DNA of 64,000 nt from an uncultured Spirochaetaceae bacterium (GTDB taxonomy: Bacteria > Spirochaetota > Spirochaetia > Sphaerochaetales > Sphaerochaetaceae), in contig CALXMP010000001.1 of the NCBI GenBank assembly GCA_944389505.1, positions 248,001 through 312,000 of the forward strand, read 5' to 3'. Made by a program: the position numbers and the translations under genes. The notes beneath the pieces are model-generated. The model had not been told where the DNA came from. It was given only the letters and a program-made list of their open reading frames with translations, and searched no databases. Positions within the stretch are counted from its first letter, which is position 1. Each line of letters opens with the position of its first letter. Shown one piece after another: positions 1-64,000 of the stretch.

Positions 1-87
1 TATGTCGAAAAGTAAGTCAATAAAATGATTCAGTGCTAGGAATTAGCTATCAAAAATCTGAAAAATATGTCTATATCTGAATAAAAT

Positions 88-106
88 GCCGGTTAATATT
101 ACCAGC
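88..106 (-). terminator. Probable terminator of the sec-ispH-rex operon
   Basis: Just past the rex stop codon, the minus transcript has a six-pair stem (GCTGGT with ACCGGC, one U-G pair) around an AATATTA loop, followed by ATTTTATTC. The stem is short, so termination strength is uncertain. Confidence 0.5.
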
Positions 107-111
107 ATCAC

Positions 112-129
112 ATAAAAACGCGTTTTTAT
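112..129. repeat. 18-bp perfect palindrome after rex
   Basis: ATAAAAACGCGTTTTTAT reads the same on both strands. It lies between the rex stop codon and the downstream hairpin. It may help termination or be a protein site; there is no loop, so it is a poor RNA hairpin on its own. Confidence 0.45.
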
Positions 130-132
130 ACG

Positions 133-813
133 TTATATGTCATATTCGCTATAATCATCTCCCGCCTCTTCCGCAAGTTTTTTCCTGAGTTTGATGGAAA
201 GAACAGCGAAAGATGTCGCAAGATCGGTCCTCTGCAGCACGACATCCGATGGGATCTTCAGGTCCTTCGGGGCGAAATTCCATATGCCGCGGATACCGCA
301 ACCTACAAGGAGGTCTGCCGTAGCCTGCGCCTGGGAAGCGGGAACGGCGATTACAGCAATCGTGACTCTGTGTGTCTTGATATACTGGTTGATGGTCTCC
401 ATCGGATACACAGTGATATCCCCGATCCTTGCCCCGATCTTCCCCGGATCCTTATCGAATGCCGCTACAATCTTGAGACCATAGGCATCGAACCCTCCAT
501 ATGCAGCAATCGCAGACCCGAGATTACCACAGCCGACGATCAGAGCTTCGGTAGGATTATCCCATCCGAGCGCATGGTTTATCGCAGTGATAAGCTCATC
601 GATGACGAATCCGATCCTGGGCTTCCCTTCTATCCCTGTGCTCGATATGTCCTTCCTGACCTGTATCGGCTTGAGAGAGAGCTCCTCAGCGAGCTCCGTT
701 GCGCTTATATTCTTCCTGCCGCTTTCGCGTGCCTGCCTGAGGATCCTCAGGTATGACGGGAACCTCTTCACTGCCGGTATGGGGATCATCTCCCTTGAAA
801 TATCATCTGCCAT
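133..813 (-). CDS. rex: Redox-sensing transcriptional repressor Rex
   Basis: 226 aa, the normal length for Rex. An N-terminal winged helix covers roughly residues 15-80 (ISATELAEELSLKPIQVRKD is typical of the family). A Rossmann NAD(H)-binding domain follows, with the glycine-rich GCGNLGSAIA near residue 93. Rex represses fermentation and respiration genes when NADH/NAD+ is low and is released by NADH. The gene is last in the minus-strand order secD-secF-ispH-rex and overlaps the end of ispH by 11 bp, so it is probably co-transcribed. The start is set by an ATG preceded by AAGGAG. I saw no clear full Rex operator in the window. Confidence 0.95.
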   Translation of the reverse strand: MADDISREMIPIPAVKRFPSYLRILRQARESGRKNISATELAEELSLKPIQVRKDISSTGIEGKPRIGFVIDELITAINHALGWDNPTEALIVGCGNLGSAIAAYGGFDAYGLKIVAAFDKDPGKIGARIGDITVYPMETINQYIKTHRVTIAVIAVPASQAQATADLLVGCGIRGIWNFAPKDLKIPSDVVLQRTDLATSFAVLSIKLRKKLAEEAGDDYSEYDI

Positions 814-1630
814 TATTCTCGATTCTCCTTTTTACTGCCGCGATAAGCTCATCCGGCGCCGAAGCCCCTGCAGTCAATCCAATAGTATCATATTCCAGAA
901 GCTCAGAGGGAACTGCCTCCGGGCTTGATATCAGGAAAGAAGGCTTCCCAAGGCGCTTTGCAAGCTCGGCCAGTTCCCTTGAATTCGCGCTGGCGCTGTC
1001 TCCTACCACTGCAATGGCATCAGCTTCCAGGGCAAGCTGCACGAGTGCTTCCCTTCTATCTGCAGATGCCTGGCATATGGAGTTCAGGCATCTTATGCTT
1101 ATGCCAACCCGGCCAGCTTCCGCAAGTATTGATTCCAGTGTAACCGCAGAAAGAGTTGTCTGGATGACTGCCTCATAATCAATTCCCGGAGAGAGTCTGC
1201 ATAAATCATCTGCACATCCTATCACAGGAACATCGCGGCACCCGGCAAGTCCTATGATTTCGCTATGCCTCGAATCCCCTATCAGTATTGGATTGGAAGA
1301 ACTGCGCAGCAGCTCTGCATTTCTTAGAAGAACCGGACAGGTTGCATCCACGATGATGAAACCGCCATCAATGAATGCCTTTCTCAGACCATCGCCGATA
1401 CCATGGGTACGTATAACAACAATCCCCGGAGGATTGCCGCCAGGGCCATCGATCTGCTTTATTCCTGCATCTGACAGCATAGCAGAGACAGCACTGCTGT
1501 GGACAAGACTGCCTGAGACATAGCAAGGCATCCCCATGGCATGAGCCTGGGATGCTGCTTCAAGTGCCTTCCTGACGGCGGAGCGTACCCCGCCGCAGAA
1601 ACCATAGGATGAGGACATCAGGACTTTCAT
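803..1630 (-). CDS. ispH: 4-hydroxy-3-methylbut-2-enyl diphosphate reductase IspH
   Basis: Last enzyme of the MEP isoprenoid pathway, a 4Fe-4S protein giving IPP and DMAPP. The three cluster cysteines are visible in GFCGGV near the N-terminus, DATCPVL in the middle and NSICQASADRR towards the end; HSEIIG carries the active-site His/Glu. The frame is open further upstream, but the extension runs inside secF and lacks family similarity, while MKVLMSS followed by GFCGGV is the classic IspH start. That gives 275 aa, about 40 shorter than the E. coli enzyme. The start codon shares one base with the secF stop (TGATG), so translation is likely coupled. Confidence 0.92.
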   Translation of the reverse strand: MKVLMSSSYGFCGGVRSAVRKALEAASQAHAMGMPCYVSGSLVHSSAVSAMLSDAGIKQIDGPGGNPPGIVVIRTHGIGDGLRKAFIDGGFIIVDATCPVLLRNAELLRSSSNPILIGDSRHSEIIGLAGCRDVPVIGCADDLCRLSPGIDYEAVIQTTLSAVTLESILAEAGRVGISIRCLNSICQASADRREALVQLALEADAIAVVGDSASANSRELAELAKRLGKPSFLISSPEAVPSELLEYDTIGLTAGASAPDELIAAVKRRIENNGR

Positions 1631-2838
1631 CAGACCAGAGAATACTCCTCTTCCTTCTTCTCCTTCTCCACATTGATCGGCATGATGCGATGGAAGAATG
1701 ACAGGAATGCAGGTGCGAGGAACACGGAGGAATAGGCTCCGGCAATCAGTCCCCACGTAAGATTGATGGCAAACAGCTGAATATCTCCGGAACCAAGGAA
1801 TGCAAGCGGGACTATCGCAAAGAGCGTCGTAAGGCTTGTTATCACGGTTCTTGTCATCGACTGTCTGACGGACATCGAGATCAGCGACTCCACATCAAGC
1901 TTCTTCTCTATCTTTATATTCTCCCTTATACGGTCGAATATAACGATTGTGTTATTGAGTGAATATCCGATGATGGTGAGCACTGCCGCAATCGTCGTTG
2001 ATGATACCTCAAGGCGGAATATCAGGATGAATGAGAGCATCGCAAGCACATCATGCATAAGCGCTATTATCGATGATACCGCATAAGCAAAGCGGAAACG
2101 GAATGCAACATACACAAGGATGAGAGCAAGCGCAAGCAGAACACCGAGCACAGAGTCGCGGAAAAGCGAAGATGAGAACTTCGGCCCGACGAAATCAGCC
2201 CTCATTATAACGATATTCTCAGCTCCGAAAGCACTTCCGAGAGCACTATTCACACGTCCCTCTATATCTGACTGTGTCTCATTCTCTCCTGCGTTTACCC
2301 TTATCTGGAAGCCCGCATCACTTGCTTCCCCGACAGTCTGCACACTGGCGCCTCCCACCGGAGCAAGAGCTTCCCTGACATCCTCGATCCTGACATCAAC
2401 CGTATCCGTAGCGAAGTTGACGCGCACAGGGGACTCTGAAAGAACCGCAGGGAATCCGAATCCTGCTATCAGGTTGGAAGAAGGAAGCAGAGGATCCTTC
2501 ACGGATACCTCAGCCCCATGCAGCTCCAGCTCTTCCGCGATATCCCCGGAAAGAGGATACTCCTCAGGCCTGAAGCTTATTATCTCCACACCGGACGGGT
2601 CGCGCATTGTAAGCGTAAGGATCCCGGATTCAGCTGACAGTACGGCATTCTTATCGCCATCGTATGAGACAGAGAATCCAAGAGGTGCTATGCGGACCTC
2701 CTCGGAGTACCCTGAACCGAAATCGATGCCTGTGACGAATCCCTTTGCGAAGAACATCACGATTCCCGCCAGGATGAATATCGAAGAGGCAGCAATCGCT
2801 ATATATCTGTATCTAAGTGAATCGAATGGCTTTTTCAT
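1630..2838 (-). CDS. secF: Protein translocase subunit SecF
   Basis: Inner-membrane partner of SecD that uses the proton motive force to help proteins out of the Sec channel. One N-terminal membrane helix (about residues 12-32) is followed by a periplasmic domain and then a block of five membrane helices. Family motifs are GIDFGSG after the first helix and GYSLNNTIVIFDRIREN in the membrane block. I chose MKKPFDSLRY as the start because GGAGGAG lies just upstream and the ATG overlaps the secD stop as ATGA; a methionine five codons earlier is less well placed. Confidence 0.95.
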   Translation of the reverse strand: MKKPFDSLRYRYIAIAASSIFILAGIVMFFAKGFVTGIDFGSGYSEEVRIAPLGFSVSYDGDKNAVLSAESGILTLTMRDPSGVEIISFRPEEYPLSGDIAEELELHGAEVSVKDPLLPSSNLIAGFGFPAVLSESPVRVNFATDTVDVRIEDVREALAPVGGASVQTVGEASDAGFQIRVNAGENETQSDIEGRVNSALGSAFGAENIVIMRADFVGPKFSSSLFRDSVLGVLLALALILVYVAFRFRFAYAVSSIIALMHDVLAMLSFILIFRLEVSSTTIAAVLTIIGYSLNNTIVIFDRIRENIKIEKKLDVESLISMSVRQSMTRTVITSLTTLFAIVPLAFLGSGDIQLFAINLTWGLIAGAYSSVFLAPAFLSFFHRIMPINVEKEKKEEEYSLV

Positions 2839-4568
2839 ATGCGTCTCCTCCACGAAAGCCTCACCCCTTTGAAGCTCTCTTCCTTGACGAAGAAATCAAA
2901 GAGGAGATGCGACACGAAAAGCGAAGTGAAGAGCGAGCAGAATATTCCAACAGCGAGGGTGTTCGCAAATCCCTTGACCGTACTTGATCCAAGCACGGAA
3001 AGGACAACCGCTGCGATAATCGTGGTCACATTCGAATCCATGATTGTCCAGAATGCCCTACCAAAGCCAAGCTTGACCGTATCGTACGGGCTCTTGCCGC
3101 CGGCAAGCTCCTCCTTCATCCTCTCATAGATGATTACATTTGCATCTATCGCCATTCCAAGCGTAAGGACAAGACCTGCTACGGAAGCAAGCGTAAGCGT
3201 GAAATGGAGAGCGGACAGAACAGCGATCATCATATAGAAATTCATAATGAGCGCGAAATCCGCGATAAAGCCGGCCGGCCCGTAGTATATGACCATGAAG
3301 AGGACGATAAGCAGAAGACCGAAGAGGATTGCACGGAGAGCTACAGTAACCGCATCCGAACCAAGCGATGCACCTACACCCTGCTGTGATACAACGGTAA
3401 GATCTATAGGCAGCGATGATGTGCGGAGCGCTACCGCAAGCGATCTTGCCTCCTCCTCAGTGAATGATCCTGAAAGCTGGACATCCTGGCTTATGGCGCT
3501 GTTTATCACTGCAACGCTCTTGACCTTGCCATCCATCACAACCGACAGCTCTTCTCCGACATGGCGGGAAGTAAGATTGTAGAAGATCTCCCCTCCTTCG
3601 CTATCGAGACGGAAATTGACAACAGGCTGGTTATTCTGGGGATTGCGTTCCATGCGTGCGGACTCAAGATGCGTACCGTCAAGCGCGACATCGGAGTAGA
3701 TAACGACAAACTCCCTCAGCTCATCGATGCCGTATTCATCCTCCGTATAGTATCCAAGAAGCTCTCTGTCTTCAGGAATATAATCAGGAACGATGATCGA
3801 TCCATCGGGACGGAATGCCGCTGCCCTGTTTCCCATATATGCTCTGTTGACCCTGTTCGTCAGCTCCTGGTCAACAAGATGGAACGTAAGCGAACCACGG
3901 GACATCAGGAAGGAATCGACGCGTTCAGGATCGACCTCTCCGGGGACCTCTATGAGTATCTGATCAGTTCCCTGCTGCCTTATGTCGGGCTCTGTGACAC
4001 CGAACTGATCGATGCGGGAAGTGAGTATCTCGATATCCTCCGCGATTAGCCCTGCAAGCTCATTGCCCGAAGGCACATAACCATGCTGAGCCTCAAAACC
4101 AGCGGTATCGGCCTCGAGCACGACCGACATGCCGCCGCGGAGATCAAGCCCGAGCTGCAGCACATTCCCTGAGAGCCTCTTGGCCTCCATTATCCTGTCG
4201 CGGTAATAGCTCTCAATGACGGAGAAGAGCTCATCCTCGCTCCTGAAGGAGGAAAGAAGAGCATAGATATCCCAGCTTTCAGGCTTATCGCTGCCATTAT
4301 CTTTCCTTGCATCCTCGGCATAGCCTATAAGATAACCAAGATCCTCGGGAACAGCCTGGTTTCTGTTGCTCTGCAGCATACCGCGCAGGGTTGCTATCTC
4401 CCTTGAGGCCTGCCCTCTCGCCCAATCCCTTATATTCTCATTGCTTCCAGCTGCAAGGTTCTTCACGTCCTGGGGTACAAAGCAGTACCACTTCACTGTC
4501 GGATACAGAAGCATCCCGCATACAGCAAGAACAAGAACCACAAGCAACGTACGTCCTAGCTTATTCAT
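2835..4568 (-). CDS. secD: Protein translocase subunit SecD
   Basis: Partner of SecF. There is an N-terminal membrane helix (TLLVVLVLAVCGMLLY), a long periplasmic region with the family marker LGLDLRGGMSVVLE near residue 140, and a C-terminal five- to six-helix block containing TLGMAIDANVIIYERMKEEL. The reading frame extends three codons upstream from a TTG, but ATG of MNKLGRT is the better start. No clear Shine-Dalgarno sequence precedes it: the 5' flank is occupied by a terminator-like hairpin shared with yajC. Confidence 0.95.
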   Translation of the reverse strand: MNKLGRTLLVVLVLAVCGMLLYPTVKWYCFVPQDVKNLAAGSNENIRDWARGQASREIATLRGMLQSNRNQAVPEDLGYLIGYAEDARKDNGSDKPESWDIYALLSSFRSEDELFSVIESYYRDRIMEAKRLSGNVLQLGLDLRGGMSVVLEADTAGFEAQHGYVPSGNELAGLIAEDIEILTSRIDQFGVTEPDIRQQGTDQILIEVPGEVDPERVDSFLMSRGSLTFHLVDQELTNRVNRAYMGNRAAAFRPDGSIIVPDYIPEDRELLGYYTEDEYGIDELREFVVIYSDVALDGTHLESARMERNPQNNQPVVNFRLDSEGGEIFYNLTSRHVGEELSVVMDGKVKSVAVINSAISQDVQLSGSFTEEEARSLAVALRTSSLPIDLTVVSQQGVGASLGSDAVTVALRAILFGLLLIVLFMVIYYGPAGFIADFALIMNFYMMIAVLSALHFTLTLASVAGLVLTLGMAIDANVIIYERMKEELAGGKSPYDTVKLGFGRAFWTIMDSNVTTIIAAVVLSVLGSSTVKGFANTLAVGIFCSLFTSLFVSHLLFDFFVKEESFKGVRLSWRRRI

Positions 4569-4570
4569 AA

Positions 4571-4601
4571 ACAACAAAAACAGGGAATCAAGAAGATTCC
4601 C
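4571..4601 (-). terminator. Terminator or attenuator between yajC and secD
   Basis: On the minus transcript GGGAATC, loop TTCTT and GATTCCC form a seven-pair stem followed by TGTTTTTGTTGTTT, a convincing U-rich tail. It ends right before the secD start codon, so read-through would decide how much secDF-ispH-rex is made from the yajC promoter. Confidence 0.7.
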
Positions 4602-4642
4602 CTTTCCTCCATGAATACAGCAATGCCCATTGGGCAGAGCTA

Positions 4643-5053
4643 TTACTTATCCTCTTTGTCCTCGGACTTCTCAGCAGTATTCTCCGAAGCTGTCTCAGGA
4701 GTGATCTCTCCTGCTGGCTTGTTCTCAACTGCCTTGTTTTCCTCAGCCTTCTCCTTCTTCGGAGCCGGCTTCTCCGTTCCCTTCGGAGTTACTGTCGATA
4801 TAGCGCTCTTATTGAACTCTATGCGTGCGGAATCATCAACCTTGATGATGACAGTATTGTCCTTGACCATGACAACTGTGCCATGGATACCTCCGATTGT
4901 GACAACCTTGTCTCCCTTCTTCATAGCGGCAAGCATTGCCTTGGCTTCCTTATCCCTCTTCTTCTGCGGCCTGATCATAAGGAAATAGAAGATAAGAATG
5001 ATAAGTACGAAAGTAATCATTGTCGTCATCATTGATCCACTAGTGCTATTCAT
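4643..5053 (-). CDS. yajC: Preprotein translocase subunit YajC
   Basis: Small single-pass membrane protein of the SecDF-YajC complex. A hydrophobic helix covers about residues 8-27 (TTMITFVLIILIFYFLM), directly followed by the hallmark IRPQKKRDKEAKAML. The YajC domain ends near residue 85 (VDDSARIEFNKSAI). The remaining ~45 residues are a low-complexity K/E/A/P tail, longer than usual for YajC, which often ends at about 110 aa. It lies upstream of secD, the standard neighbour. Confidence 0.93.
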   Translation of the reverse strand: MNSTSGSMMTTMITFVLIILIFYFLMIRPQKKRDKEAKAMLAAMKKGDKVVTIGGIHGTVVMVKDNTVIIKVDDSARIEFNKSAISTVTPKGTEKPAPKKEKAEENKAVENKPAGEITPETASENTAEKSEDKEDK

Positions 5054-5196
5054 CTGAGTGCAACCTCTACCTTTTTATTGTGATATACGAAACTTAGCAT
5101 TTAGAATAATAGAGGTCAAGCAAACAGTGTCCTTTGCCATCGGATATCAATGGCAGCAAGAAGGCACCTGATGGATGGAAAGACAAGGAGGGAGCT

Positions 5197-5811
5197 ATGG
5201 AAATCACATGGATCGGACATTCCTGCTTCAGGATTGAGGAGGATGGCTACTCACTCATAATTGACCCATATGAGGACGGTTCTGTCCCGGGGCTGGCCAA
5301 TGTAAGGGAAAGTGCCGATGCCGTTCTCTGCACACATGAGCATGGAGACCACAATTTCAGGGATGGTGTCACGCTTAAGAATTCGGGCAAACCTGCTCTG
5401 AGGGTTGAGGCAATCGATACATTCCATGATGATGAACAAGGCATAAAGAGAGGAAGGAACAGGATATACATCATATCAGGAAAGACTGCAAGGATTGCCC
5501 ATATGGGAGATCTTGGATGCGTCCCCTGCGATATGGATAAACTCAGAGGCCTTGATGCCGTGCTGATTCCTGTAGGAGGTTTCTTCACGATCGATGGCAA
5601 GACAGCTGCTGATATCATAAAGAAGATAAAGCCCCGGATTGCGATTCCGATGCATTACTGCAATCATGGATTCGGATTCGATGTCCTCAGCTCGGAAAAG
5701 GCCTTCACGGAATGCTTTTGCAATGTGATAGAGCTTGACAGAAGCTCATTTGAAATCCCTTCAGATTACGATGATGCCGTCATCGTCCTGACACCAGAAA
5801 GAAAGGTCTGA
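5197..5811 (+). CDS. Metallo-beta-lactamase-fold metal-dependent hydrolase
   Basis: 204 aa from MEITWIGHSCF; the ATG is preceded by GGAGGGA, so the longer frame from 5134 is rejected. HEHGDH (HxHxDH) near residue 45, GD after IAHM near residue 100, and the histidine in PMHYCNHGF are the metal ligands of the Lactamase_B_3 (UlaG/UPF0173-like) group. The substrate is unknown. It is transcribed away from yajC, in a single-gene unit closed by a hairpin. Confidence 0.85.
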   Translation: MEITWIGHSCFRIEEDGYSLIIDPYEDGSVPGLANVRESADAVLCTHEHGDHNFRDGVTLKNSGKPALRVEAIDTFHDDEQGIKRGRNRIYIISGKTARIAHMGDLGCVPCDMDKLRGLDAVLIPVGGFFTIDGKTAADIIKKIKPRIAIPMHYCNHGFGFDVLSSEKAFTECFCNVIELDRSSFEIPSDYDDAVIVLTPERKV

Positions 5812-5820
5812 GAAGGTAAA

Positions 5821-5846
5821 AGGCAGCTCCGCACTGGAAGCTGCCT
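5821..5846. terminator. Bidirectional terminator between the hydrolase and asd
   Basis: AGGCAGCT and AGCTGCCT form an eight-pair stem with a ten-base loop. It sits between two converging genes. The U-rich tail is better on the minus strand (TTTTACCTT), serving asd. Confidence 0.65.
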
Positions 5847-5873
5847 CTATCTTATACCTACAACAGATATTCT

Positions 5874-6896
5874 CTATCTAAGACCGAATCTCGTCACGAA
5901 CGCCTCGGCATTCTGGATCGATCCGCCAGCTGCACCCTTTACGATGTTATTGACGAGGAGCACGAATCCGATCTTGCCGTTCTTCTTCTTGAGCCTGCCA
6001 GTATAGACAACCATTCCCTTCGGAGTTCCCCAGAAAGCATACTTTGGCTGAGGGAATGTGGGCTCGGAAGAGTAGACTACAGGCTGGGCTGGAGTCGAAG
6101 GAAGATCCGAAGCCTCCTTGAAGTTCTCCCATGCGCTGATGACATCTTCGATCTCAACATCCTGATCGAAATCGAGCCATACAGTCTCAAGGTGTCCGAA
6201 CATGACAGGGACACGGACTGTGTATGCATATACATCGGGATCGATTGAAAGGATCTTCTTTATCTCCTTCTCGATCTTTTCCTCCTCCCCTCCGATATAA
6301 GGGATGCAGTTATCTGTAATATCAAAGGAGGAAAGGCCTGGATAACCTGCTCCAGATACGCTCTGGTAGCTGTTGATCGTGATTGTCTTTATACCGAACT
6401 TCCTCAGAGGAGCAAGCGCCATGGCAAGTCCCGTGGTCACGCAGTTCGCATTCGTCACACAGAATCCAGTCTGTGGGTATCCCTGGTTTCTGATCAGCTC
6501 AAGCTGCTCGGAATTCGTCTCGGGGATGAGGATAGGCACATCCTTGTCATATCTCATGGCTGCGGCATTCGAGAAGACATAGAAGCCATTAGCCCTCATC
6601 TGGGGCTCAGCCTCACGCGCCACAGCTGCAGGAAGAGCAGAGAATACGATCTGCACGCCTTCCTTCTTCATTGCCTCGAAATTGAGTTCCCTTACTTCCA
6701 TATCCCTGAGGACATCAGGCATCTCGAAAGGCATGACCCAGTGCACAGTCGCCGCATACTTCTGGCCGACCCTGGCTGCCGATGCTGTCACATAACTGAG
6801 TTCAAACCATGGATGATCGGAAAGCATCCACATGAAAACCTGTCCGACTGCGCCAGTGGCACCAATAACCGCAACCTTGAATTTTCTGTTCTCCAT
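5874..6896 (-). CDS. asd: Aspartate-semialdehyde dehydrogenase
   Basis: 340 aa. Reduces aspartyl phosphate to aspartate semialdehyde, the branch point for Lys, Met and Thr. The N-terminal NADP site is VAVIGATGAVGQVF; the catalytic cysteine is in TNANCVTTGLA near residue 150; the dimerisation/catalytic domain follows with GHLETVWLDF and a C-terminal LVNNIVKGAAGG. The order of motifs and SYQSVSGAGYPG match the archaeal/eukaryotic-type Asd subfamily rather than the E. coli type (inference from memory). AAGGATAG lies upstream of the ATG. Probably a single-gene transcript. Confidence 0.92.
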   Translation of the reverse strand: MENRKFKVAVIGATGAVGQVFMWMLSDHPWFELSYVTASAARVGQKYAATVHWVMPFEMPDVLRDMEVRELNFEAMKKEGVQIVFSALPAAVAREAEPQMRANGFYVFSNAAAMRYDKDVPILIPETNSEQLELIRNQGYPQTGFCVTNANCVTTGLAMALAPLRKFGIKTITINSYQSVSGAGYPGLSSFDITDNCIPYIGGEEEKIEKEIKKILSIDPDVYAYTVRVPVMFGHLETVWLDFDQDVEIEDVISAWENFKEASDLPSTPAQPVVYSSEPTFPQPKYAFWGTPKGMVVYTGRLKKKNGKIGFVLLVNNIVKGAAGGSIQNAEAFVTRFGLR

Positions 6897-6983
6897 AAGC
6901 GCTATCCTTATAATTTAGCGAAGAATACCCACTTTGAAACAACTATTCAATAGTGCTATCCCTATTCGGGGGATTTGCCATTA

Positions 6984-9035
6984 TCAGTTGCCGGAGTGGA
7001 AATATCCGAGGAACAGCTCCTGTGAGTTAATTGCCTCAGGTATTCTTGGCACCGTAGTATACTGCCCTTTGTTGCCCAGCACCCTTCCCTTCACGTTGTC
7101 ATTGAGCATGCATTCCAGCATACTCCGTATCGTCTTCTTTATCTCAGGATCGAGAACAGGAGTAGCAATCTCAACACGCCTATCGACATTCCTTGTCATA
7201 AGGTCAGCAGAAGAGATGTACATATCGCCAGATCCGAATGAGTAGATGCGTGAATGCTCAAGGAAGCGGCCGACAATGCTCTTTACCGTGATATTCTCCG
7301 TCAGTCCCGGAACACCTGGAAGAAGGCAGCAGATACCCCGTATCACAAGACGTACGCGCACACCCTTCACGGAAGCCTCGACAAGCTTATCGATCATCTC
7401 CTTGTCCGAGAGGGAATTCATCTTGCATGTGATAGAGCCCTCGGAGCCTTTGCTGATCTCCTTGTCTATTGCCTTCATTATCCCCTGCTTCAGCGTGAAT
7501 GGGGCAACAAGAAGCTTCTTGTATTCGGAATCTATCGTCATAGTGGCAAGATTGCTGAAGAATGCGACACCATCCTGCCCTATATCCTTATCAGACGTGA
7601 TGATGTTCAGATCGGTATACTGCTTCGCAGTGCTCTCGTTGTAATTACCCGTGCCGAGGTGCGTTATATACCTGACCTTCCCCTTATCCCGGAGGACAAT
7701 GGAGATTATCTTCGAATGGACCTTGTAGTTCTCAACTCCATAGAATACGGTGCACCCTGCCTCCTGCAGCTGCTTCGCATAGGAGAGATTCGACTCCTCG
7801 TCGAACCTTGCGCAGAGTTCCATGACGACGGAGACGTCCTTCCCATTCTCTGCGGCCCTGACAAGGGACTGCACGATCCTCGAATGGTTGGCAAGTCTGT
7901 ATATCGTGATCTTTATATTGTTCACCCTCGGATCATCGGCACATTCATCGAGAAGCCAGAGAAGAGGATCCATCGACTGGAACGGATATGAAAGGAAGAT
8001 ATCACGCCGCAGCGCTGTATCAATCATGGAGCCCTTCTGCAGCGCAGGCGATACAGCTCCCTTGAATGCAGGATACCTCAATCCTTGCCTTGCCCCCTCT
8101 GGGAAGAAATCATCGAGGGAGAACATGAACTTGTATGAGAAGCAGCCTCCTACCATGAACACCTGGTTCTTCTTTATCCCAAGGTGCTTTATCAGGAAGG
8201 ATCTCAGCTCCTCGGACTCTGTGTTCATCTCAAGCCTTACAGCCGCAAGACTGCCCCTGGATTCAACTCTGTTCCGTATAAGCTTTGAGAAGTCGAAGTC
8301 ATACTCTATATCGGCATCCTCGACAGCTGCCTCGAAATCCGCATTGCGCGTAATGCGCACAAGAGCCTTCTCCTTTACGCGGCATGAAGGGAAGAGAGAA
8401 TCACCAAAGAGGTAAAGAAGCTCCTCCGATGGGACTACCCTTACCCTCTTTCCTCCTGTGATCGGCACAAGCTGCTCGACGCGCATTCCCATCGTCACCA
8501 CTCCGAACATATCGCGTCCATCGCGTTCCAGACGGAGGACAAGATACAGCCTCTGGTTCTCGAATCTGATCATGGGGTGCTTCGCATCAAGGATGAGAGG
8601 AGAAAGAAATGGCACGATATTCTCCTGGAAGTATGCATGGGCCTTTGTCTTCTGCGTATCGGTCATATTCCCATGCAGGATTATATCCACACCGGCTTTC
8701 TTCAGCTCTTTCCTGAGCTTCGTAAAAGTCTCATCTGACTTCCTGTAGTATGAAGGAAGCATGCCGAGAATAGCATCTATCTGATCCCGGGCTGACATAC
8801 CGGTCTTGTTATCTGTGTAATCGGGGCTATGGAGCTCAAGATTCAGGAGGGAGCCAAGCCTTACGCGCACGAACTCATCCAGGTTGGAGATGAAGATCGA
8901 CAGGAATCTGCAGCGCTCAAGAAGCGGATTCTCCGGGTCCCTGGCCTGATCGAGAACTCTGTCATCGAACTGGAGCCATGAATACTCTCTGTTGATATAA
9001 GGGGCGCATATGCACCTGGATTTCTCCTTAGCCAT
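6984..9035 (-). CDS. ppk1: Polyphosphate kinase PPK1
   Basis: 683 aa, typical for PPK1. Reversibly transfers the gamma-phosphate of ATP to polyphosphate. INREYSWLQFDDRVLDQA at the N-terminus is the PPK N-domain signature. The phospholipase D-like catalytic halves carry the active-site histidine in KVHSKIISIVLRD (near residue 430) and a second HSRIYSFG close to the C-terminus (near residue 585). The start overlaps the 3' end of ppx by eight bases. Third gene of the pfk-ppx-ppk1 operon. Confidence 0.95.
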   Translation of the reverse strand: MAKEKSRCICAPYINREYSWLQFDDRVLDQARDPENPLLERCRFLSIFISNLDEFVRVRLGSLLNLELHSPDYTDNKTGMSARDQIDAILGMLPSYYRKSDETFTKLRKELKKAGVDIILHGNMTDTQKTKAHAYFQENIVPFLSPLILDAKHPMIRFENQRLYLVLRLERDGRDMFGVVTMGMRVEQLVPITGGKRVRVVPSEELLYLFGDSLFPSCRVKEKALVRITRNADFEAAVEDADIEYDFDFSKLIRNRVESRGSLAAVRLEMNTESEELRSFLIKHLGIKKNQVFMVGGCFSYKFMFSLDDFFPEGARQGLRYPAFKGAVSPALQKGSMIDTALRRDIFLSYPFQSMDPLLWLLDECADDPRVNNIKITIYRLANHSRIVQSLVRAAENGKDVSVVMELCARFDEESNLSYAKQLQEAGCTVFYGVENYKVHSKIISIVLRDKGKVRYITHLGTGNYNESTAKQYTDLNIITSDKDIGQDGVAFFSNLATMTIDSEYKKLLVAPFTLKQGIMKAIDKEISKGSEGSITCKMNSLSDKEMIDKLVEASVKGVRVRLVIRGICCLLPGVPGLTENITVKSIVGRFLEHSRIYSFGSGDMYISSADLMTRNVDRRVEIATPVLDPEIKKTIRSMLECMLNDNVKGRVLGNKGQYTTVPRIPEAINSQELFLGYFHSGN

Positions 9036-9933
9036 TTATTTCCTCCATTATGAGCCGCAGATAGCCTTCCTTCACACCTTTGCTGGATATGATGAGCTCA
9101 TCGGCCTTGAAATGTTTTGATATAGTCCACACAAGAACAGCTGCCGGAATAAGCAGGTGGGCCTTTTCCGGCGCATTCCTGATCAGCAGTGCCGTTCCAT
9201 CCTCTGACGATACTAGATGGCGGATAAGCTTCCTGAGCTTCCGGCGCTTCATGGCGCGAAGAGCAGAATCAGGAAGCCTGTAATAGTCGGCATAGACATC
9301 GTACAGGGCTTCGCACATTCCTCCCACGAGGACAACATGGCCATATTCTGCTCCGGGATAGACAAGCTCACGGGACAGAATCTTCCTTATCTTCCGCTTC
9401 ATTGCCTTAATATCATCCTCATCGGGATAGATGGATGCACAGGAAGCACGGAGCGTGACAGGCCCGACAGGTAGGGAGAACATATTCTCCATGTCCTTCT
9501 CATCAAGATCCGCAAGCTCCGCTGTTGCTCCTCCCACATCAAGGAGGAGCGCATCCCCGAGTGAAGCATATTCCCTGTTTGCCTCGGCATCGGCAAAAGC
9601 CTCCTCATGCCCATCGAGGATGTCAAACGAGAGCCCAGTCGCCCTGTAGATGGATTCCTGCACCTCTGAATAGTTCGATATAAGCCGCATAGAGGCTGTC
9701 GCAATCAGCACGATGCGGTCAGCACCGACTTTCTTCGCTGCATCCTCAAGGTACATAACAGCCTCTATTACTTTCTCAATGCCGCGCTCCGACAGTCTCC
9801 CCTTCTTTGACATATAGTCGATAAGGGATACAGAGCGTCTGAGCCCGATCAGGGGCTCGATGCTCTCACGTGATACATCCGCGACAAGAAGCGAGAGCGC
9901 GGTGCTTGAGAAATCCATTACGGCTATCTTCAT
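9028..9933 (-). CDS. ppx: Exopolyphosphatase / guanosine pentaphosphatase family protein
   Basis: 301 aa, the short two-domain form of the Ppx/GppA family. ASKHA-fold markers are MDFSSTALSLLVAD (phosphate 1), LLLDVGGATAELADL (phosphate 2) near residue 140, and VLVGGMCEAL near residue 200. Hydrolyses polyphosphate and/or pppGpp; which one cannot be told from sequence. It sits two bases after pfk and overlaps ppk1, so the enzymes that make and break polyphosphate are made together. Confidence 0.9.
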   Translation of the reverse strand: MKIAVMDFSSTALSLLVADVSRESIEPLIGLRRSVSLIDYMSKKGRLSERGIEKVIEAVMYLEDAAKKVGADRIVLIATASMRLISNYSEVQESIYRATGLSFDILDGHEEAFADAEANREYASLGDALLLDVGGATAELADLDEKDMENMFSLPVGPVTLRASCASIYPDEDDIKAMKRKIRKILSRELVYPGAEYGHVVLVGGMCEALYDVYADYYRLPDSALRAMKRRKLRKLIRHLVSSEDGTALLIRNAPEKAHLLIPAAVLVWTISKHFKADELIISSKGVKEGYLRLIMEEING

Positions 9934-9935
9934 CG

Positions 9936-11006
9936 CTATCGCCCATCTCCGAATGAGATACCGATGGACCTTGCTACACCGAGAAGCTGATGATCGGTAG
10001 GAACGAACTTCATCTTTCCTGCGATATCCGCAAGAGCATTGTATGTGATCTCCGTACCACGCAGAGCGACAGTAACACCATGCTTGCCTTCCTTTGCAAG
10101 GCGTCCGGCATATGAACCCATCTCTGTCGAGAGCAGTCTGTCATATGGCGATGGAGAACCTCCCCTCTGAAGATGCCCTGGGATGACCGTCCTGGTCTCG
10201 ACGCCGGCCTTCTCTGCAATATACTCAGCGAGCTTCTCCGTACCGGTGGCCCTGCCGTCCCTGAACTCAAGACGCTCCTGCTTCTTCATCTTCGCTTCCT
10301 CGATGCTCATGGCGCCTTCTGCTATCGCTATGATATTGAAAGCCCTGCCGTTCTCGATTCGCTTCTCGACAGTCTTCACGACAGCATCCGGATCATATGG
10401 GATCTCTGGAAGAAGGATGATATCAGCTCCACCTGCGATTCCTGAATAGAGAGTAAGCCAGCCGACCTTGTTGCCCATTATCTCGATGAGCATCGTACGG
10501 CCATGGCTTGCAGCTGTTGTGTGGATCCTGTCGATGCATTCTGTCGCGATATCCACAGCTGTATGGAATCCGAAAGTGACATCCGTTCCATAGATATCAT
10601 TATCGATGGTCTTCGGGATTCCGATGACATTCAGTCCCTCGCTCGAAAGAAGAGCTGCAGTCTTATGCGTTCCCGCTCCGCCTAGCGTGACAAGAAGATC
10701 CAGTCCTAGCGAATGGTAGTTCTTCTTCATCATATCGAGCTTGCTCTGTCCATTCCTGTCCTCATCGGTCATCTTCTTGAATGGCTGCCGGGATGTGCCG
10801 AGGATAGTGCCTCCGACATTGAGGATGCCTGAGAAATCCGACGGCTTCATCTTCTTCACATCCTTGTTTATAAGGCCAAGATATCCATCGGATATACCGA
10901 TAAGCTCCGCATCCTTGATCTCATTGAATACGTATTTGGCAAAACCTCTGATGACAGCATTCAGACCGGGGCAGTCCCCGCCGCTTGTGAGAATTCCGAT
11001 TTTCAT
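9936..11006 (-). CDS. pfkA: 6-phosphofructokinase (PfkA family)
   Basis: 356 aa. Phosphorylates fructose 6-phosphate in glycolysis. Visible motifs: ILTSGGDCPGLNA (nucleotide site), GGTILGTSR, PKTIDND with the catalytic base Asp, EIMGNKVGW and PGHLQRGGSPSPYDR. The segment that reads GGDG(S/T) in E. coli is GGAGTHKTA here, so the Mg-binding Asp103 position is Ala. Related proteins in other anaerobes have Asn at this position (from memory). The phosphoryl donor (ATP or PPi) cannot be assigned. The start is supported by GGAGGAGG seven bases upstream. First gene of the operon with ppx and ppk1. Confidence 0.9.
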   Translation of the reverse strand: MKIGILTSGGDCPGLNAVIRGFAKYVFNEIKDAELIGISDGYLGLINKDVKKMKPSDFSGILNVGGTILGTSRQPFKKMTDEDRNGQSKLDMMKKNYHSLGLDLLVTLGGAGTHKTAALLSSEGLNVIGIPKTIDNDIYGTDVTFGFHTAVDIATECIDRIHTTAASHGRTMLIEIMGNKVGWLTLYSGIAGGADIILLPEIPYDPDAVVKTVEKRIENGRAFNIIAIAEGAMSIEEAKMKKQERLEFRDGRATGTEKLAEYIAEKAGVETRTVIPGHLQRGGSPSPYDRLLSTEMGSYAGRLAKEGKHGVTVALRGTEITYNALADIAGKMKFVPTDHQLLGVARSIGISFGDGR

Positions 11007-11027
11007 TGCGATTCCTCCTCCGCTTTA

Positions 11028-11065
11028 GTTAGATTCAGTCTAACACAGCCTGGAATGTGCCTCAA
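11028..11065 (-). promoter_or_regulatory. pfk operon promoter with overlapping dyad
   Basis: On the minus strand TTGAGG (11060-11065) and TAGACT (11037-11042) are separated by 17 bp. The -10 lies inside the inverted repeat GTTAGA-TTCAG-TCTAAC (11028-11044), so a repressor bound there would block the promoter. The regulator is unknown. Confidence 0.5.
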
Positions 11066-11116
11066 AAGATAATGGGATACATCTGAGTATTTTATCGGAA
11101 AAACCGCATTATGTTG

Positions 11117-11482
11117 TTAAGCTCTTGTTAATTCTTCTGGAATATATTCAGCAGAAAGACCAGGGAAGGTCTTCAGTACAGCATGTACGGAAAGCTTTGC
11201 AAGCGTATCATCCCCGCGTTCGATCGTCTGGCGGATAATACACTTTCCTTCCCCTGCATCGCTTATAGTGCTATGCACACAGACCTCATCGTCGAAAAGC
11301 CCTGGCCTCATATATTCGATACTCACTTCCTCTGCATCCAGGATCTTTCCTTCCACCCCTGCTTCCCTGAGCATCTCCATACGTGCACGCTCTGCAATGG
11401 ATATATAATTCGAATGGTAGACAATGCCCCCTGCATCCGTGTCGGAAAGAGCAATCCGGTATCTGTATACGTATTCCTTCAT
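11117..11482 (-). CDS. Acyl-CoA thioesterase, 4HBT hotdog fold (YbgC-like)
   Basis: 121 aa single hotdog domain. SDTDAGGIVYHSNYISIAER carries the YbgC-type catalytic Asp and the Y-H-x-N/S-Y signature. Expected to hydrolyse acyl-CoA thioesters; the acyl chain is unknown. The start overlaps the stop of the upstream paralogue as ATGA, so the two are co-translated. Confidence 0.85.
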   Translation of the reverse strand: MKEYVYRYRIALSDTDAGGIVYHSNYISIAERARMEMLREAGVEGKILDAEEVSIEYMRPGLFDDEVCVHSTISDAGEGKCIIRQTIERGDDTLAKLSVHAVLKTFPGLSAEYIPEELTRA

Positions 11483-11892
11483 AATCCTTCTCCCTCCAGC
11501 GCTTTCCTGAAATCATCCGGAATTGGCACAGGATGCTTCGTGCTGCTGTCGATGAATGCAGCCTTGACGGAGAATTCAGCGACTACGGAATCGCAGGAGG
11601 AAATACGCTGCCCTATCATGCAGGAGAATCTCTGGACCTTCTCCATCCATGTCTCTACAAGAATCCTGTCATCGAGATGGGCATCTGAGAGCTTCCTGCA
11701 GTCTATTGACTTGATGACGGTAATAATCCCATCCTCTGCAGCAAGATCGGACTGAGAACGCTGAGGTATAGCCTCGCGCAGCATCTCGGTCCTTCCATGC
11801 TCAGCCCAGTCAAAGATGCTCTTCCAGGAAGCCCTTCCTGTGGCATCCGTGTCGGAGAAGTAAACCCTTCCATCGATTCTGAATATATGCAT
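11479..11892 (-). CDS. Second 4HBT-family acyl-CoA thioesterase
   Basis: 137 aa hotdog-fold protein: YFSDTDATGRASWKSIFDWAE matches the active-site helix of its downstream neighbour, but the Y-H-x-N motif is replaced by ASWKS. The retained Asp suggests activity with a different substrate, or a heteromeric partner role. A tandem pair of diverged paralogues implies a duplication. Divergent from gdhA across about 125 bp. Confidence 0.82.
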   Translation of the reverse strand: MHIFRIDGRVYFSDTDATGRASWKSIFDWAEHGRTEMLREAIPQRSQSDLAAEDGIITVIKSIDCRKLSDAHLDDRILVETWMEKVQRFSCMIGQRISSCDSVVAEFSVKAAFIDSSTKHPVPIPDDFRKALEGEGL

Positions 11893-12023
11893 ATCCTTGA
11901 ATTAACAGGTTTTGGAAAAAGAGTGAATATCATTATTTGGGCAAATTTCAATCTTGGGCCCATGATTCTCTTTCCACGGTCAGGAAGAATATGTAAAATC
12001 CCGATGCATAGGAGAAAATGACT

Positions 12024-13382
12024 ATGCATGACGTTACAGAACGTGTTTATGAGCATGTGCTGAAGACCGACCCTGATCAGAAGGAGTTCCAGCAGGCGGT
12101 CTACACCTTCCTGCAGTCCATCGACAAAATCATCGAGGAGCTGCCAGAGGTAACTTATCACAAGGTACTTGAGAGGATGACGGAGCCTGAGCGCACCATT
12201 ATGTTCCGTGTTCCCTGGATCGACGACGAAGGAAGGCTTCAGATAAACAGAGGATACAGAGTCGAGATGTCTTCGGCTATCGGCCCATATAAGGGCGGCC
12301 TCAGACTGCATCCATCGGTCAATCTCTCCATTATGAAATTCCTTGCATTCGAGCAGGTATTCAAGAACAGCCTCACAGGACTCCCGATGGGAGGCGGCAA
12401 GGGCGGTTCCGATTTCAATCCAAAGGGAAAGTCGGATGCAGAGGTTATGCGCTTCTGCCAGTCATTCATGACAGAGCTCTATAGGCATATCGGACCAGAT
12501 ACAGATGTCCCTGCCGGTGATATCGGCGTAGGCGGAAGGGAGATCGGATACCTCTTCGGCCAGTACAAGAGAATCACGAATACATTTACGGGCATCCTCA
12601 CAGGAAAAGGCATGGACTTCGGTGGATCGAACATCAGGCCTGAGGCTACAGGCTATGGCCTTGTATATCTTTCCGAAGCTATCCTCCGCGGCGAGAAGAT
12701 GGAGCTTGCAGGAAAGACCTGTCTTGTCTCTGGTTCCGGCAATGTAGCGCAGTACACCGTTGAGAAGCTCAATGAGCTTGGCGCTAAGGTCGTAACGCTC
12801 TCCGATTCCTCCGGAATGATCTATGATGAGAGCGGAATCTCCCCGGAGAAGCTCCGCTATGTCATGAACCTGAAGAACGTTAAGCGCGGCAGGATCAAGG
12901 AATATGCAGAGAAGTACAGCGGAGTCGAGTATATCGCACGCAATCCCGAGGAACCGAATCCTGTATGGAATATCAAAGCAGACTATGCTTTCCCATGCGC
13001 TACGCAGAATGAGATCCTCAAGGCTGATGCAGAGAACCTCGTGAAGAACGGAATCAAGCTCGTAGGAGAAGGCGCGAACATGCCATGCTCTGTTGAGGCG
13101 GAGAAGATCCTCATGGGCAATGGAGTGCTTCTTGCTCCTGCAAAGGCTGCAAACGCAGGCGGCGTTGCTGTATCTGGACTTGAGATGGCGCAGAACTCTG
13201 CAAGAATGACCTGGAGCCGTGAGAAGGTCGATCAGGAGCTGAGGAACATCATGAACAACATCTATAAGAATATCTCCGAGGCTGCTGAGAAATACTCCGA
13301 GAAGAACAACTTTGTCGACGGCGCGAATATTGCTGGCTTCATGAAGGTATCGCGCGCTATGCTGGCAGAAGGCTACGTATAA
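12024..13382 (+). CDS. gdhA: NADP-type glutamate dehydrogenase
   Basis: About 452 aa hexameric GDH, forming glutamate from 2-oxoglutarate and ammonium. PMGGGKGGSDFNPKGKS holds the substrate lysines; PAGDIGVGGREIGYL and the dinucleotide motif SGSGNVAQY (near residue 240) follow. The length and these motifs fit the bacterial NADP(H) 450-aa type. Two in-frame ATGs exist at 12018 and 12024; AGGAG is three bases from the first and nine from the second, so the second is favoured. Its stop overlaps the next gene (TAATG). Confidence 0.93.
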   Translation: MHDVTERVYEHVLKTDPDQKEFQQAVYTFLQSIDKIIEELPEVTYHKVLERMTEPERTIMFRVPWIDDEGRLQINRGYRVEMSSAIGPYKGGLRLHPSVNLSIMKFLAFEQVFKNSLTGLPMGGGKGGSDFNPKGKSDAEVMRFCQSFMTELYRHIGPDTDVPAGDIGVGGREIGYLFGQYKRITNTFTGILTGKGMDFGGSNIRPEATGYGLVYLSEAILRGEKMELAGKTCLVSGSGNVAQYTVEKLNELGAKVVTLSDSSGMIYDESGISPEKLRYVMNLKNVKRGRIKEYAEKYSGVEYIARNPEEPNPVWNIKADYAFPCATQNEILKADAENLVKNGIKLVGEGANMPCSVEAEKILMGNGVLLAPAKAANAGGVAVSGLEMAQNSARMTWSREKVDQELRNIMNNIYKNISEAAEKYSEKNNFVDGANIAGFMKVSRAMLAEGYV

Positions 13383-14887
13383 TGCAGAGGATTGGCTTCG
13401 ACAGCAGAAAATACGTTGAGGAGCAGTCGCGCTATATACTTGAGAGGGTCCGGAATTCTTCCGGACGCCTCTATATTGAATGCGGCGGAAAGCTTCTGCA
13501 TGACAAACACGCATCGAGAGTCCTCCCGGGCTTCGATGAGAACAACAAGATGAAGGTCTTCCAGTCCCTGAAGGACAAGCTGGATATCATCATATGCATC
13601 TATGCCGGTGATATCGAGAAGAGGAAGATCCGCTCTGACTTCGGAATCAGCTATGATGCCGATGTCCTCAAGATGATCGATGACTTTGCCTCCTATGGGC
13701 TCAAATGCGATAAAGTCGTAATCACGAGATATGAGAACCAGGTTGCAGCGACGGTCTTCAAGGAGAAGCTTGAGCGCCGTGGAATCAAGGTCTATACCCA
13801 TCCAAGGACGCCTGGCTACCCTGCTAATATCGATGTCGTCGTTTCAGAGAATGGCTACGGCAAGAATGAATACATCCCTGTCGATGCCCCTGTCGTGATC
13901 GTGACAGCCCCAGGCCCGGGATCAGGCAAACTCGCAACATGCCTTTCCCAGATGTACCATGAGGCAAAGATGGGGCAGAAGCCAAGCTATTCAAAGCTTG
14001 AGACATTCCCTATCTGGAATCTTCCGCTCGACCATCCGGTCAATATCGCATACGAGGCTGCCACTGCAGATATCGGGGATGTGAACCTCATCGACCACTT
14101 CCACCTGAACGCATACGGCCAGATTGCAGTCAACTATTCACGCGATCTTGAGGCGTTCCCCCTTCTTGCGAGGATTCTCGAGAAGATAACGGGAGAGAGC
14201 TGCATCTACAAGTCCCCTACCGACATGGGCGTGAACAGATGCGGATTCGGAATAACCGATGATGCAGTCTGCAGGGAAGCTGGCAAGCAGGAGATCATCA
14301 GGCGCAGCTTCCAGATAAAGTCGGATTACATATCAGGACTTGCCGATGAGGAAACCGTAAACAGGATAAGCGCAATCATGGACAAGTGCTCTCTTACGGA
14401 AGAGGATAGGTCGGTTGTAGCGCCTGCAAGGGAAGCCCTGGAGAAAGCTATTGCTGAGGGCAAGGGCAAGAACGGAACTGTATGCGCAGCTGCCATCGAG
14501 CTTCCTGATGGAACAATCGTGACTGCTCATAATTCGGAGATGCTCCACGCATGCTCCGCTCTTCTTCTGAATGCGCTCAAGGTCATGACCGGAATCCCCA
14601 AGGAAAAGGATCTGATCGCAGCGGACGTCATAAAGAGCATAACAGCGATGAAGAGGGACATCCTCTCCGGGCGTGGTGTCAGCATGAACCTCGATGAGAT
14701 CCTGATAGCGCTTGCGATGAGCGCATCCGTCAGCGATGATGCGGCTAAAGCGATGAAGGCACTGCCTCTGCTGAAGAACGCAGAGGTCCACCTGACGCAT
14801 ATCCCATCACCTGGAGACAGCTCAGGCATAAGGAAGCTTGGGATACTCGCAACAAGCGACCCTAGGTATCCAGTAAGAAATATATAA
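13382..14887 (+). CDS. DUF1846 (UPF0371) family protein
   Basis: 501 aa, the usual length for this family, recognised from RIGFDSRKYVEEQSRYIL at the N-terminus, LYIECGGKLLHDKHASRVLPGF, and the P-loop-like APGPGSGKLATCLSQMYHE near residue 180. The biochemical role is not established to my knowledge; the GPGSGK segment hints at nucleotide or phosphate binding. Its ATG overlaps the gdhA stop by one base, so it is translationally coupled to glutamate dehydrogenase and probably made in proportion to it. Confidence 0.85.
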   Translation: MQRIGFDSRKYVEEQSRYILERVRNSSGRLYIECGGKLLHDKHASRVLPGFDENNKMKVFQSLKDKLDIIICIYAGDIEKRKIRSDFGISYDADVLKMIDDFASYGLKCDKVVITRYENQVAATVFKEKLERRGIKVYTHPRTPGYPANIDVVVSENGYGKNEYIPVDAPVVIVTAPGPGSGKLATCLSQMYHEAKMGQKPSYSKLETFPIWNLPLDHPVNIAYEAATADIGDVNLIDHFHLNAYGQIAVNYSRDLEAFPLLARILEKITGESCIYKSPTDMGVNRCGFGITDDAVCREAGKQEIIRRSFQIKSDYISGLADEETVNRISAIMDKCSLTEEDRSVVAPAREALEKAIAEGKGKNGTVCAAAIELPDGTIVTAHNSEMLHACSALLLNALKVMTGIPKEKDLIAADVIKSITAMKRDILSGRGVSMNLDEILIALAMSASVSDDAAKAMKALPLLKNAEVHLTHIPSPGDSSGIRKLGILATSDPRYPVRNI

Positions 14888-14913
14888 AGGAAAAAATATA
14901 GCAAGAGGTCAAA

Positions 14914-16287
14914 ATGGAACGTGAAAGGCTATCATCCAGGTTGGGATTCATACTGCTTTCAGCCGGATGTGCAATCGGACTTGGGAACGTATGGCGCTTT
15001 CCATACATCACTGGAAGGTATGGCGGCGCGGCTTTCGTTCTCATATATCTTATATTCCTCCTTCTTATCGGTCTTCCGGTAATGACAATGGAATTCGCAA
15101 TCGGAAGAGCTGGAAGGAAGAATATAGCGGGTGCGCTCAGGACACTTGAGCCTAAGGGAACGAAATGGCATGTGATAGGACCTGCCGCAGTTGCAGGAAA
15201 CTACATACTGCTGATGTTCTATTCGGTACTGACAGGGTGGCTGATCTACTACTTCGTCTCATTCCTGACAGGAGGGATATCAAGCTCATTCACAACAGCT
15301 GATGTTGCATCATTCTTCGGAGCATTGACTGCCGATCCGCTGCTTCAGATCGTCTACATGGCTATCGCCCTTCTGATGACAGCAGGGATTGTAATAATCG
15401 GACTCAAGAACGGTGTTGAGAAGATAACGAAGGTTATGATGATGGTTCTCTTCGTGCTTATGATCATCCTGGCAATCCACTCCTGCCTCCTGCCTGACAG
15501 CCATGACGGCCTGCTTTTCTACATCCGTCCTGATTTCGGCAATCTTGTGCATGAGTACGGTCTTTCCGAGTCCATATTCGCAGCGATGGGACAGGCATTC
15601 TTCACGCTCTCGCTCGGAATCGGAGCAATGGCTATCTTCGGTTCGTACTTCAATAATGAGCATACCCTTGGCGGAGAGACGATAAAGATCATCTGCCTTG
15701 ATACGACAATAGCCCTTCTCTCTGGATTCATCATCTTCCCTGCATGCTCCGCATTCGGGGTTGAGGCAGGATCGGGGCCATCGCTCCTGTTCGTATCTCT
15801 TCCAAACGTATTCACACGGATGCCTGCAGGCAATATCTGGGGTGCGGTCTTCTTCCTCGCTATGATCTTCGCGGCTCTGTCCACGCTGATTGCAGTCTTT
15901 GAGAACATCGTATCCTACTGGATGGACAACAGAGGATGGAACAGGAAGAATGCAGTATTCCTCAATTTCGTCCTTCTCTTCATCCTCTCAATCCCCTGCG
16001 TGCTTGGCTTCAATGTCCTTTCAGGATTCCAGCCATTCGGCGAAGGAACAGGCGTGCTGGACCTTGAGGACTTCCTCGTCTCCAACCTCATACTCCCTCT
16101 CGGAAGCATGTCATTCGTCTTCTTCTGTACGATGAAGAAAGGATGGGGATGGAAGAACTTCATCGAGGAGGCAGATAAGGGAAGCGGATTCAGATTCCCA
16201 TCGTGGCTGAGAGTCTACTGCTCCTATATCCTGCCTATCATCATATTGATAGTGACAATAAACGGAATCTACGGAGTTCTTTCCTGA
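14914..16287 (+). CDS. Sodium-dependent transporter, NSS/SNF family
   Basis: 457 aa with about 11-12 membrane helices. The family signature GLGNVWRFPYITGRYGGAAF is in helix 1, followed by the second Na+/substrate region GLPVMTMEFAIGRAGR. Bacterial members of this length move amino acids (e.g. Trp, Leu, Met) with Na+; the substrate is unassigned. It follows gdhA-DUF1846 by only 26 bp, so it may share their transcript and feed or export an amino acid linked to glutamate metabolism. Confidence 0.9.
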   Translation: MERERLSSRLGFILLSAGCAIGLGNVWRFPYITGRYGGAAFVLIYLIFLLLIGLPVMTMEFAIGRAGRKNIAGALRTLEPKGTKWHVIGPAAVAGNYILLMFYSVLTGWLIYYFVSFLTGGISSSFTTADVASFFGALTADPLLQIVYMAIALLMTAGIVIIGLKNGVEKITKVMMMVLFVLMIILAIHSCLLPDSHDGLLFYIRPDFGNLVHEYGLSESIFAAMGQAFFTLSLGIGAMAIFGSYFNNEHTLGGETIKIICLDTTIALLSGFIIFPACSAFGVEAGSGPSLLFVSLPNVFTRMPAGNIWGAVFFLAMIFAALSTLIAVFENIVSYWMDNRGWNRKNAVFLNFVLLFILSIPCVLGFNVLSGFQPFGEGTGVLDLEDFLVSNLILPLGSMSFVFFCTMKKGWGWKNFIEEADKGSGFRFPSWLRVYCSYILPIIILIVTINGIYGVLS

Positions 16288-16309
16288 AAAACACAGATGA
16301 ATTACATGG

Positions 16310-16331
16310 ATCCTCCCATTGACGGGAGGAT
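16310..16331 (+). terminator. Hairpin after the NSS transporter
   Basis: ATCCTCCC and GGGAGGAT pair perfectly around ATTGAC. The following TTCAGTTCAATC is only mildly U-rich, so it is a weak terminator or an mRNA 3'-end stabiliser. Confidence 0.5.
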
Positions 16332-16354
16332 TCAGTTCAATCATATTCTTAGTT

Positions 16355-16696
16355 ATGAACATCAGAGCAATAGCAGATAAGATTGGAATGGATTATGAAG
16401 GCGTAATGGAGGACTTCTGCGGAGACGTAGGAGCTGTCCGTGAGAAGCTCATGGCTTTCGCCTCTGGAAATATAGCTGAATCAATCGACGGATGCCTTGG
16501 GAGCGGAGACTATGCAGGAGCGAGGAAGTTTGCCCACTCTCTCCGCAAGAATGCCGAGAAGCTAGGCATAAAGAAACTTGCAGAGCAGGCTGGCCGTCTT
16601 GAGGAAGTAAGCGATGAGAAGATGCAGGCTGACTGGCAGGAAGCAAAGGAACTGCATGCTTCTATAGTCAATGCGATTAAAGGCGCAGCGGAATGA
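16355..16696 (+). CDS. Orphan histidine phosphotransfer (Hpt) domain protein
   Basis: 113 aa from MNIRAIADKIGMDYEGVMED. ARKFAHSLRKNAEKLGIKKL near residue 60 is the Hpt active-site helix: the His corresponds to the phospho-accepting His of the A-H-x-L-K-G-x-A-x-x-L-G pattern, with Arg in place of the usual Lys. All-helical, no other domain. Hpt proteins relay phosphate between hybrid kinases and response regulators; no kinase or regulator is nearby. The start has no Shine-Dalgarno, only CATATT seven bases ahead, consistent with a leaderless mRNA. The stop overlaps the next ATG (ATGA). Confidence 0.78.
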   Translation: MNIRAIADKIGMDYEGVMEDFCGDVGAVREKLMAFASGNIAESIDGCLGSGDYAGARKFAHSLRKNAEKLGIKKLAEQAGRLEEVSDEKMQADWQEAKELHASIVNAIKGAAE

Positions 16697-17034
16697 GGAA
16701 GATAATCATAGCGCTTGCTATTGCCGTTGCTGTTGTTCTCGCAGGCTGCGCATCAACTGGCGAGGATATCGACCGCACATCGATAACGATATCACTGGCT
16801 GAGAATCCGGAGAGCGGATTCCAGTGGGTCTGGGGACAGATGGGCTCTGGGCATATCGAGCTTGCAGATTCTTCAATGAACAATACCGGTGAGCATAGCT
16901 TCACATTCATAGGCACTGCCCCCGGGCATGTGACCCTCACCTTCTCCGCAAAGAATATGGAGACAGGCACGAACGCATCACAGGAAGTCTATTCAGTGAC
17001 TGTCTATGATGATCTTACATTAAGCTATCTCTGA
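16693..17034 (+). CDS. Small lipoprotein with chagasin-like (I42) fold
   Basis: 113 aa. Signal peptide MRKIIIALAIAVAVVLAGCAS with lipobox LAGC: membrane-anchored. After cleavage, TISLAENPESGFQWVWGQ matches the NPTTGY/F-x-W loop of chagasin-type cysteine protease inhibitors, and SFTFIGTAPGHVTLTFSAKN matches their second half; the RPW loop of true chagasins is missing. It may inhibit cysteine proteases outside the inner membrane, or use the fold otherwise. Translation is coupled to the Hpt gene. Confidence 0.7.
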   Translation: MRKIIIALAIAVAVVLAGCASTGEDIDRTSITISLAENPESGFQWVWGQMGSGHIELADSSMNNTGEHSFTFIGTAPGHVTLTFSAKNMETGTNASQEVYSVTVYDDLTLSYL

Positions 17035-17050
17035 GACGGACAGGCTGGCT

Positions 17051-17857
17051 TCACTTAGTCAGCCATTCGATTCTTCTATCAAGCATTGCCTGAACATATG
17101 GCTTTCGCCAGAGGAAATCATAGCCATGCACGGTCCCTTTGGTCTCAGTAAGCGTTACAGATGCTCCTGATTTCCTCAGTTCTTCAGCGATTGCAATACC
17201 TTCATCATGGAGTGGATCATATTCTGCCGTCTCGACATACGCTCTTCCGATTTCCGATACATCATATGCCGGAACCTGCTGTCCATTAAAATAGCTCTTC
17301 ACCATCCATCTGTTGTTCCTGCTGTTCCACATCGGAGTGGATTCATACAGTCTCATTGATTCAGTCTCCTCTCCGGCCATCACCACTGGATATATGAGCA
17401 TCAGGTCAGGTTTCTTTTCCAATGCTGATACGGTATGGATGGCAAGGAATCCTCCAGCGCTATCACCCTCAACCACAGACAGGTCGGGAATGCTCTCTGC
17501 CAGTGCGATAAGCTTCTCCAGCGCTTCTGGATGATGGTGGAATGGAAGAAGAGGATAGTCCGGCATGATTACTCTGTACCCTGCTTTTGCATACATGGAT
17601 GCATTCTTCTTATGGTACGGGGCTGCAGGAGAGGCGAATGCGCCTCCATGTATGGATAGCAGAGTTCCTCTCTCAGCGCTATCTGAAGAGAAAATACTGC
17701 ATTTCATCCCAGAGATGCACAGGACTTTTTCCTCCACTCCCGGGACAGGCCGCACGAACGGAAGAAAGAGACGCAGGATATGCGAGAAGAGAGCAAAGGC
17801 ATTATTCATGCGGTAATGCATGAATCTGAGTATCCGTAACTCCCTGTTAAGCTCCAT
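17051..17857 (-). CDS. Alpha/beta hydrolase, HSL-type esterase
   Basis: 268 aa. SIHGGAFASPAAP (oxyanion HGG), VVEGDSAGGFLAIH (nucleophile Ser in GDSAG), ETAEYDPLHDEG (Asp) and GTVHGYDF (His) give a full catalytic triad in hormone-sensitive-lipase order. Predicted to hydrolyse a small ester; the substrate is unknown. Converges on the lipoprotein gene 16 bp away. Confidence 0.82.
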   Translation of the reverse strand: MELNRELRILRFMHYRMNNAFALFSHILRLFLPFVRPVPGVEEKVLCISGMKCSIFSSDSAERGTLLSIHGGAFASPAAPYHKKNASMYAKAGYRVIMPDYPLLPFHHHPEALEKLIALAESIPDLSVVEGDSAGGFLAIHTVSALEKKPDLMLIYPVVMAGEETESMRLYESTPMWNSRNNRWMVKSYFNGQQVPAYDVSEIGRAYVETAEYDPLHDEGIAIAEELRKSGASVTLTETKGTVHGYDFLWRKPYVQAMLDRRIEWLTK

Positions 17858-17875
17858 TCCATGCCTCCAGAGATG

Positions 17876-17896
17876 GAAAAACCCCCGGATGGGGAT
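17876..17896 (-). terminator. Terminator of the arginine operon
   Basis: Downstream of argD the minus transcript has CCCC, loop ATCC, GGGG, then GTTTTTCC: a compact GC stem with a U-run. Confidence 0.65.
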
Positions 17897-17911
17897 TCTT
17901 CCAGTTTAATG

Positions 17912-19093
17912 TCAGAGCTCCGAGAGAGCCTCATCGACTATCGAAGCTGCTTTATCGATATCATCCTTTGATGCGATGAGAGGCGGGACGAAGCGGAGTA
18001 CGGTATAGCCTGCGGAGCATACAAGAAGCCCTTTCTCAATGCATTTCGCAATGACATCACGCGGAGGAACGGAGAGATCCAGCCCCTGCATGAATCCCAT
18101 TCCGCGCACAGCTGTGACCTTATCCGGATGAGACGAGGCAATCGCATTGAGCTTCTCTGTCAGATACCTTCCGTTCGCATCGACCGAATCCGAAAGGGAC
18201 GGAAGCTTCGAGAGGAGGACCTCCGCAAGAGCTGCTGCAGCCACATTGCCTCCGAACGTCGCAGCATGATCGCCGGGCTGGAAGACATCGGCAGCTTTGC
18301 CGAAAGCAAGGCATGCCCCCATCGGCAGACCGCCACCGAGCGCCTTTGCCGATGTGAGGATATCAGGGGTGACATCATAATGCTGGAAGCAGAAAGGTTT
18401 TCCCGTCCTTCCAAGTCCACACTGAACCTCATCGAAGATAAGAAGCATATCGTTCTCATCGCAGAGCGCACGGAGTCCTTCCAGGAAGGACTTTTCCGCC
18501 GGGATTATCCCACCCTCTCCCTGAAGAGGTTCTGCAATAATTGCAGCTGTATGGTTATCGATCAGGGCTTTTACGGAATCGAGATCATTGTACTGGGCGT
18601 ATACAACCCCAGGGAGCATCGGAGCAAAGCCTTTGTGGTATTTCTCCTGCCCCGTCACCGTTATCGCACCGTACGTCCTTCCATGGAATGAATGCTCGAA
18701 TGAGATTATCGTGCTCCTGCCCTTTGCAGAGCCATACTTCCGGGCAATCTTAAGAGCAGCCTCATTCGCCTCCGCACCGCTGTTGCAGAAGAATACCCTG
18801 TCCGAGCCGGCAAGCTCATTCAGCATCGCCGCAGCATGGACGGCATGGCTGTTATAGTAGAGATTCGATGTATGGAAAACCCCATCTGCCATAACGCTGA
18901 GAAGGGCTTTCTTCTCATCCTCATCGCCATAGCCAAGTGCATTGACGGCGATTCCTGCGACGAAATCGAGATAGGACTTCCCGTCCTCATCGGTGACATA
19001 CATGCCCTTCCCTGATTTTATGACAATCGGGAACTGGGCATAATTCTTCATATAGTTCTTGCCTGCAAGCTCGATTATTTCCTTATTTGGCAT
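17912..19093 (-). CDS. argD: Acetylornithine aminotransferase
   Basis: 393 aa from MPNKEIIELAGKNYMKNYA; the start has GGAGG upstream and overlaps the argB end by 11 bp, so the longer frame is rejected. PLP-dependent class III fold: FCNSGAEANEAALKIARKY, LLIFDEVQCGLGRTGK, and the PLP lysine in TSAKALGGGLPMGA. Makes N-acetylornithine from the semialdehyde, and probably also serves lysine synthesis as succinyl-DAP transaminase. Fourth gene of argCJBD. Confidence 0.95.
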   Translation of the reverse strand: MPNKEIIELAGKNYMKNYAQFPIVIKSGKGMYVTDEDGKSYLDFVAGIAVNALGYGDEDEKKALLSVMADGVFHTSNLYYNSHAVHAAAMLNELAGSDRVFFCNSGAEANEAALKIARKYGSAKGRSTIISFEHSFHGRTYGAITVTGQEKYHKGFAPMLPGVVYAQYNDLDSVKALIDNHTAAIIAEPLQGEGGIIPAEKSFLEGLRALCDENDMLLIFDEVQCGLGRTGKPFCFQHYDVTPDILTSAKALGGGLPMGACLAFGKAADVFQPGDHAATFGGNVAAAALAEVLLSKLPSLSDSVDANGRYLTEKLNAIASSHPDKVTAVRGMGFMQGLDLSVPPRDVIAKCIEKGLLVCSAGYTVLRFVPPLIASKDDIDKAASIVDEALSEL

Positions 19094-19967
19094 TCCTGAC
19101 CTCCGGTGTGACCATTGTTCCGATTCCATCTGCTGTGAATATCTCAAGGAGCATCGAATGCGGCAGCCTGCCATCAAGCACATGGACCGTTCTTACTCCC
19201 TTCCTCAGAGCATCAAGACAGCATTCCACTTTGGGTATCATACCCCCTTTTATCGTGCCGTCAGCAATCATATCAATCGCTTCCTGCGCGCTCATTCGCC
19301 TGATTATTGTTGAAGGATCATCCTTATCGCGGAGGATGCCTTCGACATCTGTAAGGAAGACAAGCTTCTGTGCATTGAGCGCACCGGCTATCGCAGATGC
19401 CGCATAGTCCGCATTGATATTGTATGTCTGGGAGTATGAATCGACTCCCACTGGTGATATAACAGGCACATAGCCTGCTTCAAGAAGTGTTTCGATGAGA
19501 TGGATATCGACCTTCTCGATCTCTCCGACGAAACCGAGATCGCGGCCCTTCTCATCGACCTTTTTCTTTGCCTGAAGCGTATGCCCATCCTTTCCATTTA
19601 TACCGCAGGCCTCGACACCTACCGATTCGAGATTCTCGACAAGGCTCTTGCCAATCGATCCGGAAAGCACCATCTCGGCAACACCTGCAGTCTCAGCATC
19701 GGTGACTCTTAGGCCATCTACGAACTGCGTCTCCTTACCAAGCCTATCAAGAAGCGCTGTGATCTCCTTGCCTCCGCCATGGACGACCACGGGCTTCAGC
19801 CCGATGTACTTCAGAAGCGCTATGTCCTTGATGACGGACTTCTTCAGCTTTTCGTCAACCATCGCCGATCCGCCGTATTTTACAACAACGGTTGTCCCTG
19901 CGAATTTCCTTATATACGGTATGGCCTCGATAAGAACATCGGCCTTCGCTCTTTCCTTCTCGTACAT
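19083..19967 (-). CDS. argB: Acetylglutamate kinase
   Basis: 294 aa. VVKYGGSAMVDEKLKKSVIKD and KPVVVHGGGKEITALLDRLG are the ATP/substrate-binding motifs; NINADYAASAIAGAL and KGGMIPKVECCLDALRKGV close the amino-acid kinase fold. The N-terminal helix before the kinase core (KADVLIEAIPYIRKFAGTT) is the extension seen in arginine-sensitive hexameric enzymes, so feedback inhibition by arginine is plausible. Confidence 0.95.
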   Translation of the reverse strand: MYEKERAKADVLIEAIPYIRKFAGTTVVVKYGGSAMVDEKLKKSVIKDIALLKYIGLKPVVVHGGGKEITALLDRLGKETQFVDGLRVTDAETAGVAEMVLSGSIGKSLVENLESVGVEACGINGKDGHTLQAKKKVDEKGRDLGFVGEIEKVDIHLIETLLEAGYVPVISPVGVDSYSQTYNINADYAASAIAGALNAQKLVFLTDVEGILRDKDDPSTIIRRMSAQEAIDMIADGTIKGGMIPKVECCLDALRKGVRTVHVLDGRLPHSMLLEIFTADGIGTMVTPEVRNAK

Positions 19968-19969
19968 GC

Positions 19970-21181
19970 CTAGCTCCTGTAATCACCATTGATCTTCACA
20001 TAGTCGTATGTGAGATCGCAGCCCCATGCCTGAGCAGAGAATACACCCTGATGGCAATCAGCGACAGCTGTTATCTCCTTTTCGGAGAGAATCTTCTTAG
20101 CCACCTCCTCATCAAACGGAAGAGGTTCACCGTTCTTCACTACCTGTATTGTTCCTGCAGGTGATGTGAACGAGAGATCAACAAGGGAGGGATCGAAATC
20201 CGCGCCGGAATAGCCCATTGCGCACAGAATCCTTCCCCAGTTGGCATCTGCCCCGAAGAATGCAGCCTTCACGAGCGATGAGGAGACAACTGAGCGGGCA
20301 AGGATCTTAGCATCCTTCTTCGTAATCGCATTCTCGACATCCATCTCAATGAAGCGTGTCGCGCCCTCTCCGTCCCTGGCAAGATAGCGTGCAAGCGTTC
20401 CAAGCACATACCTGAAAGCCTCCTCGAAGAGGGACCACTCCTCCGTACCTGGAGTGAGGAGATCGTTACCTGCCATGCCATTTGCAAGGACAAGAACCGT
20501 ATCGTTTGTGGATGTATCGCCATCTACAGATACCATGTTGTATGTATCATCGACAGTCGTTCCAAGCAGAGCCTGGAGATCCTTCTTCGATACAGCTGCA
20601 TCTGTCGTGATGAATGAAAGCGTTGTCGCCATATTCGGATGGATCATCCCCGACCCCTTCGACATGCCTCCTATTGTCACCGTCTTGCCATTGATCTCAA
20701 CCGAAGCTGCAGCCTCTTTGGGGAATGTATCCGTTGTCATAATGGCTTCCGCAGCACTATGCCCATCGGATGAGAGACAAGGAACAAGCATTGATATGCC
20801 GTGCTTGATCTTGTCCATATCAAGAGGGACTCCTATCACACCGGTCGATGCGACGAATACCTCATGCTGCGACAAACCAAGGAGCTCTGCTGCATAAGCT
20901 GCACTATCTCCTGCATCCTTCAGTCCGCGCTCTGCAGTGCATGCATTGGCATTCCCGCTATTTATCACGATAGCCTTGTGCGTCTCTCCCTTGAGAGTCT
21001 CCATATCCCAGAGAACAGGAGCGGCCTTCACCTTGTTTGTCGTAAACGCGCCGGCTGAGACCGCATTGGCTGCAGATACGATCAGAGCCATATCTTTCTT
21101 CTGCTTCTTAAGCCCTGCATGCACACCAGCTGCAAGGAATCCCTTCGGGGATGTGACCCCGCCTTTCTCTATGATTTTCAT
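19970..21181 (-). CDS. argJ: Glutamate N-acetyltransferase / amino-acid acetyltransferase
   Basis: 403 aa self-cleaving N-terminal nucleophile enzyme. GMSKGSGMIHPNMATTLSFITTD contains the autocleavage site before the catalytic Thr in MATTL. TTNKVKAAPV and the C-terminal DLTYDYVKINGDYRS are typical. It recycles the acetyl group from acetylornithine to glutamate. No separate argA is visible here, so it is likely the bifunctional form. Lies 2 bp upstream of argB. Confidence 0.95.
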   Translation of the reverse strand: MKIIEKGGVTSPKGFLAAGVHAGLKKQKKDMALIVSAANAVSAGAFTTNKVKAAPVLWDMETLKGETHKAIVINSGNANACTAERGLKDAGDSAAYAAELLGLSQHEVFVASTGVIGVPLDMDKIKHGISMLVPCLSSDGHSAAEAIMTTDTFPKEAAASVEINGKTVTIGGMSKGSGMIHPNMATTLSFITTDAAVSKKDLQALLGTTVDDTYNMVSVDGDTSTNDTVLVLANGMAGNDLLTPGTEEWSLFEEAFRYVLGTLARYLARDGEGATRFIEMDVENAITKKDAKILARSVVSSSLVKAAFFGADANWGRILCAMGYSGADFDPSLVDLSFTSPAGTIQVVKNGEPLPFDEEVAKKILSEKEITAVADCHQGVFSAQAWGCDLTYDYVKINGDYRS

Positions 21182-21192
21182 ACCATCATCCC

Positions 21193-22227
21193 TCAGAAAG
21201 CAGGCCCTGCCGCTGTCATAAGTCCTTCTGTCTCATCCAGACCGAAGGCAATGTTCATATTCTGGACAGCCTGTCCTGCCGCTCCTTTCACAAGATTGTC
21301 GATAGCTCCGATTGCAATGATGTTGCCAGTCCTGCCATCGATTCTGAAGCTTATATCCACCATATTCGTTCCCCTGACATACTTCGTCTCAGGAAGATCA
21401 TCCGATACCCTTATGAATGGCTCATCGCTGTACATTCCATATGCGCTTCTGACATCCTCTTCCGATACTCCTTTCTTCAGCTTCGCATAGCAGCAGGAGA
21501 GTATCCCGCGGTTCATCGGAACAAGGTGCGGCGTGAACTGGAGAACTATATCCTCACCTGACGCAAGCGAGAGCTCCTGCTCTATCTCAGGGGTATGCCT
21601 ATGATTTGTCACGCCATATGCCTTGATGCTCTCATTGACCTCGCAGAACATCGAGCCAAGCTTCTCACCCCTTCCTGCCCCGGATGTACCGCTCTTTGCA
21701 TCGATCACTATCGTTGATGTGTCGATGAGACCTGCTTTAATGAGGGGATACAGCGTAAGTATCGTACATGTCGTATAGCATCCTGGATTGGCGATGAGCT
21801 TCTTCCCCTTTATGCTCTCCCTGTGTATCTCAGGAAGACCATAGACTGCTTCGTCAAGGAGCTCCGGATGCTTATGCTCCTTCTTATACCACGCCTCATA
21901 TACCTTCGCATCATGGAGGCGGAAGTCAGCTCCAAGATCGATGACCACGCACTTCTCCAGAAGCTCTGGAGTAACTGCCTCGCTGGCAATTCCTGCGGGA
22001 AGAGCCATGAAAAGGACATCGGCATTCTCCGCCGCCTTGGAGATATCATCATCGGAGAGAGTCATATCGCATACACAGCGCATGCCGGGGTAGATATCCG
22101 AGAACTTCTTTCCAGCATAGGAATGAGATGCGAGATAGACGATCTCCGCATCAGGATGACCGGAAAGAATCCTTACCAGCTCCGCACCTGCATAACCTGT
22201 AGAACCCAAAACAGCAGCTTTTACCAT
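21193..22227 (-). CDS. argC: N-acetyl-gamma-glutamyl-phosphate reductase
   Basis: 344 aa from MVKAAVLGSTGYAGAELVRIL, chosen because GGAGG precedes this ATG; the longer frame starts seven codons earlier. The catalytic cysteine is in IANPGCYTTCTILTLYPL near residue 150; HRHTPEIEQEL and FTPHLVPMNRGIL are family signatures. Reduces acetylglutamyl phosphate to the semialdehyde. First gene of argCJBD. Confidence 0.95.
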   Translation of the reverse strand: MVKAAVLGSTGYAGAELVRILSGHPDAEIVYLASHSYAGKKFSDIYPGMRCVCDMTLSDDDISKAAENADVLFMALPAGIASEAVTPELLEKCVVIDLGADFRLHDAKVYEAWYKKEHKHPELLDEAVYGLPEIHRESIKGKKLIANPGCYTTCTILTLYPLIKAGLIDTSTIVIDAKSGTSGAGRGEKLGSMFCEVNESIKAYGVTNHRHTPEIEQELSLASGEDIVLQFTPHLVPMNRGILSCCYAKLKKGVSEEDVRSAYGMYSDEPFIRVSDDLPETKYVRGTNMVDISFRIDGRTGNIIAIGAIDNLVKGAAGQAVQNMNIAFGLDETEGLMTAAGPAF

Positions 22228-22249
22228 ACAACCTCCGTGATACGGCATA

Positions 22250-22268
22250 ATTATACATAAAAATTCAA
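22250..22268 (-). promoter_or_regulatory. arg operon -10 with possible ARG-box-like site
   Basis: On the minus strand TATAAT (22250-22255) is preceded by TTGAATTTTTATG, together a partial match to an ArgR box (TGAAT-N-ATTCA type): one half-site is good, the other weak. There is no clear -35. The ArgR assignment is a guess. Confidence 0.35.
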
Positions 22269-22351
22269 TAATTACTACTGTCTATGCATAAATATTTAAA
22301 ATTTCCGCATGAAAATCAGAGAATATGCATCCTGTATTCACTCTGCCAGCC

Positions 22352-23281
22352 CTACTGCTCATCACTTTTCAGCTCTGTCAGATCATATGGAGTCGTCTGA
22401 TAGACAAAGTAATTCAGCCAGTTCGAATATAGCAGGTTCGCATGTCCTCTCCATCTGACTATAGGAGGATTCTCAGGATCATCCATGGGAAAGTAGTTCT
22501 CCGGCACAGGTGTATCAAGCCCTGCATTCCTGTCCCTCAGATATTCATTCTTGAGCGTGTCGGCATCATACTCCGAATGCCCTGATATGAATATCTGGCG
22601 GCCATTGGCTGTCATCGCAGCATACACTCCCGCCTCAGGGGATGATGCAAGTATCTTCAGCCTGGGCTCACGGAACATGGCCTCGGTATCGCTTGCGGTA
22701 TAGCGCGAATGCGGGACATAGAAGACATCATCGAACCCTCTGAGAAGAACAGGATTACGGTATATGACCTTATGCGGATAGACACCGAACAGCTTCTTTC
22801 CAAGTGGGTGCTTGCCTATGCCGAAATGGTAATACAGGCCGGCCTGAGCCCCCCAGCAGATATGGAATGTCGAATGCACATGGCTCTTTGACCATTCCAT
22901 GATCCGGCAGAGCTCATCCCAGTATGTGACCTGCTCGAATGGCAGATTCTCGATAGGAGCTCCAGTGATCACCATCCCATCGAAGTTCTCATCGGATACA
23001 TCGCTGAAGACCTTGTAGAAGGAGAGCATATGCTCTGCCGATGTATGCTTTGGCACATGGCTCTCGACCTGAAGAAGCGTCAGCTCGACCTGGAGGGGCG
23101 TATTGCCAAGCAGCCTTGACAGCTGTGTCTCGGTCGTGATCTTCGTAGGCATCAGGTTCAGGAGAAGAATCCTGAGAGGACGCATATCCTGGGTACGCGC
23201 CCTCTTCTCAGTCATAACGAATATGTTCTCATTCTCAAGGACTTCCCTTGCAGGAAGCTTATCTGGAATCTTTATAGGCAT
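22352..23281 (-). CDS. metA: Homoserine O-acetyltransferase (MetA type)
   Basis: 309 aa, full-length MetA fold. Catalytic Cys142 is in [13 protein letters not shown] and the HSEY motif lies in [14 protein letters not shown]. Residue 111 is Glu ([10 protein letters not shown]); in this family Glu111 is associated with acetyl-CoA and Gly111 with succinyl-CoA, so O-acetylhomoserine is the expected product. That suits metY immediately upstream in the transcript, with which it overlaps by 10 bp. Confidence 0.93.
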
Positions 23282-24558
23282 GCCTTGAATGCCTCTTCGA
23301 TATCCCTGATGATATCCTCCTTATCCTCAATGCCGACGGAGAATCTCACGAAGCCCGGCTCGATGCCTGCTTTCTTCAGCATATCATCGGAAAGCTGTCT
23401 GTGCGTAGTTGAAGCAGGATTGAGAACGCAGGTGCGGACATCCGCGACATGGATGACGATCGCAGCAAGCTTCAAGGCATTCATGAATGCCATGGCCTTC
23501 TCTCTGCCGCCTTTAACGCAGAAGGAAACAACACCCGATGCCATCCCATTCCTGAGATACTTCATAGCCTTGTCATGCTCTTTATCATCGGCGAGCCCTG
23601 GATAGCTTACACTCTCAACGATATCGCTGCGTGTCTTGAGATACTCTGCAATCGCAAGCGCATTCTCAGAGTGCTTCCTTATCCTGAGGCTCAGAGTCTC
23701 AAGGCCATTGTTTATAAGGAAAGCGGCAATAGGCTGCACCGTTGTTCCCAGGTCCCTCATAAGCTGTGTCCTGGCTTTTGTTATATATGCGGCCTTTCCG
23801 AACTGCTTTGTATAGATAACTCCATGATACGACTCATCTGGTTCTGTAAGCTCAGGGTACTTCCCTCCTGCAGTCCAGTCGAAGGTGCCTCCGTCGACAA
23901 TCACCCCGCCTACAACCTCCGCATGGCCATCCATGTACTTTGTTGTCGAATGGACTACTATATCCGCGCCAAAAGCAATCGGATTGCAGAGAATAGGAGT
24001 TGCGAATGTATTGTCGATGATCACGGGAACGCCCTTGCTGTGCACAAACGGGACGAACCTCTCAAAATCGAATACCTCGAGGGATGGATTCGCGATAGTC
24101 TCCCCGAAGAAGCATCTTGTCCGGTCATCAAAGAGCGAAAGGAACTCCTCATCGGACATGTCGGAAGTGGCGACTCTTGCTTCGATTCCCATCCTCTTCA
24201 TGGTCACAAGGAAGAGATTCGTCGTACCTCCATAGAGATTCGACATCATGACGAAGTTATCACCAGATGATGCGATATTGAAAACGGAGATGAACGAAGC
24301 AGCCTGACCGGATGAGGTCATCATCGCTCCCACGCCGCCCTCAAGCTCTGCTATCTTATTCTCCACATACTCAACCGTGGGATTCGAGATCCTGGTGTAC
24401 ATATGACCGGGAGTCTCAAGGTCGAAGAGCTTTGCAAGCTCCTCTGCGGAATCATATTTATATGTCGTGCTCTGATAGATAGGAAGAACACGAGGCTCGC
24501 TGTTGCCAGGCTTGTAACCGCCCTGAATGCATATTGTATCTTTGTTCCAGTTATCCAT
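23272..24558 (-). CDS. metY: O-acetylhomoserine sulfhydrylase MetY
   Basis: 428 aa from [18 protein letters not shown] enzyme of the Cys/Met metabolism family: [35 protein letters not shown], and the PLP lysine in [20 protein letters not shown]. Joins O-acetylhomoserine and sulfide to give homocysteine. The length (>400) and internal insertion favour MetY over MetB/MetC. The start follows the stop of the CAT-fold gene by 16 bp and lacks a strong ribosome site. Confidence 0.93.
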
Positions 24559-24574
24559 ATGCGGATAATAGCAT

Positions 24575-25432
24575 TCAGGGAATATCCTCAACAACAGTTT
24601 CAGGGGGCGTCAGAAGCTCTTCAGGGTTCTGAAAGTACTTTTTCAGCAGCTTCATAGCCGATGCATAGTAGAACCCATCGCATATACGCTCATCGAGATT
24701 CGCGATGATGTCTATCACACGGTTCTTTGTAACGGTTCCATCATCGTTGGCCACTATCTGATACCGCTTGGCACCGAACGCTATGAATACAGGCACATTG
24801 CCGAAGTTGTAGAGATGGTGGACGATTGGCGGGATATTAAGCGATGCCATATTCGTTATGAACATGGAGCCATGGAACGGCGATACATCGACAATAGCCC
24901 CCGGGAGAAGTCCGAAATAATCGAGGAACTTCAGGAGAGCAATCGTGAATTTCTTTATCAGACCAGGAATGTAGCAGATGATCCTGGCGGTCTTATCCAT
25001 CCCGTTCTCATCCTCTTCCATGACCTTCGTATACAGCTCCATCCACTTGTTATAGATATCAATAAGGGTATCGGTAGGCTTCAGCCGGAGCTTCACGGAT
25101 GTATCGGCCGCATCAATGCTCATTTTGCGTTTGACGATAATATTTATGACGATGCCATTCCTGGCATATATCTTCTGTCCTCTGATGAACCTGTTGACCC
25201 CGGGCCTCTGGCTGATTGCACGCACATAAGCTGCAAGAAGCACATGTAGAATACCGATTGAGACGTAACCCTCGGAGCGTAGCTTGCGTATAAGCGTCTC
25301 GGCACCACTCACATCAACATATGTTGCAATGCTGTTCTGGCTATCATTGCGCTCAACCATTATGTATGGGATGATCATGTTGTACGGAGTGAGCGTCTTA
25401 ATCCTTCTTCCTTCTTTCTCTCTCTTTCCCAT
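24575..25432 (-). CDS. E2/CAT-fold acyltransferase-like protein
   Basis: 285 aa resembling the catalytic domain of 2-oxo acid dehydrogenase E2 subunits and chloramphenicol acetyltransferase, but with no lipoyl or E1-binding domain. The C-terminal active-site motif HxxxDG appears as DERICDG: the catalytic His position is Glu, so normal acyl transfer is doubtful. A membrane-like stretch (GLIKKFTIALLKFLDYFGLL) lies at about 160-180. First gene of the metY-metA transcript; the link to methionine synthesis is unexplained. Confidence 0.7.
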   Translation of the reverse strand: MGKREKEGRRIKTLTPYNMIIPYIMVERNDSQNSIATYVDVSGAETLIRKLRSEGYVSIGILHVLLAAYVRAISQRPGVNRFIRGQKIYARNGIVINIIVKRKMSIDAADTSVKLRLKPTDTLIDIYNKWMELYTKVMEEDENGMDKTARIICYIPGLIKKFTIALLKFLDYFGLLPGAIVDVSPFHGSMFITNMASLNIPPIVHHLYNFGNVPVFIAFGAKRYQIVANDDGTVTKNRVIDIIANLDERICDGFYYASAMKLLKKYFQNPEELLTPPETVVEDIP

Positions 25433-25501
25433 CTCAATGAATCATACCGCCGATTTCAGATATTATCCAGCGATACATCACAATGGCACCAAAACAGCAT
25501 A

Positions 25502-25520
25502 CAGGCGGACTAGCCGCCTG
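25502..25520 (-). terminator. Terminator of the small secreted-peptide gene
   Basis: CAGGCGG and CCGCCTG pair around ACTAG. On the minus strand TATGCTGTTTTGG follows, a moderate U-rich tail. Confidence 0.55.
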
Positions 25521-25531
25521 AAGCCTTATAG

Positions 25532-25789
25532 CTACACTGTTGCAGCTGGTGTACTGAGCGTATTGTCAGCTGCTGGGACTTCCTGAGATGCCTCAAGCGG
25601 CAGGATGACCGCAGTACCGTCTGCTGTTTCTGCAACGGTATCTGCATCGGAAGAAACCTCAGCAGGCTCTGCAGATTCAGTTACATCAGCTGCAGCAACT
25701 ATTTCAGGATTGCTATCCACGGCAGCGAATGCCATGGAAACCATACAAGCAAGGACAAGAGCTATTGCGATTGTTCTTTTCTTCTTGAT
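25532..25789 (-). CDS. Small secreted Ala/Glu/Thr-rich protein, start codon unclear
   Basis: Reading from KKKRTIAIALVLACMVSMAFA there is an excellent signal peptide (cleavage expected after AFA), then about 64 residues rich in Ala, Glu, Val, Thr and Ser, with no recognised domain. No ATG, GTG or TTG stands at the natural start: the codon before KKKR is ATC, directly after AGGAGG. In-frame ATGs lie at 25852 and 25876 but would add a second hydrophobic stretch. Either a non-standard start, an upstream GTG, or a gene killed by an ATG-to-ATC change. The given start is my best guess. Confidence 0.45.
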   Translation of the reverse strand: MKKKRTIAIALVLACMVSMAFAAVDSNPEIVAAADVTESAEPAEVSSDADTVAETADGTAVILPLEASQEVPAADNTLSTPAATV

Positions 25790-25845
25790 TCCTCCTGGTT
25801 GCAGATAATGGACCAGCACTATGAAGCATCGATGATGGATAAGCG

Positions 25846-25860
25846 TATACATAATGTATA
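25846..25860. promoter_or_regulatory. 15-bp perfect palindrome in a divergent intergenic region
   Basis: TATACAT-A-ATGTATA lies between the small secreted-peptide gene (minus) and the MATE gene (plus). It contains CATAAT, a possible -10 for the pump. Likely an operator for an unlinked regulator. Confidence 0.45.
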
Positions 25861-25927
25861 TTCTGTGATGATGCATGATTCTCCTTGCCCACTTTGCTTA
25901 TTGTCTCCATTGGGCTATAAAGGAAGC

Positions 25928-27289
25928 ATGGATCAGAAGGAACTGGGGACAAGGAAGATATCGAGACTGGTGCCTGAGATGGCATTCCCGCTCATCGTAG
26001 CTCAGCTTGTGAACGGACTGTATAATCTTGTGGATAGAATCTATCTGGGGCATATCGAGGGCTCCGGGGCAACGATTCTCACAGGTGTCGGCATAACCTA
26101 CCCCATCATCCTGCTGATTACAGCATTCTCCTCCCTCATCGGGAATGGAGGCGGTCCTCTGTCAGCAATCAGGATGGGACAGGGACGAAGGGATAAGGCT
26201 GAGGAGATCCTCTCCGTATCAGCGGCATCGCTCCTGCTCCTTTCCGTCTTTCTGATGGCTTTCTTCTATGCCTTCATGACTCCCATCCTCTATCTCTTCG
26301 GAGCATCCAGCGAGACTTTCCGCTATGGGAAGGAGTATATGGACATTTACCTTCTGGGAACGCCATTCGTACTCCTGACGCTGGGACTGAATCCATTCAT
26401 CTCCGCAGAGGGAAAGACAGTCATGAGCATGATGACGGTCATCATAGGCGCCGTCATGAACATCATCCTCGATCCCATATTCATCTTCGCATTCGGACTA
26501 GGGGCCCGCGGAGCGGCCATCGCTACGGTCATAAGCCAGTTCGCATCAGCAGTCTATGTAGTCTCATTCCTCCGGAGCAGAAAGAGCGAACTGAGGCTAC
26601 GCATCAAGGATATGAGAATAAGGAAGAAGGTCATCCTCCCTGTGATATCCCTCGGTGTGTCACCGTTCATAATGAGCGCGACAGAGGCCGCTATAACATT
26701 CACATTCACCTCCAGACTCCAGATAATCTCCGGCGATATGGCTGTAGGAGCGATGACAATCATGTCCTCGGTGCTGAACTTCTGCATGATGCCGATAAAC
26801 GGCATGAACCAGGCTGTCACCCCGCTTGTTAGCTACAACTTCGGAGCAGGCCACTCAGACAGGGTACGAGCGATATTCCGCTTTGCGGCCATTACGGAAG
26901 TATCGTATACAACGATGATCTCACTCATATGCAATCTCATCCCAGGTACTGTGATCGGCCTCTTCACATCCTCTGAGGAGCTGATATCATTCGCATCGCC
27001 ATACATGAAGTTCTATATTACAGGACTCTCACTGTTCGGACTGCAGTGCGCATCCCAGAACACATTCATGGGACTTGGACAGGCCAGGATATCATTATTC
27101 TTCGCAGTCTACAGGAAGATCATACTGCTCATACCTCTTGTATACATACTCTCTTCCACAGCACTTGGCACAACAGGCGTATTCCTTGCTGAATCGATTG
27201 CCGATTCCGTATCCGCACTCACGACATTCACCACATTCATGCTTGTCCATAAGAAGATACTGGCAAAGGGCCCTTCAAAACCGGAATGA
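25928..27289 (+). CDS. MATE family efflux transporter
   Basis: 453 aa from MDQKELGTRKISRLVPEMAF (AAGGAAGC upstream); the longer frame from 25799 covers the upstream operator and is rejected. Twelve membrane helices in two six-helix halves, starting PLIVAQLVNGLYNLVDRIYLG, with the repeat-like PINGMNQAVTPLVSYNFGAG in the second half. A cation-coupled multidrug exporter. No adjacent regulator; the following esterase starts 55 bp downstream. Confidence 0.88.
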   Translation: MDQKELGTRKISRLVPEMAFPLIVAQLVNGLYNLVDRIYLGHIEGSGATILTGVGITYPIILLITAFSSLIGNGGGPLSAIRMGQGRRDKAEEILSVSAASLLLLSVFLMAFFYAFMTPILYLFGASSETFRYGKEYMDIYLLGTPFVLLTLGLNPFISAEGKTVMSMMTVIIGAVMNIILDPIFIFAFGLGARGAAIATVISQFASAVYVVSFLRSRKSELRLRIKDMRIRKKVILPVISLGVSPFIMSATEAAITFTFTSRLQIISGDMAVGAMTIMSSVLNFCMMPINGMNQAVTPLVSYNFGAGHSDRVRAIFRFAAITEVSYTTMISLICNLIPGTVIGLFTSSEELISFASPYMKFYITGLSLFGLQCASQNTFMGLGQARISLFFAVYRKIILLIPLVYILSSTALGTTGVFLAESIADSVSALTTFTTFMLVHKKILAKGPSKPE

Positions 27290-27344
27290 TATAACTCCGA
27301 TACAAAGACTTGATGCTTATCGCCTTTGCCTATACGATATTCCT

Positions 27345-28358
27345 ATGTCCGAATACAAACTGACAGGGCGTGCGAAGAGGATGATCAGGCTTTCTAGCAA
27401 GTTCCAGGCAAGGAATCCTGAGTCCCTTTCCGATGACCTGATAAACAATATAAACAACATGACAATAACAAGACGGGAGGCAAGAAGCGTGCTCTGCAGA
27501 TCAAAGCATGTGATGATGCAGACATTCGTCATTCCCGTCACGGAAGGTGCTGTCACAGGCTACTACTTCTCCGATCCAAAGCTCTCAGAGCTGACAGGTG
27601 TCATGCCTCTCATGATATTCTGCCATGGAGGCGGATGGGTATTCGGGAATATGGATTTCTATTCGATATTCCTCAGCCATCTTGCGGAGGTTACGGAGTC
27701 GGCAATCCTCCTCATCGACTACAGGCTTGCACCGAAATATAAGTTTCCTACCGCAGTTGAGGACTGCTACGATGCGGTTCTCTGGGCAGCAGAAGGGGCA
27801 AAATACTGGAAGATCGATACAGACAGGATCTTCATAGCAGGAGACAGCGCAGGAGGCAATCTTGCAGCTGTGACAGCAATGCTCCTCAGGGACAGGAAAG
27901 GTCCACAGCTTGCAGGACAGATCCTTCTGTACCCGATTACGGACTGCAGGCTCAGGACCCAGTCGATGACGGAGTATAAGGACAGCCCGATGCTCGATGA
28001 GAACATGCTCTCATTCTATGTGAAGAACTATGCGAGGGAGCCGAAGGATATACTCTCCCCAATGTTCTCTCCCCTCCTCAGCCCAGATCTCTCAAGGCTT
28101 CCGCAAGCACTCATCATCTCTGCGGAGATAGATCCTCTTGCCGATGATGGGATTCTCTATGGAAAGGCTCTTGCCGAAGCCGATACGAAATCAAATGTGC
28201 TGATTGCCAAGGGAGCTTTCCATGGCTTCATGCCATATAAGGATGCAATGGGAAGACGCGAAGGCGAGTGCGCGATAAGGCAGTTCACAGCTGGAAGACC
28301 TGTGGAGAACGTACAGTTCTGCACAGAACAGGAGCTGAGGAAAGGCCGCCCTAACTGA
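27345..28358 (+). CDS. Alpha/beta hydrolase, HSL-type esterase/lipase
   Basis: 337 aa from MSEYKLTGRAKRMIRLSSKF; the frame stays open back into the MATE gene but that part is not protein-like. HGGGWVFGN (oxyanion), IAGDSAGGNLAAV (nucleophile Ser), SAEIDPLADDG (Asp) and GAFHGFMPY (His) form a complete triad. The N-terminal ~90 residues are a helical cap. Weak ribosome site; TATACG lies eight bases before the ATG. Confidence 0.85.
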   Translation: MSEYKLTGRAKRMIRLSSKFQARNPESLSDDLINNINNMTITRREARSVLCRSKHVMMQTFVIPVTEGAVTGYYFSDPKLSELTGVMPLMIFCHGGGWVFGNMDFYSIFLSHLAEVTESAILLIDYRLAPKYKFPTAVEDCYDAVLWAAEGAKYWKIDTDRIFIAGDSAGGNLAAVTAMLLRDRKGPQLAGQILLYPITDCRLRTQSMTEYKDSPMLDENMLSFYVKNYAREPKDILSPMFSPLLSPDLSRLPQALIISAEIDPLADDGILYGKALAEADTKSNVLIAKGAFHGFMPYKDAMGRREGECAIRQFTAGRPVENVQFCTEQELRKGRPN

Positions 28359-28361
28359 ATA

Positions 28362-28466
28362 GCCATTAGGAAAGGGCCAGCACCGGAAATAAGGTGTGCG
28401 CTAGGCAAAAGGTTATAAGGGGGATCGCTTAGCATGGACTCCAGTGCTGGTCCTTACCGCAATGGC
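28362..28466. other. ~105-nt foldback element, candidate structured RNA
   Basis: Both ends are complementary. 28362-28367 (GCCATT) pairs with 28461-28466; 28369-28383 pairs with 28444-28458 with one A-A mismatch and one wobble. Inside, GGA (28385-28387) pairs with TCC (28440-28442), and GCTAGGC (28400-28406) with GCTTAGC (28427-28433) around a 20-nt purine-rich loop. It starts four bases after the esterase stop. I do not recognise it as SRP, 6S, tmRNA or a known riboswitch; a short inverted-repeat (MITE-like) element is the alternative. Confidence 0.5.
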
Positions 28467-28628
28467 CATACATATCCGATTCTCCCTCTACTCCCTTTTC
28501 TTGTCAATAATTTTATACACAGATTATTCGATTGATACGATTTTATTGATTTCTGACAGAAAAGTCAGGAAACCTGATTGCACATTCCAGCGATCGAAAA
28601 ACCAGGGACAACCTGCCATAATAGAGCC

Positions 28629-29066
28629 ATGACACCTGAAGAGCGCAGCTACAATATGTCGAGGATACGCGGCAAGGATACATCAATCGAGAAGATGCTA
28701 TCCAGGGCGCTGTGGCATCGCGGGCTACGGTTCAGGAAGAACAGTCCTTCAATCTATGGGCATCCAGATATCTCAATAAAGAAATACAGGATCGCCATAT
28801 TCTGCGATGGTGATTTCTGGCATGGATGGAACTGGGAGGAACGGAAGGACTCTATCAAGTCAAACAGGGACTACTGGATTCCGAAGATTGAGCGCAACAT
28901 GCAGAAGGACATAGAGGTGAACCATGCCCTTACCGCTATGGGCTATACTGTCATAAGAGTATGGGAACATGAGATACGGAAGAATCCCGATGCTGCCGCT
29001 GACATGATAATAAGGACAATCGACGAAGCTAAAGCCAGGCTCACTGCTGCTTCGCGAAAGCAATGA
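28629..29066 (+). CDS. Vsr-like DNA mismatch endonuclease
   Basis: 145 aa from MTPEERSYNMSRIRGKDTSIE. The very-short-patch-repair fold is clear: YGHPDISI carries the catalytic Asp and FCDGDFWHGWNW the catalytic His, with WEHEIRKNP near the C-terminus. The cysteines that bind structural zinc in E. coli Vsr (GCFWH-x3-C) are absent, as in a subgroup common in anaerobes. Vsr nicks at T:G mismatches made by m5C deamination, but no cytosine methyltransferase lies in the window. Its 3' end overlaps the ROK gene by 26 bp, tail to tail. Confidence 0.82.
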   Translation: MTPEERSYNMSRIRGKDTSIEKMLSRALWHRGLRFRKNSPSIYGHPDISIKKYRIAIFCDGDFWHGWNWEERKDSIKSNRDYWIPKIERNMQKDIEVNHALTAMGYTVIRVWEHEIRKNPDAAADMIIRTIDEAKARLTAASRKQ

Positions 29067-30252
29067 AATCCTCATGGATGAGATGGAAGGCGTTATCGAT
29101 GACGAGACCGACTGCTCCCAGTGCCGAGCCATAGGGCTTGATGCTGCAGCGGAGGACCGCAGGATAGATATCCCTCTGCCCTGCGCATGATGCAAGCTCA
29201 TCGGAGACGAAGCTGACAAGAGCATCGGAATCACCTATCGGGCCTCCAAGGACAACCTTCCTTGGATTGAGTACGACTGAGAGTATCATGATAGCCTTCG
29301 TTATCGCGGAAGCCACATGCCTGACAGCTTTGAGAGCTATGGAATCACCCTTCTCCGCATTGGACATTACTTCCTCTGCAGATAGGCTTCCGGCACAGGA
29401 CCTGAGAGCTGATGGGATATCCTCAGAGGCAAGCATCTCATTCACATCCTCGAGAAGCGCATGCTCATTCGCTATGGTGAAAAGACAGCCACGCTTGCCG
29501 CATGAGCAGAGCTTGCCCTCCGGATCTATCTGTATATGGCTTATTCTCCCAGCCCTGCCATCGGCTCCTCTTATGATATGCCCATCGGAGAATATCGCGG
29601 CACGGATACCCTGCCCGATACCTATATAGATCATCGACTGCTCATGCTCAGGGTTCGCGTATTTGTACTCAGCTATTCCTGCAAGATCATTGCGGTTCAT
29701 TACGAAAGTCTCCAGCCCGAGTTCATCCCGGATCCTTCCGGAGATATTCAGTCTGCTGTTCCACCCGTAATCATATGCGAATACGATATCTCCCTGAGCC
29801 TCATCAACAACACCGGGAGCTCCTACGCCGACACCAGGCAGGAATCTCCCAGGGCATTTCTCCATCATATGCCTCAGTCCGCGGACAAGCGTATCGATGA
29901 AATTCTCCTGGGTCATGGGAGATACAGGAATCTCATAGGAATCCACGATACCGCCTGTCATATCGGAGATCACGAACTGCCAGGTATTATCCGCAAGGGA
30001 TGCTCCAAGAGCGAACCACATATCCTTATTCACCGAAAGAGGATTGCCTGGCCTGCCCTTTCCCTGCCGGGCAAGCCTCTGGCCTTCATGCACGAGTCCA
30101 TACGCTATGAAGCGGTTTATTATCTGCGTAACCGTTGCCTTGCTCAGTCCCAGCCGCTTGGCTATCTCCGCTCTGGTAGGATTCCCGGAATCGGAGATTA
30201 TATACCTAAGGACATTCTCGCAGTTCTCATATTCCATATCCTCATAGCGCAT
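29041..30252 (-). CDS. ROK family transcriptional repressor (XylR/NagC-like)
   Basis: 403 aa. A winged helix at residues 15-70 (NPTRAEIAKRLGLSKATVTQIINRF), then a ROK sugar-kinase-like domain with the zinc motif LCSCGKRGCLFTIANE (CxCGxxGC) near residue 250. The ATP-site glycines are only partly kept, as expected for a repressor rather than a kinase. Last gene of the creatinase-like/tctCBA/dehydrogenase cluster, whose promoter carries two dyads resembling ROK-family operators, so it is the probable local repressor with a sugar or sugar-acid ligand. Confidence 0.85.
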   Translation of the reverse strand: MRYEDMEYENCENVLRYIISDSGNPTRAEIAKRLGLSKATVTQIINRFIAYGLVHEGQRLARQGKGRPGNPLSVNKDMWFALGASLADNTWQFVISDMTGGIVDSYEIPVSPMTQENFIDTLVRGLRHMMEKCPGRFLPGVGVGAPGVVDEAQGDIVFAYDYGWNSRLNISGRIRDELGLETFVMNRNDLAGIAEYKYANPEHEQSMIYIGIGQGIRAAIFSDGHIIRGADGRAGRISHIQIDPEGKLCSCGKRGCLFTIANEHALLEDVNEMLASEDIPSALRSCAGSLSAEEVMSNAEKGDSIALKAVRHVASAITKAIMILSVVLNPRKVVLGGPIGDSDALVSFVSDELASCAGQRDIYPAVLRCSIKPYGSALGAVGLVIDNAFHLIHEDFIAFAKQQ

Positions 30253-30295
30253 ACAATCCCTCCTGTCAGGAAAAAGACGATGACCCCATCATAAC

Positions 30296-31456
30296 CTATT
30301 TTCCGACATCTCTGCCAAGGGTAATTCCAACATCCGCAAGATTATCGACGCTTTTCAGCTTCTCATGGAAATGAGGCATCATCCTGACCATTGTTTCTTT
30401 TCTATAGAACGGGTCATCAGAGGCTATCGGGAAGGTAACGGCTTTGTGCTCTGCCGCTGACTTGTATATGCCCATGATCATCTCGATCGTATTGCGGCCA
30501 TCCTGACCGGTTATGAAGAGCTCCTCCTCGCCCCTGATCGCCCTTACGAAGTTCCTCAGCTGGGCTATATGCCCCTCCTCAGGAATAGGCTCAATAGCAT
30601 CATAGAGCGCATTGACTCTCTCCATTTCCTCCTCGGAAGGCTCCGGGAAGCCATTGCCAAGAGGCTTCGAGGCACGGACCTTCCATGGTATGGAGATACC
30701 AGCCTTCTCACCCTGGAAGATCATCTCCTGCTCCTCACCATGGCTGACAAGCGAAGCATTCACCAGAGCCATCGATCCAGGATAATCGAAAACCGCGAAG
30801 ACAAGATCCTCGCATTCGCTGTTGTCATGCCCTACATTGCCCATTATCGCAGTGACACCCCTTGGCTTTCCGAGCATCCAGAGCATAAGGTCGATATGGT
30901 GGGTTGCATGGCTTGTGGTACAGCCTCCGGTCTCCTTCTCCCATGTACCTCTCCACCAGAGGTCATAGTAATTCTGGCCCCTCCACCACCATGAGTTGAT
31001 ATTCGTCTGAAGAATCTTTCCGATTGCTCCAGAGGAGATTATCTCCTTTACCTTCATCATCGGGATCTTGTATCTGTTCTGTGCAACGGATGCGAGAAGC
31101 CGTCCATTCCTCTTCGCCGCATTAATCATCGCATCGCACTCTTCCAGAGATGTTGCCATCGGCTTTTCCGTGATCACATGCATCCCATGCTCAAGCGCTG
31201 CAACCGCGGCCTTCGCATGCTCGCCCGGAGGGAGACAGATCGAGACAGCGTCGATGCCATCCATGTCCCAAAGCTGGGAGTAATCAGAAAGAGCTACAGC
31301 ATCCAGTTCCTTTTCCTTTATCAGAGCCTCTGCCTTATCTGGGAAGATATCGCAGACAGCCCTCACTTCACATATATCGCCAAGAGCCTTGAAGCAGTCA
31401 GCATGGACCTTCGCTATGGCTCCTGAGCCAAGTATCGCAATACCGATTCTATCCAT
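30296..31456 (-). CDS. Gfo/Idh/MocA family oxidoreductase
   Basis: 386 aa from MDRIGIAILGSGAIAKVHAD (the longer frame runs into the upstream terminator). The N-terminal Rossmann site GSGAIA, the EKP motif in HVITEKPMATS with the conserved Lys near residue 95, and the C-terminal alpha/beta domain with GGCTTSHATHHIDLMLWMLG (active-site His) are visible. NAD(P)-dependent oxidation of a sugar, inositol or sugar acid. It lies between the TTT transporter and the ROK regulator, so it probably acts on the imported compound. Confidence 0.88.
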   Translation of the reverse strand: MDRIGIAILGSGAIAKVHADCFKALGDICEVRAVCDIFPDKAEALIKEKELDAVALSDYSQLWDMDGIDAVSICLPPGEHAKAAVAALEHGMHVITEKPMATSLEECDAMINAAKRNGRLLASVAQNRYKIPMMKVKEIISSGAIGKILQTNINSWWWRGQNYYDLWWRGTWEKETGGCTTSHATHHIDLMLWMLGKPRGVTAIMGNVGHDNSECEDLVFAVFDYPGSMALVNASLVSHGEEQEMIFQGEKAGISIPWKVRASKPLGNGFPEPSEEEMERVNALYDAIEPIPEEGHIAQLRNFVRAIRGEEELFITGQDGRNTIEMIMGIYKSAAEHKAVTFPIASDDPFYRKETMVRMMPHFHEKLKSVDNLADVGITLGRDVGK

Positions 31457-31474
31457 ATGAATAATCCTTATTTC

Positions 31475-31504
31475 AAAAAGCGCAGCACCTTCTGGCACTG
31501 CGCT
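31475..31504 (-). terminator. Terminator between tctA and the dehydrogenase gene
   Basis: On the minus strand AGCGCAG pairs with CTGCGCT (the stem continues inside), followed directly by TTTTTG. Read-through would be needed to express the dehydrogenase and ROK genes from the main promoter. Confidence 0.65.
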
Positions 31505-31510
31505 AAGTCA

Positions 31511-32998
31511 TCAGGCTTCCTGCTTGTCCTTCCTGAAGCGGGAATAGATTGTCCAGCCAATGGAGAAAGCAGAAAGAAGAATGAATGCCAGAGAGATCGG
31601 GCGGGTGAAGAACACCGAGATATCATTATTGGAAACGATAAGAGCCCTGTTGAGATTCTCCTCTGCGATAGGTCCAAGAATGACTCCAAGGATGAGAGGA
31701 GCACCTGGGAACCCGTATTTCTTCATCAGATATCCAACGACTCCGAATATTACCGCAACCCAGATATGATACGTCTGGTTTCCGATTGAGAAGGCACCGA
31801 CCATGCAGAGCACGACGATTATCGGCATGAGGATATTTGCAGGTATCTTCAGAATCTTCGGCGATATCCTTGCAAAGAGGAATCCGAAGCCAAGCATCAG
31901 GAACTGTATTACGAACATTCCGGAGAAGATCGTATATACGAGATCCGGGCTTTCGACGAAGAGCATTGGACCGGGGCGCACGCCTACGAGGACAAGTGCA
32001 CCGAGCATGACGGATGTGACGACATCGCCAGGGATTCCAAGCGCGAGCATAGGGATGAGGGCTCCGCCTGTCGTTCCGTTGTTCGCAGCTTCAGGGGCAG
32101 CAACACCCTCGAGCTCACCTGTTCCGAACTTCGAACCGTTCTTCGATATCTTCTTTCCGACATTGTAGGCAAGGAAGCATGCGATAGCTCCGCCGGTACC
32201 TGGGATAATACCGATAATGACACCGATTATCGCACCGACAATCGCGACCTTGAAGACGCCCTTCATCTCGGAGAATGTAGGAACGACCTTCTCGATCTTC
32301 TTGTCATCGAATGTAAGTCCTTTGTTCTTTGAATTGACCTTGATCATTACCTCGCTGAGAGCGAATACACCGATGAGGATCGGGAGGATATCAAGGCCGC
32401 TCATGAGCTTATATGTACCGAATGTGAATCTCGGATTGCCGGTGATCGGATCCATTCCGACTGCAGAGAGCAGAAGTCCGACAGCACCTGCGATCAGGGC
32501 CTTAGTCATACTGCCGCCAGATGCGCTTGCCATGATCGTAAGACCGAAGATAGCGAGCGAGAAGTAATCCGCAGCCTGGAAATTGAGAGCGATGCTGGCG
32601 AGCTCCGGCGCTATGAACATAAGACAGAGCGTCGATACAAGGCCTCCGAGGAACGATGCGAACGATGCGATTCCGATAGCCTTTCCGGCCTTTCCCTTCT
32701 GTGCAAGCGGATAACCATCAAGGACGGTAGCTGCAGCAGATGGAGTTCCCGGCGTATTGAGCAATACTGCCGATATGGATCCACCGTACATCGATCCGCA
32801 GAAGAGACCGCAGAGCATGACGAGCGCTACATCGCTTGGGAGCATATACACCAGAGGCAGAAGCAGGATGATGCCCATCGACCCGGAAAGCCCAGGAATC
32901 GCTCCGATGATAATACCCATAATAATGCCGAAGACCATCAGGACGAATGTCGTAGGATGGAAAACAGCAGCAAAACCTGAAAGTATATATTCAAACAT
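31511..32998 (-). CDS. tctA: Tripartite tricarboxylate transporter, large membrane subunit TctA
   Basis: 495 aa, about 11-12 membrane helices. IIGAIPGLSGSMGIILLLP and, in the second half, GIIPGTGGAIACFLAYN are the duplicated family motifs; GTPSAAATVLDGYPLA is also typical. Forms the proton- or sodium-driven permease that takes the carboxylate from TctC. 12 bp after tctB. Confidence 0.93.
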   Translation of the reverse strand: MFEYILSGFAAVFHPTTFVLMVFGIIMGIIIGAIPGLSGSMGIILLLPLVYMLPSDVALVMLCGLFCGSMYGGSISAVLLNTPGTPSAAATVLDGYPLAQKGKAGKAIGIASFASFLGGLVSTLCLMFIAPELASIALNFQAADYFSLAIFGLTIMASASGGSMTKALIAGAVGLLLSAVGMDPITGNPRFTFGTYKLMSGLDILPILIGVFALSEVMIKVNSKNKGLTFDDKKIEKVVPTFSEMKGVFKVAIVGAIIGVIIGIIPGTGGAIACFLAYNVGKKISKNGSKFGTGELEGVAAPEAANNGTTGGALIPMLALGIPGDVVTSVMLGALVLVGVRPGPMLFVESPDLVYTIFSGMFVIQFLMLGFGFLFARISPKILKIPANILMPIIVVLCMVGAFSIGNQTYHIWVAVIFGVVGYLMKKYGFPGAPLILGVILGPIAEENLNRALIVSNNDISVFFTRPISLAFILLSAFSIGWTIYSRFRKDKQEA

Positions 32999-33010
32999 AG
33001 GTACCTTCCA

Positions 33011-33469
33011 TCAGAACAGGGTGAACCTAGGCAGGAACACCAGGAATACCTCCGTGAAGAGGAGATAAACGATAATAGTGAATACTATCGCTACGATAAG
33101 TCCCATAACCCATCTCTTGATGCCGAAAAGGAACATCAGGACAATGAGCAGTATCGGAGTCATGATGACGAATCCGAGATGCGGGAGAAGCCAGAGATAG
33201 AGCATCATGGACCCTACAAGCTCGACAAGCTTGATCAGCTTCTTGCTGTCCACATTGAATTCAGGACTTCTGACTTTCTGATACAGTGAAATCGCCGTCT
33301 GGCAGGCTCCAAGGATGATAAGCACGACGCCTATGAACTTCGGATAGCCTCCAGCTCCGATACCGGTTTCAGCTGTCTTCAGCGTGAAACTATAACAGAA
33401 TACGAATATGCCCAGAGCAACGATCAGAAGACCGACCACAAGCTCGGAAAAGGCAGCTTTCTTCTCCAT
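33011..33469 (-). CDS. tctB: Tripartite tricarboxylate transporter, small membrane subunit TctB
   Basis: 152 aa with four membrane helices (LVVGLLIVALGIFVFCYSF, GYPKFIGVVLIILGACQTAI, LVGSMMLYLWLLPHLGFVIMT and a final VMGLIVAIVFTIIVYLLF). TctB proteins are poorly conserved; the assignment rests on topology and on its place between tctC and tctA. Confidence 0.88.
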   Translation of the reverse strand: MEKKAAFSELVVGLLIVALGIFVFCYSFTLKTAETGIGAGGYPKFIGVVLIILGACQTAISLYQKVRSPEFNVDSKKLIKLVELVGSMMLYLWLLPHLGFVIMTPILLIVLMFLFGIKRWVMGLIVAIVFTIIVYLLFTEVFLVFLPRFTLF

Positions 33470-33488
33470 AAAACAACCCTCTGTAGAA

Positions 33489-33510
33489 GCTGCCGCTTAT
33501 CCGCGGCAGC
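33489..33510 (-). terminator. Intercistronic hairpin between tctC and tctB
   Basis: GCTGCCGC and GCGGCAGC pair perfectly around TTATCC. No U-run follows (TTCTACAG), so it more likely protects the 3' end of tctC mRNA than terminates. Confidence 0.6.
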
Positions 33511-33519
33511 CCCTGAAAA

Positions 33520-34488
33520 TCAATATCTGTCTCCGAATCCCCTGCTTATGATGAGATCCTTGAATCTCTGATCCTCAGACTTGATGAATTCGTTGTACTC
33601 CTCAGTATCCATATAAGCTGGGATAGCACCGATACCTGAGAGCTTCTCTGCATATGCAGGATCCTCAACACAGGCCTTGATGATGTCATCAAGCTTATCG
33701 ACAAGCTCATCTGGAGTATCAAGAGGAACAGCGATACCTCTCCATTGCCTGAGAACGATGTCATATCCAAGCTCCTTTGCTGTCGGGACATCTGGGAAGT
33801 CAGGGAGTCTCTCCTCTCCGAAGGAAACAAGCATCTTGACCTGTCCGGCCTCAACATTGGAGTAACCCTCAGGAGAGTTGTTCATGGAAGCATCGACCTC
33901 TCCGCTCATAAGACCGATGACGGATGGATTACCGCCATCATATGCAACATGGGTGAACTGTGTTCCAGTTGCATCCTCAAGAAGGAGTGCTGCAAGGTGG
34001 TTTCCACCGCCTGTTCCAGCGTTACCCATCTTGATCTCGCCCGGGTGTGCCTTTGCATACTCGAGGAAGTCTTCAAGCGTATTCCATTCGGAATCTGCTG
34101 GAACGAGGAGGTAATGAGTACTCTCAACGACCTCAGCGACATGCTTGAAGGAGTCATTGGTGAATGGGACATTCGTCATATGCATGTTGGATACATGGGC
34201 ATTTGACCAATGCATGAGGCTGTATCCATCAGGCTGGGCACTGTCGAGATACTGGACAGTTCCAGGAACACCTGATGCGCCAGGAACGTTCTTGATTACC
34301 ATCTGCTGGCCAGTATGCTGGGCAAATACATCAGCAAGAGCTCTGAATGCAAGGTCAGCGCCACCACCTGCAGACCACTGAACAGTAACCTCTACCGGTC
34401 TTGATGGATAGTTATCTTCCTTCTGTCCCTGTGCGAAGACAGAACCCGCAATAAGCAGAACACAGAGCAATGCAAAAGCTTTCTTCAT
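33520..34488 (-). CDS. tctC: Tripartite tricarboxylate transporter substrate-binding protein TctC
   Basis: 322 aa. A signal peptide MKKAFALLCVLLIAGSVFAQ with a likely cut after VFA, giving a periplasmic Bug/TctC receptor. YPSRPVEVTVQWSAGGGADLAFRAL is the family start; NVPGASGVPG and MGNAGTGGGNHLA are ligand-loop motifs. The family binds di- and tricarboxylates, but the substrate here is unknown. First transporter gene of the cluster, 14 bp after the creatinase-like gene. Confidence 0.93.
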   Translation of the reverse strand: MKKAFALLCVLLIAGSVFAQGQKEDNYPSRPVEVTVQWSAGGGADLAFRALADVFAQHTGQQMVIKNVPGASGVPGTVQYLDSAQPDGYSLMHWSNAHVSNMHMTNVPFTNDSFKHVAEVVESTHYLLVPADSEWNTLEDFLEYAKAHPGEIKMGNAGTGGGNHLAALLLEDATGTQFTHVAYDGGNPSVIGLMSGEVDASMNNSPEGYSNVEAGQVKMLVSFGEERLPDFPDVPTAKELGYDIVLRQWRGIAVPLDTPDELVDKLDDIIKACVEDPAYAEKLSGIGAIPAYMDTEEYNEFIKSEDQRFKDLIISRGFGDRY

Positions 34489-34502
34489 TACTCATCCTCC
34501 TT

Positions 34503-35621
34503 TTATATATGCTGATACTTCAGAAGAGGCGCTGCCCTTCTGTAGGTATGGCCGTTTACAGTGATCTCACGGGAAGGGAATATCACAGGGCCTGTGATGA
34601 ACTCGAAGCCCTCATTATTAACCAGGATCGTATCCTCGCTCTTCGTTCCGGTTATCGAAGGATTCCAGCAGAATGCCTGATTCTCCGCCACCGGTATCCT
34701 GTGAGTGAAATCAACACGGTAATCGCGGGGAGCATAACCTATCGGACCACCTTGGTGATGCTTCTCGAACTCCTCAGCATAGCCGTAGTCAGCATAAAGA
34801 CGCTTTGCATCCTCAAGGACTTCGCAGAGCAGACGTCCGGGTCTTGTCGCCTCCATTATCGAGAGATCGATCTGCTGGTTGGCAAGGTACTGCTTCTCAA
34901 GCTCTTCGGAAACCTTTTCGAAATGCACAAAGCGCGACATGCAGACGGTAAGTCCATACTTCCTGAAGTTGCCTCCGACCTGCACCCTCTTCTCGATTCT
35001 CCTCATTGTGGGGACAGGATGGCGGTACAGGCTTATACGGTCATCGGCTGCGCACATCATCGAAGCCATCTCCATGCCGTTCTCAGCAAGGATCCCGCTC
35101 ATGATAGAGACAGAATCGTATTCGGTGTTACCGGGCCTGAGCCTGGATGCAGTCTCCTCCAGGGCTACCGATGCAAGATACCCCAGCTCCCTGTAGCGCT
35201 CAGCCTCGCTCTCGGTCAATGATGCCCTGAGGTTCTTGACCGCAGTAGCCACGTTTTTGGAAGCAAACGGAGCGCCGTAATCAGCACCGATGAATCCGGA
35301 AGGAACAAGCTCCTTGATGATGGCACCTTCCCCTGATGAATCATGCCATGGATGGACTCTGATACCGCTGCAGAACGCCTCCAGCTTCTCCTCATCCTTC
35401 ATTCTTCTTGCCTCAACGGTATTCGTCACTGCATATATTTCACTGGATGTCACAAGAATGCCGCAGTTTCCCATCTCGCCGAGGGCAACATAGTTCCTGC
35501 CCCCTGCGGTTATCCAGGAGAAATCATCCTGCCTCTTCAGATATATCGCATCGAGCTTTTCAGCCTCCATCAGCTTATGGAGCCTCTCTACTTTGATTGC
35601 TATCTCTTCGAGTCGTGTCAT
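34503..35621 (-). CDS. M24/creatinase-like pita-bread-fold protein
   Basis: 372 aa from MTRLEEIAIKVERLHKLM (GAGG upstream of the ATG). An N-terminal creatinase domain (about 1-130) is followed by an M24 domain. Of the five metal ligands of M24 peptidases, the two Asp positions (GGNFRKYGLTVCMSRF region) and the first Glu (FCWNPSITG) are replaced; only a His (KHHQGGPIG) and the last Glu (SEDTILV) are kept. It therefore resembles metal-free creatinase rather than Xaa-Pro peptidase. It leads the tct cluster and could hydrolyse a C-N bond in the imported substrate. Confidence 0.75.
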   Translation of the reverse strand: MTRLEEIAIKVERLHKLMEAEKLDAIYLKRQDDFSWITAGGRNYVALGEMGNCGILVTSSEIYAVTNTVEARRMKDEEKLEAFCSGIRVHPWHDSSGEGAIIKELVPSGFIGADYGAPFASKNVATAVKNLRASLTESEAERYRELGYLASVALEETASRLRPGNTEYDSVSIMSGILAENGMEMASMMCAADDRISLYRHPVPTMRRIEKRVQVGGNFRKYGLTVCMSRFVHFEKVSEELEKQYLANQQIDLSIMEATRPGRLLCEVLEDAKRLYADYGYAEEFEKHHQGGPIGYAPRDYRVDFTHRIPVAENQAFCWNPSITGTKSEDTILVNNEGFEFITGPVIFPSREITVNGHTYRRAAPLLKYQHI

Positions 35622-35636
35622 CGCGGACCTCACAAT

Positions 35637-35688
35637 TTAGTTTGTTAAATAAACTTTAAGCCCTGTTTTGTTTATCTGTCAAACAAAA
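35637..35688 (-). promoter_or_regulatory. Promoter of the tct cluster with two dyad operators
   Basis: Minus-strand -35 TTGACA (35677-35682), 18-bp spacer, -10 TAAAGT (35653-35658). O2, TTTTGTTT-N7-AAACAAAA (35666-35688), covers the -35; O1, AGTTTGTTAAATAAACT (35639-35655), overlaps the -10. Both share TTTGTT/AAAC half-sites like XylR-type ROK operators. Confidence 0.65.
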
Positions 35689-35716
35689 TAATCATTGGAA
35701 TTCATTTCCTCCCTCT

Positions 35717-35745
35717 CTGACAAAAGCCCGGACTTGCCTTATAAT
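35717..35745 (+). promoter_or_regulatory. dnaE promoter
   Basis: CTGACA (35717-35722) and TATAAT (35740-35745) are separated by 17 bp; the TTG start lies 22 bp downstream. Confidence 0.65.
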
Positions 35746-35767
35746 CGATGTATTCACGGAGAAAGCT

Positions 35768-38700
35768 TTGGGTTTCATACATCTTCACAACCACACTGAT
35801 TATTCGCTTCTGGATGGAGCTGCTTCCATTCCAAGGTATATAGAGAAGGCAAGAGCATGCGGCATGACATCGCTGGCTATAACAGACCATGGCAACATGT
35901 TCGGAGCGGTGACATTCTACAAGGCATGCAAGGCAAATGGCATCAACCCGATAATCGGGTGCGAGTTCTACATCAATCCGAAGGACAGGAGGGACAGATC
36001 ACCCTCCTCTGAGGGCAACAGATATTACCATCTGATTCTCCTTGCGATGAGCGATAAAGGATACCATAACCTGATGGAGCTCAACTCCATCGCATACAAG
36101 GAGGGGTTCTACTACAAACCAAGGATCGATGATGAGACTCTCTCCTCCCATAGCGAGGACCTGATATGCCTCTCAGCCTGCATTGCCGGTGAGATACCCC
36201 AGCATCTTCTCAGGGATGACTATGAAAAGGCGAAGGAAAGAGCCAGCTGGTTCAAGAATCTCTTCGGGGACAGATACTACCTTGAGCTCCAGGACCATGG
36301 GCTTCCAGAGCAGAAGAGAATAAATCCCCTCCTCGCAAGGCTCTCAAAGGAGCTGGATATTCCCCTTGTCTGCACCAATGATATCCACTACATCGAGAAG
36401 GATGACTGGAACGCCCACGATACCCTTCTCTGCATCGGAACGGCTTCAAAGAAGAATGATACGAACAGGCTGAGATACAAGGAAGGTGAGTTCTATTTCA
36501 GGACTCCGGAGGAGATGGAGGCGCTTTTCTCATGGTGCCCTGAGGCTGTGGAGAATACAGGGAAGATAGCTGAGAGATGCCAGATTGAGATCAACTTCCC
36601 AGGTCCTATCCTTCCCAAGTGCCAGATACCAGAGGAGTTCAAGTCAGATGCGGAGTATCTCACATTCCTGGCAAATGAAGGATTGAGAAAGAGGTACGCG
36701 GTCGTCACGGATGAGCTGCAGAAAAGACTGGACTACGAGCTCGGGATCATCATACAGATGGACTTCCCTGCCTACTTCCTCATTGTCCGGGATTACATCC
36801 ACTGGGCAAAGACCCACGGGATTCCTGTCGGACCGGGACGAGGAAGCGGCGCTGGTTCCCTTGTCGCATATTCGATAACGATCACCGATGTCGATCCGAT
36901 AAAGTACAACCTGCTCTTCGAGAGGTTCCTCAATCCTGAACGCGTATCGCTCCCTGATTTCGATGTTGACTTCTGCTTCGAAGGCAGGAGCCAGGTAATC
37001 GACTATGTTACAGAGCATTACGGCAAGGACAGGGTTGGACAGATCATCACGTTCGGAACGCTCAAGCCAAAGGCTGTTGTAAAGGATGTTGCCCGTGTCC
37101 TTGATATCCCATACGAGGAATCCAACAAGATCTGTTCCCTGATTCCAGAAGATCCCAAGATGACGCTGGCAAAGGCATTCGACGAAGAACCGAGGCTCAA
37201 GGAGATAGAGAGCCGCGGCGGAATCTACGCAGAGCTCTTCGACACAGCCCGCCGTCTTGAGGGACTGAGCAGGCACTCCTCCCTCCATGCCGCAGGCGTT
37301 GTCATCGGCAGGGAGAATCTTGACCACTATGTGCCTCTCTATGCAGATCCGAAGACGGGAGCGATCTCCACGCAGTATACGATGACCCAGATAGAGGAAT
37401 GCGGACTCGTGAAGATGGACTTCCTCGGGCTGAAGACCCTCACTCTGATAAAGCATACTGTTGAGCTGATACGGAAGCGCGTGCCCGATTTCGATATCAA
37501 CAAGATCGATGAGACGGACAAGAAGACGTTCGACATGCTCGACCGGGGAGATTCTAAGTGCGTGTTCCAGTTCGAATCCGACGGAATGGCGAATATCCTG
37601 AAACGTGAGCATCCTACGACAATCGAGGAGCTGGTAGCTCTCAACGCGCTCTACAGGCCGGGTCCTATGCAGTTCATCGATCAGTACATCGATTCGAAGC
37701 TCGGCAAGAGAGAGATTGAATACCCCGATCCATGCCTTGAAGATGTCCTGAAGGAGACATATGGAGTCATCGTCTATCAGGAGCAGGTAATGAAGGTTGC
37801 CCAGATCATTGCAGGCTATACGCTCGGTCAGGCAGATATCCTCAGGAGGATAATGGGCAAGAAGAAGAAAGACAAGCTTGCTGAGGAGCTCGTGAAGTTC
37901 AAGGCCGGAGCTGTAAAGAACGGCTTTACGGAAGCGCATGCCGAGGAGATATTCCACATTCTGGAACCATTCGCCGGGTATGGATTCAACAAGTCACATG
38001 CTGTTGCATACTCTGTCGTAGCGTACCAGACGGCTTTCCTGAAAGCCAATTACCCCGCAGAGTTCCTTGCTGCAAACCTCACGAACGAGATGGGCAATCC
38101 AGTGAAATTCTCGGAGTACCTCAACCTCGCTCCGAAATACGGGCTGAGGATTCTTCCCCCTTCAATCAACAAGTCGGACAAGCACTTCAACGTAGCAGAT
38201 GGGGATATAATCTATGGACTTGCAGGCATAAAAGGAGTTGGAGAAGGTCCGGTGGAGGCAATTGTCAGGGAGAGAGAGGCCAATGGTCCGTACACATCCT
38301 TCATGGAATTCCTGTCCAGGCAGAGCGAAGGTGTCGTGAACTCCAAGATTCTGGATGCGCTTATCAGGGCAGGCGCATTCGATGAGCTCGGCATTGACTC
38401 CGCTACCCTTCTTGCCAATCTTGAGGACGCTCTCAAGTTCGATAAAGCATCGAAGGATACGACAGCATATGGACAGCTTTCGCTCTTCGGGGATGATGAC
38501 GAGACGATGAATGAGTTCAATATGAAACCTGTCGATCCATTCCCGAAGGCTGAGAAGCTCCAGATGGAAAAGGAACTCCTCGGATTCTATATCTCAGGCC
38601 ATCCACTCGATGAATATGAGGACATAATCGCAGCTTCTGTACGCACCAATCTCAGCGATCCATCAACCATACAGCTCGGCAAGCCCTGCTCTCTCATTGC

Positions 38701-39181
38701 AATGGTGACATCCATCAGGCAGGTCGTGACAAAGGAGAAGAAGGAGAAGATGGGTATTTATGCCCTCCAGACAAAGGAAGGCGATACCGATGCTGTGGCA
38801 TTCCCCTCTGTCTATGCGGAACTCCGGGACAGGGTCCAGGAGGACCAGATCTATGGATTCGAGGGATCTTTCAGCAAGAAGGATGCCGATGCGAAGCTAT
38901 CTTTCAGAATAGACAGGGTCTGCCGCCCGGAGGAGCTTAAGCCTGAGTCGGTCAACGCAGTGCACATACAGCTCGGGGGAGAAGGATTCACAGATGATGA
39001 GGCAAAGGACCTTGCAAGGACACTGAAGGACAACGAAGGCTATACAACGGTATTCATCACGATGAAGAACCATCCTGATGAGCAGCTGCAGACAGGTCCG
39101 TCATGCTTCGTCAGCTATTCACAGAAGCTCCTTCTGACCCTGAAAAACATGGACATTGTCGATAAGGTCTGGGTTTCTTAA
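35768..39181 (+). CDS. dnaE: DNA polymerase III subunit alpha
   Basis: 1137 aa replicative polymerase. The N-terminal PHP domain begins HLHNHTDYSLLDGA. The catalytic aspartates are in LPDFDVDFCF near residue 400; PVGPGRGSGAGSLVAYS and SLHAAGVVIG are further polymerase-core motifs. The helix-hairpin-helix (GLAGIKGVGEGPVEA) is near residue 820 and the C-terminal OB fold near 970-1060. The start is a TTG preceded by GGAG six bases upstream; no ATG suits the PHP start. Length and domain order fit DnaE1. Confidence 0.96.
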   Translation: MGFIHLHNHTDYSLLDGAASIPRYIEKARACGMTSLAITDHGNMFGAVTFYKACKANGINPIIGCEFYINPKDRRDRSPSSEGNRYYHLILLAMSDKGYHNLMELNSIAYKEGFYYKPRIDDETLSSHSEDLICLSACIAGEIPQHLLRDDYEKAKERASWFKNLFGDRYYLELQDHGLPEQKRINPLLARLSKELDIPLVCTNDIHYIEKDDWNAHDTLLCIGTASKKNDTNRLRYKEGEFYFRTPEEMEALFSWCPEAVENTGKIAERCQIEINFPGPILPKCQIPEEFKSDAEYLTFLANEGLRKRYAVVTDELQKRLDYELGIIIQMDFPAYFLIVRDYIHWAKTHGIPVGPGRGSGAGSLVAYSITITDVDPIKYNLLFERFLNPERVSLPDFDVDFCFEGRSQVIDYVTEHYGKDRVGQIITFGTLKPKAVVKDVARVLDIPYEESNKICSLIPEDPKMTLAKAFDEEPRLKEIESRGGIYAELFDTARRLEGLSRHSSLHAAGVVIGRENLDHYVPLYADPKTGAISTQYTMTQIEECGLVKMDFLGLKTLTLIKHTVELIRKRVPDFDINKIDETDKKTFDMLDRGDSKCVFQFESDGMANILKREHPTTIEELVALNALYRPGPMQFIDQYIDSKLGKREIEYPDPCLEDVLKETYGVIVYQEQVMKVAQIIAGYTLGQADILRRIMGKKKKDKLAEELVKFKAGAVKNGFTEAHAEEIFHILEPFAGYGFNKSHAVAYSVVAYQTAFLKANYPAEFLAANLTNEMGNPVKFSEYLNLAPKYGLRILPPSINKSDKHFNVADGDIIYGLAGIKGVGEGPVEAIVREREANGPYTSFMEFLSRQSEGVVNSKILDALIRAGAFDELGIDSATLLANLEDALKFDKASKDTTAYGQLSLFGDDDETMNEFNMKPVDPFPKAEKLQMEKELLGFYISGHPLDEYEDIIAASVRTNLSDPSTIQLGKPCSLIAMVTSIRQVVTKEKKEKMGIYALQTKEGDTDAVAFPSVYAELRDRVQEDQIYGFEGSFSKKDADAKLSFRIDRVCRPEELKPESVNAVHIQLGGEGFTDDEAKDLARTLKDNEGYTTVFITMKNHPDEQLQTGPSCFVSYSQKLLLTLKNMDIVDKVWVS

Positions 39182-39201
39182 CTTATGGAGAGGAGATGTA
39201 T

Positions 39202-39795
39202 ATGTATTTTCTCATGAAGGCAGCTCTTTTCTTCTCAAGGCTTATCGCGCTGTACTCATTCCTGATATGGATCAGGATATTCATATCGTGGGTGGTTCCG
39301 TATCCGAGGCCGGGTTCATTCACCTACTACCTAGGACGCATCGTCGATCCATATCTCGGGCTTTTCCGCTCTGAGAAGGCCAGAATCGGCGTCCTCGATT
39401 TCTCCCCGATCATAGCGGTAGGAATCCTTGCCATATTCCAGTCGATACTCCAGGTCTATGGCACATTCGGCTTCCTTACATTCGGATACATACTAGCTGT
39501 GGTGATACAGGCAATCTGGAGCTATGGGATATCTGTATTCCTCTGGATATCGATAATCTCTCTTATATTCAGCACGATAGCCTCGTTCTCACGCAATCCA
39601 ATGATGTACAATATGGCGAACAACATGCAGGCCATGCCCCATCTGAAGGAAGCGGTAAGAAGGTGCTTTGGCGCCCGCATCGTCAGGGAGAGCGTCGTGA
39701 ATATAATCACGCTGGCAATAACCCTCCTCATGAACTTCGTCGGGAAGAACATCTTCATCATTCTCAGCAATCTTGCGCTGAGGATACCATTCTGA
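39202..39795 (+). CDS. YggT family membrane protein
   Basis: 197 aa with two YggT repeats. Each has the pattern of hydrophobic helix, then IRIFISWVVPYPRPGSF, then DPYLGLFR, in the first half; the second is more diverged. Function is unsettled; YggT proteins are linked to cell division or osmotic stress in some bacteria. Two ATGs are close together (39196, 39202); AGGAG abuts the first and is six bases from the second, so the second is favoured. Between dnaE and recG on one strand. Confidence 0.82.
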   Translation: MYFLMKAALFFSRLIALYSFLIWIRIFISWVVPYPRPGSFTYYLGRIVDPYLGLFRSEKARIGVLDFSPIIAVGILAIFQSILQVYGTFGFLTFGYILAVVIQAIWSYGISVFLWISIISLIFSTIASFSRNPMMYNMANNMQAMPHLKEAVRRCFGARIVRESVVNIITLAITLLMNFVGKNIFIILSNLALRIPF

Positions 39796-39798
39796 GCT

Positions 39799-41820
39799 AT
39801 GAGAACGGATGGAAGGATAACCGACGTTCCCGGAATCGGGAAGAAAAGCGCGGCAGAGCTCGGTACAGTAGGGATACACACTCTCCGCGACATGGTTCTC
39901 TTTCCGCCAAGGGCTTATGATGACAGGAGAGAGGAAAGAAATCTCTCCGATACCACACCAGACAACCCATCCATAGCCTGCCGCATAACCGTCATCTCGC
40001 ATTCGCAGTTCCCATCAAAACGTTCGGGGATGACACTGAAGGCAACCTGCGTCGATAATGATGGAAGAAGGATTGAGCTCCTCTGCTTCAACAGACCATT
40101 CATGAAGGATATGCTCAAGCTCGGATCATCATGGTACATAACGGCCTCCGCAGTAGAGAGAAACAGGAATGGCGTCTATTCCACAGCATCATTCGAACTT
40201 AAGAGGACAAAGGAGGAAGCCGGCATAGGAAGGATTCTTCCGGTCTATCCCCTCACAGGGAGCATAACCGAGAAGATGATGAGGAATGCCTCCTCCTATG
40301 CTCTTGATGCACTGTCACCATTCGAGGATGAACTGCCATATGATATCTACAGGCGATACTCATTGATGCACCATGATGATGCATATAGGTGCATACACTA
40401 CCCCTCTGACGATACGGATATCAAAGAAGCGAGAAGAACACTGGCCTTCACAGAGCTGATGCTGATGGAGCTCTCGATACTGCGGGGCAGGGAGCATGGA
40501 AAGAAAGTACCTGGCAAGGTCTCAAAGCTGGAGGAGAAGCTTATCTCATCGCTTCCGTTCCAGCTGACAGCTGATCAGCAGGAGGCGGCTTCGGAAATAC
40601 GGGCTGATCTCGATTCCAATCGCCCTATGAACAGACTTCTTCAGGGAGATGTAGGATCTGGAAAGACCCTCGTCGCATGGCTGGCTGCACTGCATGAGAT
40701 AGCGAAGGGAAATCAGGTCGCATTCATGGCTCCCACAGAGCTTCTGGCGAGACAGCATGCAGAAGGAGCGGCAGAGCTTCTGTCATCTGCAGGAATAAGA
40801 ATCGCATTCCTGACAGGAAGCGTTAAAGGCCAGAGCAGGAGGCTCCTTCTGGAGTCGCTCAGGGAAGGCACAACCGACCTCGTTGTCGGTACGCATGCGC
40901 TATTCTCCGAGGATGTGGCTTTCAGATGCCTGAAGCTTGTCATAATCGATGAGCAGCATAGATTCGGCGTGCAGCAGAGAGAAGCCCTTAAAGCAAAAGG
41001 CCTTGATGCGTCCATACTATCCATGACCGCAACACCTATCCCACGTACGCTCGCGCTGACGCTCTTTGCAGATCTCGATGTCTCTACGCTCCATACAATG
41101 CCTTCAGGTAGGATTCCCGTAAGGACATATCTTGTCAGCGACAGGAACAGGGAGAATATGTATCAGTCCATCGCGGTGGAGTTCCAGCGTGGCCATCAGG
41201 CATATTTTGTCTATCCGAGGATCGATGACGAGGGAGAAAGCGACCTCAGGGATGTCACGCATATGCATGAGGAGCTTCAGGCAAAGTATCCGGGCATTCC
41301 CTCAGCGCTTATCCACTCAAAGCTTCCTGAGGAGGATAAGATCCGCATACTGCATGATTTCAGGGCCAAGAAGATCATGTACCTCGTGGCAACATCGGTT
41401 GTCGAAGTCGGTATCGATATCCCCGATGCGACATGCATGGTGATTGAGCATGCAGATATCTTCGGCCTTGCGGCTCTCCATCAGCTCCGGGGCCGAGTCG
41501 GGCGCAGCACACTCCCCTCCTATTGCTTCCTTGTTTTCGGGGATAGGCTCTCAGCGGAGGCAAAGGCAAGGCTATCCGTCATGAAGGAGACAAACGATGG
41601 ATTCCGGATTGCGGAGAAGGACCTTGAGATAAGAGGACCGGGAGAGATGGCAGGTGACAGACAATCGGGATTTTTACGCCTGCGCTTTGCATCCCTTACC
41701 TCCGACCTAGATCTGATTGAGGATGCGAGGAAGGAAGCTGAAAGAATCGCAGCAGAAGACCCGGGGCTTCTGAGAATAGATAACGCCCCTCTGAGGATAG
41801 CTCTCAGCAAGCAGGGATGA
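39799..41820 (+). CDS. recG: ATP-dependent DNA helicase RecG
   Basis: 673 aa. An N-terminal wedge/OB domain starts after ITDVPGIGKKSAAELG. Helicase motif I is LLQGDVGSGKTLVAW, motif II DEQHRFGVQQR, motif III SMTATPIPRTLALT, motif VI LHQLRGRVGRS, and the TRG-like C-terminus is present. Remodels stalled forks and branched DNA. It starts 3 bp after yggT. Confidence 0.95.
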   Translation: MRTDGRITDVPGIGKKSAAELGTVGIHTLRDMVLFPPRAYDDRREERNLSDTTPDNPSIACRITVISHSQFPSKRSGMTLKATCVDNDGRRIELLCFNRPFMKDMLKLGSSWYITASAVERNRNGVYSTASFELKRTKEEAGIGRILPVYPLTGSITEKMMRNASSYALDALSPFEDELPYDIYRRYSLMHHDDAYRCIHYPSDDTDIKEARRTLAFTELMLMELSILRGREHGKKVPGKVSKLEEKLISSLPFQLTADQQEAASEIRADLDSNRPMNRLLQGDVGSGKTLVAWLAALHEIAKGNQVAFMAPTELLARQHAEGAAELLSSAGIRIAFLTGSVKGQSRRLLLESLREGTTDLVVGTHALFSEDVAFRCLKLVIIDEQHRFGVQQREALKAKGLDASILSMTATPIPRTLALTLFADLDVSTLHTMPSGRIPVRTYLVSDRNRENMYQSIAVEFQRGHQAYFVYPRIDDEGESDLRDVTHMHEELQAKYPGIPSALIHSKLPEEDKIRILHDFRAKKIMYLVATSVVEVGIDIPDATCMVIEHADIFGLAALHQLRGRVGRSTLPSYCFLVFGDRLSAEAKARLSVMKETNDGFRIAEKDLEIRGPGEMAGDRQSGFLRLRFASLTSDLDLIEDARKEAERIAAEDPGLLRIDNAPLRIALSKQG

Positions 41821-41831
41821 GGGAACCTGGA

Positions 41832-42452
41832 TCACAAGAGACGGTATCTACCCTTCCCTATACGCATGATAAGCCCTTTCTCACACAAGGCAGAGAGAGA
41901 CCGCTGAAGCTGCCTTCTGCTGCATCTGAGCATGTACATAGCCTTCCCGACTCCATCCAGTACGCCTTCCGGACAGAAATCTCTCAAATACCGCAGAAGC
42001 CTGTCCTCGACAGCTCCTTCCACACCCTCAATCGATACGAACATGGAGAATTTATCCGCTATCGACATAAGAAGCATATAGAGAAAGCGCGGATCTGCCA
42101 TGAGGCGGGATCTGCTCTGTCCTGAATGGAGAACGATGCATATCATTGCGGTTCTTGCCTCCACATAGAATGGAGTGCCTCCCGTACCGATGAATTCAAA
42201 GTCCCCGATGATTCCTGGAGCAGAGACAAGTGCGACGGGATTGAGCGATCCATCCTGTCTTATCCCGTATATCTCCCCGCTACCCTCTGCGATGAACATC
42301 AGATTATCGGCAGGCTTATCAGGGGATGTGATTATCTCGCCTTTGCCATATATGCGGACCGAGAACTCCAATCCGGATGTAAAAAAGCTATCCTGCACAC
42401 CGCTTCTTTGCAGCCAATCCAATACTGTAGCGGAATCCTTCCTCTCTTCCAT
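41832..42452 (-). CDS. Crp/Fnr family transcriptional regulator
   Basis: 206 aa. The N-terminal cyclic-nucleotide-binding-type beta barrel (about 20-120: YGKGEIITSPDKPADNLMFIAEGSGEIYG) is followed by a dimer helix and a C-terminal winged helix with CSRRQLQRSLSALCEKGLI as recognition region. No FNR cysteine cluster, and the cAMP pocket residues are not obvious, so the ligand is unknown (YeiL/CooA-like group possible). A CRP-type 16-bp palindrome lies eight bases before its ATG, shared with the divergent MATE gene. Confidence 0.85.
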   Translation of the reverse strand: MEERKDSATVLDWLQRSGVQDSFFTSGLEFSVRIYGKGEIITSPDKPADNLMFIAEGSGEIYGIRQDGSLNPVALVSAPGIIGDFEFIGTGGTPFYVEARTAMICIVLHSGQSRSRLMADPRFLYMLLMSIADKFSMFVSIEGVEGAVEDRLLRYLRDFCPEGVLDGVGKAMYMLRCSRRQLQRSLSALCEKGLIMRIGKGRYRLL

Positions 42453-42460
42453 GCTTCCAT

Positions 42461-42476
42461 TGTGCCATATGGCACA
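42461..42476. promoter_or_regulatory. CRP-type operator between crp-like and MATE genes
   Basis: TGTGCCATATGGCACA is a perfect 16-bp palindrome with the TGTG-N8-CACA layout of Crp/Fnr sites. It covers the leader of the regulator gene and lies 45 bp before the MATE ATG. Confidence 0.7.
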
Positions 42477-42521
42477 GAAAAAGGAGAGAGGCTTACGGTA
42501 TTTTTCTTCCCGGTAAAAGCT

Positions 42522-43859
42522 ATGGATGAAAACAATATCTTCCTTGATGCTAAGACATCACGTGTCTATCTGAGATTATCGCTGCCGCTTGTGCTGAGCA
42601 TGGTGGTTACGCTTATATACAACCTCGCCGATACATTCTTCGTTGCACGGACCGGGAATACAGATCTTATCGCGGGAGTATCACTCTGCGCGCCGGTATT
42701 CACATTCCTGATGGCAATAGGAAACATATTCGGACAGGGAGGGAGCTCCCTGATATCGAGGCTGATCGGGCAGAATGATACCGAATCATCGAAGCGAGCC
42801 AGTTCATTCTGTTTCTACATCACATTGATCGTAGGCATATGCACAGGCATTGTCATGCTTATATCCAGAGAACCCATCCTCCATCTTCTGGGCTCGGATG
42901 GCATGACCCATGGATATGCCTCTGATTACTACACCCCGCTCATAATCGGAACTCCTGTTGTGATGCTATCGTTCATACATTCGAATCTGCTCCGCTCGGA
43001 AGGGATGGCAAAGGAATCGATGATAGGCACTGTCGGAGGCGCTCTGGTGAATATAATACTCGATCCGCTCCTGATATCCACATTCGGCTATGGCGCGGCA
43101 GGCGCTGCCGTTGCGACAGTGATCGGATATGCTTTCTCGGACATATACTTCCTCATAGCAGTAATGCATAGAAGCAGAGTGCTCTCTGCCTCCCCTCGCA
43201 TGATTGCCATAAAACCGGTCTATGCCGCTGAGATAATCAGGATTGGAATCCCTGCGGCTCTTGCCAATGTCATGCAGAGCTTCACAGCAATCATGACAAA
43301 CCAGTACCTTCTGCCATATGGGAATGACAAGATTGCAGCAATGGGAATCGTACTGAAGGTAAGCATGATTGCTCTCCTTGTGCTCACAGGATTCGCATTC
43401 GGTGCACAGCCTCCGTTCGGATTCTACTTCGGAAGCAATGACAGGAAGAGGCTGAGGGAACTGCTCCGCTTCACGCTATGCTTCATTCTTGCCGTAGCAT
43501 GCGTTATCACGATTCTTATTATCATCTCTGCCCCGATGCTGATGAAGGTATTCGTAGATGACAGCAATATGATAAGAGATGGAGCGCTGATGCTGCGGCT
43601 CCAGGTACTGACAATGCCGCTTGTAGGGATTGTCCTTCTCTCAATGATCATATTCCAGTCCGCAGGGAAGGCCCTGGGATCTTTCGTATTATCGATAAGC
43701 AGGCAGGGAGTGATCTTCTTCCTTGCCCTGCTCATACTCAGCCATGCTGCAGGATACATAGGCATAATAGCATCACAGGCTGCAGCCGATGTACTGACAG
43801 CGATTGCTGCCATAATTCTTTTCCAGGTACAGCTCAGGGACGGATTCAGAATTCAGTGA
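42522..43859 (+). CDS. MATE family efflux transporter
   Basis: 445 aa from MDENNIFLDAKTSRVYLRLS; the longer frame is antisense to the Crp/Fnr gene and rejected. Twelve helices; SMVVTLIYNLADTFFVARTGN in helix 1 and the half-repeat PAALANVMQSFTAIMTNQYL are typical of the NorM/DinF type. Exports drugs or metabolites with Na+ or H+. Divergent from a Crp/Fnr regulator across a palindromic operator, so likely under its control. Confidence 0.9.
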   Translation: MDENNIFLDAKTSRVYLRLSLPLVLSMVVTLIYNLADTFFVARTGNTDLIAGVSLCAPVFTFLMAIGNIFGQGGSSLISRLIGQNDTESSKRASSFCFYITLIVGICTGIVMLISREPILHLLGSDGMTHGYASDYYTPLIIGTPVVMLSFIHSNLLRSEGMAKESMIGTVGGALVNIILDPLLISTFGYGAAGAAVATVIGYAFSDIYFLIAVMHRSRVLSASPRMIAIKPVYAAEIIRIGIPAALANVMQSFTAIMTNQYLLPYGNDKIAAMGIVLKVSMIALLVLTGFAFGAQPPFGFYFGSNDRKRLRELLRFTLCFILAVACVITILIIISAPMLMKVFVDDSNMIRDGALMLRLQVLTMPLVGIVLLSMIIFQSAGKALGSFVLSISRQGVIFFLALLILSHAAGYIGIIASQAAADVLTAIAAIILFQVQLRDGFRIQ

Positions 43860-43883
43860 ACATGACTGGCAAGAATTACCCGC

Positions 43884-43938
43884 TTGCACAAAACAACGAC
43901 TGGCAATATAAGTGATATATCAACAATTGATTTATCAA
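43884..43938 (+). promoter_or_regulatory. marR-ABC operon promoter and interlocked operator
   Basis: TTGCAC (43884-43889), 17-bp spacer, TATAAG (43907-43912). Just downstream, 43919-43938 reads ATCAA-CAA-TTGAT-TT-ATCAA, two overlapping inverted repeats with a shared TTGAT, covering the expected start of transcription: a probable MarR autoregulatory site. Confidence 0.6.
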
Positions 43939-43948
43939 GGATAATGCT

Positions 43949-44386
43949 ATGCCGCTTACTCTCAACCAGCTTCTCTTCAGGACATTCCATGGGAAAGACA
44001 AGATGCTGCAGCCCATCAGGGAAGAGCTTGGTCTTGGCAGAGGACAGCCCCGGGTCCTCTCCTATCTATTAACGTACGGTCCGAGCTCCCAGAGCGACAT
44101 CGCTTCCTATCTGGGGATAGATCCTGCTGCCGTATCACGCATGGCGGAGGCACTGAGGAAGAATGGCTTCCTGACACGCGTTGCCGACGAGGGCTGCAGG
44201 AGGACGAACAGGCTTGAGCTTACTGATAAGGGGATAGAGGCCGCAGAGATATGGACCAGAGAATGCCAGAGCATCGATGAGAAACTGCTGGAAGGATTCT
44301 CTTCATCAGATAAGGAGCAGCTGCGGGGACTTCTTGGGAAGCTGCTCGGCAATATTGAGAGGAGCAGATTATATGAGGAATCTTAA
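43949..44386 (+). CDS. MarR family transcriptional regulator
   Basis: 145 aa winged-helix dimer. LTYGPSSQSDIASYLGIDPAAVSRMAEALRKNGFL is the HTH and RRTNRLELTDKG the wing region. Usually a repressor released by small aromatic compounds or oxidants. Its 3' end overlaps the ABC exporter gene by 14 bp: regulator and pump form one operon. Confidence 0.9.
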   Translation: MPLTLNQLLFRTFHGKDKMLQPIREELGLGRGQPRVLSYLLTYGPSSQSDIASYLGIDPAAVSRMAEALRKNGFLTRVADEGCRRTNRLELTDKGIEAAEIWTRECQSIDEKLLEGFSSSDKEQLRGLLGKLLGNIERSRLYEES

Positions 44387-46103
44387 AAAACTCCTTTCAT
44401 GCCTGGGAAGATACAGGAAGGATATCATTATCGCATGCATTCTTATCATGATCGAGACGAGTTTTGAACTGATAATCCCGACCATGATGGCGGACCTTAT
44501 CGATAAGGGCGTGGCCGAAGGCAATACCAGCTACATGCTTTCAAAAGGCGGAGAGATGGCTCTCTGCGCGCTTCTTGCACTCATAACAGGTCTCAGCTAC
44601 GCCCGCTTCGCTGCGAAAGCCGCCTATGGATGGGGCGCAGAGATCAGGGAGCGAGAGTATGAAATGCTCCAGAAATATGCTTTCTCGAATATCGATAAGT
44701 ATGAGACCAGCTCGCTTGTCACACGCATGACCAGTGATATCACTGTGATGCAGAATACGATAAACAATGGCCTGAGACCTCTTGTAAGAGCGCCTGTAAT
44801 GCTTGTGCTTGGCATAATATTCTCTTTTTCAATGAATGCAGAGCTTGCAGTAGTCTTCCTTGTGATCACCCCGGTCCTCGGTATCGTGCTGTATAGCATA
44901 GTCAGGAGAGTCGCTCCGAAATACTCTATCCTCCAGAGCACCATAGATGGCCTTAATGGAGTTGTTGAAGAGAATCTCCGGGCAATAAGGACTGTCAAGG
45001 CCTTTGTCAGGGATGGCTATGAGGAAGAGAAATTCGAAGAGAGGAACAGCAGGCTGAAGGGTACCGCAACCGCAACCAACAGACTTGCCATGCTGAACCT
45101 GCCATTCTTCCAGTCCGCAATGTATATCTGCGTGCTATGCCTCATGTTCTTCGGAGGATCCATGGTTCTCCGCGGAACTCTGCAGATAGGAGAGCTTACA
45201 GGATTTCTCAGCTATGTGATGCAGGTCCTCAACTCAATGATGATGCTGTCGAATGTCTTTCTCCTGCTGACAAGGTCGCTGGCCTCTGCAGAGAGAATCT
45301 GCATGGTCCTTGATGAGGAACCTGCGATGAAGGAAAAGGCAGACGCCATGCAGACAGTCCCCTCTTCTTCCGTTGAATTCAGGAATGTGTCCTTCAAGTA
45401 CAGTGCAGAAGCCAGAGAAGAGACGCTGAAGGACATCAGTCTGGAAATACCTCAAGGCTCGACAATAGGCATACTCGGAGGAACGGGAAGCGGGAAGACT
45501 TCCTTAGTCCAGCTCATAGACAGGCTTTATGACGTAGATGAGGGAGAGGTTCTTGTTGGAGGAATTGATGTAAGAGACTATAGCCTCTACTCCCTGCGAG
45601 AGGCAGTCGGGATGGTCCTTCAGAAGAATCTGCTTTTCAGCGGAACGATAAGGGAGAATCTGCTGTGGGGAAACAAGGATGCAAGCGATGAGGAAATCTG
45701 GGATGCCTGTGATATCGCAGGAGCGGCAGAGTTCCTGAAGCGATTCCCCAATGGTCTTGATACAGATCTTGGCCAGGGCGGCGTCAATGTCTCGGGCGGA
45801 CAGAAGCAGAGGCTGTGCATCGCCCGAGCCCTTCTGAAGAGGCCGAAGATTCTCATATTCGATGATTCGACGAGCGCTGTCGATAGCGCAACGGAGAAGA
45901 AGATAAGGGATGGACTTGCCAGTCTTACTGGCGTGACGAAGATATTCATCGCTCAGAGGATATCCACTGTGATGGATGCCGACTGCATCTTCATACTTGA
46001 TGATGGCAGACTAGCGGCTTCGGGAACACATAGGGAGCTGATGGAATCAAGCAGTCTTTACCGCGAGATATATGATTCGCAGATGAAAGGAGGGTCTCTC
46101 TGA
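44373..46103 (+). CDS. Heterodimeric ABC multidrug exporter, degenerate-site subunit
   Basis: 576 aa: six-helix transmembrane domain (about 1-310) then an ATPase domain. Walker A GGTGSGKTS near residue 370, signature NVSGGQKQR near 472, Walker B LIFDDSTSAVD near 496. The catalytic Glu after Walker B is Asp, the usual mark of the inactive site in BmrC/LmrC/TM287-type heterodimers. The ATG lies inside the marR end with GAGGAG upstream; its stop overlaps the partner gene as TGATG. Confidence 0.9.
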   Translation: MRNLKKLLSCLGRYRKDIIIACILIMIETSFELIIPTMMADLIDKGVAEGNTSYMLSKGGEMALCALLALITGLSYARFAAKAAYGWGAEIREREYEMLQKYAFSNIDKYETSSLVTRMTSDITVMQNTINNGLRPLVRAPVMLVLGIIFSFSMNAELAVVFLVITPVLGIVLYSIVRRVAPKYSILQSTIDGLNGVVEENLRAIRTVKAFVRDGYEEEKFEERNSRLKGTATATNRLAMLNLPFFQSAMYICVLCLMFFGGSMVLRGTLQIGELTGFLSYVMQVLNSMMMLSNVFLLLTRSLASAERICMVLDEEPAMKEKADAMQTVPSSSVEFRNVSFKYSAEAREETLKDISLEIPQGSTIGILGGTGSGKTSLVQLIDRLYDVDEGEVLVGGIDVRDYSLYSLREAVGMVLQKNLLFSGTIRENLLWGNKDASDEEIWDACDIAGAAEFLKRFPNGLDTDLGQGGVNVSGGQKQRLCIARALLKRPKILIFDDSTSAVDSATEKKIRDGLASLTGVTKIFIAQRISTVMDADCIFILDDGRLAASGTHRELMESSSLYREIYDSQMKGGSL

Positions 46104-47905
46104 TGCCAAGGATGGTAAGCACAAGAAAACCGAAGAATCTCCTTTACACAGTGAAGAGGCTGCTGGCATACATGGGAAGGCACAGGATCTCCCTGCTGGC
46201 AGTCGCCGTAATGGTCATCATAAGCGTATTCTGCAATCTCATGGGCACTTACATGATCAACCCCGTCATAAATGGACTTGTGGATGGTGGCGGGATGGAA
46301 TCCCTGATCAAAGGTGTTTCATTCACAGCAGCCATATACATCATAGGAGTGCTCGCTGCTCTCGGTTACAGCCAGATCATGGCAGTCTCCAGCCAGAAGA
46401 TTGTCTATGACATAAGGAAGGATCTGTTCTCCCATATGCAGACACTTCCGCTTAGCTTCTTCGACAGCCATCAGCATGGCGATGTCATGAGCTACTATAC
46501 AAATGATGTCGATACAATCTCCGATGCGCTGAACAACAGCTTCGCAGCTGTTATCAAGAATGGCTTCCAGATAACAGGAACGATGCTTATGCTCCTGATA
46601 CTCAACTGGAAGCTCTCAATGATTGTAGCCATCTCCTATACTGTCATGTTCCTCTATGTACGCTACTCCGCTCGGCATAGCAAGAAATACTACAGGAAGC
46701 ACCAGGAGAGCCTTGGTATTCTCGATGGGTATATACAGGAAATGGTCGCAGGACAGAAGGTCATCAAGGTCTTCAATCATGAAGAGGAGAATCTGAAAGG
46801 CTTCAGGGAGCGGAATGAGGAACTGCAGGCAATGGGAACCGCGGCACAGTCCTATGCTTCCACGATGATACCTGCTGTTGTAAGCCTGTCTTTCCTGACA
46901 TATACGATAGTATCCCTTGTCGGAGGCTTCATGGCTATGTCGGGACTGACGACAATCGGAGCCCTGGCAAGCTATCTTGTATTCGTCAGACAGGCGGCTG
47001 CTCCGATCAATCAGTTCACACAGCAGAGCAACTTCCTTCTCTCTTCCCTTGCAGGAGCCGAGAGGATATTCGAGCTTATCGACAGGAAAAGCGAAACAGA
47101 TGAGGGAACGGTCACGCTTCTGAAAAAGCCGGACGGCTGGGCTTGGAAGGATGGAGATAAAGAGATACCGCTTAAAGGCGATGTTCGGTTCAACAATGTC
47201 GTATTCTCCTATGAAAAGGGCCATCCTGTGCTCAACGGCATTACGCTTTATGCGAAACCGGGGCAGAAGATAGCATTCGTCGGCTCCACGGGAGCAGGAA
47301 AGACCACGATAACCAATCTGATAAACAGATTCTACGATATCGATGAAGGAGAGATCCTTTTCGATGGTATAGACGTCAGAAGGATATGCAAGAAGGATCT
47401 CAGGCACTCTCTGGGGATGGTTCTCCAGGATACACATCTCTTTACAGGGACAATAAGGGAGAATATACGATACGGGAATCCCCAGGCATCGGATGACGAT
47501 GTGGTGAAAGCCGCAATGATCGCCAATGCGGATTCCTTCATACGCCGTCTCCCGAATGGCTATGATACCATGATAGTCAGCGATGGAGCCAATCTCTCGA
47601 GCGGACAGAGACAGCTTATCGCAATCGCGAGAGCGGCAGTAGCGGATCCTCCAGTGCTGATCCTTGATGAAGCGACAAGCAATATCGATACGAGGACGGA
47701 GGATCTCATCGAGAAAGGAATGGACCAGCTGATGGAAGGACGCACGGTATTCGTCATAGCACACAGGCTGTCTACAGTCAGGAATGCCAATGCAATACTT
47801 GTCCTTGAGAACGGCCGGATCATAGAAAGGGGCGATCATGATGATCTGATGGCAATGCATGGCCGCTACTATGATCTCTATACGGGATTATTCGAACTTA
47901 ACTGA
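46103..47905 (+). CDS. Heterodimeric ABC multidrug exporter, catalytic subunit
   Basis: 600 aa with an N-terminal six-helix membrane domain and ATPase domain. Walker A GSTGAGKTT near residue 395, signature NLSSGQRQL near 497 (SSGQ instead of SGGQ), Walker B LILDEATSNID with a full catalytic Glu near 522, and H-loop IAHRLSTV. An intact Glu here with a degenerate partner fits an asymmetric exporter. Third gene of the marR operon, overlapping its partner by one base. Confidence 0.92.
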   Translation: MPRMVSTRKPKNLLYTVKRLLAYMGRHRISLLAVAVMVIISVFCNLMGTYMINPVINGLVDGGGMESLIKGVSFTAAIYIIGVLAALGYSQIMAVSSQKIVYDIRKDLFSHMQTLPLSFFDSHQHGDVMSYYTNDVDTISDALNNSFAAVIKNGFQITGTMLMLLILNWKLSMIVAISYTVMFLYVRYSARHSKKYYRKHQESLGILDGYIQEMVAGQKVIKVFNHEEENLKGFRERNEELQAMGTAAQSYASTMIPAVVSLSFLTYTIVSLVGGFMAMSGLTTIGALASYLVFVRQAAAPINQFTQQSNFLLSSLAGAERIFELIDRKSETDEGTVTLLKKPDGWAWKDGDKEIPLKGDVRFNNVVFSYEKGHPVLNGITLYAKPGQKIAFVGSTGAGKTTITNLINRFYDIDEGEILFDGIDVRRICKKDLRHSLGMVLQDTHLFTGTIRENIRYGNPQASDDDVVKAAMIANADSFIRRLPNGYDTMIVSDGANLSSGQRQLIAIARAAVADPPVLILDEATSNIDTRTEDLIEKGMDQLMEGRTVFVIAHRLSTVRNANAILVLENGRIIERGDHDDLMAMHGRYYDLYTGLFELN

Positions 47906-47911
47906 GGGAAT

Positions 47912-48844
47912 ATGGAAAACACCGGCAATGCTTTCATAAATACTATCGGGACAAGAGGCATCCTGACCAAATCCAATCTTCCTGTCGCTGATTATTCCGT
48001 GAATCCATACATTGGCTGCTCCCATGGCTGCCATTACTGCTATGCATCATTCATGAAGCGCTTCACCGGACACACGGAGCCCTGGGGAAGCTTCGTTGAC
48101 GCAAAATACTGGGAGCCAATCAGGAATCCTGGGAAATACAGAGGGAAGGAGCTCTTCATAGGATCTGTGACCGATCCATACCAGCCCTGCGAGGAAAAGT
48201 ATGGGAGAACAAGAGCACTGCTTGAGGAGATGCAGGGAAGCGGATGCTCCGTAAGCATAGCGACGAAATCGGATCTGGTGCTAAGAGACCTTGACCTGAT
48301 CAGGACATTCCCTGATGCCCGGGTCTCATGGTCAATCAACACACTCGATGAATCATTCAGGAAGGATATGGACAATGCCGTATCGATTGCACGTCGCCTT
48401 GCTGCGATGAAAGCCTTCCACGATGCAGGGATAAGGACAACGTGCTTCATCTCCCCTATCTTCCCCGGCATCACAGATCCGGAAGAGATAATATTTGCGG
48501 CAAAGGACCAGTGCAATCTCATCTGGCTCGAGAATCTCAATCTCAGAGGTGACTACAGGAAGACCATCCTCGACTACATTGCCTCAGAATATCCTGACCT
48601 CTTCCCTCTCTATGAGGATATCTACAAAAGAGGCGATAAACGCTACTGGTATGAGCTCGACATGAGGATGAGGGAATTCACAGAAAAGGAAGGCCTTATC
48701 TACCTCAGGAATGATGATTCGATGAAGCGGCCTTTCAATGAGCCTCCCATCGTTGTGAATTACTTCTTCCATGAAAAGATAATCCCCTCTGCCATGAAGA
48801 AGAACGGCCAGAATGCTGATCCGGCCATTGGACACATTATCTGA
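47912..48844 (+). CDS. SPL-family radical SAM protein
   Basis: 310 aa. The 4Fe-4S motif is GCSHGCHYCYASF (C-x3-C-x2-C at residues 36, 40 and 43), preceded by TKSNLPVADYSVNPYIG. Related to the Rv2578c/SplB-like 'DNA repair photolyase' group. True spore photoproduct repair is not expected in a non-sporulating organism, and the substrate is unknown. Only 6 bp after the ABC exporter, so possibly co-transcribed; it converges with the MATE gene with an 8-bp overlap. Confidence 0.85.
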   Translation: MENTGNAFINTIGTRGILTKSNLPVADYSVNPYIGCSHGCHYCYASFMKRFTGHTEPWGSFVDAKYWEPIRNPGKYRGKELFIGSVTDPYQPCEEKYGRTRALLEEMQGSGCSVSIATKSDLVLRDLDLIRTFPDARVSWSINTLDESFRKDMDNAVSIARRLAAMKAFHDAGIRTTCFISPIFPGITDPEEIIFAAKDQCNLIWLENLNLRGDYRKTILDYIASEYPDLFPLYEDIYKRGDKRYWYELDMRMREFTEKEGLIYLRNDDSMKRPFNEPPIVVNYFFHEKIIPSAMKKNGQNADPAIGHII

Positions 48845-50168
48845 GGATCTTCCTTATCTGCAGAGCATAGATTACGGCAGCGACAATTGAAGTCAGCACG
48901 GCAGCGGATGGCGTCACAAACCAGAGTCCTTCAAGACCAGTTCCTCTGAGAATGAACATCATCAGCATCGGAAAGAGCAGCGCGTTGCATATGGAAAGGA
49001 CAGTTGCCTCCCTGTTGTTCCCTATTGCAGATGAGAAAGACTGGCAGGAATAGCTTATCCAGCGCACAAGATATGTCAATCCCATGATGCTTATTGCATG
49101 GACAGCAAGCTGCAGCTCATCCTGGCCGCTCTCAAGGAAAAGGGAGAATATCTGACCGGGGAACAGCTCTAAAAGAGCTGTGAATACAAAGCACATAACC
49201 GCAATGGCAATCACACAGCACCTGGCAATCTTCGCAGTCCTCTCCTTCCTTCCGGCTCCCCAGTTGTATCCAATTGCTGGCTGGAGGGAATCAAAGACTC
49301 CATACATTCCCGGAACGATGATGCTGTCTATGTTCATGAATACACCATAGATCGAGACAGCCATCCCGCCTCCGAGATGGAGAAGAAGAGTATTCATCAA
49401 TATAGAAGTGATCCTGCCTGACATATTGTTCAGGAAGCTCGGAAGTCCCTGTGTGAAGATCTCCTTAAGCACGTTCGTTGAGAAACGCAGCCTGACAAAG
49501 CGCAGGGACATCTTCCCACGTATGAATGGAAGCATGCAGATTATGCAGGTTATGGACATGCCAAGGCTTGTGCCAAGCGCCGCGAATCCGATTCCCAGCC
49601 TGAATACATAGAGGAATATGAATACCAGAGACAGGCAGAGCAATGCCAGAACTATATTCATTGCCATGGAGAAACGGACTCTGCCACATATCCTGAGGTA
49701 ATTATCGAAGACGAAGACAAGACAGGTAAGAGGCATGAAGATCGTATAGACCCCGAGGTATGTCATGGCCTCTTTCGTCAATGCAGCATCCGCTCCCATG
49801 AGACGGAAGAAGAAAGGACCAGTTGCTGTAAGCAGGACTGCGGCAAGCGTTCCAAGTACCGATGCGGATATCACGGCAGCAGTGAAGATCCTGTCCGCCT
49901 CTTCCCTCCTTCCCTCACCAAGACGCAAGGCAATGCCGATTGAGGATCCAACCGCTATCATATCCGCGACAGCGTATGCGATAAGAAGCAGAGGCATGGC
50001 AAGATTTCCACCAGCGAAAGCGGTCTGCCCTAGAAATCGTCCCACAAGAAGCATCTCGAGGGAGAAATATATATTCGATGCTATCATCCCAACAGCGCCG
50101 GGGATAGCGGCCCGGAAGAAAAGCCGGGATGGTTTTGTTTCCAGAAAGAATGCTTGTTCTGAACTCAT
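48837..50168 (-). CDS. MATE family efflux transporter (MerR-linked)
   Basis: 443 aa from MSSEQAFFLETKPSRLFFRA; an ATG five codons upstream is possible. Twelve helices with PGAVGMIASNIYFSLEMLLVG in helix 1 and the second-half start GLPSFLNNMSGRITSILMN. Divergent from a MerR-type regulator; the shared promoter region has a MerR-style layout, so it is probably drug-inducible. Confidence 0.88.
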   Translation of the reverse strand: MSSEQAFFLETKPSRLFFRAAIPGAVGMIASNIYFSLEMLLVGRFLGQTAFAGGNLAMPLLLIAYAVADMIAVGSSIGIALRLGEGRREEADRIFTAAVISASVLGTLAAVLLTATGPFFFRLMGADAALTKEAMTYLGVYTIFMPLTCLVFVFDNYLRICGRVRFSMAMNIVLALLCLSLVFIFLYVFRLGIGFAALGTSLGMSITCIICMLPFIRGKMSLRFVRLRFSTNVLKEIFTQGLPSFLNNMSGRITSILMNTLLLHLGGGMAVSIYGVFMNIDSIIVPGMYGVFDSLQPAIGYNWGAGRKERTAKIARCCVIAIAVMCFVFTALLELFPGQIFSLFLESGQDELQLAVHAISIMGLTYLVRWISYSCQSFSSAIGNNREATVLSICNALLFPMLMMFILRGTGLEGLWFVTPSAAVLTSIVAAVIYALQIRKILR

Positions 50169-50188
50169 GATGATTCCATTCAAAACTA

Positions 50189-50219
50189 TTGAGTTAACTC
50201 CATAGTCAAGCGGTATACT
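50189..50219. promoter_or_regulatory. MerR-type divergent promoter/operator
   Basis: Plus-strand TTGAGT (50189-50194) and TATACT (50214-50219) are 19 bp apart, the stretched spacer typical of MerR-activated promoters, with ACT-CCAT-AGT dyad inside. The palindrome GAGTTAACTC (50191-50200) lies in the spacer of a minus-strand promoter with TTGACT (50203-50208) facing the MATE gene. Confidence 0.6.
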
Positions 50220-50225
50220 ATCGAT

Positions 50226-51041
50226 ATGAAAATCGATGACTCCATCTACTACACTCCTCAGCAGATCGCATCATTCTTCTCAATAAAGAAGGACACTCTT
50301 CTTTTCTACGACAGAATCGGGCTGTTCTCACCCGCCAGGAGGAAAAGCAATGGCTACCGCTGCTATTCGCCTGCACAGCTCAACGAACTTGATACGATTC
50401 TCACTCTTAAGGATCTTGGAATACCCCTTGCTTCAATCAAGGATGTCATAGGGAATATGGATGCACCATCATTCCTGTCCCTTCTGGAGAATGAGGAGAA
50501 GAGCATACTGAAGAAGATAGACGAATGCAATGCACTACTTGAGATCGTAGGGGCAATCAGGTCATCGGTCGAGGAAGCCATGGATTCAGAGAAGGAAGTA
50601 CTCTATTTCTCCAATCTGGATGATACCCCGGTGATCACAGAATCCATAAAGAACAGGGAAGGCATCATGACCGATGATGACAACTGGCAGGATGCGTACA
50701 GCAGGCTCATGGCCAAAGCCGACTGCAAGGCAATAATCACAATGGGAAGCGTAGTGCATCTGGATGAAGCAAGGAAATACCTTGGAGGCATCTGCAGAGA
50801 GGTCTATGCCACATATGCAAAACCATCGGGCAGTATCATCCCGAGGGGGAAATATGCCTATATGTTCTTCTCTGGCCCACTTGATAATCTCTCCACATTC
50901 TACAGTAAATTCTTCTCTGCTCTTGATGGCAGGCATCTGGAGCCGGAGGGAGAGATATACGAGGAGCTCTCGATATCCCCGATTGTGGCAAAAGAGGAGA
51001 AGGATCATGTCACGAAGCTCATGGTAAGAATCCGCACATGA
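50226..51041 (+). CDS. MerR family regulator with GyrI-like effector domain
   Basis: 271 aa, BmrR-like. An N-terminal MerR winged helix (YYTPQQIASFFSIKKDTLLFYDRIGLF), a coiled-coil dimer helix at about 80-115, and a C-terminal GyrI-like drug-binding domain (about 120-271). Such proteins bind hydrophobic cations and untwist 19-bp-spacer promoters. No Shine-Dalgarno: the -10 ends six bases before the ATG, which implies a leaderless mRNA. Paired with the divergent MATE pump. Confidence 0.88.
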   Translation: MKIDDSIYYTPQQIASFFSIKKDTLLFYDRIGLFSPARRKSNGYRCYSPAQLNELDTILTLKDLGIPLASIKDVIGNMDAPSFLSLLENEEKSILKKIDECNALLEIVGAIRSSVEEAMDSEKEVLYFSNLDDTPVITESIKNREGIMTDDDNWQDAYSRLMAKADCKAIITMGSVVHLDEARKYLGGICREVYATYAKPSGSIIPRGKYAYMFFSGPLDNLSTFYSKFFSALDGRHLEPEGEIYEELSISPIVAKEEKDHVTKLMVRIRT

Positions 51042-51079
51042 GACTTCACTGAGGCATCCTTGTCTGATACATTCTTGCT

Positions 51080-51673
51080 ATGCGCTTCTTCATCCAGGGG
51101 CTGACGCTCGGCCTGGCATATGTCGCCCCGATAGGCATCCAGAATATATTCGTGATCAATTCCGCGCTAAAGGAAAAGCTGTCCCGCGCAATAATCACCG
51201 CTATTATCGTAATATTCTTCGATGTATCGCTTGCCCTTGCCTGCTTCTTTGGCATCGGTTCGGCGATGGAGCGATACAGCTGGCTCAGAACGGTGATATC
51301 CGCAGCAGGGAGCGTTGTGATCATATTCATCGGGATAAGGCTCATACTCTCAAAAAACGCAGAGATCGGCAGCAGATCAGCAGGCTCATCCATCCCAAGG
51401 ATAATCTCCTCCGCATTCGCTGTCACATGGCTCAATCCGCAGGCGATAATCGATGGAACGATGATGCTCGGCGCATTTCACGCCTCACTGCCGGAACTTG
51501 GCATAGTCCCTTTCATAACAGGGGTTGCAAGTGCCTCCTGCATGTGGTTTCTCTGTCTATCATCCGCCATATCGCTGACAAGCAGGCATTTCACGCAGAA
51601 GGTCCTCAGAATGATAAATATAATATGCGGAATGGTTATCACATTTTACGGTATACGGATCATGCTTGTCTGA
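51080..51673 (+). CDS. LysE/ArgO family amino-acid exporter
   Basis: 197 aa, six membrane helices. GLTLGLAYVAPIGIQNIFVINSAL in helix 1 with the APIGxQN motif and TWLNPQAIIDG in the middle match LysE/ArgO. Exports basic amino acids (Lys, Arg) to avoid overload. TGATACATT ends six bases before the ATG with no Shine-Dalgarno, so possibly leaderless. Confidence 0.88.
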   Translation: MRFFIQGLTLGLAYVAPIGIQNIFVINSALKEKLSRAIITAIIVIFFDVSLALACFFGIGSAMERYSWLRTVISAAGSVVIIFIGIRLILSKNAEIGSRSAGSSIPRIISSAFAVTWLNPQAIIDGTMMLGAFHASLPELGIVPFITGVASASCMWFLCLSSAISLTSRHFTQKVLRMINIICGMVITFYGIRIMLV

Positions 51674-51737
51674 CTGGAAACAGCATTTGCAATCCAATGT
51701 ATTAGGTAATTTCCTGCATATAAAAGTAAATTTAGGA

Positions 51738-51751
51738 TATCATTAATGATA
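51738..51751. promoter_or_regulatory. 14-bp palindrome before ogt
   Basis: TATCATTAATGATA is perfectly symmetric and sits directly before AAAGGAG of the next gene. Possible operator. Confidence 0.4.
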
Positions 51752-51764
51752 AAGGAGAAAGCCG

Positions 51765-52277
51765 GTGGAGTATATCAGCTACTATATCTCACCCTTGGGC
51801 AGGATGCTTCTCGCTGCAGATGATGAAGGTCTTACAGGCCTCTGGTTTGAAGGACAGCGCTATTTTGCACTGCATCTGGACGAGAACCACGAGGAAAAGG
51901 AAACACCTGTATTATCAGAGACAAAGAGATGGCTCGATATCTATTTCTCCGGCAGTAGACCGGATTTCACCCCATCCCTCCATATCACAGGATCAGATTT
52001 CCACAGGGAGGTCTCAGATATCATGCGTACGATTCCATATGGGAAGACTATGACCTATGGGGAAATAGCCAGCATGATAGCTGAAAAAGAAGGCAGACGG
52101 ATATCAGCAAGAGCTGTCGGAGGAGCCGTGGGCCATAATAGGATATCCATCATCATCCCATGCCATCGCGTGATCGGTTCCAATGGAAGCCTCACAGGAT
52201 ACGCCGGCGGCCTGGACAGGAAGATAAGGCTTCTGGAGCTTGAGGGTGTGGATACGCATGTATTCATAAAGCCATGA
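51765..52277 (+). CDS. ogt: Methylated-DNA-[protein]-cysteine S-methyltransferase
   Basis: 170 aa. The suicide repair motif IPCHRVIGSNGSLTGYAGGLDRK holds the acceptor Cys near residue 138; the HTH/DNA-binding segment PYGKTMTYGEIASMIAEKEG precedes it. Removes O6-alkyl groups from guanine. The start is a GTG with AAGGAG eight bases upstream. No Ada domain, so a plain Ogt. Confidence 0.93.
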   Translation: MEYISYYISPLGRMLLAADDEGLTGLWFEGQRYFALHLDENHEEKETPVLSETKRWLDIYFSGSRPDFTPSLHITGSDFHREVSDIMRTIPYGKTMTYGEIASMIAEKEGRRISARAVGGAVGHNRISIIIPCHRVIGSNGSLTGYAGGLDRKIRLLELEGVDTHVFIKP

Positions 52278-52300
52278 TTAAAGACCGCTTTCCATTTCTT

Positions 52301-52333
52301 TTCATGCATGAAGATCATCGTTTCTGCTATAAT
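52301..52333 (+). promoter_or_regulatory. tetR-like gene promoter and dyad
   Basis: TTCATGCATGAA (52301-52312) is a perfect 12-bp palindrome 15 bp before an extended -10 (TGC-TATAAT, 52325-52333). A candidate autoregulatory site. Confidence 0.45.
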
Positions 52334-52361
52334 GCAGGAAACTGATCTGGAAGGTGGTTTT

Positions 52362-52913
52362 ATGTCGAGATTGATTACACAGCGTGCAATTGTCTCTACG
52401 TTCAAGGGAATGCTGCAGGATACGCCTTTCAATAAGATCACTATCGCGGATTTATCAAACAGGACAGGGATAAACAGGCAGACATTCTACTACAATTTCA
52501 GAGATATCTATGACCTTACCCTTTTCATGCTTGAGGACGAGCTTCTTCCCATAATAGCTGGCGAGAAGGATTTCAGCACCTGCATGCTCAGAATATATGA
52601 TTATTTCATCGGCCATCGACAGATGCTTCTGAATATCTATCACCACATTGAGATCGGGGAGATACACCACAGACTTGATCCAGTGCTGAATCAGGTAGCA
52701 GAGACAATGGTTGATGATGTGATCAGGGAATTCCCACTGAAAGCAGAGGATAAGGATGTTGCTGTGAAATTCACTGCATTGATGATATCGGAGTTCATAT
52801 CGAGATGGATTGAACTCGGCGCTCCAGAGCAGAGGGATAGATTCGCCCGCTTCGCTAATCTCCTTGAATGCAATATGAAGAGCACCATCAGATTCCTTCA
52901 TGAAGAGGAGTGA
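52362..52913 (+). CDS. TetR/AcrR family transcriptional regulator
   Basis: 183 aa. The N-terminal HTH (FNKITIADLSNRTGINRQTFYYNFRDIYDL) is classic TetR; the C-terminal helical domain resembles the DhaS-like/TetR_C group. The start at MSRLITQRAIVST has GGAAGGTGG upstream. The only downstream same-strand neighbour is the radical SAM gene about 100 bp on, a candidate target. Confidence 0.85.
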   Translation: MSRLITQRAIVSTFKGMLQDTPFNKITIADLSNRTGINRQTFYYNFRDIYDLTLFMLEDELLPIIAGEKDFSTCMLRIYDYFIGHRQMLLNIYHHIEIGEIHHRLDPVLNQVAETMVDDVIREFPLKAEDKDVAVKFTALMISEFISRWIELGAPEQRDRFARFANLLECNMKSTIRFLHEEE

Positions 52914-53016
52914 ATTATACGATCTCCCTCATCTGTCAAAAATCAATACAATCCGTTTAATCCGTACAGGGCGCGCTCTTTTTCTCCTTGCCATATTCAA
53001 GGCATAGGAGAAACAA

Positions 53017-54360
53017 ATGGATATCAGAACAAAATCGCTGGAAGTAGGCTTCGACAAAGCCTATGAGTACCTTGACCGCAATCCTGAAGAGAACCTGCCA
53101 AAGCTTCTGGCCATGGTAAGGAAGATGATGCCAGATAAGGAATATGAAAGCAAATTCAGACTGTTTGAAATGGCAATCAATGATGAGAACAGCCCCGGGC
53201 ATAAGCTTCTTTTCTCGCTATGGACAGATGTAGATGCCGATGTAAGAAAGGTTGCATTCCGCAATTTCATCATGAATGCATTCTTCCGCTGGTCGCAGAT
53301 GCAGAAGTCCAACGAGAACGCTTTGGGCTTCAGGACTCCCTGGACAATATTGATGGATCCCACATCAGCATGCAACCTGCACTGCACCGGCTGCTGGGCT
53401 GCCGAGTACGGCAATAAGCTCAATCTCAGCTTTGATGACCTTGATAGCATCGTCGAACAGGGAAAGAAGCTGGGCATCTATATGTATCTTTTCTCCGGTG
53501 GTGAACCTCTTGCCAGGAAGAAGGACATAATAGCGCTATGCTCCAAGCACTCCGATGCGGAGTTCCTCGCATTCACGAATGGCACTCTGATTGATGAGGA
53601 GTTCGCCGATGACATGCTTCGTGTTAAGAACTTCATACCGGCAATCAGCGTGGAAGGCTTTGAGAGCGCTACCGATGCAAGACGTGGAGATGGAACTTAT
53701 CGCCGTGTGCTTAAGGCGACATCAATACTGAGGGAAAGAAAGCTTCCTTTTGGTTTCTCCTGCTGCTATACATCAGCTAATGTATCGTGCATAGGATCGG
53801 AGGAGTATTTCGACTGGATGATAGACTGCGGAGCGAAGTTCTGCTGGTTCTTCACATTTATGCCAGTCGGGAAGGATGCCCCAACTGACCTCATGGTATC
53901 TGCAGAACAGAGAGCGGAGATGTACCGTGTGATAAGAGGTTTCCGTAAGACCAAGCCAATCTTCACAATCGATTTCTGGAACGACGGAGAGTATGTGAAA
54001 GGCTGCATAGCTGGTGGAAGATACTACTTCCATATCAACGCGAACGGAGATGCTGAACCATGTGCATTCATCCACTACTCCGACAGCAATATACATGAGA
54101 AGAATCTTGTGGAGATACTATCATCACCGCTTTTCGCATCCTACAGATCAAGACAACCATTCAACTGCAATCATCTGAGGCCCTGCCCTCTTCTCGATAA
54201 CCCTGACAGGCTTGTCACGATAGTGAACGAGACACATGCTGGATCTACAGACCTGGCCGCCCCGGAGAATGTAAAGGATCTTGCTGGAAAATGCACTGAT
54301 AAAGCTGAGGCATGGGCCCCGGTCGCAGATGGAATATGGAACAGGACCATGAATGCATGA
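53017..54360 (+). CDS. Radical SAM/SPASM-like protein with helical N-domain
   Basis: 447 aa. Residues 1-105 form a predicted all-helical domain; then SACNLHCTGCWAAEYG gives the 4Fe-4S motif (Cys 119, 123, 126), LFSGGEPL the SAM motif. The C-terminal cysteines in VKGCIAGG, DAEPCAFIH and CNHLRPC suggest at least one auxiliary cluster (SPASM-type). HpnH-like and peptide-modifying enzymes are relatives. No obvious precursor peptide is adjacent. Upstream are an ACGGATT-type direct repeat (AATCCGTTTAATCCGT around 52955) and the TetR gene. Confidence 0.82.
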   Translation: MDIRTKSLEVGFDKAYEYLDRNPEENLPKLLAMVRKMMPDKEYESKFRLFEMAINDENSPGHKLLFSLWTDVDADVRKVAFRNFIMNAFFRWSQMQKSNENALGFRTPWTILMDPTSACNLHCTGCWAAEYGNKLNLSFDDLDSIVEQGKKLGIYMYLFSGGEPLARKKDIIALCSKHSDAEFLAFTNGTLIDEEFADDMLRVKNFIPAISVEGFESATDARRGDGTYRRVLKATSILRERKLPFGFSCCYTSANVSCIGSEEYFDWMIDCGAKFCWFFTFMPVGKDAPTDLMVSAEQRAEMYRVIRGFRKTKPIFTIDFWNDGEYVKGCIAGGRYYFHINANGDAEPCAFIHYSDSNIHEKNLVEILSSPLFASYRSRQPFNCNHLRPCPLLDNPDRLVTIVNETHAGSTDLAAPENVKDLAGKCTDKAEAWAPVADGIWNRTMNA

Positions 54361-54374
54361 ATCCATAGCCCAAG

Positions 54375-54405
54375 AGGCTGCTTGCCATTAAGTGGGCAGC
54401 AGCCT
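54375..54405. terminator. Bidirectional hairpin between converging genes
   Basis: AGGCTGCT(T)GCC pairs with GGGCAGCAGCCT, one bulged T, small loop. The tails are only mildly U-rich on either strand. Confidence 0.55.
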
Positions 54406-54414
54406 TACCGGGTC

Positions 54415-55095
54415 TTATACGGAATTCCTTCTGAAGCCGAAGGCATCACGGAAATCGAAGTACATTCCAAGACATCCGCTGCATTTCCCGATCAGCCAGC
54501 CATTCACAAGAGCACACAGAACCGTTCCCCATTTCACACCTTCGAAATGCCATAAGCCAAAGAAAATGAATGATATGACGACTGCGATGAAGCAGCTGCT
54601 GCAATCATAGACAGTCTTTGTCTTGCTGATATCGAACCCATACTCCGAGGATATCTCCTTTACAAACAGCTCGTAAGCTTCAGGAGGTATGTAGGTATTG
54701 AACAACAATGATACCCCGATTGCGCATATAAGCAATCCGGAGGTGTAGCATGCAATCCTCGGCAGAATACTATCCCCGGGGATCAGATTCACAGCTTTCA
54801 TCATGATATCAAGCACATTGCCATAGATGAAGGCTGTAATGAATGAAAAGAGATACCTGCGCCTGACTCGATGAAGGACAATCGCAAGAACAATGATAAG
54901 AAATGCCTGGAAACAGTACTCTGCCATACCGAATGTAAACCATGTCAGATATTCAGAGACCTTCAGATAAATCAGATAGGCCGGTGCGACAACCATCGAC
55001 ATACCGAAATCGGCCCGCTCCATCAATGCTGTTCCCAACGCAAGTGCAATCAAACCAGCAGCATACGCAGCTTCAGTATAAAACGTCCTTTTCAT
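54415..55095 (-). CDS. YczE/YitT-like integral membrane protein
   Basis: 226 aa with about five to six membrane helices, beginning AAYAAGLIALALGTALMERADFG, with the family-like GMSMVVAPAYLIYLK. Related by pattern to YczE/DUF6198 proteins of unknown role. AAAGGGAG precedes the ATG. Lies upstream of nothing on its strand; the plus-strand radical SAM gene converges on it. Confidence 0.7.
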   Translation of the reverse strand: MKRTFYTEAAYAAGLIALALGTALMERADFGMSMVVAPAYLIYLKVSEYLTWFTFGMAEYCFQAFLIIVLAIVLHRVRRRYLFSFITAFIYGNVLDIMMKAVNLIPGDSILPRIACYTSGLLICAIGVSLLFNTYIPPEAYELFVKEISSEYGFDISKTKTVYDCSSCFIAVVISFIFFGLWHFEGVKWGTVLCALVNGWLIGKCSGCLGMYFDFRDAFGFRRNSV

Positions 55096-55263
55096 AAAGA
55101 CTCCCTTTGATAAATGACGTTTGATACAGAAACGGCAAAAGATGGTCTGAGGACATACAGAAATATCAGAACCTGCAGTGCTGATACTCTGCTCGCTGCT
55201 ATCGGGAATATATCATAGACCTATCAATCTAATCCACATCCAGTATGAAGCCAGAGCAACAAA

Positions 55264-55291
55264 GGAGGCGGAGTATTTGCACTCCGCCTCC
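55264..55291 (-). terminator. Strong terminator of the amt-PII gene
   Basis: An 11-bp perfect stem (GGAGGCGGAGT with ACTCCGCCTCC, loop of six) is followed on the minus strand by TTTGTTGC. Confidence 0.8.
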
Positions 55292-55297
55292 TGCTTT

Positions 55298-57031
55298 TCA
55301 CTCTACATCCTGCAAAGCTGCATAATCCTCTTCACCGGTTCTGACCTTGACTACCCTTGTCACATTGTAGACAAAGATCTTTCCGTCTCCGATATGACCC
55401 GTATACAAAGCCTTCTTCGCAGCTTCTATGACTGAATCAACAGGAATCTTACTGACAACAACCTCGACCTTCACTTTAGGAATAAGATTGACATCAATCT
55501 CGGCTCCACGATACTTCTCCCCTGCACCTTTCTGTATACCACAGCCCATGACCTGTGTCATTGTGATACCAGTTACGCCAAGGGCATTAAGGGCTGTCTT
55601 GAGAGCATCGAACCTGGACAGTCTGCAGATTATGCTTACTTTATGCATTCCTGTGTCATACACACCATCCACTATTGTCTTTTTCTCAGAAACCTTGACC
55701 GCAGCACCTATTTGCGCTGATGATGCTTTCTCATAATTATCCTCGCCAAGATCTGTATTCTCGTTCACTTCCATATCTAGCCCGGTTATATCATTGATTG
55801 CGAAACCGGAATACGCGGAAGCAAGTCCATGCTCGTGCATATCAAGGCCATCAATCTCCACAGAGGCTGGCACCCTCAGACCTACGGTCTTATCGATGAT
55901 CTTGAAGACAATGAACATTATGATGAGAACATATGCGGCTACAGAGACAATACCCAAGGCCTGTATCCCGAGCTGATGCAGTCCTCCGCCATAAAACAGA
56001 CCAGGAGCGATTCCATCTCCACCATTGCTGAAAAGTCCTACAGCAAGCGTGCCCCAGATTCCGTTCACCATATGTACTGATACAGCACCCACGGGATCAT
56101 CGATCTTCACGATATTATCGAAGAACTCAACAGATAGCACGACCAGAAATCCTGCTACAAGCCCGATGAAGAAAGCTCCGACCGGTGTAACACAATCACA
56201 TGAAGCTGTTATGGCAACAAGTCCAGCAAGAGCTGCATTGAATGTCATTGATACATCAGGCTTGCCATAGCGCAACCATGTGAAGATCATAGCAACGACT
56301 GTTGCCACGGCAGCCGCAAGATTGGTGTTGAACATTACAAGAGAGGCAAGCTCCATATCATCATCAGTGCTCATGGCAACTGTGGAACCACCATTGAAAC
56401 CGAACCAGCAGAACCAGAGGATGAAGACACCGAGGGCCATAGCTGTCAGGTTGTGGCCAGGAATTGCCCTTGCCTTGCCATTCTTATCGTATTTTCCGAT
56501 ACGCGGCCCAAGGAGTGCAGCACCAAGACAGGCTATTATTCCCCCAACCATATGAACACAGGTTGAGCCTGCAAAATCATGGAAACCAAGGGATGAAAGC
56601 CAACCGCCGCCCCAGATCCAATGTCCTGATATCGGATAGACAATCAGGCTGATTGCAGCACTGTAAATACAGTATGCCTTGAAGTTTGTCCGTTCAGCCA
56701 TAGACCCAGAAACAATTGTTGCGGCTGTTGCGCAGAACACAGTCTGGAAGATCGCATAGCACCAAGTCGGTAATGTTCCGAAATCATAGCTGCCACGGAT
56801 AAGAGGATCAAAACCGCCAATCAACGGCCCTGCCCCAGCAAACATGACCCCGAAACCGATAAGCCAATAGCATGGAACTCCGATACAGAAATCCATCATA
56901 TTCTTCATAAGTATGTTTCCTGTGTTCTTTGCCCTTGTGAGTCCCGCTTCGCAGAGTGCGAATCCTGCCTGCATGAAGAATACAAGAATCGCACTGACCA
57001 GTACCCAGATGACATCTGTTGCTGAATACAT
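55298..57031 (-). CDS. amtB: Ammonium transporter fused to a PII (GlnK) domain
   Basis: 577 aa. Residues 1-~405 are an 11-helix Amt channel (DVIWVLVSAILVFFMQAGFA, GHWIWGGGWLSSLG, MVNGIWGTLAVGLFSNGG). After a linker of about 60 residues comes a complete PII domain of about 110 residues, beginning HKVSIICRLSRFDALKTAL and ending GDGKIFVYNVTRVVKVRTGEED. In the T-loop the tyrosine uridylylated in E. coli is Ile (YRGAEI), so covalent control is unlikely while ATP/ADP/2-oxoglutarate sensing is possible. The start follows AAGGAGG by six bases; longer starts are rejected. Expressed alone behind a structured leader. Confidence 0.93.
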   Translation of the reverse strand: MYSATDVIWVLVSAILVFFMQAGFALCEAGLTRAKNTGNILMKNMMDFCIGVPCYWLIGFGVMFAGAGPLIGGFDPLIRGSYDFGTLPTWCYAIFQTVFCATAATIVSGSMAERTNFKAYCIYSAAISLIVYPISGHWIWGGGWLSSLGFHDFAGSTCVHMVGGIIACLGAALLGPRIGKYDKNGKARAIPGHNLTAMALGVFILWFCWFGFNGGSTVAMSTDDDMELASLVMFNTNLAAAVATVVAMIFTWLRYGKPDVSMTFNAALAGLVAITASCDCVTPVGAFFIGLVAGFLVVLSVEFFDNIVKIDDPVGAVSVHMVNGIWGTLAVGLFSNGGDGIAPGLFYGGGLHQLGIQALGIVSVAAYVLIIMFIVFKIIDKTVGLRVPASVEIDGLDMHEHGLASAYSGFAINDITGLDMEVNENTDLGEDNYEKASSAQIGAAVKVSEKKTIVDGVYDTGMHKVSIICRLSRFDALKTALNALGVTGITMTQVMGCGIQKGAGEKYRGAEIDVNLIPKVKVEVVVSKIPVDSVIEAAKKALYTGHIGDGKIFVYNVTRVVKVRTGEEDYAALQDVE

Positions 57032-57058
57032 CCCCATCCTCCTTACGCCACTCATAAG

Positions 57059-57103
57059 AAAGGGGTGTACATCGAGTTTCTGAATCTCTCTGCACACCCC
57101 TTT
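57059..57103 (-). promoter_or_regulatory. Proximal leader hairpin of amt-PII, possible attenuator
   Basis: AAAGGGGTGT and ACACCCCTTT form a ten-pair stem with a 25-nt loop; on the minus transcript CTTATG follows TTT. It ends 14 nt before the Shine-Dalgarno, so it could act as attenuator. Confidence 0.55.
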
Positions 57104-57131
57104 GTGTATGAAGGTATAAAATATAGAAGAA

Positions 57132-57158
57132 GCGCCTTGGATTCTCTCTCCAAAGCGC
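57132..57158 (-). promoter_or_regulatory. Distal leader hairpin of amt-PII
   Basis: In the minus transcript GCGCTTTGGA pairs with TCCAAGGCGC (one G-U) around loop GAGAGAA, followed by TTCTTCTATATTTTAT. The G-U pair works only in the amt-sense RNA. The loop motif recurs in the proximal hairpin as AGAGAGATTC. Confidence 0.55.
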
Positions 57159-57178
57159 CTTTGCCTTATGACTAATGG

Positions 57179-57206
57179 GATATACTTTTTCCGATATCAC
57201 TGTCAA
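57179..57206 (-). promoter_or_regulatory. amt-PII promoter
   Basis: Minus-strand TTGACA (57201-57206), 16-bp spacer, TATATC (57179-57184). Gives a leader of about 140 nt. Just upstream, ATGGCAAAA-N12-TTTTGCCAT (57218-57247) is a dyad that may be an activator site or the cupin terminator. Confidence 0.6.
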
Positions 57207-57304
57207 GAAATATGATTATGGCAAAAGCGAAAATACTTTTTTGCCATCGATGAGAAAACCTCCCAGTATAATCCTATTTTCTTTATACAGTCCGGAATCG
57301 TCAT

Positions 57305-57652
57305 TCAGATTGCATCATCAGCTGTATAGGCACCAAGAGAGTCTGCCTTGACCTGGATGCAGATGTAGCTTATCGGGCTATCTGAGGATGCGAAGACCTG
57401 CCTCTTTCCTGCTGGAGCGATCCTGATCCAATCACCTTCATTAAGATCAACATCTTCACCATCCACTATCACCTTACCCTTTCCTGAGAGGATGAAATAT
57501 ATCTCCTCATTTGCCTTATGTGCATGTACAAAAGGAACAGAAGCCCCTGCAGGAAGCGTGTTCACGCTGATTTCCGCTCCTGTAAGGCCAAGCCTGTCAT
57601 GAAGCTCCGTTCTTGCTCCTTCCACCTTACCGATCTTTGTGTAATTGCTCAT
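57305..57652 (-). CDS. Cupin domain protein
   Basis: 115 aa single cupin barrel. Motif 1 is HAHKANEEIYFILSGKGKVIVDG (His, His, Glu ligands) and motif 2 is GDWIRIAPAGKRQVFA, where the last His is replaced. Binding or isomerase-like role; substrate unknown. AAGGAG precedes the ATG. Divergent from an HxlR regulator across 107 bp, a common partnership for redox- or aldehyde-responsive genes. Confidence 0.85.
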   Translation of the reverse strand: MSNYTKIGKVEGARTELHDRLGLTGAEISVNTLPAGASVPFVHAHKANEEIYFILSGKGKVIVDGEDVDLNEGDWIRIAPAGKRQVFASSDSPISYICIQVKADSLGAYTADDAI

Positions 57653-57747
57653 TTCATTTTCTCCTTGTGGTTATAATTTATTTCATTGATCGACATCTGA
57701 AAAGTACGCACAAAAATGTAACTGCGCATTTCATTTTGAATGTGTAC

Positions 57748-57753
57748 TATAAT
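57748..57753 (+). promoter_or_regulatory. -10 box of the hxlR-type gene
   Basis: TATAAT ends six bases before the ATG and there is no ribosome-binding sequence, so the mRNA is likely leaderless. Confidence 0.6.
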
Positions 57754-57759
57754 GAAATC

Positions 57760-58083
57760 ATGAAAACAAAATCCGAACTGCCTGATTGCCCTGTCGCAAC
57801 AACAGTAAGCCTCATAGGAAGCAAGTGGAAGCTCCTTATTCTCCGTAACCTCTCTTCCCGGACATGGAGATTCAATGAGCTTCAGAAATCATTGGATGGG
57901 ATATCACAGAAAGTACTGACGACCAGTCTCAGAGAACTTGAGGCTGATGGCATCATATTCAGGAAGGACTACTGCACGAATCCTCCCAAGGTCGAATACG
58001 GTCTGACAGAGATAGGAAGAAAGCTGCAGGAACTTCTTGCAGTGATGGCAGATTTCGGCACTTATTATAAAACCGTAATCTGA
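57760..58083 (+). CDS. HxlR family transcriptional regulator
   Basis: 107 aa winged-helix protein. DCPVATTVSLIGSKWKLLIL is the family start with the single conserved Cys (residue 10) that senses thiol stress or aldehydes in HypR/YodB-type members; GISQKVLTTSLRELEADGI is the recognition region. Start chosen at MKTKSELPDC; the upstream frame is intergenic. Likely controls the divergent cupin gene and itself. Confidence 0.88.
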   Translation: MKTKSELPDCPVATTVSLIGSKWKLLILRNLSSRTWRFNELQKSLDGISQKVLTTSLRELEADGIIFRKDYCTNPPKVEYGLTEIGRKLQELLAVMADFGTYYKTVI

Positions 58084-58197
58084 AAAGTCTGACCTCTTAC
58101 CGGCTGTTATGCAAAACCTGGAAATGGATGGAAGCAACAGGGACGATTACCGGAATACTCTCACATCAGAAAAGCTCTCAGTTTCTCAAAGCCTGCA

Positions 58198-59832
58198 TTA
58201 GCTGTTAAGAACTGCTATCGGGAATGTGGTCGTGAACATGCCCGCCATCATCGAATTTGATGAACTAAATGTCGTCGTCACTGTGGCTGTGTCACCAACG
58301 TGAACACTGTCGGTCCCGGAAATCTGGATATCTACAATCGTGGAAATATCCTCAACCAACATTATAACAGTGCTAAGATCATCATATCGCGCCAACACTG
58401 AGAAATCATTATCATCAAGGTATTCCCCAGCTCTGGCCACCCTATCCTGAAGAAGTTCCATGTTCAACATCTTCTTCGGAAGAGAACCATAATAATCCCC
58501 TAACCTTATTGCCTCCGTGCTGATGCAGGTACTCACGGGTTTGCTCTTCGGCCCCGCATATATAGCAAGTATTGCAGGTACCCCGGAGGTAGTATTGATG
58601 GCTGATGTGTCCACCTGGATATCGTACCACACCTCGTCGCCTCTTAGAGTCCGTGTAAGCTCCTTACCTTCCTTTTCGTACACAGCAACGGCTCCGACAG
58701 AAAAGTACTCGGGCTTATCTCCGTCTTTATAGGCCAAATATAGAGGGATATTCGTCGGATAAATCCTGGCGATCTCATAGCACTGGATTTCCTTCTCTAT
58801 TACTGTGGGTGTTATTTCCTCGTTCAAGTACACGACTGCCTGTACCTTGGAACCATGATGGACAAGACTGTCGAGACTATTGATAATACTTACTTTAGTA
58901 CTAATTGGCTCAGTACTGCCATCCTTGTACACACCGTATATATCGAATGCTGAGACGTCGAATTCATCGCCCTCAAGGAAGTCCCTATTCTGCTCAATGT
59001 AGGCATCGACGAGTATGTGCGGTGTAGGACCAACTTCAATATTCGCAAAGTACCTGATGCCCTCAACATCTGCATAGACATTGTCACCATAATTGATAAT
59101 GTCATCATCGCCCATCAGGAATACAAGACCTTCCCCTTTAAGGATATGTTCATAGCCGTTGTCATACCGTATCCAAACCTCGAATATTTCCGGAGTGAAG
59201 GCCTCCATATTCTCAATCTGTTCCAGCTGGCGAATCTTAACAGTCTGGATCTTCGTATCAAGAGAAAATTCACCAACGGGGAATTGCACATTGTGGTCCA
59301 TCCCTGCGAAATAGAAGTACGCATTCGCTGTAAGATGCCCATTATCATCCCTCTCTAGCCGGAAATCGTGCTCGGTTGTACTACCATCGCTGAAATGCAG
59401 AACAAGACTGAAGTCGCTATCAGGGGCGTCCATGTATGGAAAGCCATCAAGCGCGGGATTATCGCAGATAATCTCATACTCCTCAAGCCAAGCAAGATTC
59501 TCTTTACCGTCCAGTTTAAGTTCGTACTTTCCGAAGTGGCCGGAAATACAGACCTCGGAAAGACTGATAGCACGGAATGAGCCATCGCTCTCCAACATGG
59601 CAGTCCCCTTGATATACGTACCATCTGAGGCAGTGAATCCATCCGTGCAGTATGTCCTCAGTCCTCCAGATTCGGACGCCAACTCCATCATACCCTGCTT
59701 GATGCCGAAATCTACTGCGTGCTGAAGTATCTCTTTCTCCATGTACTGATGATTACCTGAACTATTCTCGCATGATACGAATACAAGCAAAATGATTAGA
59801 ACTGTTGCGATTATTCTGACGGACTTCTGCAT
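58198..59832 (-). CDS. Large lipoprotein with Ig-like repeats
   Basis: 544 aa. The signal peptide MQKSVRIIATVLIILLVFVSC has a spirochaete-style lipobox (FVSC), so the protein is lipid-anchored. The C-terminal half contains at least two bacterial Ig-like (Big) segments with the pattern 'G D x F D V S x F D I Y G V Y K D G S T'. The N-terminal ~200 residues are beta-rich with no recognised domain. Probably a surface or periplasmic binding protein. A -10 TATAAT (59841-59846) ends eight bases before the ATG. Confidence 0.75.
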   Translation of the reverse strand: MQKSVRIIATVLIILLVFVSCENSSGNHQYMEKEILQHAVDFGIKQGMMELASESGGLRTYCTDGFTASDGTYIKGTAMLESDGSFRAISLSEVCISGHFGKYELKLDGKENLAWLEEYEIICDNPALDGFPYMDAPDSDFSLVLHFSDGSTTEHDFRLERDDNGHLTANAYFYFAGMDHNVQFPVGEFSLDTKIQTVKIRQLEQIENMEAFTPEIFEVWIRYDNGYEHILKGEGLVFLMGDDDIINYGDNVYADVEGIRYFANIEVGPTPHILVDAYIEQNRDFLEGDEFDVSAFDIYGVYKDGSTEPISTKVSIINSLDSLVHHGSKVQAVVYLNEEITPTVIEKEIQCYEIARIYPTNIPLYLAYKDGDKPEYFSVGAVAVYEKEGKELTRTLRGDEVWYDIQVDTSAINTTSGVPAILAIYAGPKSKPVSTCISTEAIRLGDYYGSLPKKMLNMELLQDRVARAGEYLDDNDFSVLARYDDLSTVIMLVEDISTIVDIQISGTDSVHVGDTATVTTTFSSSNSMMAGMFTTTFPIAVLNS

Positions 59833-60203
59833 AGCTTCCTATTATATTGGACAAAGCCCAGGATATACAGAGCCTAGCCCACGGACCTATTGCTAGCCAT
59901 TTTCTTTCTTTCCTTTTCTCCACGGTATCAATTGACACGTTGTTCTTCCGCAAGTCCCACGACTTTCCCATCAATTCCTGAGATCAGCAGAACACATGCT
60001 AGTCCATAGGCTTTCCCCTGCCACATATTGCTAAAAAAGGAAAAACGAACATAAAAACCCTGTTGGCTGATTGCTTTGGATCTGCTCAATGTAGAATATC
60101 AGGGGTACATCCTACATAAAAGGTAGTATTTCTTACTCTCTTCATGGGCCGCAGAAGCAATTATGGTTTCTGGGCTTCTTAAACATAAAGTAAGAAATGA
60201 GAA
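59833..60203. other. Gene-poor 370-bp stretch
   Basis: Apart from the lipoprotein -10 box I see no supported gene. Minus-strand frames are open for 40-70 codons around 59762-60010 but lack recognisable similarity or ribosome sites and may be decayed coding sequence. Confidence 0.4.
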
Positions 60204-60271
60204 GCAGCTCCTTGGAATACCGCTCCTCGTTGTTAATTAAAGGCATTGCATCACCTTTTGCGTTTATTGAT
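60202..60271 (+). repeat. Direct repeat copy 1 (island boundary)
   Basis: Matches 62846-62910 in the same orientation; the 23 bp at 60207-60229 are identical to 62852-62874. In the other copy this sequence is the terminator of the tRNA gene. Here there is no tRNA next to it, and the stem is kept only through G-U pairs. Confidence 0.65.
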
Positions 60272-60315
60272 GATTTAAGCATACTTGATGATAAATCAAA
60301 TGAATTGACTTTTGA

Positions 60316-60349
60316 GGGGGGGGGGGATATAGAAATATATTGCTATAAT
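60316..60349 (+). promoter_or_regulatory. Poly-G tract and brnA promoter
   Basis: Eleven consecutive G (60316-60326) lie 17 bp before an extended -10, TGC-TATAAT (60341-60349). Homopolymers of this kind slip during replication, so promoter spacing or strength could vary between cells. Confidence 0.5.
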
Positions 60350-60393
60350 TGTATGTACGCATTATGTTATTTCCAGAGAGAGGAGATTGCATA

Positions 60394-60666
60394 ATGACTG
60401 ATATTGATGAAAAAACTAAGATTGAAAAGAATGTAAAGCCTGACAGCGAGATTGATTATCCAGATATTCCAAAATCTGTAGGCGGGCAACTTTCTGAAGT
60501 TAGACCCCATTATCAAGTGAACAGGAAATTCTACAGGCCAATAAAGAAGGCTACAACAATTAGGCTTGATGCCGATTCGCTTGATTACCTTCAGCATAGT
60601 GGGACCGGTTGGCAGACACGTGTAAACGAGTATATCAGGAAGGGAATAGAATCCGGTGAATTATGA
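60394..60666 (+). CDS. brnA: BrnA family antitoxin, without BrnT
   Basis: 90 aa from MTDIDEKTKIEKNVKPDSE (GAGGAG upstream). KKATTIRLDADSLDYLQHSGTGWQTRVNEYIRKGI is the ribbon-helix-helix DNA-binding end of BrnA, with the typical G-x-G-W-Q-T-R-x-N. BrnA normally neutralises the RelE-fold ribonuclease BrnT encoded just upstream. No brnT is found there, so it is an orphan or the remnant of a toxin-antitoxin pair. Confidence 0.82.
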   Translation: MTDIDEKTKIEKNVKPDSEIDYPDIPKSVGGQLSEVRPHYQVNRKFYRPIKKATTIRLDADSLDYLQHSGTGWQTRVNEYIRKGIESGEL

Positions 60667-60684
60667 TTCATGAGAGGTTGTCAT

Positions 60685-61300
60685 ATGGCAAGGATAAACA
60701 ACACTAATATAGAAAAGACATCTCTGGTGGCTTTCCGTGATGGAGCTTTTGAGCTTGATGTAGCTGTTTCTGCGACAGATAATACCGTTTGGCTCACTTG
60801 ATCAGGTCTCTTTGCTCTTTGAAAAGGATAAATCGACAGTCTCAAGACACATAAAGAACATATTTTCTGAGCATGAATTAGAAAAAGAAGCAACTGTTGC
60901 AAAATATGCAACTGTTCAACTTGAAGGTAGTAGATCCGTTGAACGTTTGATTGAATATTACAATCTTGATGTCATAATCTCCGTTGGTTATAGAGTGAAA
61001 TCAAAACGTGGAATTGCATTCAGGAAGTGGGCAACAACAGTCCTCAATGACTATCTGCTTCGTGGTTATGCCGAAAACAAGCGAAGACTTGAAGCTCAGG
61101 GAAAGACCATTGAGCTTCAGTCCAGGATAATCGCACATATGGCCGAGGTTGATGAAAAAGAACGGAATGTTGTTTACCTCAGCAGGCAGGTGATTACCAA
61201 TGGAGCTCTAGTTGCTATAACGCTGATGATTGCTGAATCAAGACCGGAAGAGAAAGATGTTATGATCACCTTGGTTATGAATCTTCTATCAAAAAGTTAG
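60685..61300 (+). pseudogene. Frameshifted RhuM family protein gene
   Basis: The first 38 codons (from MARINNTNIEK to TVWLT) run into TGA at 60799. The family sequence then continues in another frame from 60800 (DQVSLLFEKDKSTVSRHIKNIF through YNLDVIISVGYRVKSKRGIAFRKW). Two bases are missing where a Gln codon is expected (TVWLT-Q-DQ). The 3' part remains open to 61300. RhuM/Fic-associated 'virulence' proteins are mobile-island genes of unknown function; this one is probably inactive unless the frame is bypassed. Confidence 0.8.
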
Positions 61301-61369
61301 TGTTTGAGAAATTTGGCATATAGCTTGTATCTGACTTTTTGATATCAATAGGAATGGAGGGATATTGCT

Positions 61370-61870
61370 ATGATATATAGATTTGTAAGAGAGAGTGATG
61401 CTTCTGCATACCTTGAATTTTTCAGAGTTGTTGTCTCTGAAACAGATAATCTTGCGTGTTCTGCCAAGGAAGCGGCAGCGATGACAGTAGAGGATGAACA
61501 ATCTTTTATCAGGAATACAAATGGCTCTGGCTCTTTTTCTATTATTGCTGTAGCAGATGGTAGCATATGCGGTTCCTGCGATATTCGAATACAGAATAGA
61601 AAGCGCCTGAGGCATCGTGCAGAGATGGGAATTGCAGTCAGAAAAGAATATTGGGGGGCAGGCATTGCACAGCATCTTCTTGAAGAAGCGATAGCAGAAG
61701 CGAAGAGACGTGGAATCAGGATAATCGGCCTGACTGTCCGGGCTGATAATAAAAGAGCTATAGCTTTCTACAAAAGAAATGGTTTTGAATTTTCAGGTGG
61801 GCTCAGAATGCTGTTCTGCCTAGGTGGTAATTATGTTGATGGCGAACAATATGAACTTCTGCTGAAGTAG
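61370..61870 (+). CDS. GNAT family N-acetyltransferase
   Basis: 166 aa, single GNAT domain. The acetyl-CoA loop is IAVRKEYWGAGIAQHLLEEAI (Q/R-x-x-G-x-G/A-like), then IIGLTVRADNKRAIAFYKRNGFE. Resembles the RimJ/RimL-like group that acetylates small molecules or protein N-termini; the target is unknown. GGAGGG upstream of the ATG. In the AT-rich patch. Confidence 0.85.
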   Translation: MIYRFVRESDASAYLEFFRVVVSETDNLACSAKEAAAMTVEDEQSFIRNTNGSGSFSIIAVADGSICGSCDIRIQNRKRLRHRAEMGIAVRKEYWGAGIAQHLLEEAIAEAKRRGIRIIGLTVRADNKRAIAFYKRNGFEFSGGLRMLFCLGGNYVDGEQYELLLK

Positions 61871-61886
61871 AATATGCTGCAGGAAA

Positions 61887-61999
61887 AGTAAATCCACACT
61901 ATCAGGCAAAACTCGAAACAATTTGGTAAAACTCAACTTTGGAACATGAAGAACGGCTTTATTGTCACCGCCTACTGCGGGCAGAATCTGAGGACATGA
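61887..61999 (+). pseudogene. C-terminal remnant of an unknown gene
   Basis: A plus-strand frame ending in ...MKNGFIVTAYCGQNLRT-stop looks like the C-terminus of a small toxin-like enzyme, with no start codon in place. The direct-repeat motif GGyAAAACTC occurs twice here (61901, 61922) and again at 62701. Confidence 0.35.
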
Positions 62000-62048
62000 G
62001 AGATGCTCGAGCTTGTTCCTTCATAGAAGGAGTATTGATTACTTCCCG

Positions 62049-62624
62049 TTAATAATCCAGAAGCCTCCCGTAATCATTCCAGCTACCATACATTCTTCCT
62101 TTTTTTGTCTCTTCTATTACATGAGAAAGCATCCTTGCGTAAGAAGAGGGATGACGGACTTTACAAAGGGCGAGGTTTGAAAGCCTGATACGTTGATATA
62201 AAGGGTGGAATGTCCGGAATTTTGACCAGACTCTTGCTGCTTTCAATGCGGCCACAACTTCCTTGTCTGGGTTAAATCTTTTCAGACCCATCGGGGGAAG
62301 CACTGCTCTACCCGCATCTGTCATCAGTCCAAGTTTTTCCAGTCTCCGCACCCTCTCTTTGTTGAGCTCTGTCCAGCCTGATGTTGCCCTTCTTGGCGAG
62401 AAGCGTTGCATGGCCTTTCCTGATATCATCCGGATGGTACTATCAATCCAGCCAAAACAGAGGGCTTCCTCCACAGCATCGAGATACCAGAAATGCTCAT
62501 TGTCCACGGGTTTTCCTCTCGTTAAAAAAAGATAGCATTCAGATTCTACAGATGAATTCTCTTCAAGCCATTCCCTGAATTCGTGCCTTGTGGTAATAAA
62601 TGCGAGGATATTCTGATATTCCAT
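62049..62624 (-). CDS. YdeI/OmpD-associated (OmdA) family protein
   Basis: 191 aa from MEYQNILAFITTRHEFREWL. AVEEALCFGWIDSTIRMI and KAMQRFSPRRATSGWTELNKERV are the YdeI/OmdA signatures, followed by a helical C-terminal half. Some members are tied to resistance against cationic peptides; mechanism unclear. TATAAT (62631-62636) ends six bases before the ATG, implying a leaderless mRNA. Confidence 0.85.
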   Translation of the reverse strand: MEYQNILAFITTRHEFREWLEENSSVESECYLFLTRGKPVDNEHFWYLDAVEEALCFGWIDSTIRMISGKAMQRFSPRRATSGWTELNKERVRRLEKLGLMTDAGRAVLPPMGLKRFNPDKEVVAALKAARVWSKFRTFHPLYQRIRLSNLALCKVRHPSSYARMLSHVIEETKKGRMYGSWNDYGRLLDY

Positions 62625-62844
62625 ATGCTTATTATAGTAAATCCTGCTTATTACAGAATAGGACGCCAAACCCCCCAGCAAATTCTATCGTTTTCACACT
62701 ATTTGGCAAAACTCCGAGATGGGTAGCTGAAATTTCCAAGGAAATACAGAGGTTGCCGAAATAAGTCTTGAAAACGCCCGATTTCTGGGCTGCTGATAGT
62801 CCCCTGCCGATAACCTGATTCTGAAAATTGCATATGAAGAAATA

Positions 62845-62872
62845 AGGAGCGGCTCCTTGGAATACCGCTCCT
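62845..62872 (-). terminator. tRNA terminator within direct repeat copy 2
   Basis: Minus transcript: AGGAGCGG, a 12-nt loop, CCGCTCCT, then TATTTCTTC. The stem is part of the repeat (62846-62910) also found at 60202-60271. Confidence 0.7.
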
Positions 62873-62910
62873 CGCTGTAAGAAAAGGCTTTGATCACCTT
62901 ATGTGTTTGT
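62846..62910 (+). repeat. Direct repeat copy 2, at the tRNA 3' flank
   Basis: Starts two bases beyond the tRNA 3' end. About 65 bp align with copy 1, 2.64 kb away in the same orientation, with small indels. Marks the edge of the AT-rich patch. Confidence 0.65.
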
Positions 62911-62912
62911 TG

Positions 62913-62985
62913 TGGGCCCTGCTGGATTTGAACCGGCGACCCAAGGATTATGAGTCCTTTGCTCTAACCGCTGAGCTAAGAGCCC
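62913..62985 (-). tRNA. tRNA with CAU anticodon, probably Ile2 (lysidine type)
   Basis: A full cloverleaf of 73 nt: acceptor GGGCTCT/AGGGCCC, D arm with TTAGCTCAGCGGTTAGAGC, anticodon arm AGGACTCATAATCCT (CAU), T loop TTCAAAT. The T stem has one C-A mismatch and CCA is not encoded. The D arm and anticodon arm resemble E. coli tRNA-Ile2 more than elongator tRNA-Met; initiator is excluded (no GGG/CCC anticodon stem, paired 1-72). Confidence 0.88.
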
Positions 62986-63006
62986 TGGCAATAAATACCG
63001 TTCAGT

Positions 63007-63036
63007 ACTTTAACAAGTATGGATACTGAAAGTCAA
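63007..63036 (-). promoter_or_regulatory. tRNA promoter
   Basis: Minus-strand TTGACT (63031-63036), 18-bp spacer, TAAAGT (63007-63012), about 22 bp before the tRNA. Same -10 and spacer as the tct cluster promoter. Confidence 0.55.
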
Positions 63037-63060
63037 CATATCCATAATGTACGCGAATCC

Positions 63061-63089
63061 TGTCCAAAATACCTCCCCTTTGATATAAT
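63061..63089 (+). promoter_or_regulatory. Promoter of the HD-domain gene
   Basis: Extended -10 TGA-TATAAT (63081-63089), with TGTCCA 17 bp upstream as a weak -35. Confidence 0.5.
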
Positions 63090-63110
63090 CCTCGCAATAA
63101 GGAGGAAATC

Positions 63111-63674
63111 ATGGCAACAAGAGAAGAAGCTCTTGAGCTTTTCAGAAAATACAATAAGTCGGAAAGCCTTTACCATCATGCGCTTGAAGTAGAAGCCGTA
63201 ATGAGAGAAGGCGCGGCTAAATTCGGAGAGGATCCGGAATACTGGGGAATCGTAGGTCTTCTTCATGATATCGACTGGGAGATGTTCCCGGAGGAACATT
63301 GCAAGAAGGCTCCGGAACTGCTGAAGGAAATCAATCTTCCAGATGATATGATCCATGCGATATGCTCCCATGGCTATGGTCTTGTCACAGACATCAAGCC
63401 AGAGAGGCAGATGGAGAAATTCCTCTACACAATCGATGAGCTTTCAGGTCTTGTCCATGCAACAGCACTGATGAGACCGGAGAAGATGAAAGGCATCACA
63501 GTCAAGTCAGTAAAGAAGAAATGGAAGGAGAAATCCTTTGCAGCCGGTGTCAACAGGGAGGTAATAGCAAACGGAGCGGAGATGCTCGGGATGGATCTCT
63601 CTGAACTGATGCAGATCACAATCGATGGCATGGCAAAAGTTGCTCCAGAGACTGGACTATGGCCGGAGGACTGA
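63111..63674 (+). CDS. HD-domain phosphohydrolase-like protein
   Basis: 187 aa. YHHALEVEAVMRE gives the first His, GLLHDIDWEMFP the HD pair and ICSHGYGL/YTIDELSG the remaining His and Asp. A hydrolase of nucleotides or another phosphoester; the small single-domain form is common in anaerobes and uncharacterised. AAGGAGG precedes the ATG. Overlaps the next gene by 16 bp. Confidence 0.85.
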   Translation: MATREEALELFRKYNKSESLYHHALEVEAVMREGAAKFGEDPEYWGIVGLLHDIDWEMFPEEHCKKAPELLKEINLPDDMIHAICSHGYGLVTDIKPERQMEKFLYTIDELSGLVHATALMRPEKMKGITVKSVKKKWKEKSFAAGVNREVIANGAEMLGMDLSELMQITIDGMAKVAPETGLWPED

Positions 63675-64000
63675 AGGATATACACAAGGGAATAATATGC
63701 ATAATCATCTCGGCATTCAGCTTTGCCGTGATGAATATGCTTGTGCGTCTCGCTGGCGATATCCCATCAATACAGAAGAGTTTCTTCAGGAATGCGGTAG
63801 CTGCGGTCTTTGCATTGGCCGTCGTTCTGAAGAATCGGCATGATATCACAGTGGATAGAAGGAATATTCCCCTTCTCATACTGCGTTCTGTGCTGGGTAC
63901 TGTCGGAATCCTCTGCAACTTCTACGCAGTCGACCATCTTGTCCTTGCCGATGCATCGATGCTCAATAAGCTTTCGCCGTTCTTCACGCTGATATGCAGT
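63659..64000 (+). CDS. DMT superfamily (EamA-type) transporter, truncated by window end
   Basis: 114 codons visible, no stop. Begins MAGGLKDIHKGIICIIISAF; helix 1 (about 11-30), then helix 2-4 with SFFRNAVAAVFALAVVL and LLILRSVLGTVGILCNFYAV, as in RhaT/EamA drug/metabolite exporters. The ATG lies inside the end of the HD-domain gene, so the two are likely co-transcribed. The rest is outside the window. Confidence 0.8.
   Translation, partial: MAGGLKDIHKGIICIIISAFSFAVMNMLVRLAGDIPSIQKSFFRNAVAAVFALAVVLKNRHDITVDRRNIPLLILRSVLGTVGILCNFYAVDHLVLADASMLNKLSPFFTLICS

Follow-up and report, generated by a model that had tools for sequence, protein, structure and literature searches.

What is the compact foldback that lies behind an esterase gene of an uncultured spirochaete, and from which strand might it be read? 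The window, i.e., the whole stretch of DNA analysed here (64,000 nucleotides), carries an alpha/beta-hydrolase (esterase) gene on its plus strand (27339 to 28358; Pfam PF07859, E 9e-63), and sequence inspection located its stop codon TGA at 28356-28358. The foldback starts just after it. The preliminary description had delimited it at 28362 to 28466, with two outer stems and an internal stem; the outer stems are formed by approximately 28362-28387 and 28440-28466. Both outer stems, GCCATT/AATGGC of 6 bp and AAGGGCCAGCAC/GTGCTGGTCCTT of about 12 to 14 bp, were recovered in the MFE structure of the plus strand, as was the inner helix GCUAGGC/GCUUAGC with its single G-U pair, confirming the fold as described. 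The MFE was -47.5 kcal/mol, whereas dinucleotide-shuffled sequences averaged -31.1 (z -5.1), and none of 200 shuffles equalled it. The minus strand (28473-28362) folds nearly as well (MFE -43.6, z -4.4).

The element had been left without an RNA family, and an Rfam search at gathering and permissive thresholds likewise matched no family. Matches to mir-354, snoR64a and AaHKsRNA41 were far under the gathering threshold and were taken as chance. The bacterial small SRP RNA (RF00169) was discarded as a candidate, as the SRP RNA of this genome lies elsewhere (G000:C3:20480-20577, E 3e-15). The sole RNA gene found in the window by Rfam or ARAGORN was a tRNA-Met(CAU) on the minus strand (62912-62985). 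RF00013 had no match in 24 genomes of the genus (G000-G023), whose 6S RNA is either lost or very diverged.

We searched for homologues by several routes. A DNA search of 60 relatives recovered five copies, two of them close (99% and 88%) and three weaker, each behind the same alpha/beta-hydrolase gene, at its 3' end. A covariance-model search detected the element in 10 of the 48 genomes of the genus, and an eleventh, divergent homologue (G027) was found by inspecting the DNA that follows 30 esterase orthologues. The element is thus present in 11 of 48 species, about a quarter, always in the same place, whereas the esterase family occurs in 47 of the 48 genomes. A second, distant member of that family is encoded in the window on the minus strand (17084-17662; G000:C1:265084-265662; 32% identity). 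With a second covariance model, a sample of 395 genomes of the class yielded no copies beyond the genus, and none were found in the viral contigs searched; named records with the core motif were MAGs of uncultured Spirochaetaceae or Spirochaetales. Within the genus, the pattern TTGACA...TCCCCCYTKAT, which by design skips the UUAU variant of the window, matched the known sites and two others. In these searches the element was thus confined to a single genus of uncultured spirochaetes. The esterases of G028, G061 and G027 share 75%, 71% and 63% identity, respectively, with that of the window. On a 29-row esterase tree, which leaves out G027, the distribution of carriers requires three changes of state. 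These changes, taken with the presence of a copy in G027, which is more distant, fit an old element that was lost several times, an order of events that we infer.

The preliminary description had favoured an RNA over a DNA repeat, and the proposed examination of copy number and covariation in relatives supported this reading: the foldback is present once in the 2.12-Mb genome, is syntenic, and shows compensatory changes in its outer stem. In a nine-row alignment (A5), 88.7% of the tested pair cells hold standard pairs, a proportion that falls to 33-43% when the partners are slid by 1 to 3 columns, and the covariation score exceeded that of all 500 shuffles. The outer helix (columns 3-15 with 83-95) is paired in 92% of cells and includes four pairs changed on both sides, a small number of independent changes given the few lineages among the aligned sequences. 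The inner helix is paired in 83% of cells, and none of its pairs is changed on both sides. Strong folds were obtained for representatives of every lineage (z -3.3 to -9.6).

The earlier inference from a wobble pair needed correction. The plus-strand G-U corresponds to A.C on the minus strand, and the minus strand has a U.G pair of its own in eight of nine homologues, which on the plus strand would read C.A. Summed over the tested pairs, 165 of 186 cells pair on the minus strand versus 156 of 186 on the plus strand; with so slight an advantage, wobble alone cannot settle the strand.

On the minus strand, just upstream of the hairpin, a conserved promoter spans 28479 to 28507, with TTGACA at 28507-28502, a 17-nt spacer and GAGAAT at 28484-28479, scoring 10 of 12 matches in a consensus scan. 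All 11 homologues display an exact TTGACA followed 17 to 18 nt on by an xxxAAT box in that position. TTGACA and the spacing of about 17 nt are kept although esterase identity is as low as 63% (G027), and in the clade of the window the promoter spacer diverges, with TTGACAAG and GA(C/G)AATCG unchanged. As far as sequence can tell, the 11 homologues thus have the promoter of their own that characterizes trans-acting bacterial sRNAs. In clade B, spacer and -10 box together read GTGTGCGGTAATTC, and the RNA contains the complement CGCACAC; the spacer of G027 holds an inverted repeat, TGCACATTATGTGCA, possibly an operator (loci L017-L020 and L063).

Minus-strand U-tracts follow the stem in G035 (CTTTTTTT) and G027 (TTTTTCTTTTTT); G027 has a full intrinsic terminator on that strand, and T-runs flank its hairpin on both sides. 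Most homologous copies have a U-tract on neither side. The conserved promoter, the U-tracts of G035 and G027 and the slightly better wobble fit indicate that the transcript is probably read from the minus strand, so that the RNA following the esterase on the plus strand, as the preliminary description implied, is probably wrong. The predicted sRNA of about 112 nt would occupy 28360 to 28473 (minus) and is supported by its fold and by the covariance-model hits and the divergent G027 copy; its 5' end is placed approximately 6 nt past the -10 box. No U-tract follows the stem in the window copy, and the 3' end is placed only tentatively, at about 28360.

The change of strand also affects what would be the functional loop. 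On the minus strand, the purine-rich loop AAGGGGGAT noted earlier is complemented by the C-rich AUCCCCCUU, probably the genuine loop. The stem sequence differs between lineages, and two blocks are kept, one in the apical loop and the other on the 3' side. The apical region (28403 to 28432, minus; CTAAGCGATCCCCCTTATAACCTTTTGCCT) contains the C-rich loop, the best conserved unpaired part, with the consensus CGA(A)UCCCCC(C/U)U across nine distinct homologues and UCCCCCUUGAU in G027. The other block, AGCGCACAC (28394 to 28402, minus), covers the 3' strand of the inner helix plus the internal loop after it; it is identical in all nine rows (A5 columns 60-68) and absent from G027. In the latter the stem is entirely different and only GUCCCCCUUGAU is kept, with UCCCCC retained. 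In clade B, fold prediction suggests that some of the loop bases may pair with one another. A minus-strand reading frame from 28435 (MLSDPPYN...) was rejected as coding, because it is not kept among homologues: it runs for 9 codons to a stop in clade B, is shifted in G066 and has no ATG in G061. This comparison indicates that the loop is conserved as nucleotides, not codons.

Altogether, the promoter, hairpin, covariation, loop conservation and synteny read from these sequences make an sRNA gene on the minus strand likely. A sigma-70-type promoter (TTGACA-17-GAGAAT) would start an RNA of about 112 nt near 28473, which is predicted to fold into one long hairpin. The stem would protect the RNA and, in some species, double as a terminator, and the tip would present an unpaired C-rich stretch, CGAUCCCCCUU, with 5 to 6 C. 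In mycobacteria, where no Hfq/ProQ-type chaperone is known, the C-rich loops of B11/6C pair with ribosome-binding sites (PMC10470900). By analogy, the loop described here may pair in trans with G-rich ribosome-binding sites and block translation without Hfq. This proposal was made because a stable hairpin with 5 to 6 C and the lack of a detectable Hfq fit the 6C/B11 mode: a search for Hfq (PF17209) gave no match in five genomes of the genus (G000, G028, G027, G061 and G009), and the control search found it in five known genomes. Potential targets were sought by simple mismatch matching of 16-18 nt. In the genome of the window this yielded 19 sites at up to 3 mismatches, versus 12 with the reversed control, none of them convincing; one is the sRNA gene itself, and nearly all lie inside reading frames. 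Likewise, the search in five relatives gave no convincing conserved site or complementary start-codon site. Also weighing against the reading are the restriction of the element to about a quarter of the genus, the lack of a U-tract in the window copy and the possible internal pairing of the clade B loop. Taken together, the sRNA gene and its Hfq-independent C-loop mechanism are a tentative reading to which we give slightly less than an even chance. That the RNA founds a new family of broad, chaperone-free translational regulators with a single C-rich loop, arisen independently of the actinobacterial 6C RNA, is a more doubtful extension, possible but rather unlikely.

The surroundings of the element could point to another function. 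The predicted sRNA sits in the gap between the convergent esterase gene and a divergent gene on the plus strand for a vsr-like mismatch endonuclease (28632 to 29066; Pfam PF03852 Vsr, E 5.7e-28), beyond the sRNA promoter. In the window, a module of about 270 bp (28359-28632) with the RNA and its promoter parts esterase from vsr. The hairpin could be a cis-acting bidirectional terminator and insulator of transcription between the two genes, with the minus-strand promoter driving convergent transcription, antisense to the terminal part of the esterase gene. The hairpin of G027, with its T-runs on both sides, would stop transcription in both directions, and in many relatives devoid of the element where vsr follows (L037, L040, L041, L042, L045, L046, L050-L053 and L055), esterase and vsr almost touch or overlap, as in one operon. 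However, a pure terminator needs neither a conserved promoter nor an invariant C-rich loop and AGCGCACAC, and U-tracts are missing on either side of most copies, so that we regard this explanation as unlikely. The two separate invariant blocks could also point to a protein-binding or structural RNA whose C-rich loop and AGCGCACAC would contact a protein instead of mRNA, and the equally stable plus-strand fold to an RNA released by cleavage from the esterase mRNA at its 3' end. The former is at odds with the absence of AGCGCACAC from G027, the latter with a promoter and terminators on the minus strand, and we judge this pair of explanations just as improbable as the insulator.

It might be argued that the element is a 6S RNA, a decoy of RNA polymerase, that is peculiar to the genus and has diverged strongly. 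As in 6S RNA (RF00013), a single long hairpin provides a long closing stem, an internal bubble or loops and an apical hairpin, and RF00013, which matches none of the 24 genus genomes, does match 7 other families of the class. Nevertheless, the element is shorter than known 6S RNAs, has no 6S match at E 5 (region) or E 0.5 (homologues), is best conserved in its apical loop rather than in a central bubble, and was not found in most genomes of the genus, all of which would be expected to carry 6S; this identity is thus very unlikely. The preliminary description had offered a MITE-like element as its alternative. A terminal inverted repeat and presence or absence between species would be in keeping with that or another mobile inverted repeat, but we rejected it as having next to no probability: there is one copy per genome, at the same orthologous site in diverged species, with a covarying stem, and no direct repeats occur in 28340-28650.

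We retain the sRNA reading and would place the RNA among C-rich-loop sRNAs, a known kind, as a new family absent from Rfam whose function we infer. Hardly any small RNAs are known from uncultured spirochaetes. If the proposal is true, it adds what appears to be an independent instance of the chaperone-free C-loop strategy seen in mycobacteria and Helicobacter, and the predicted sRNA is a defined RNA for which metatranscriptomes could be screened.

In RNAIII of Staphylococcus aureus, an RNA of about 514 nt with many hairpins that is also an mRNA, C-rich hairpin loops pair to Shine-Dalgarno regions; the window RNA shares the C-rich hairpin loop, but it is predicted to be about 112 nt long with one long hairpin. 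6C RNA/B11 of Actinobacteria, which we take to be RF01066, is similarly a stable hairpin RNA showing C-runs in its loops. However, 6C has two C-rich loops and the window RNA one, the phylum and the stems are different, and the 6C covariance model matched neither the window nor the homologues at permissive thresholds. RepG of Helicobacter pylori uses the loop of its own terminator hairpin, whereas in the window RNA the C-run caps a longer hairpin made of two parts, and no Rfam or sequence relation between the two was seen. RepG targets G-repeats in mRNA leaders (PMC8295292). The best reading by analogy is that the spirochaetal RNA may act in the manner of mycobacterial 6C/B11 or H. pylori RepG while being a member of neither family.
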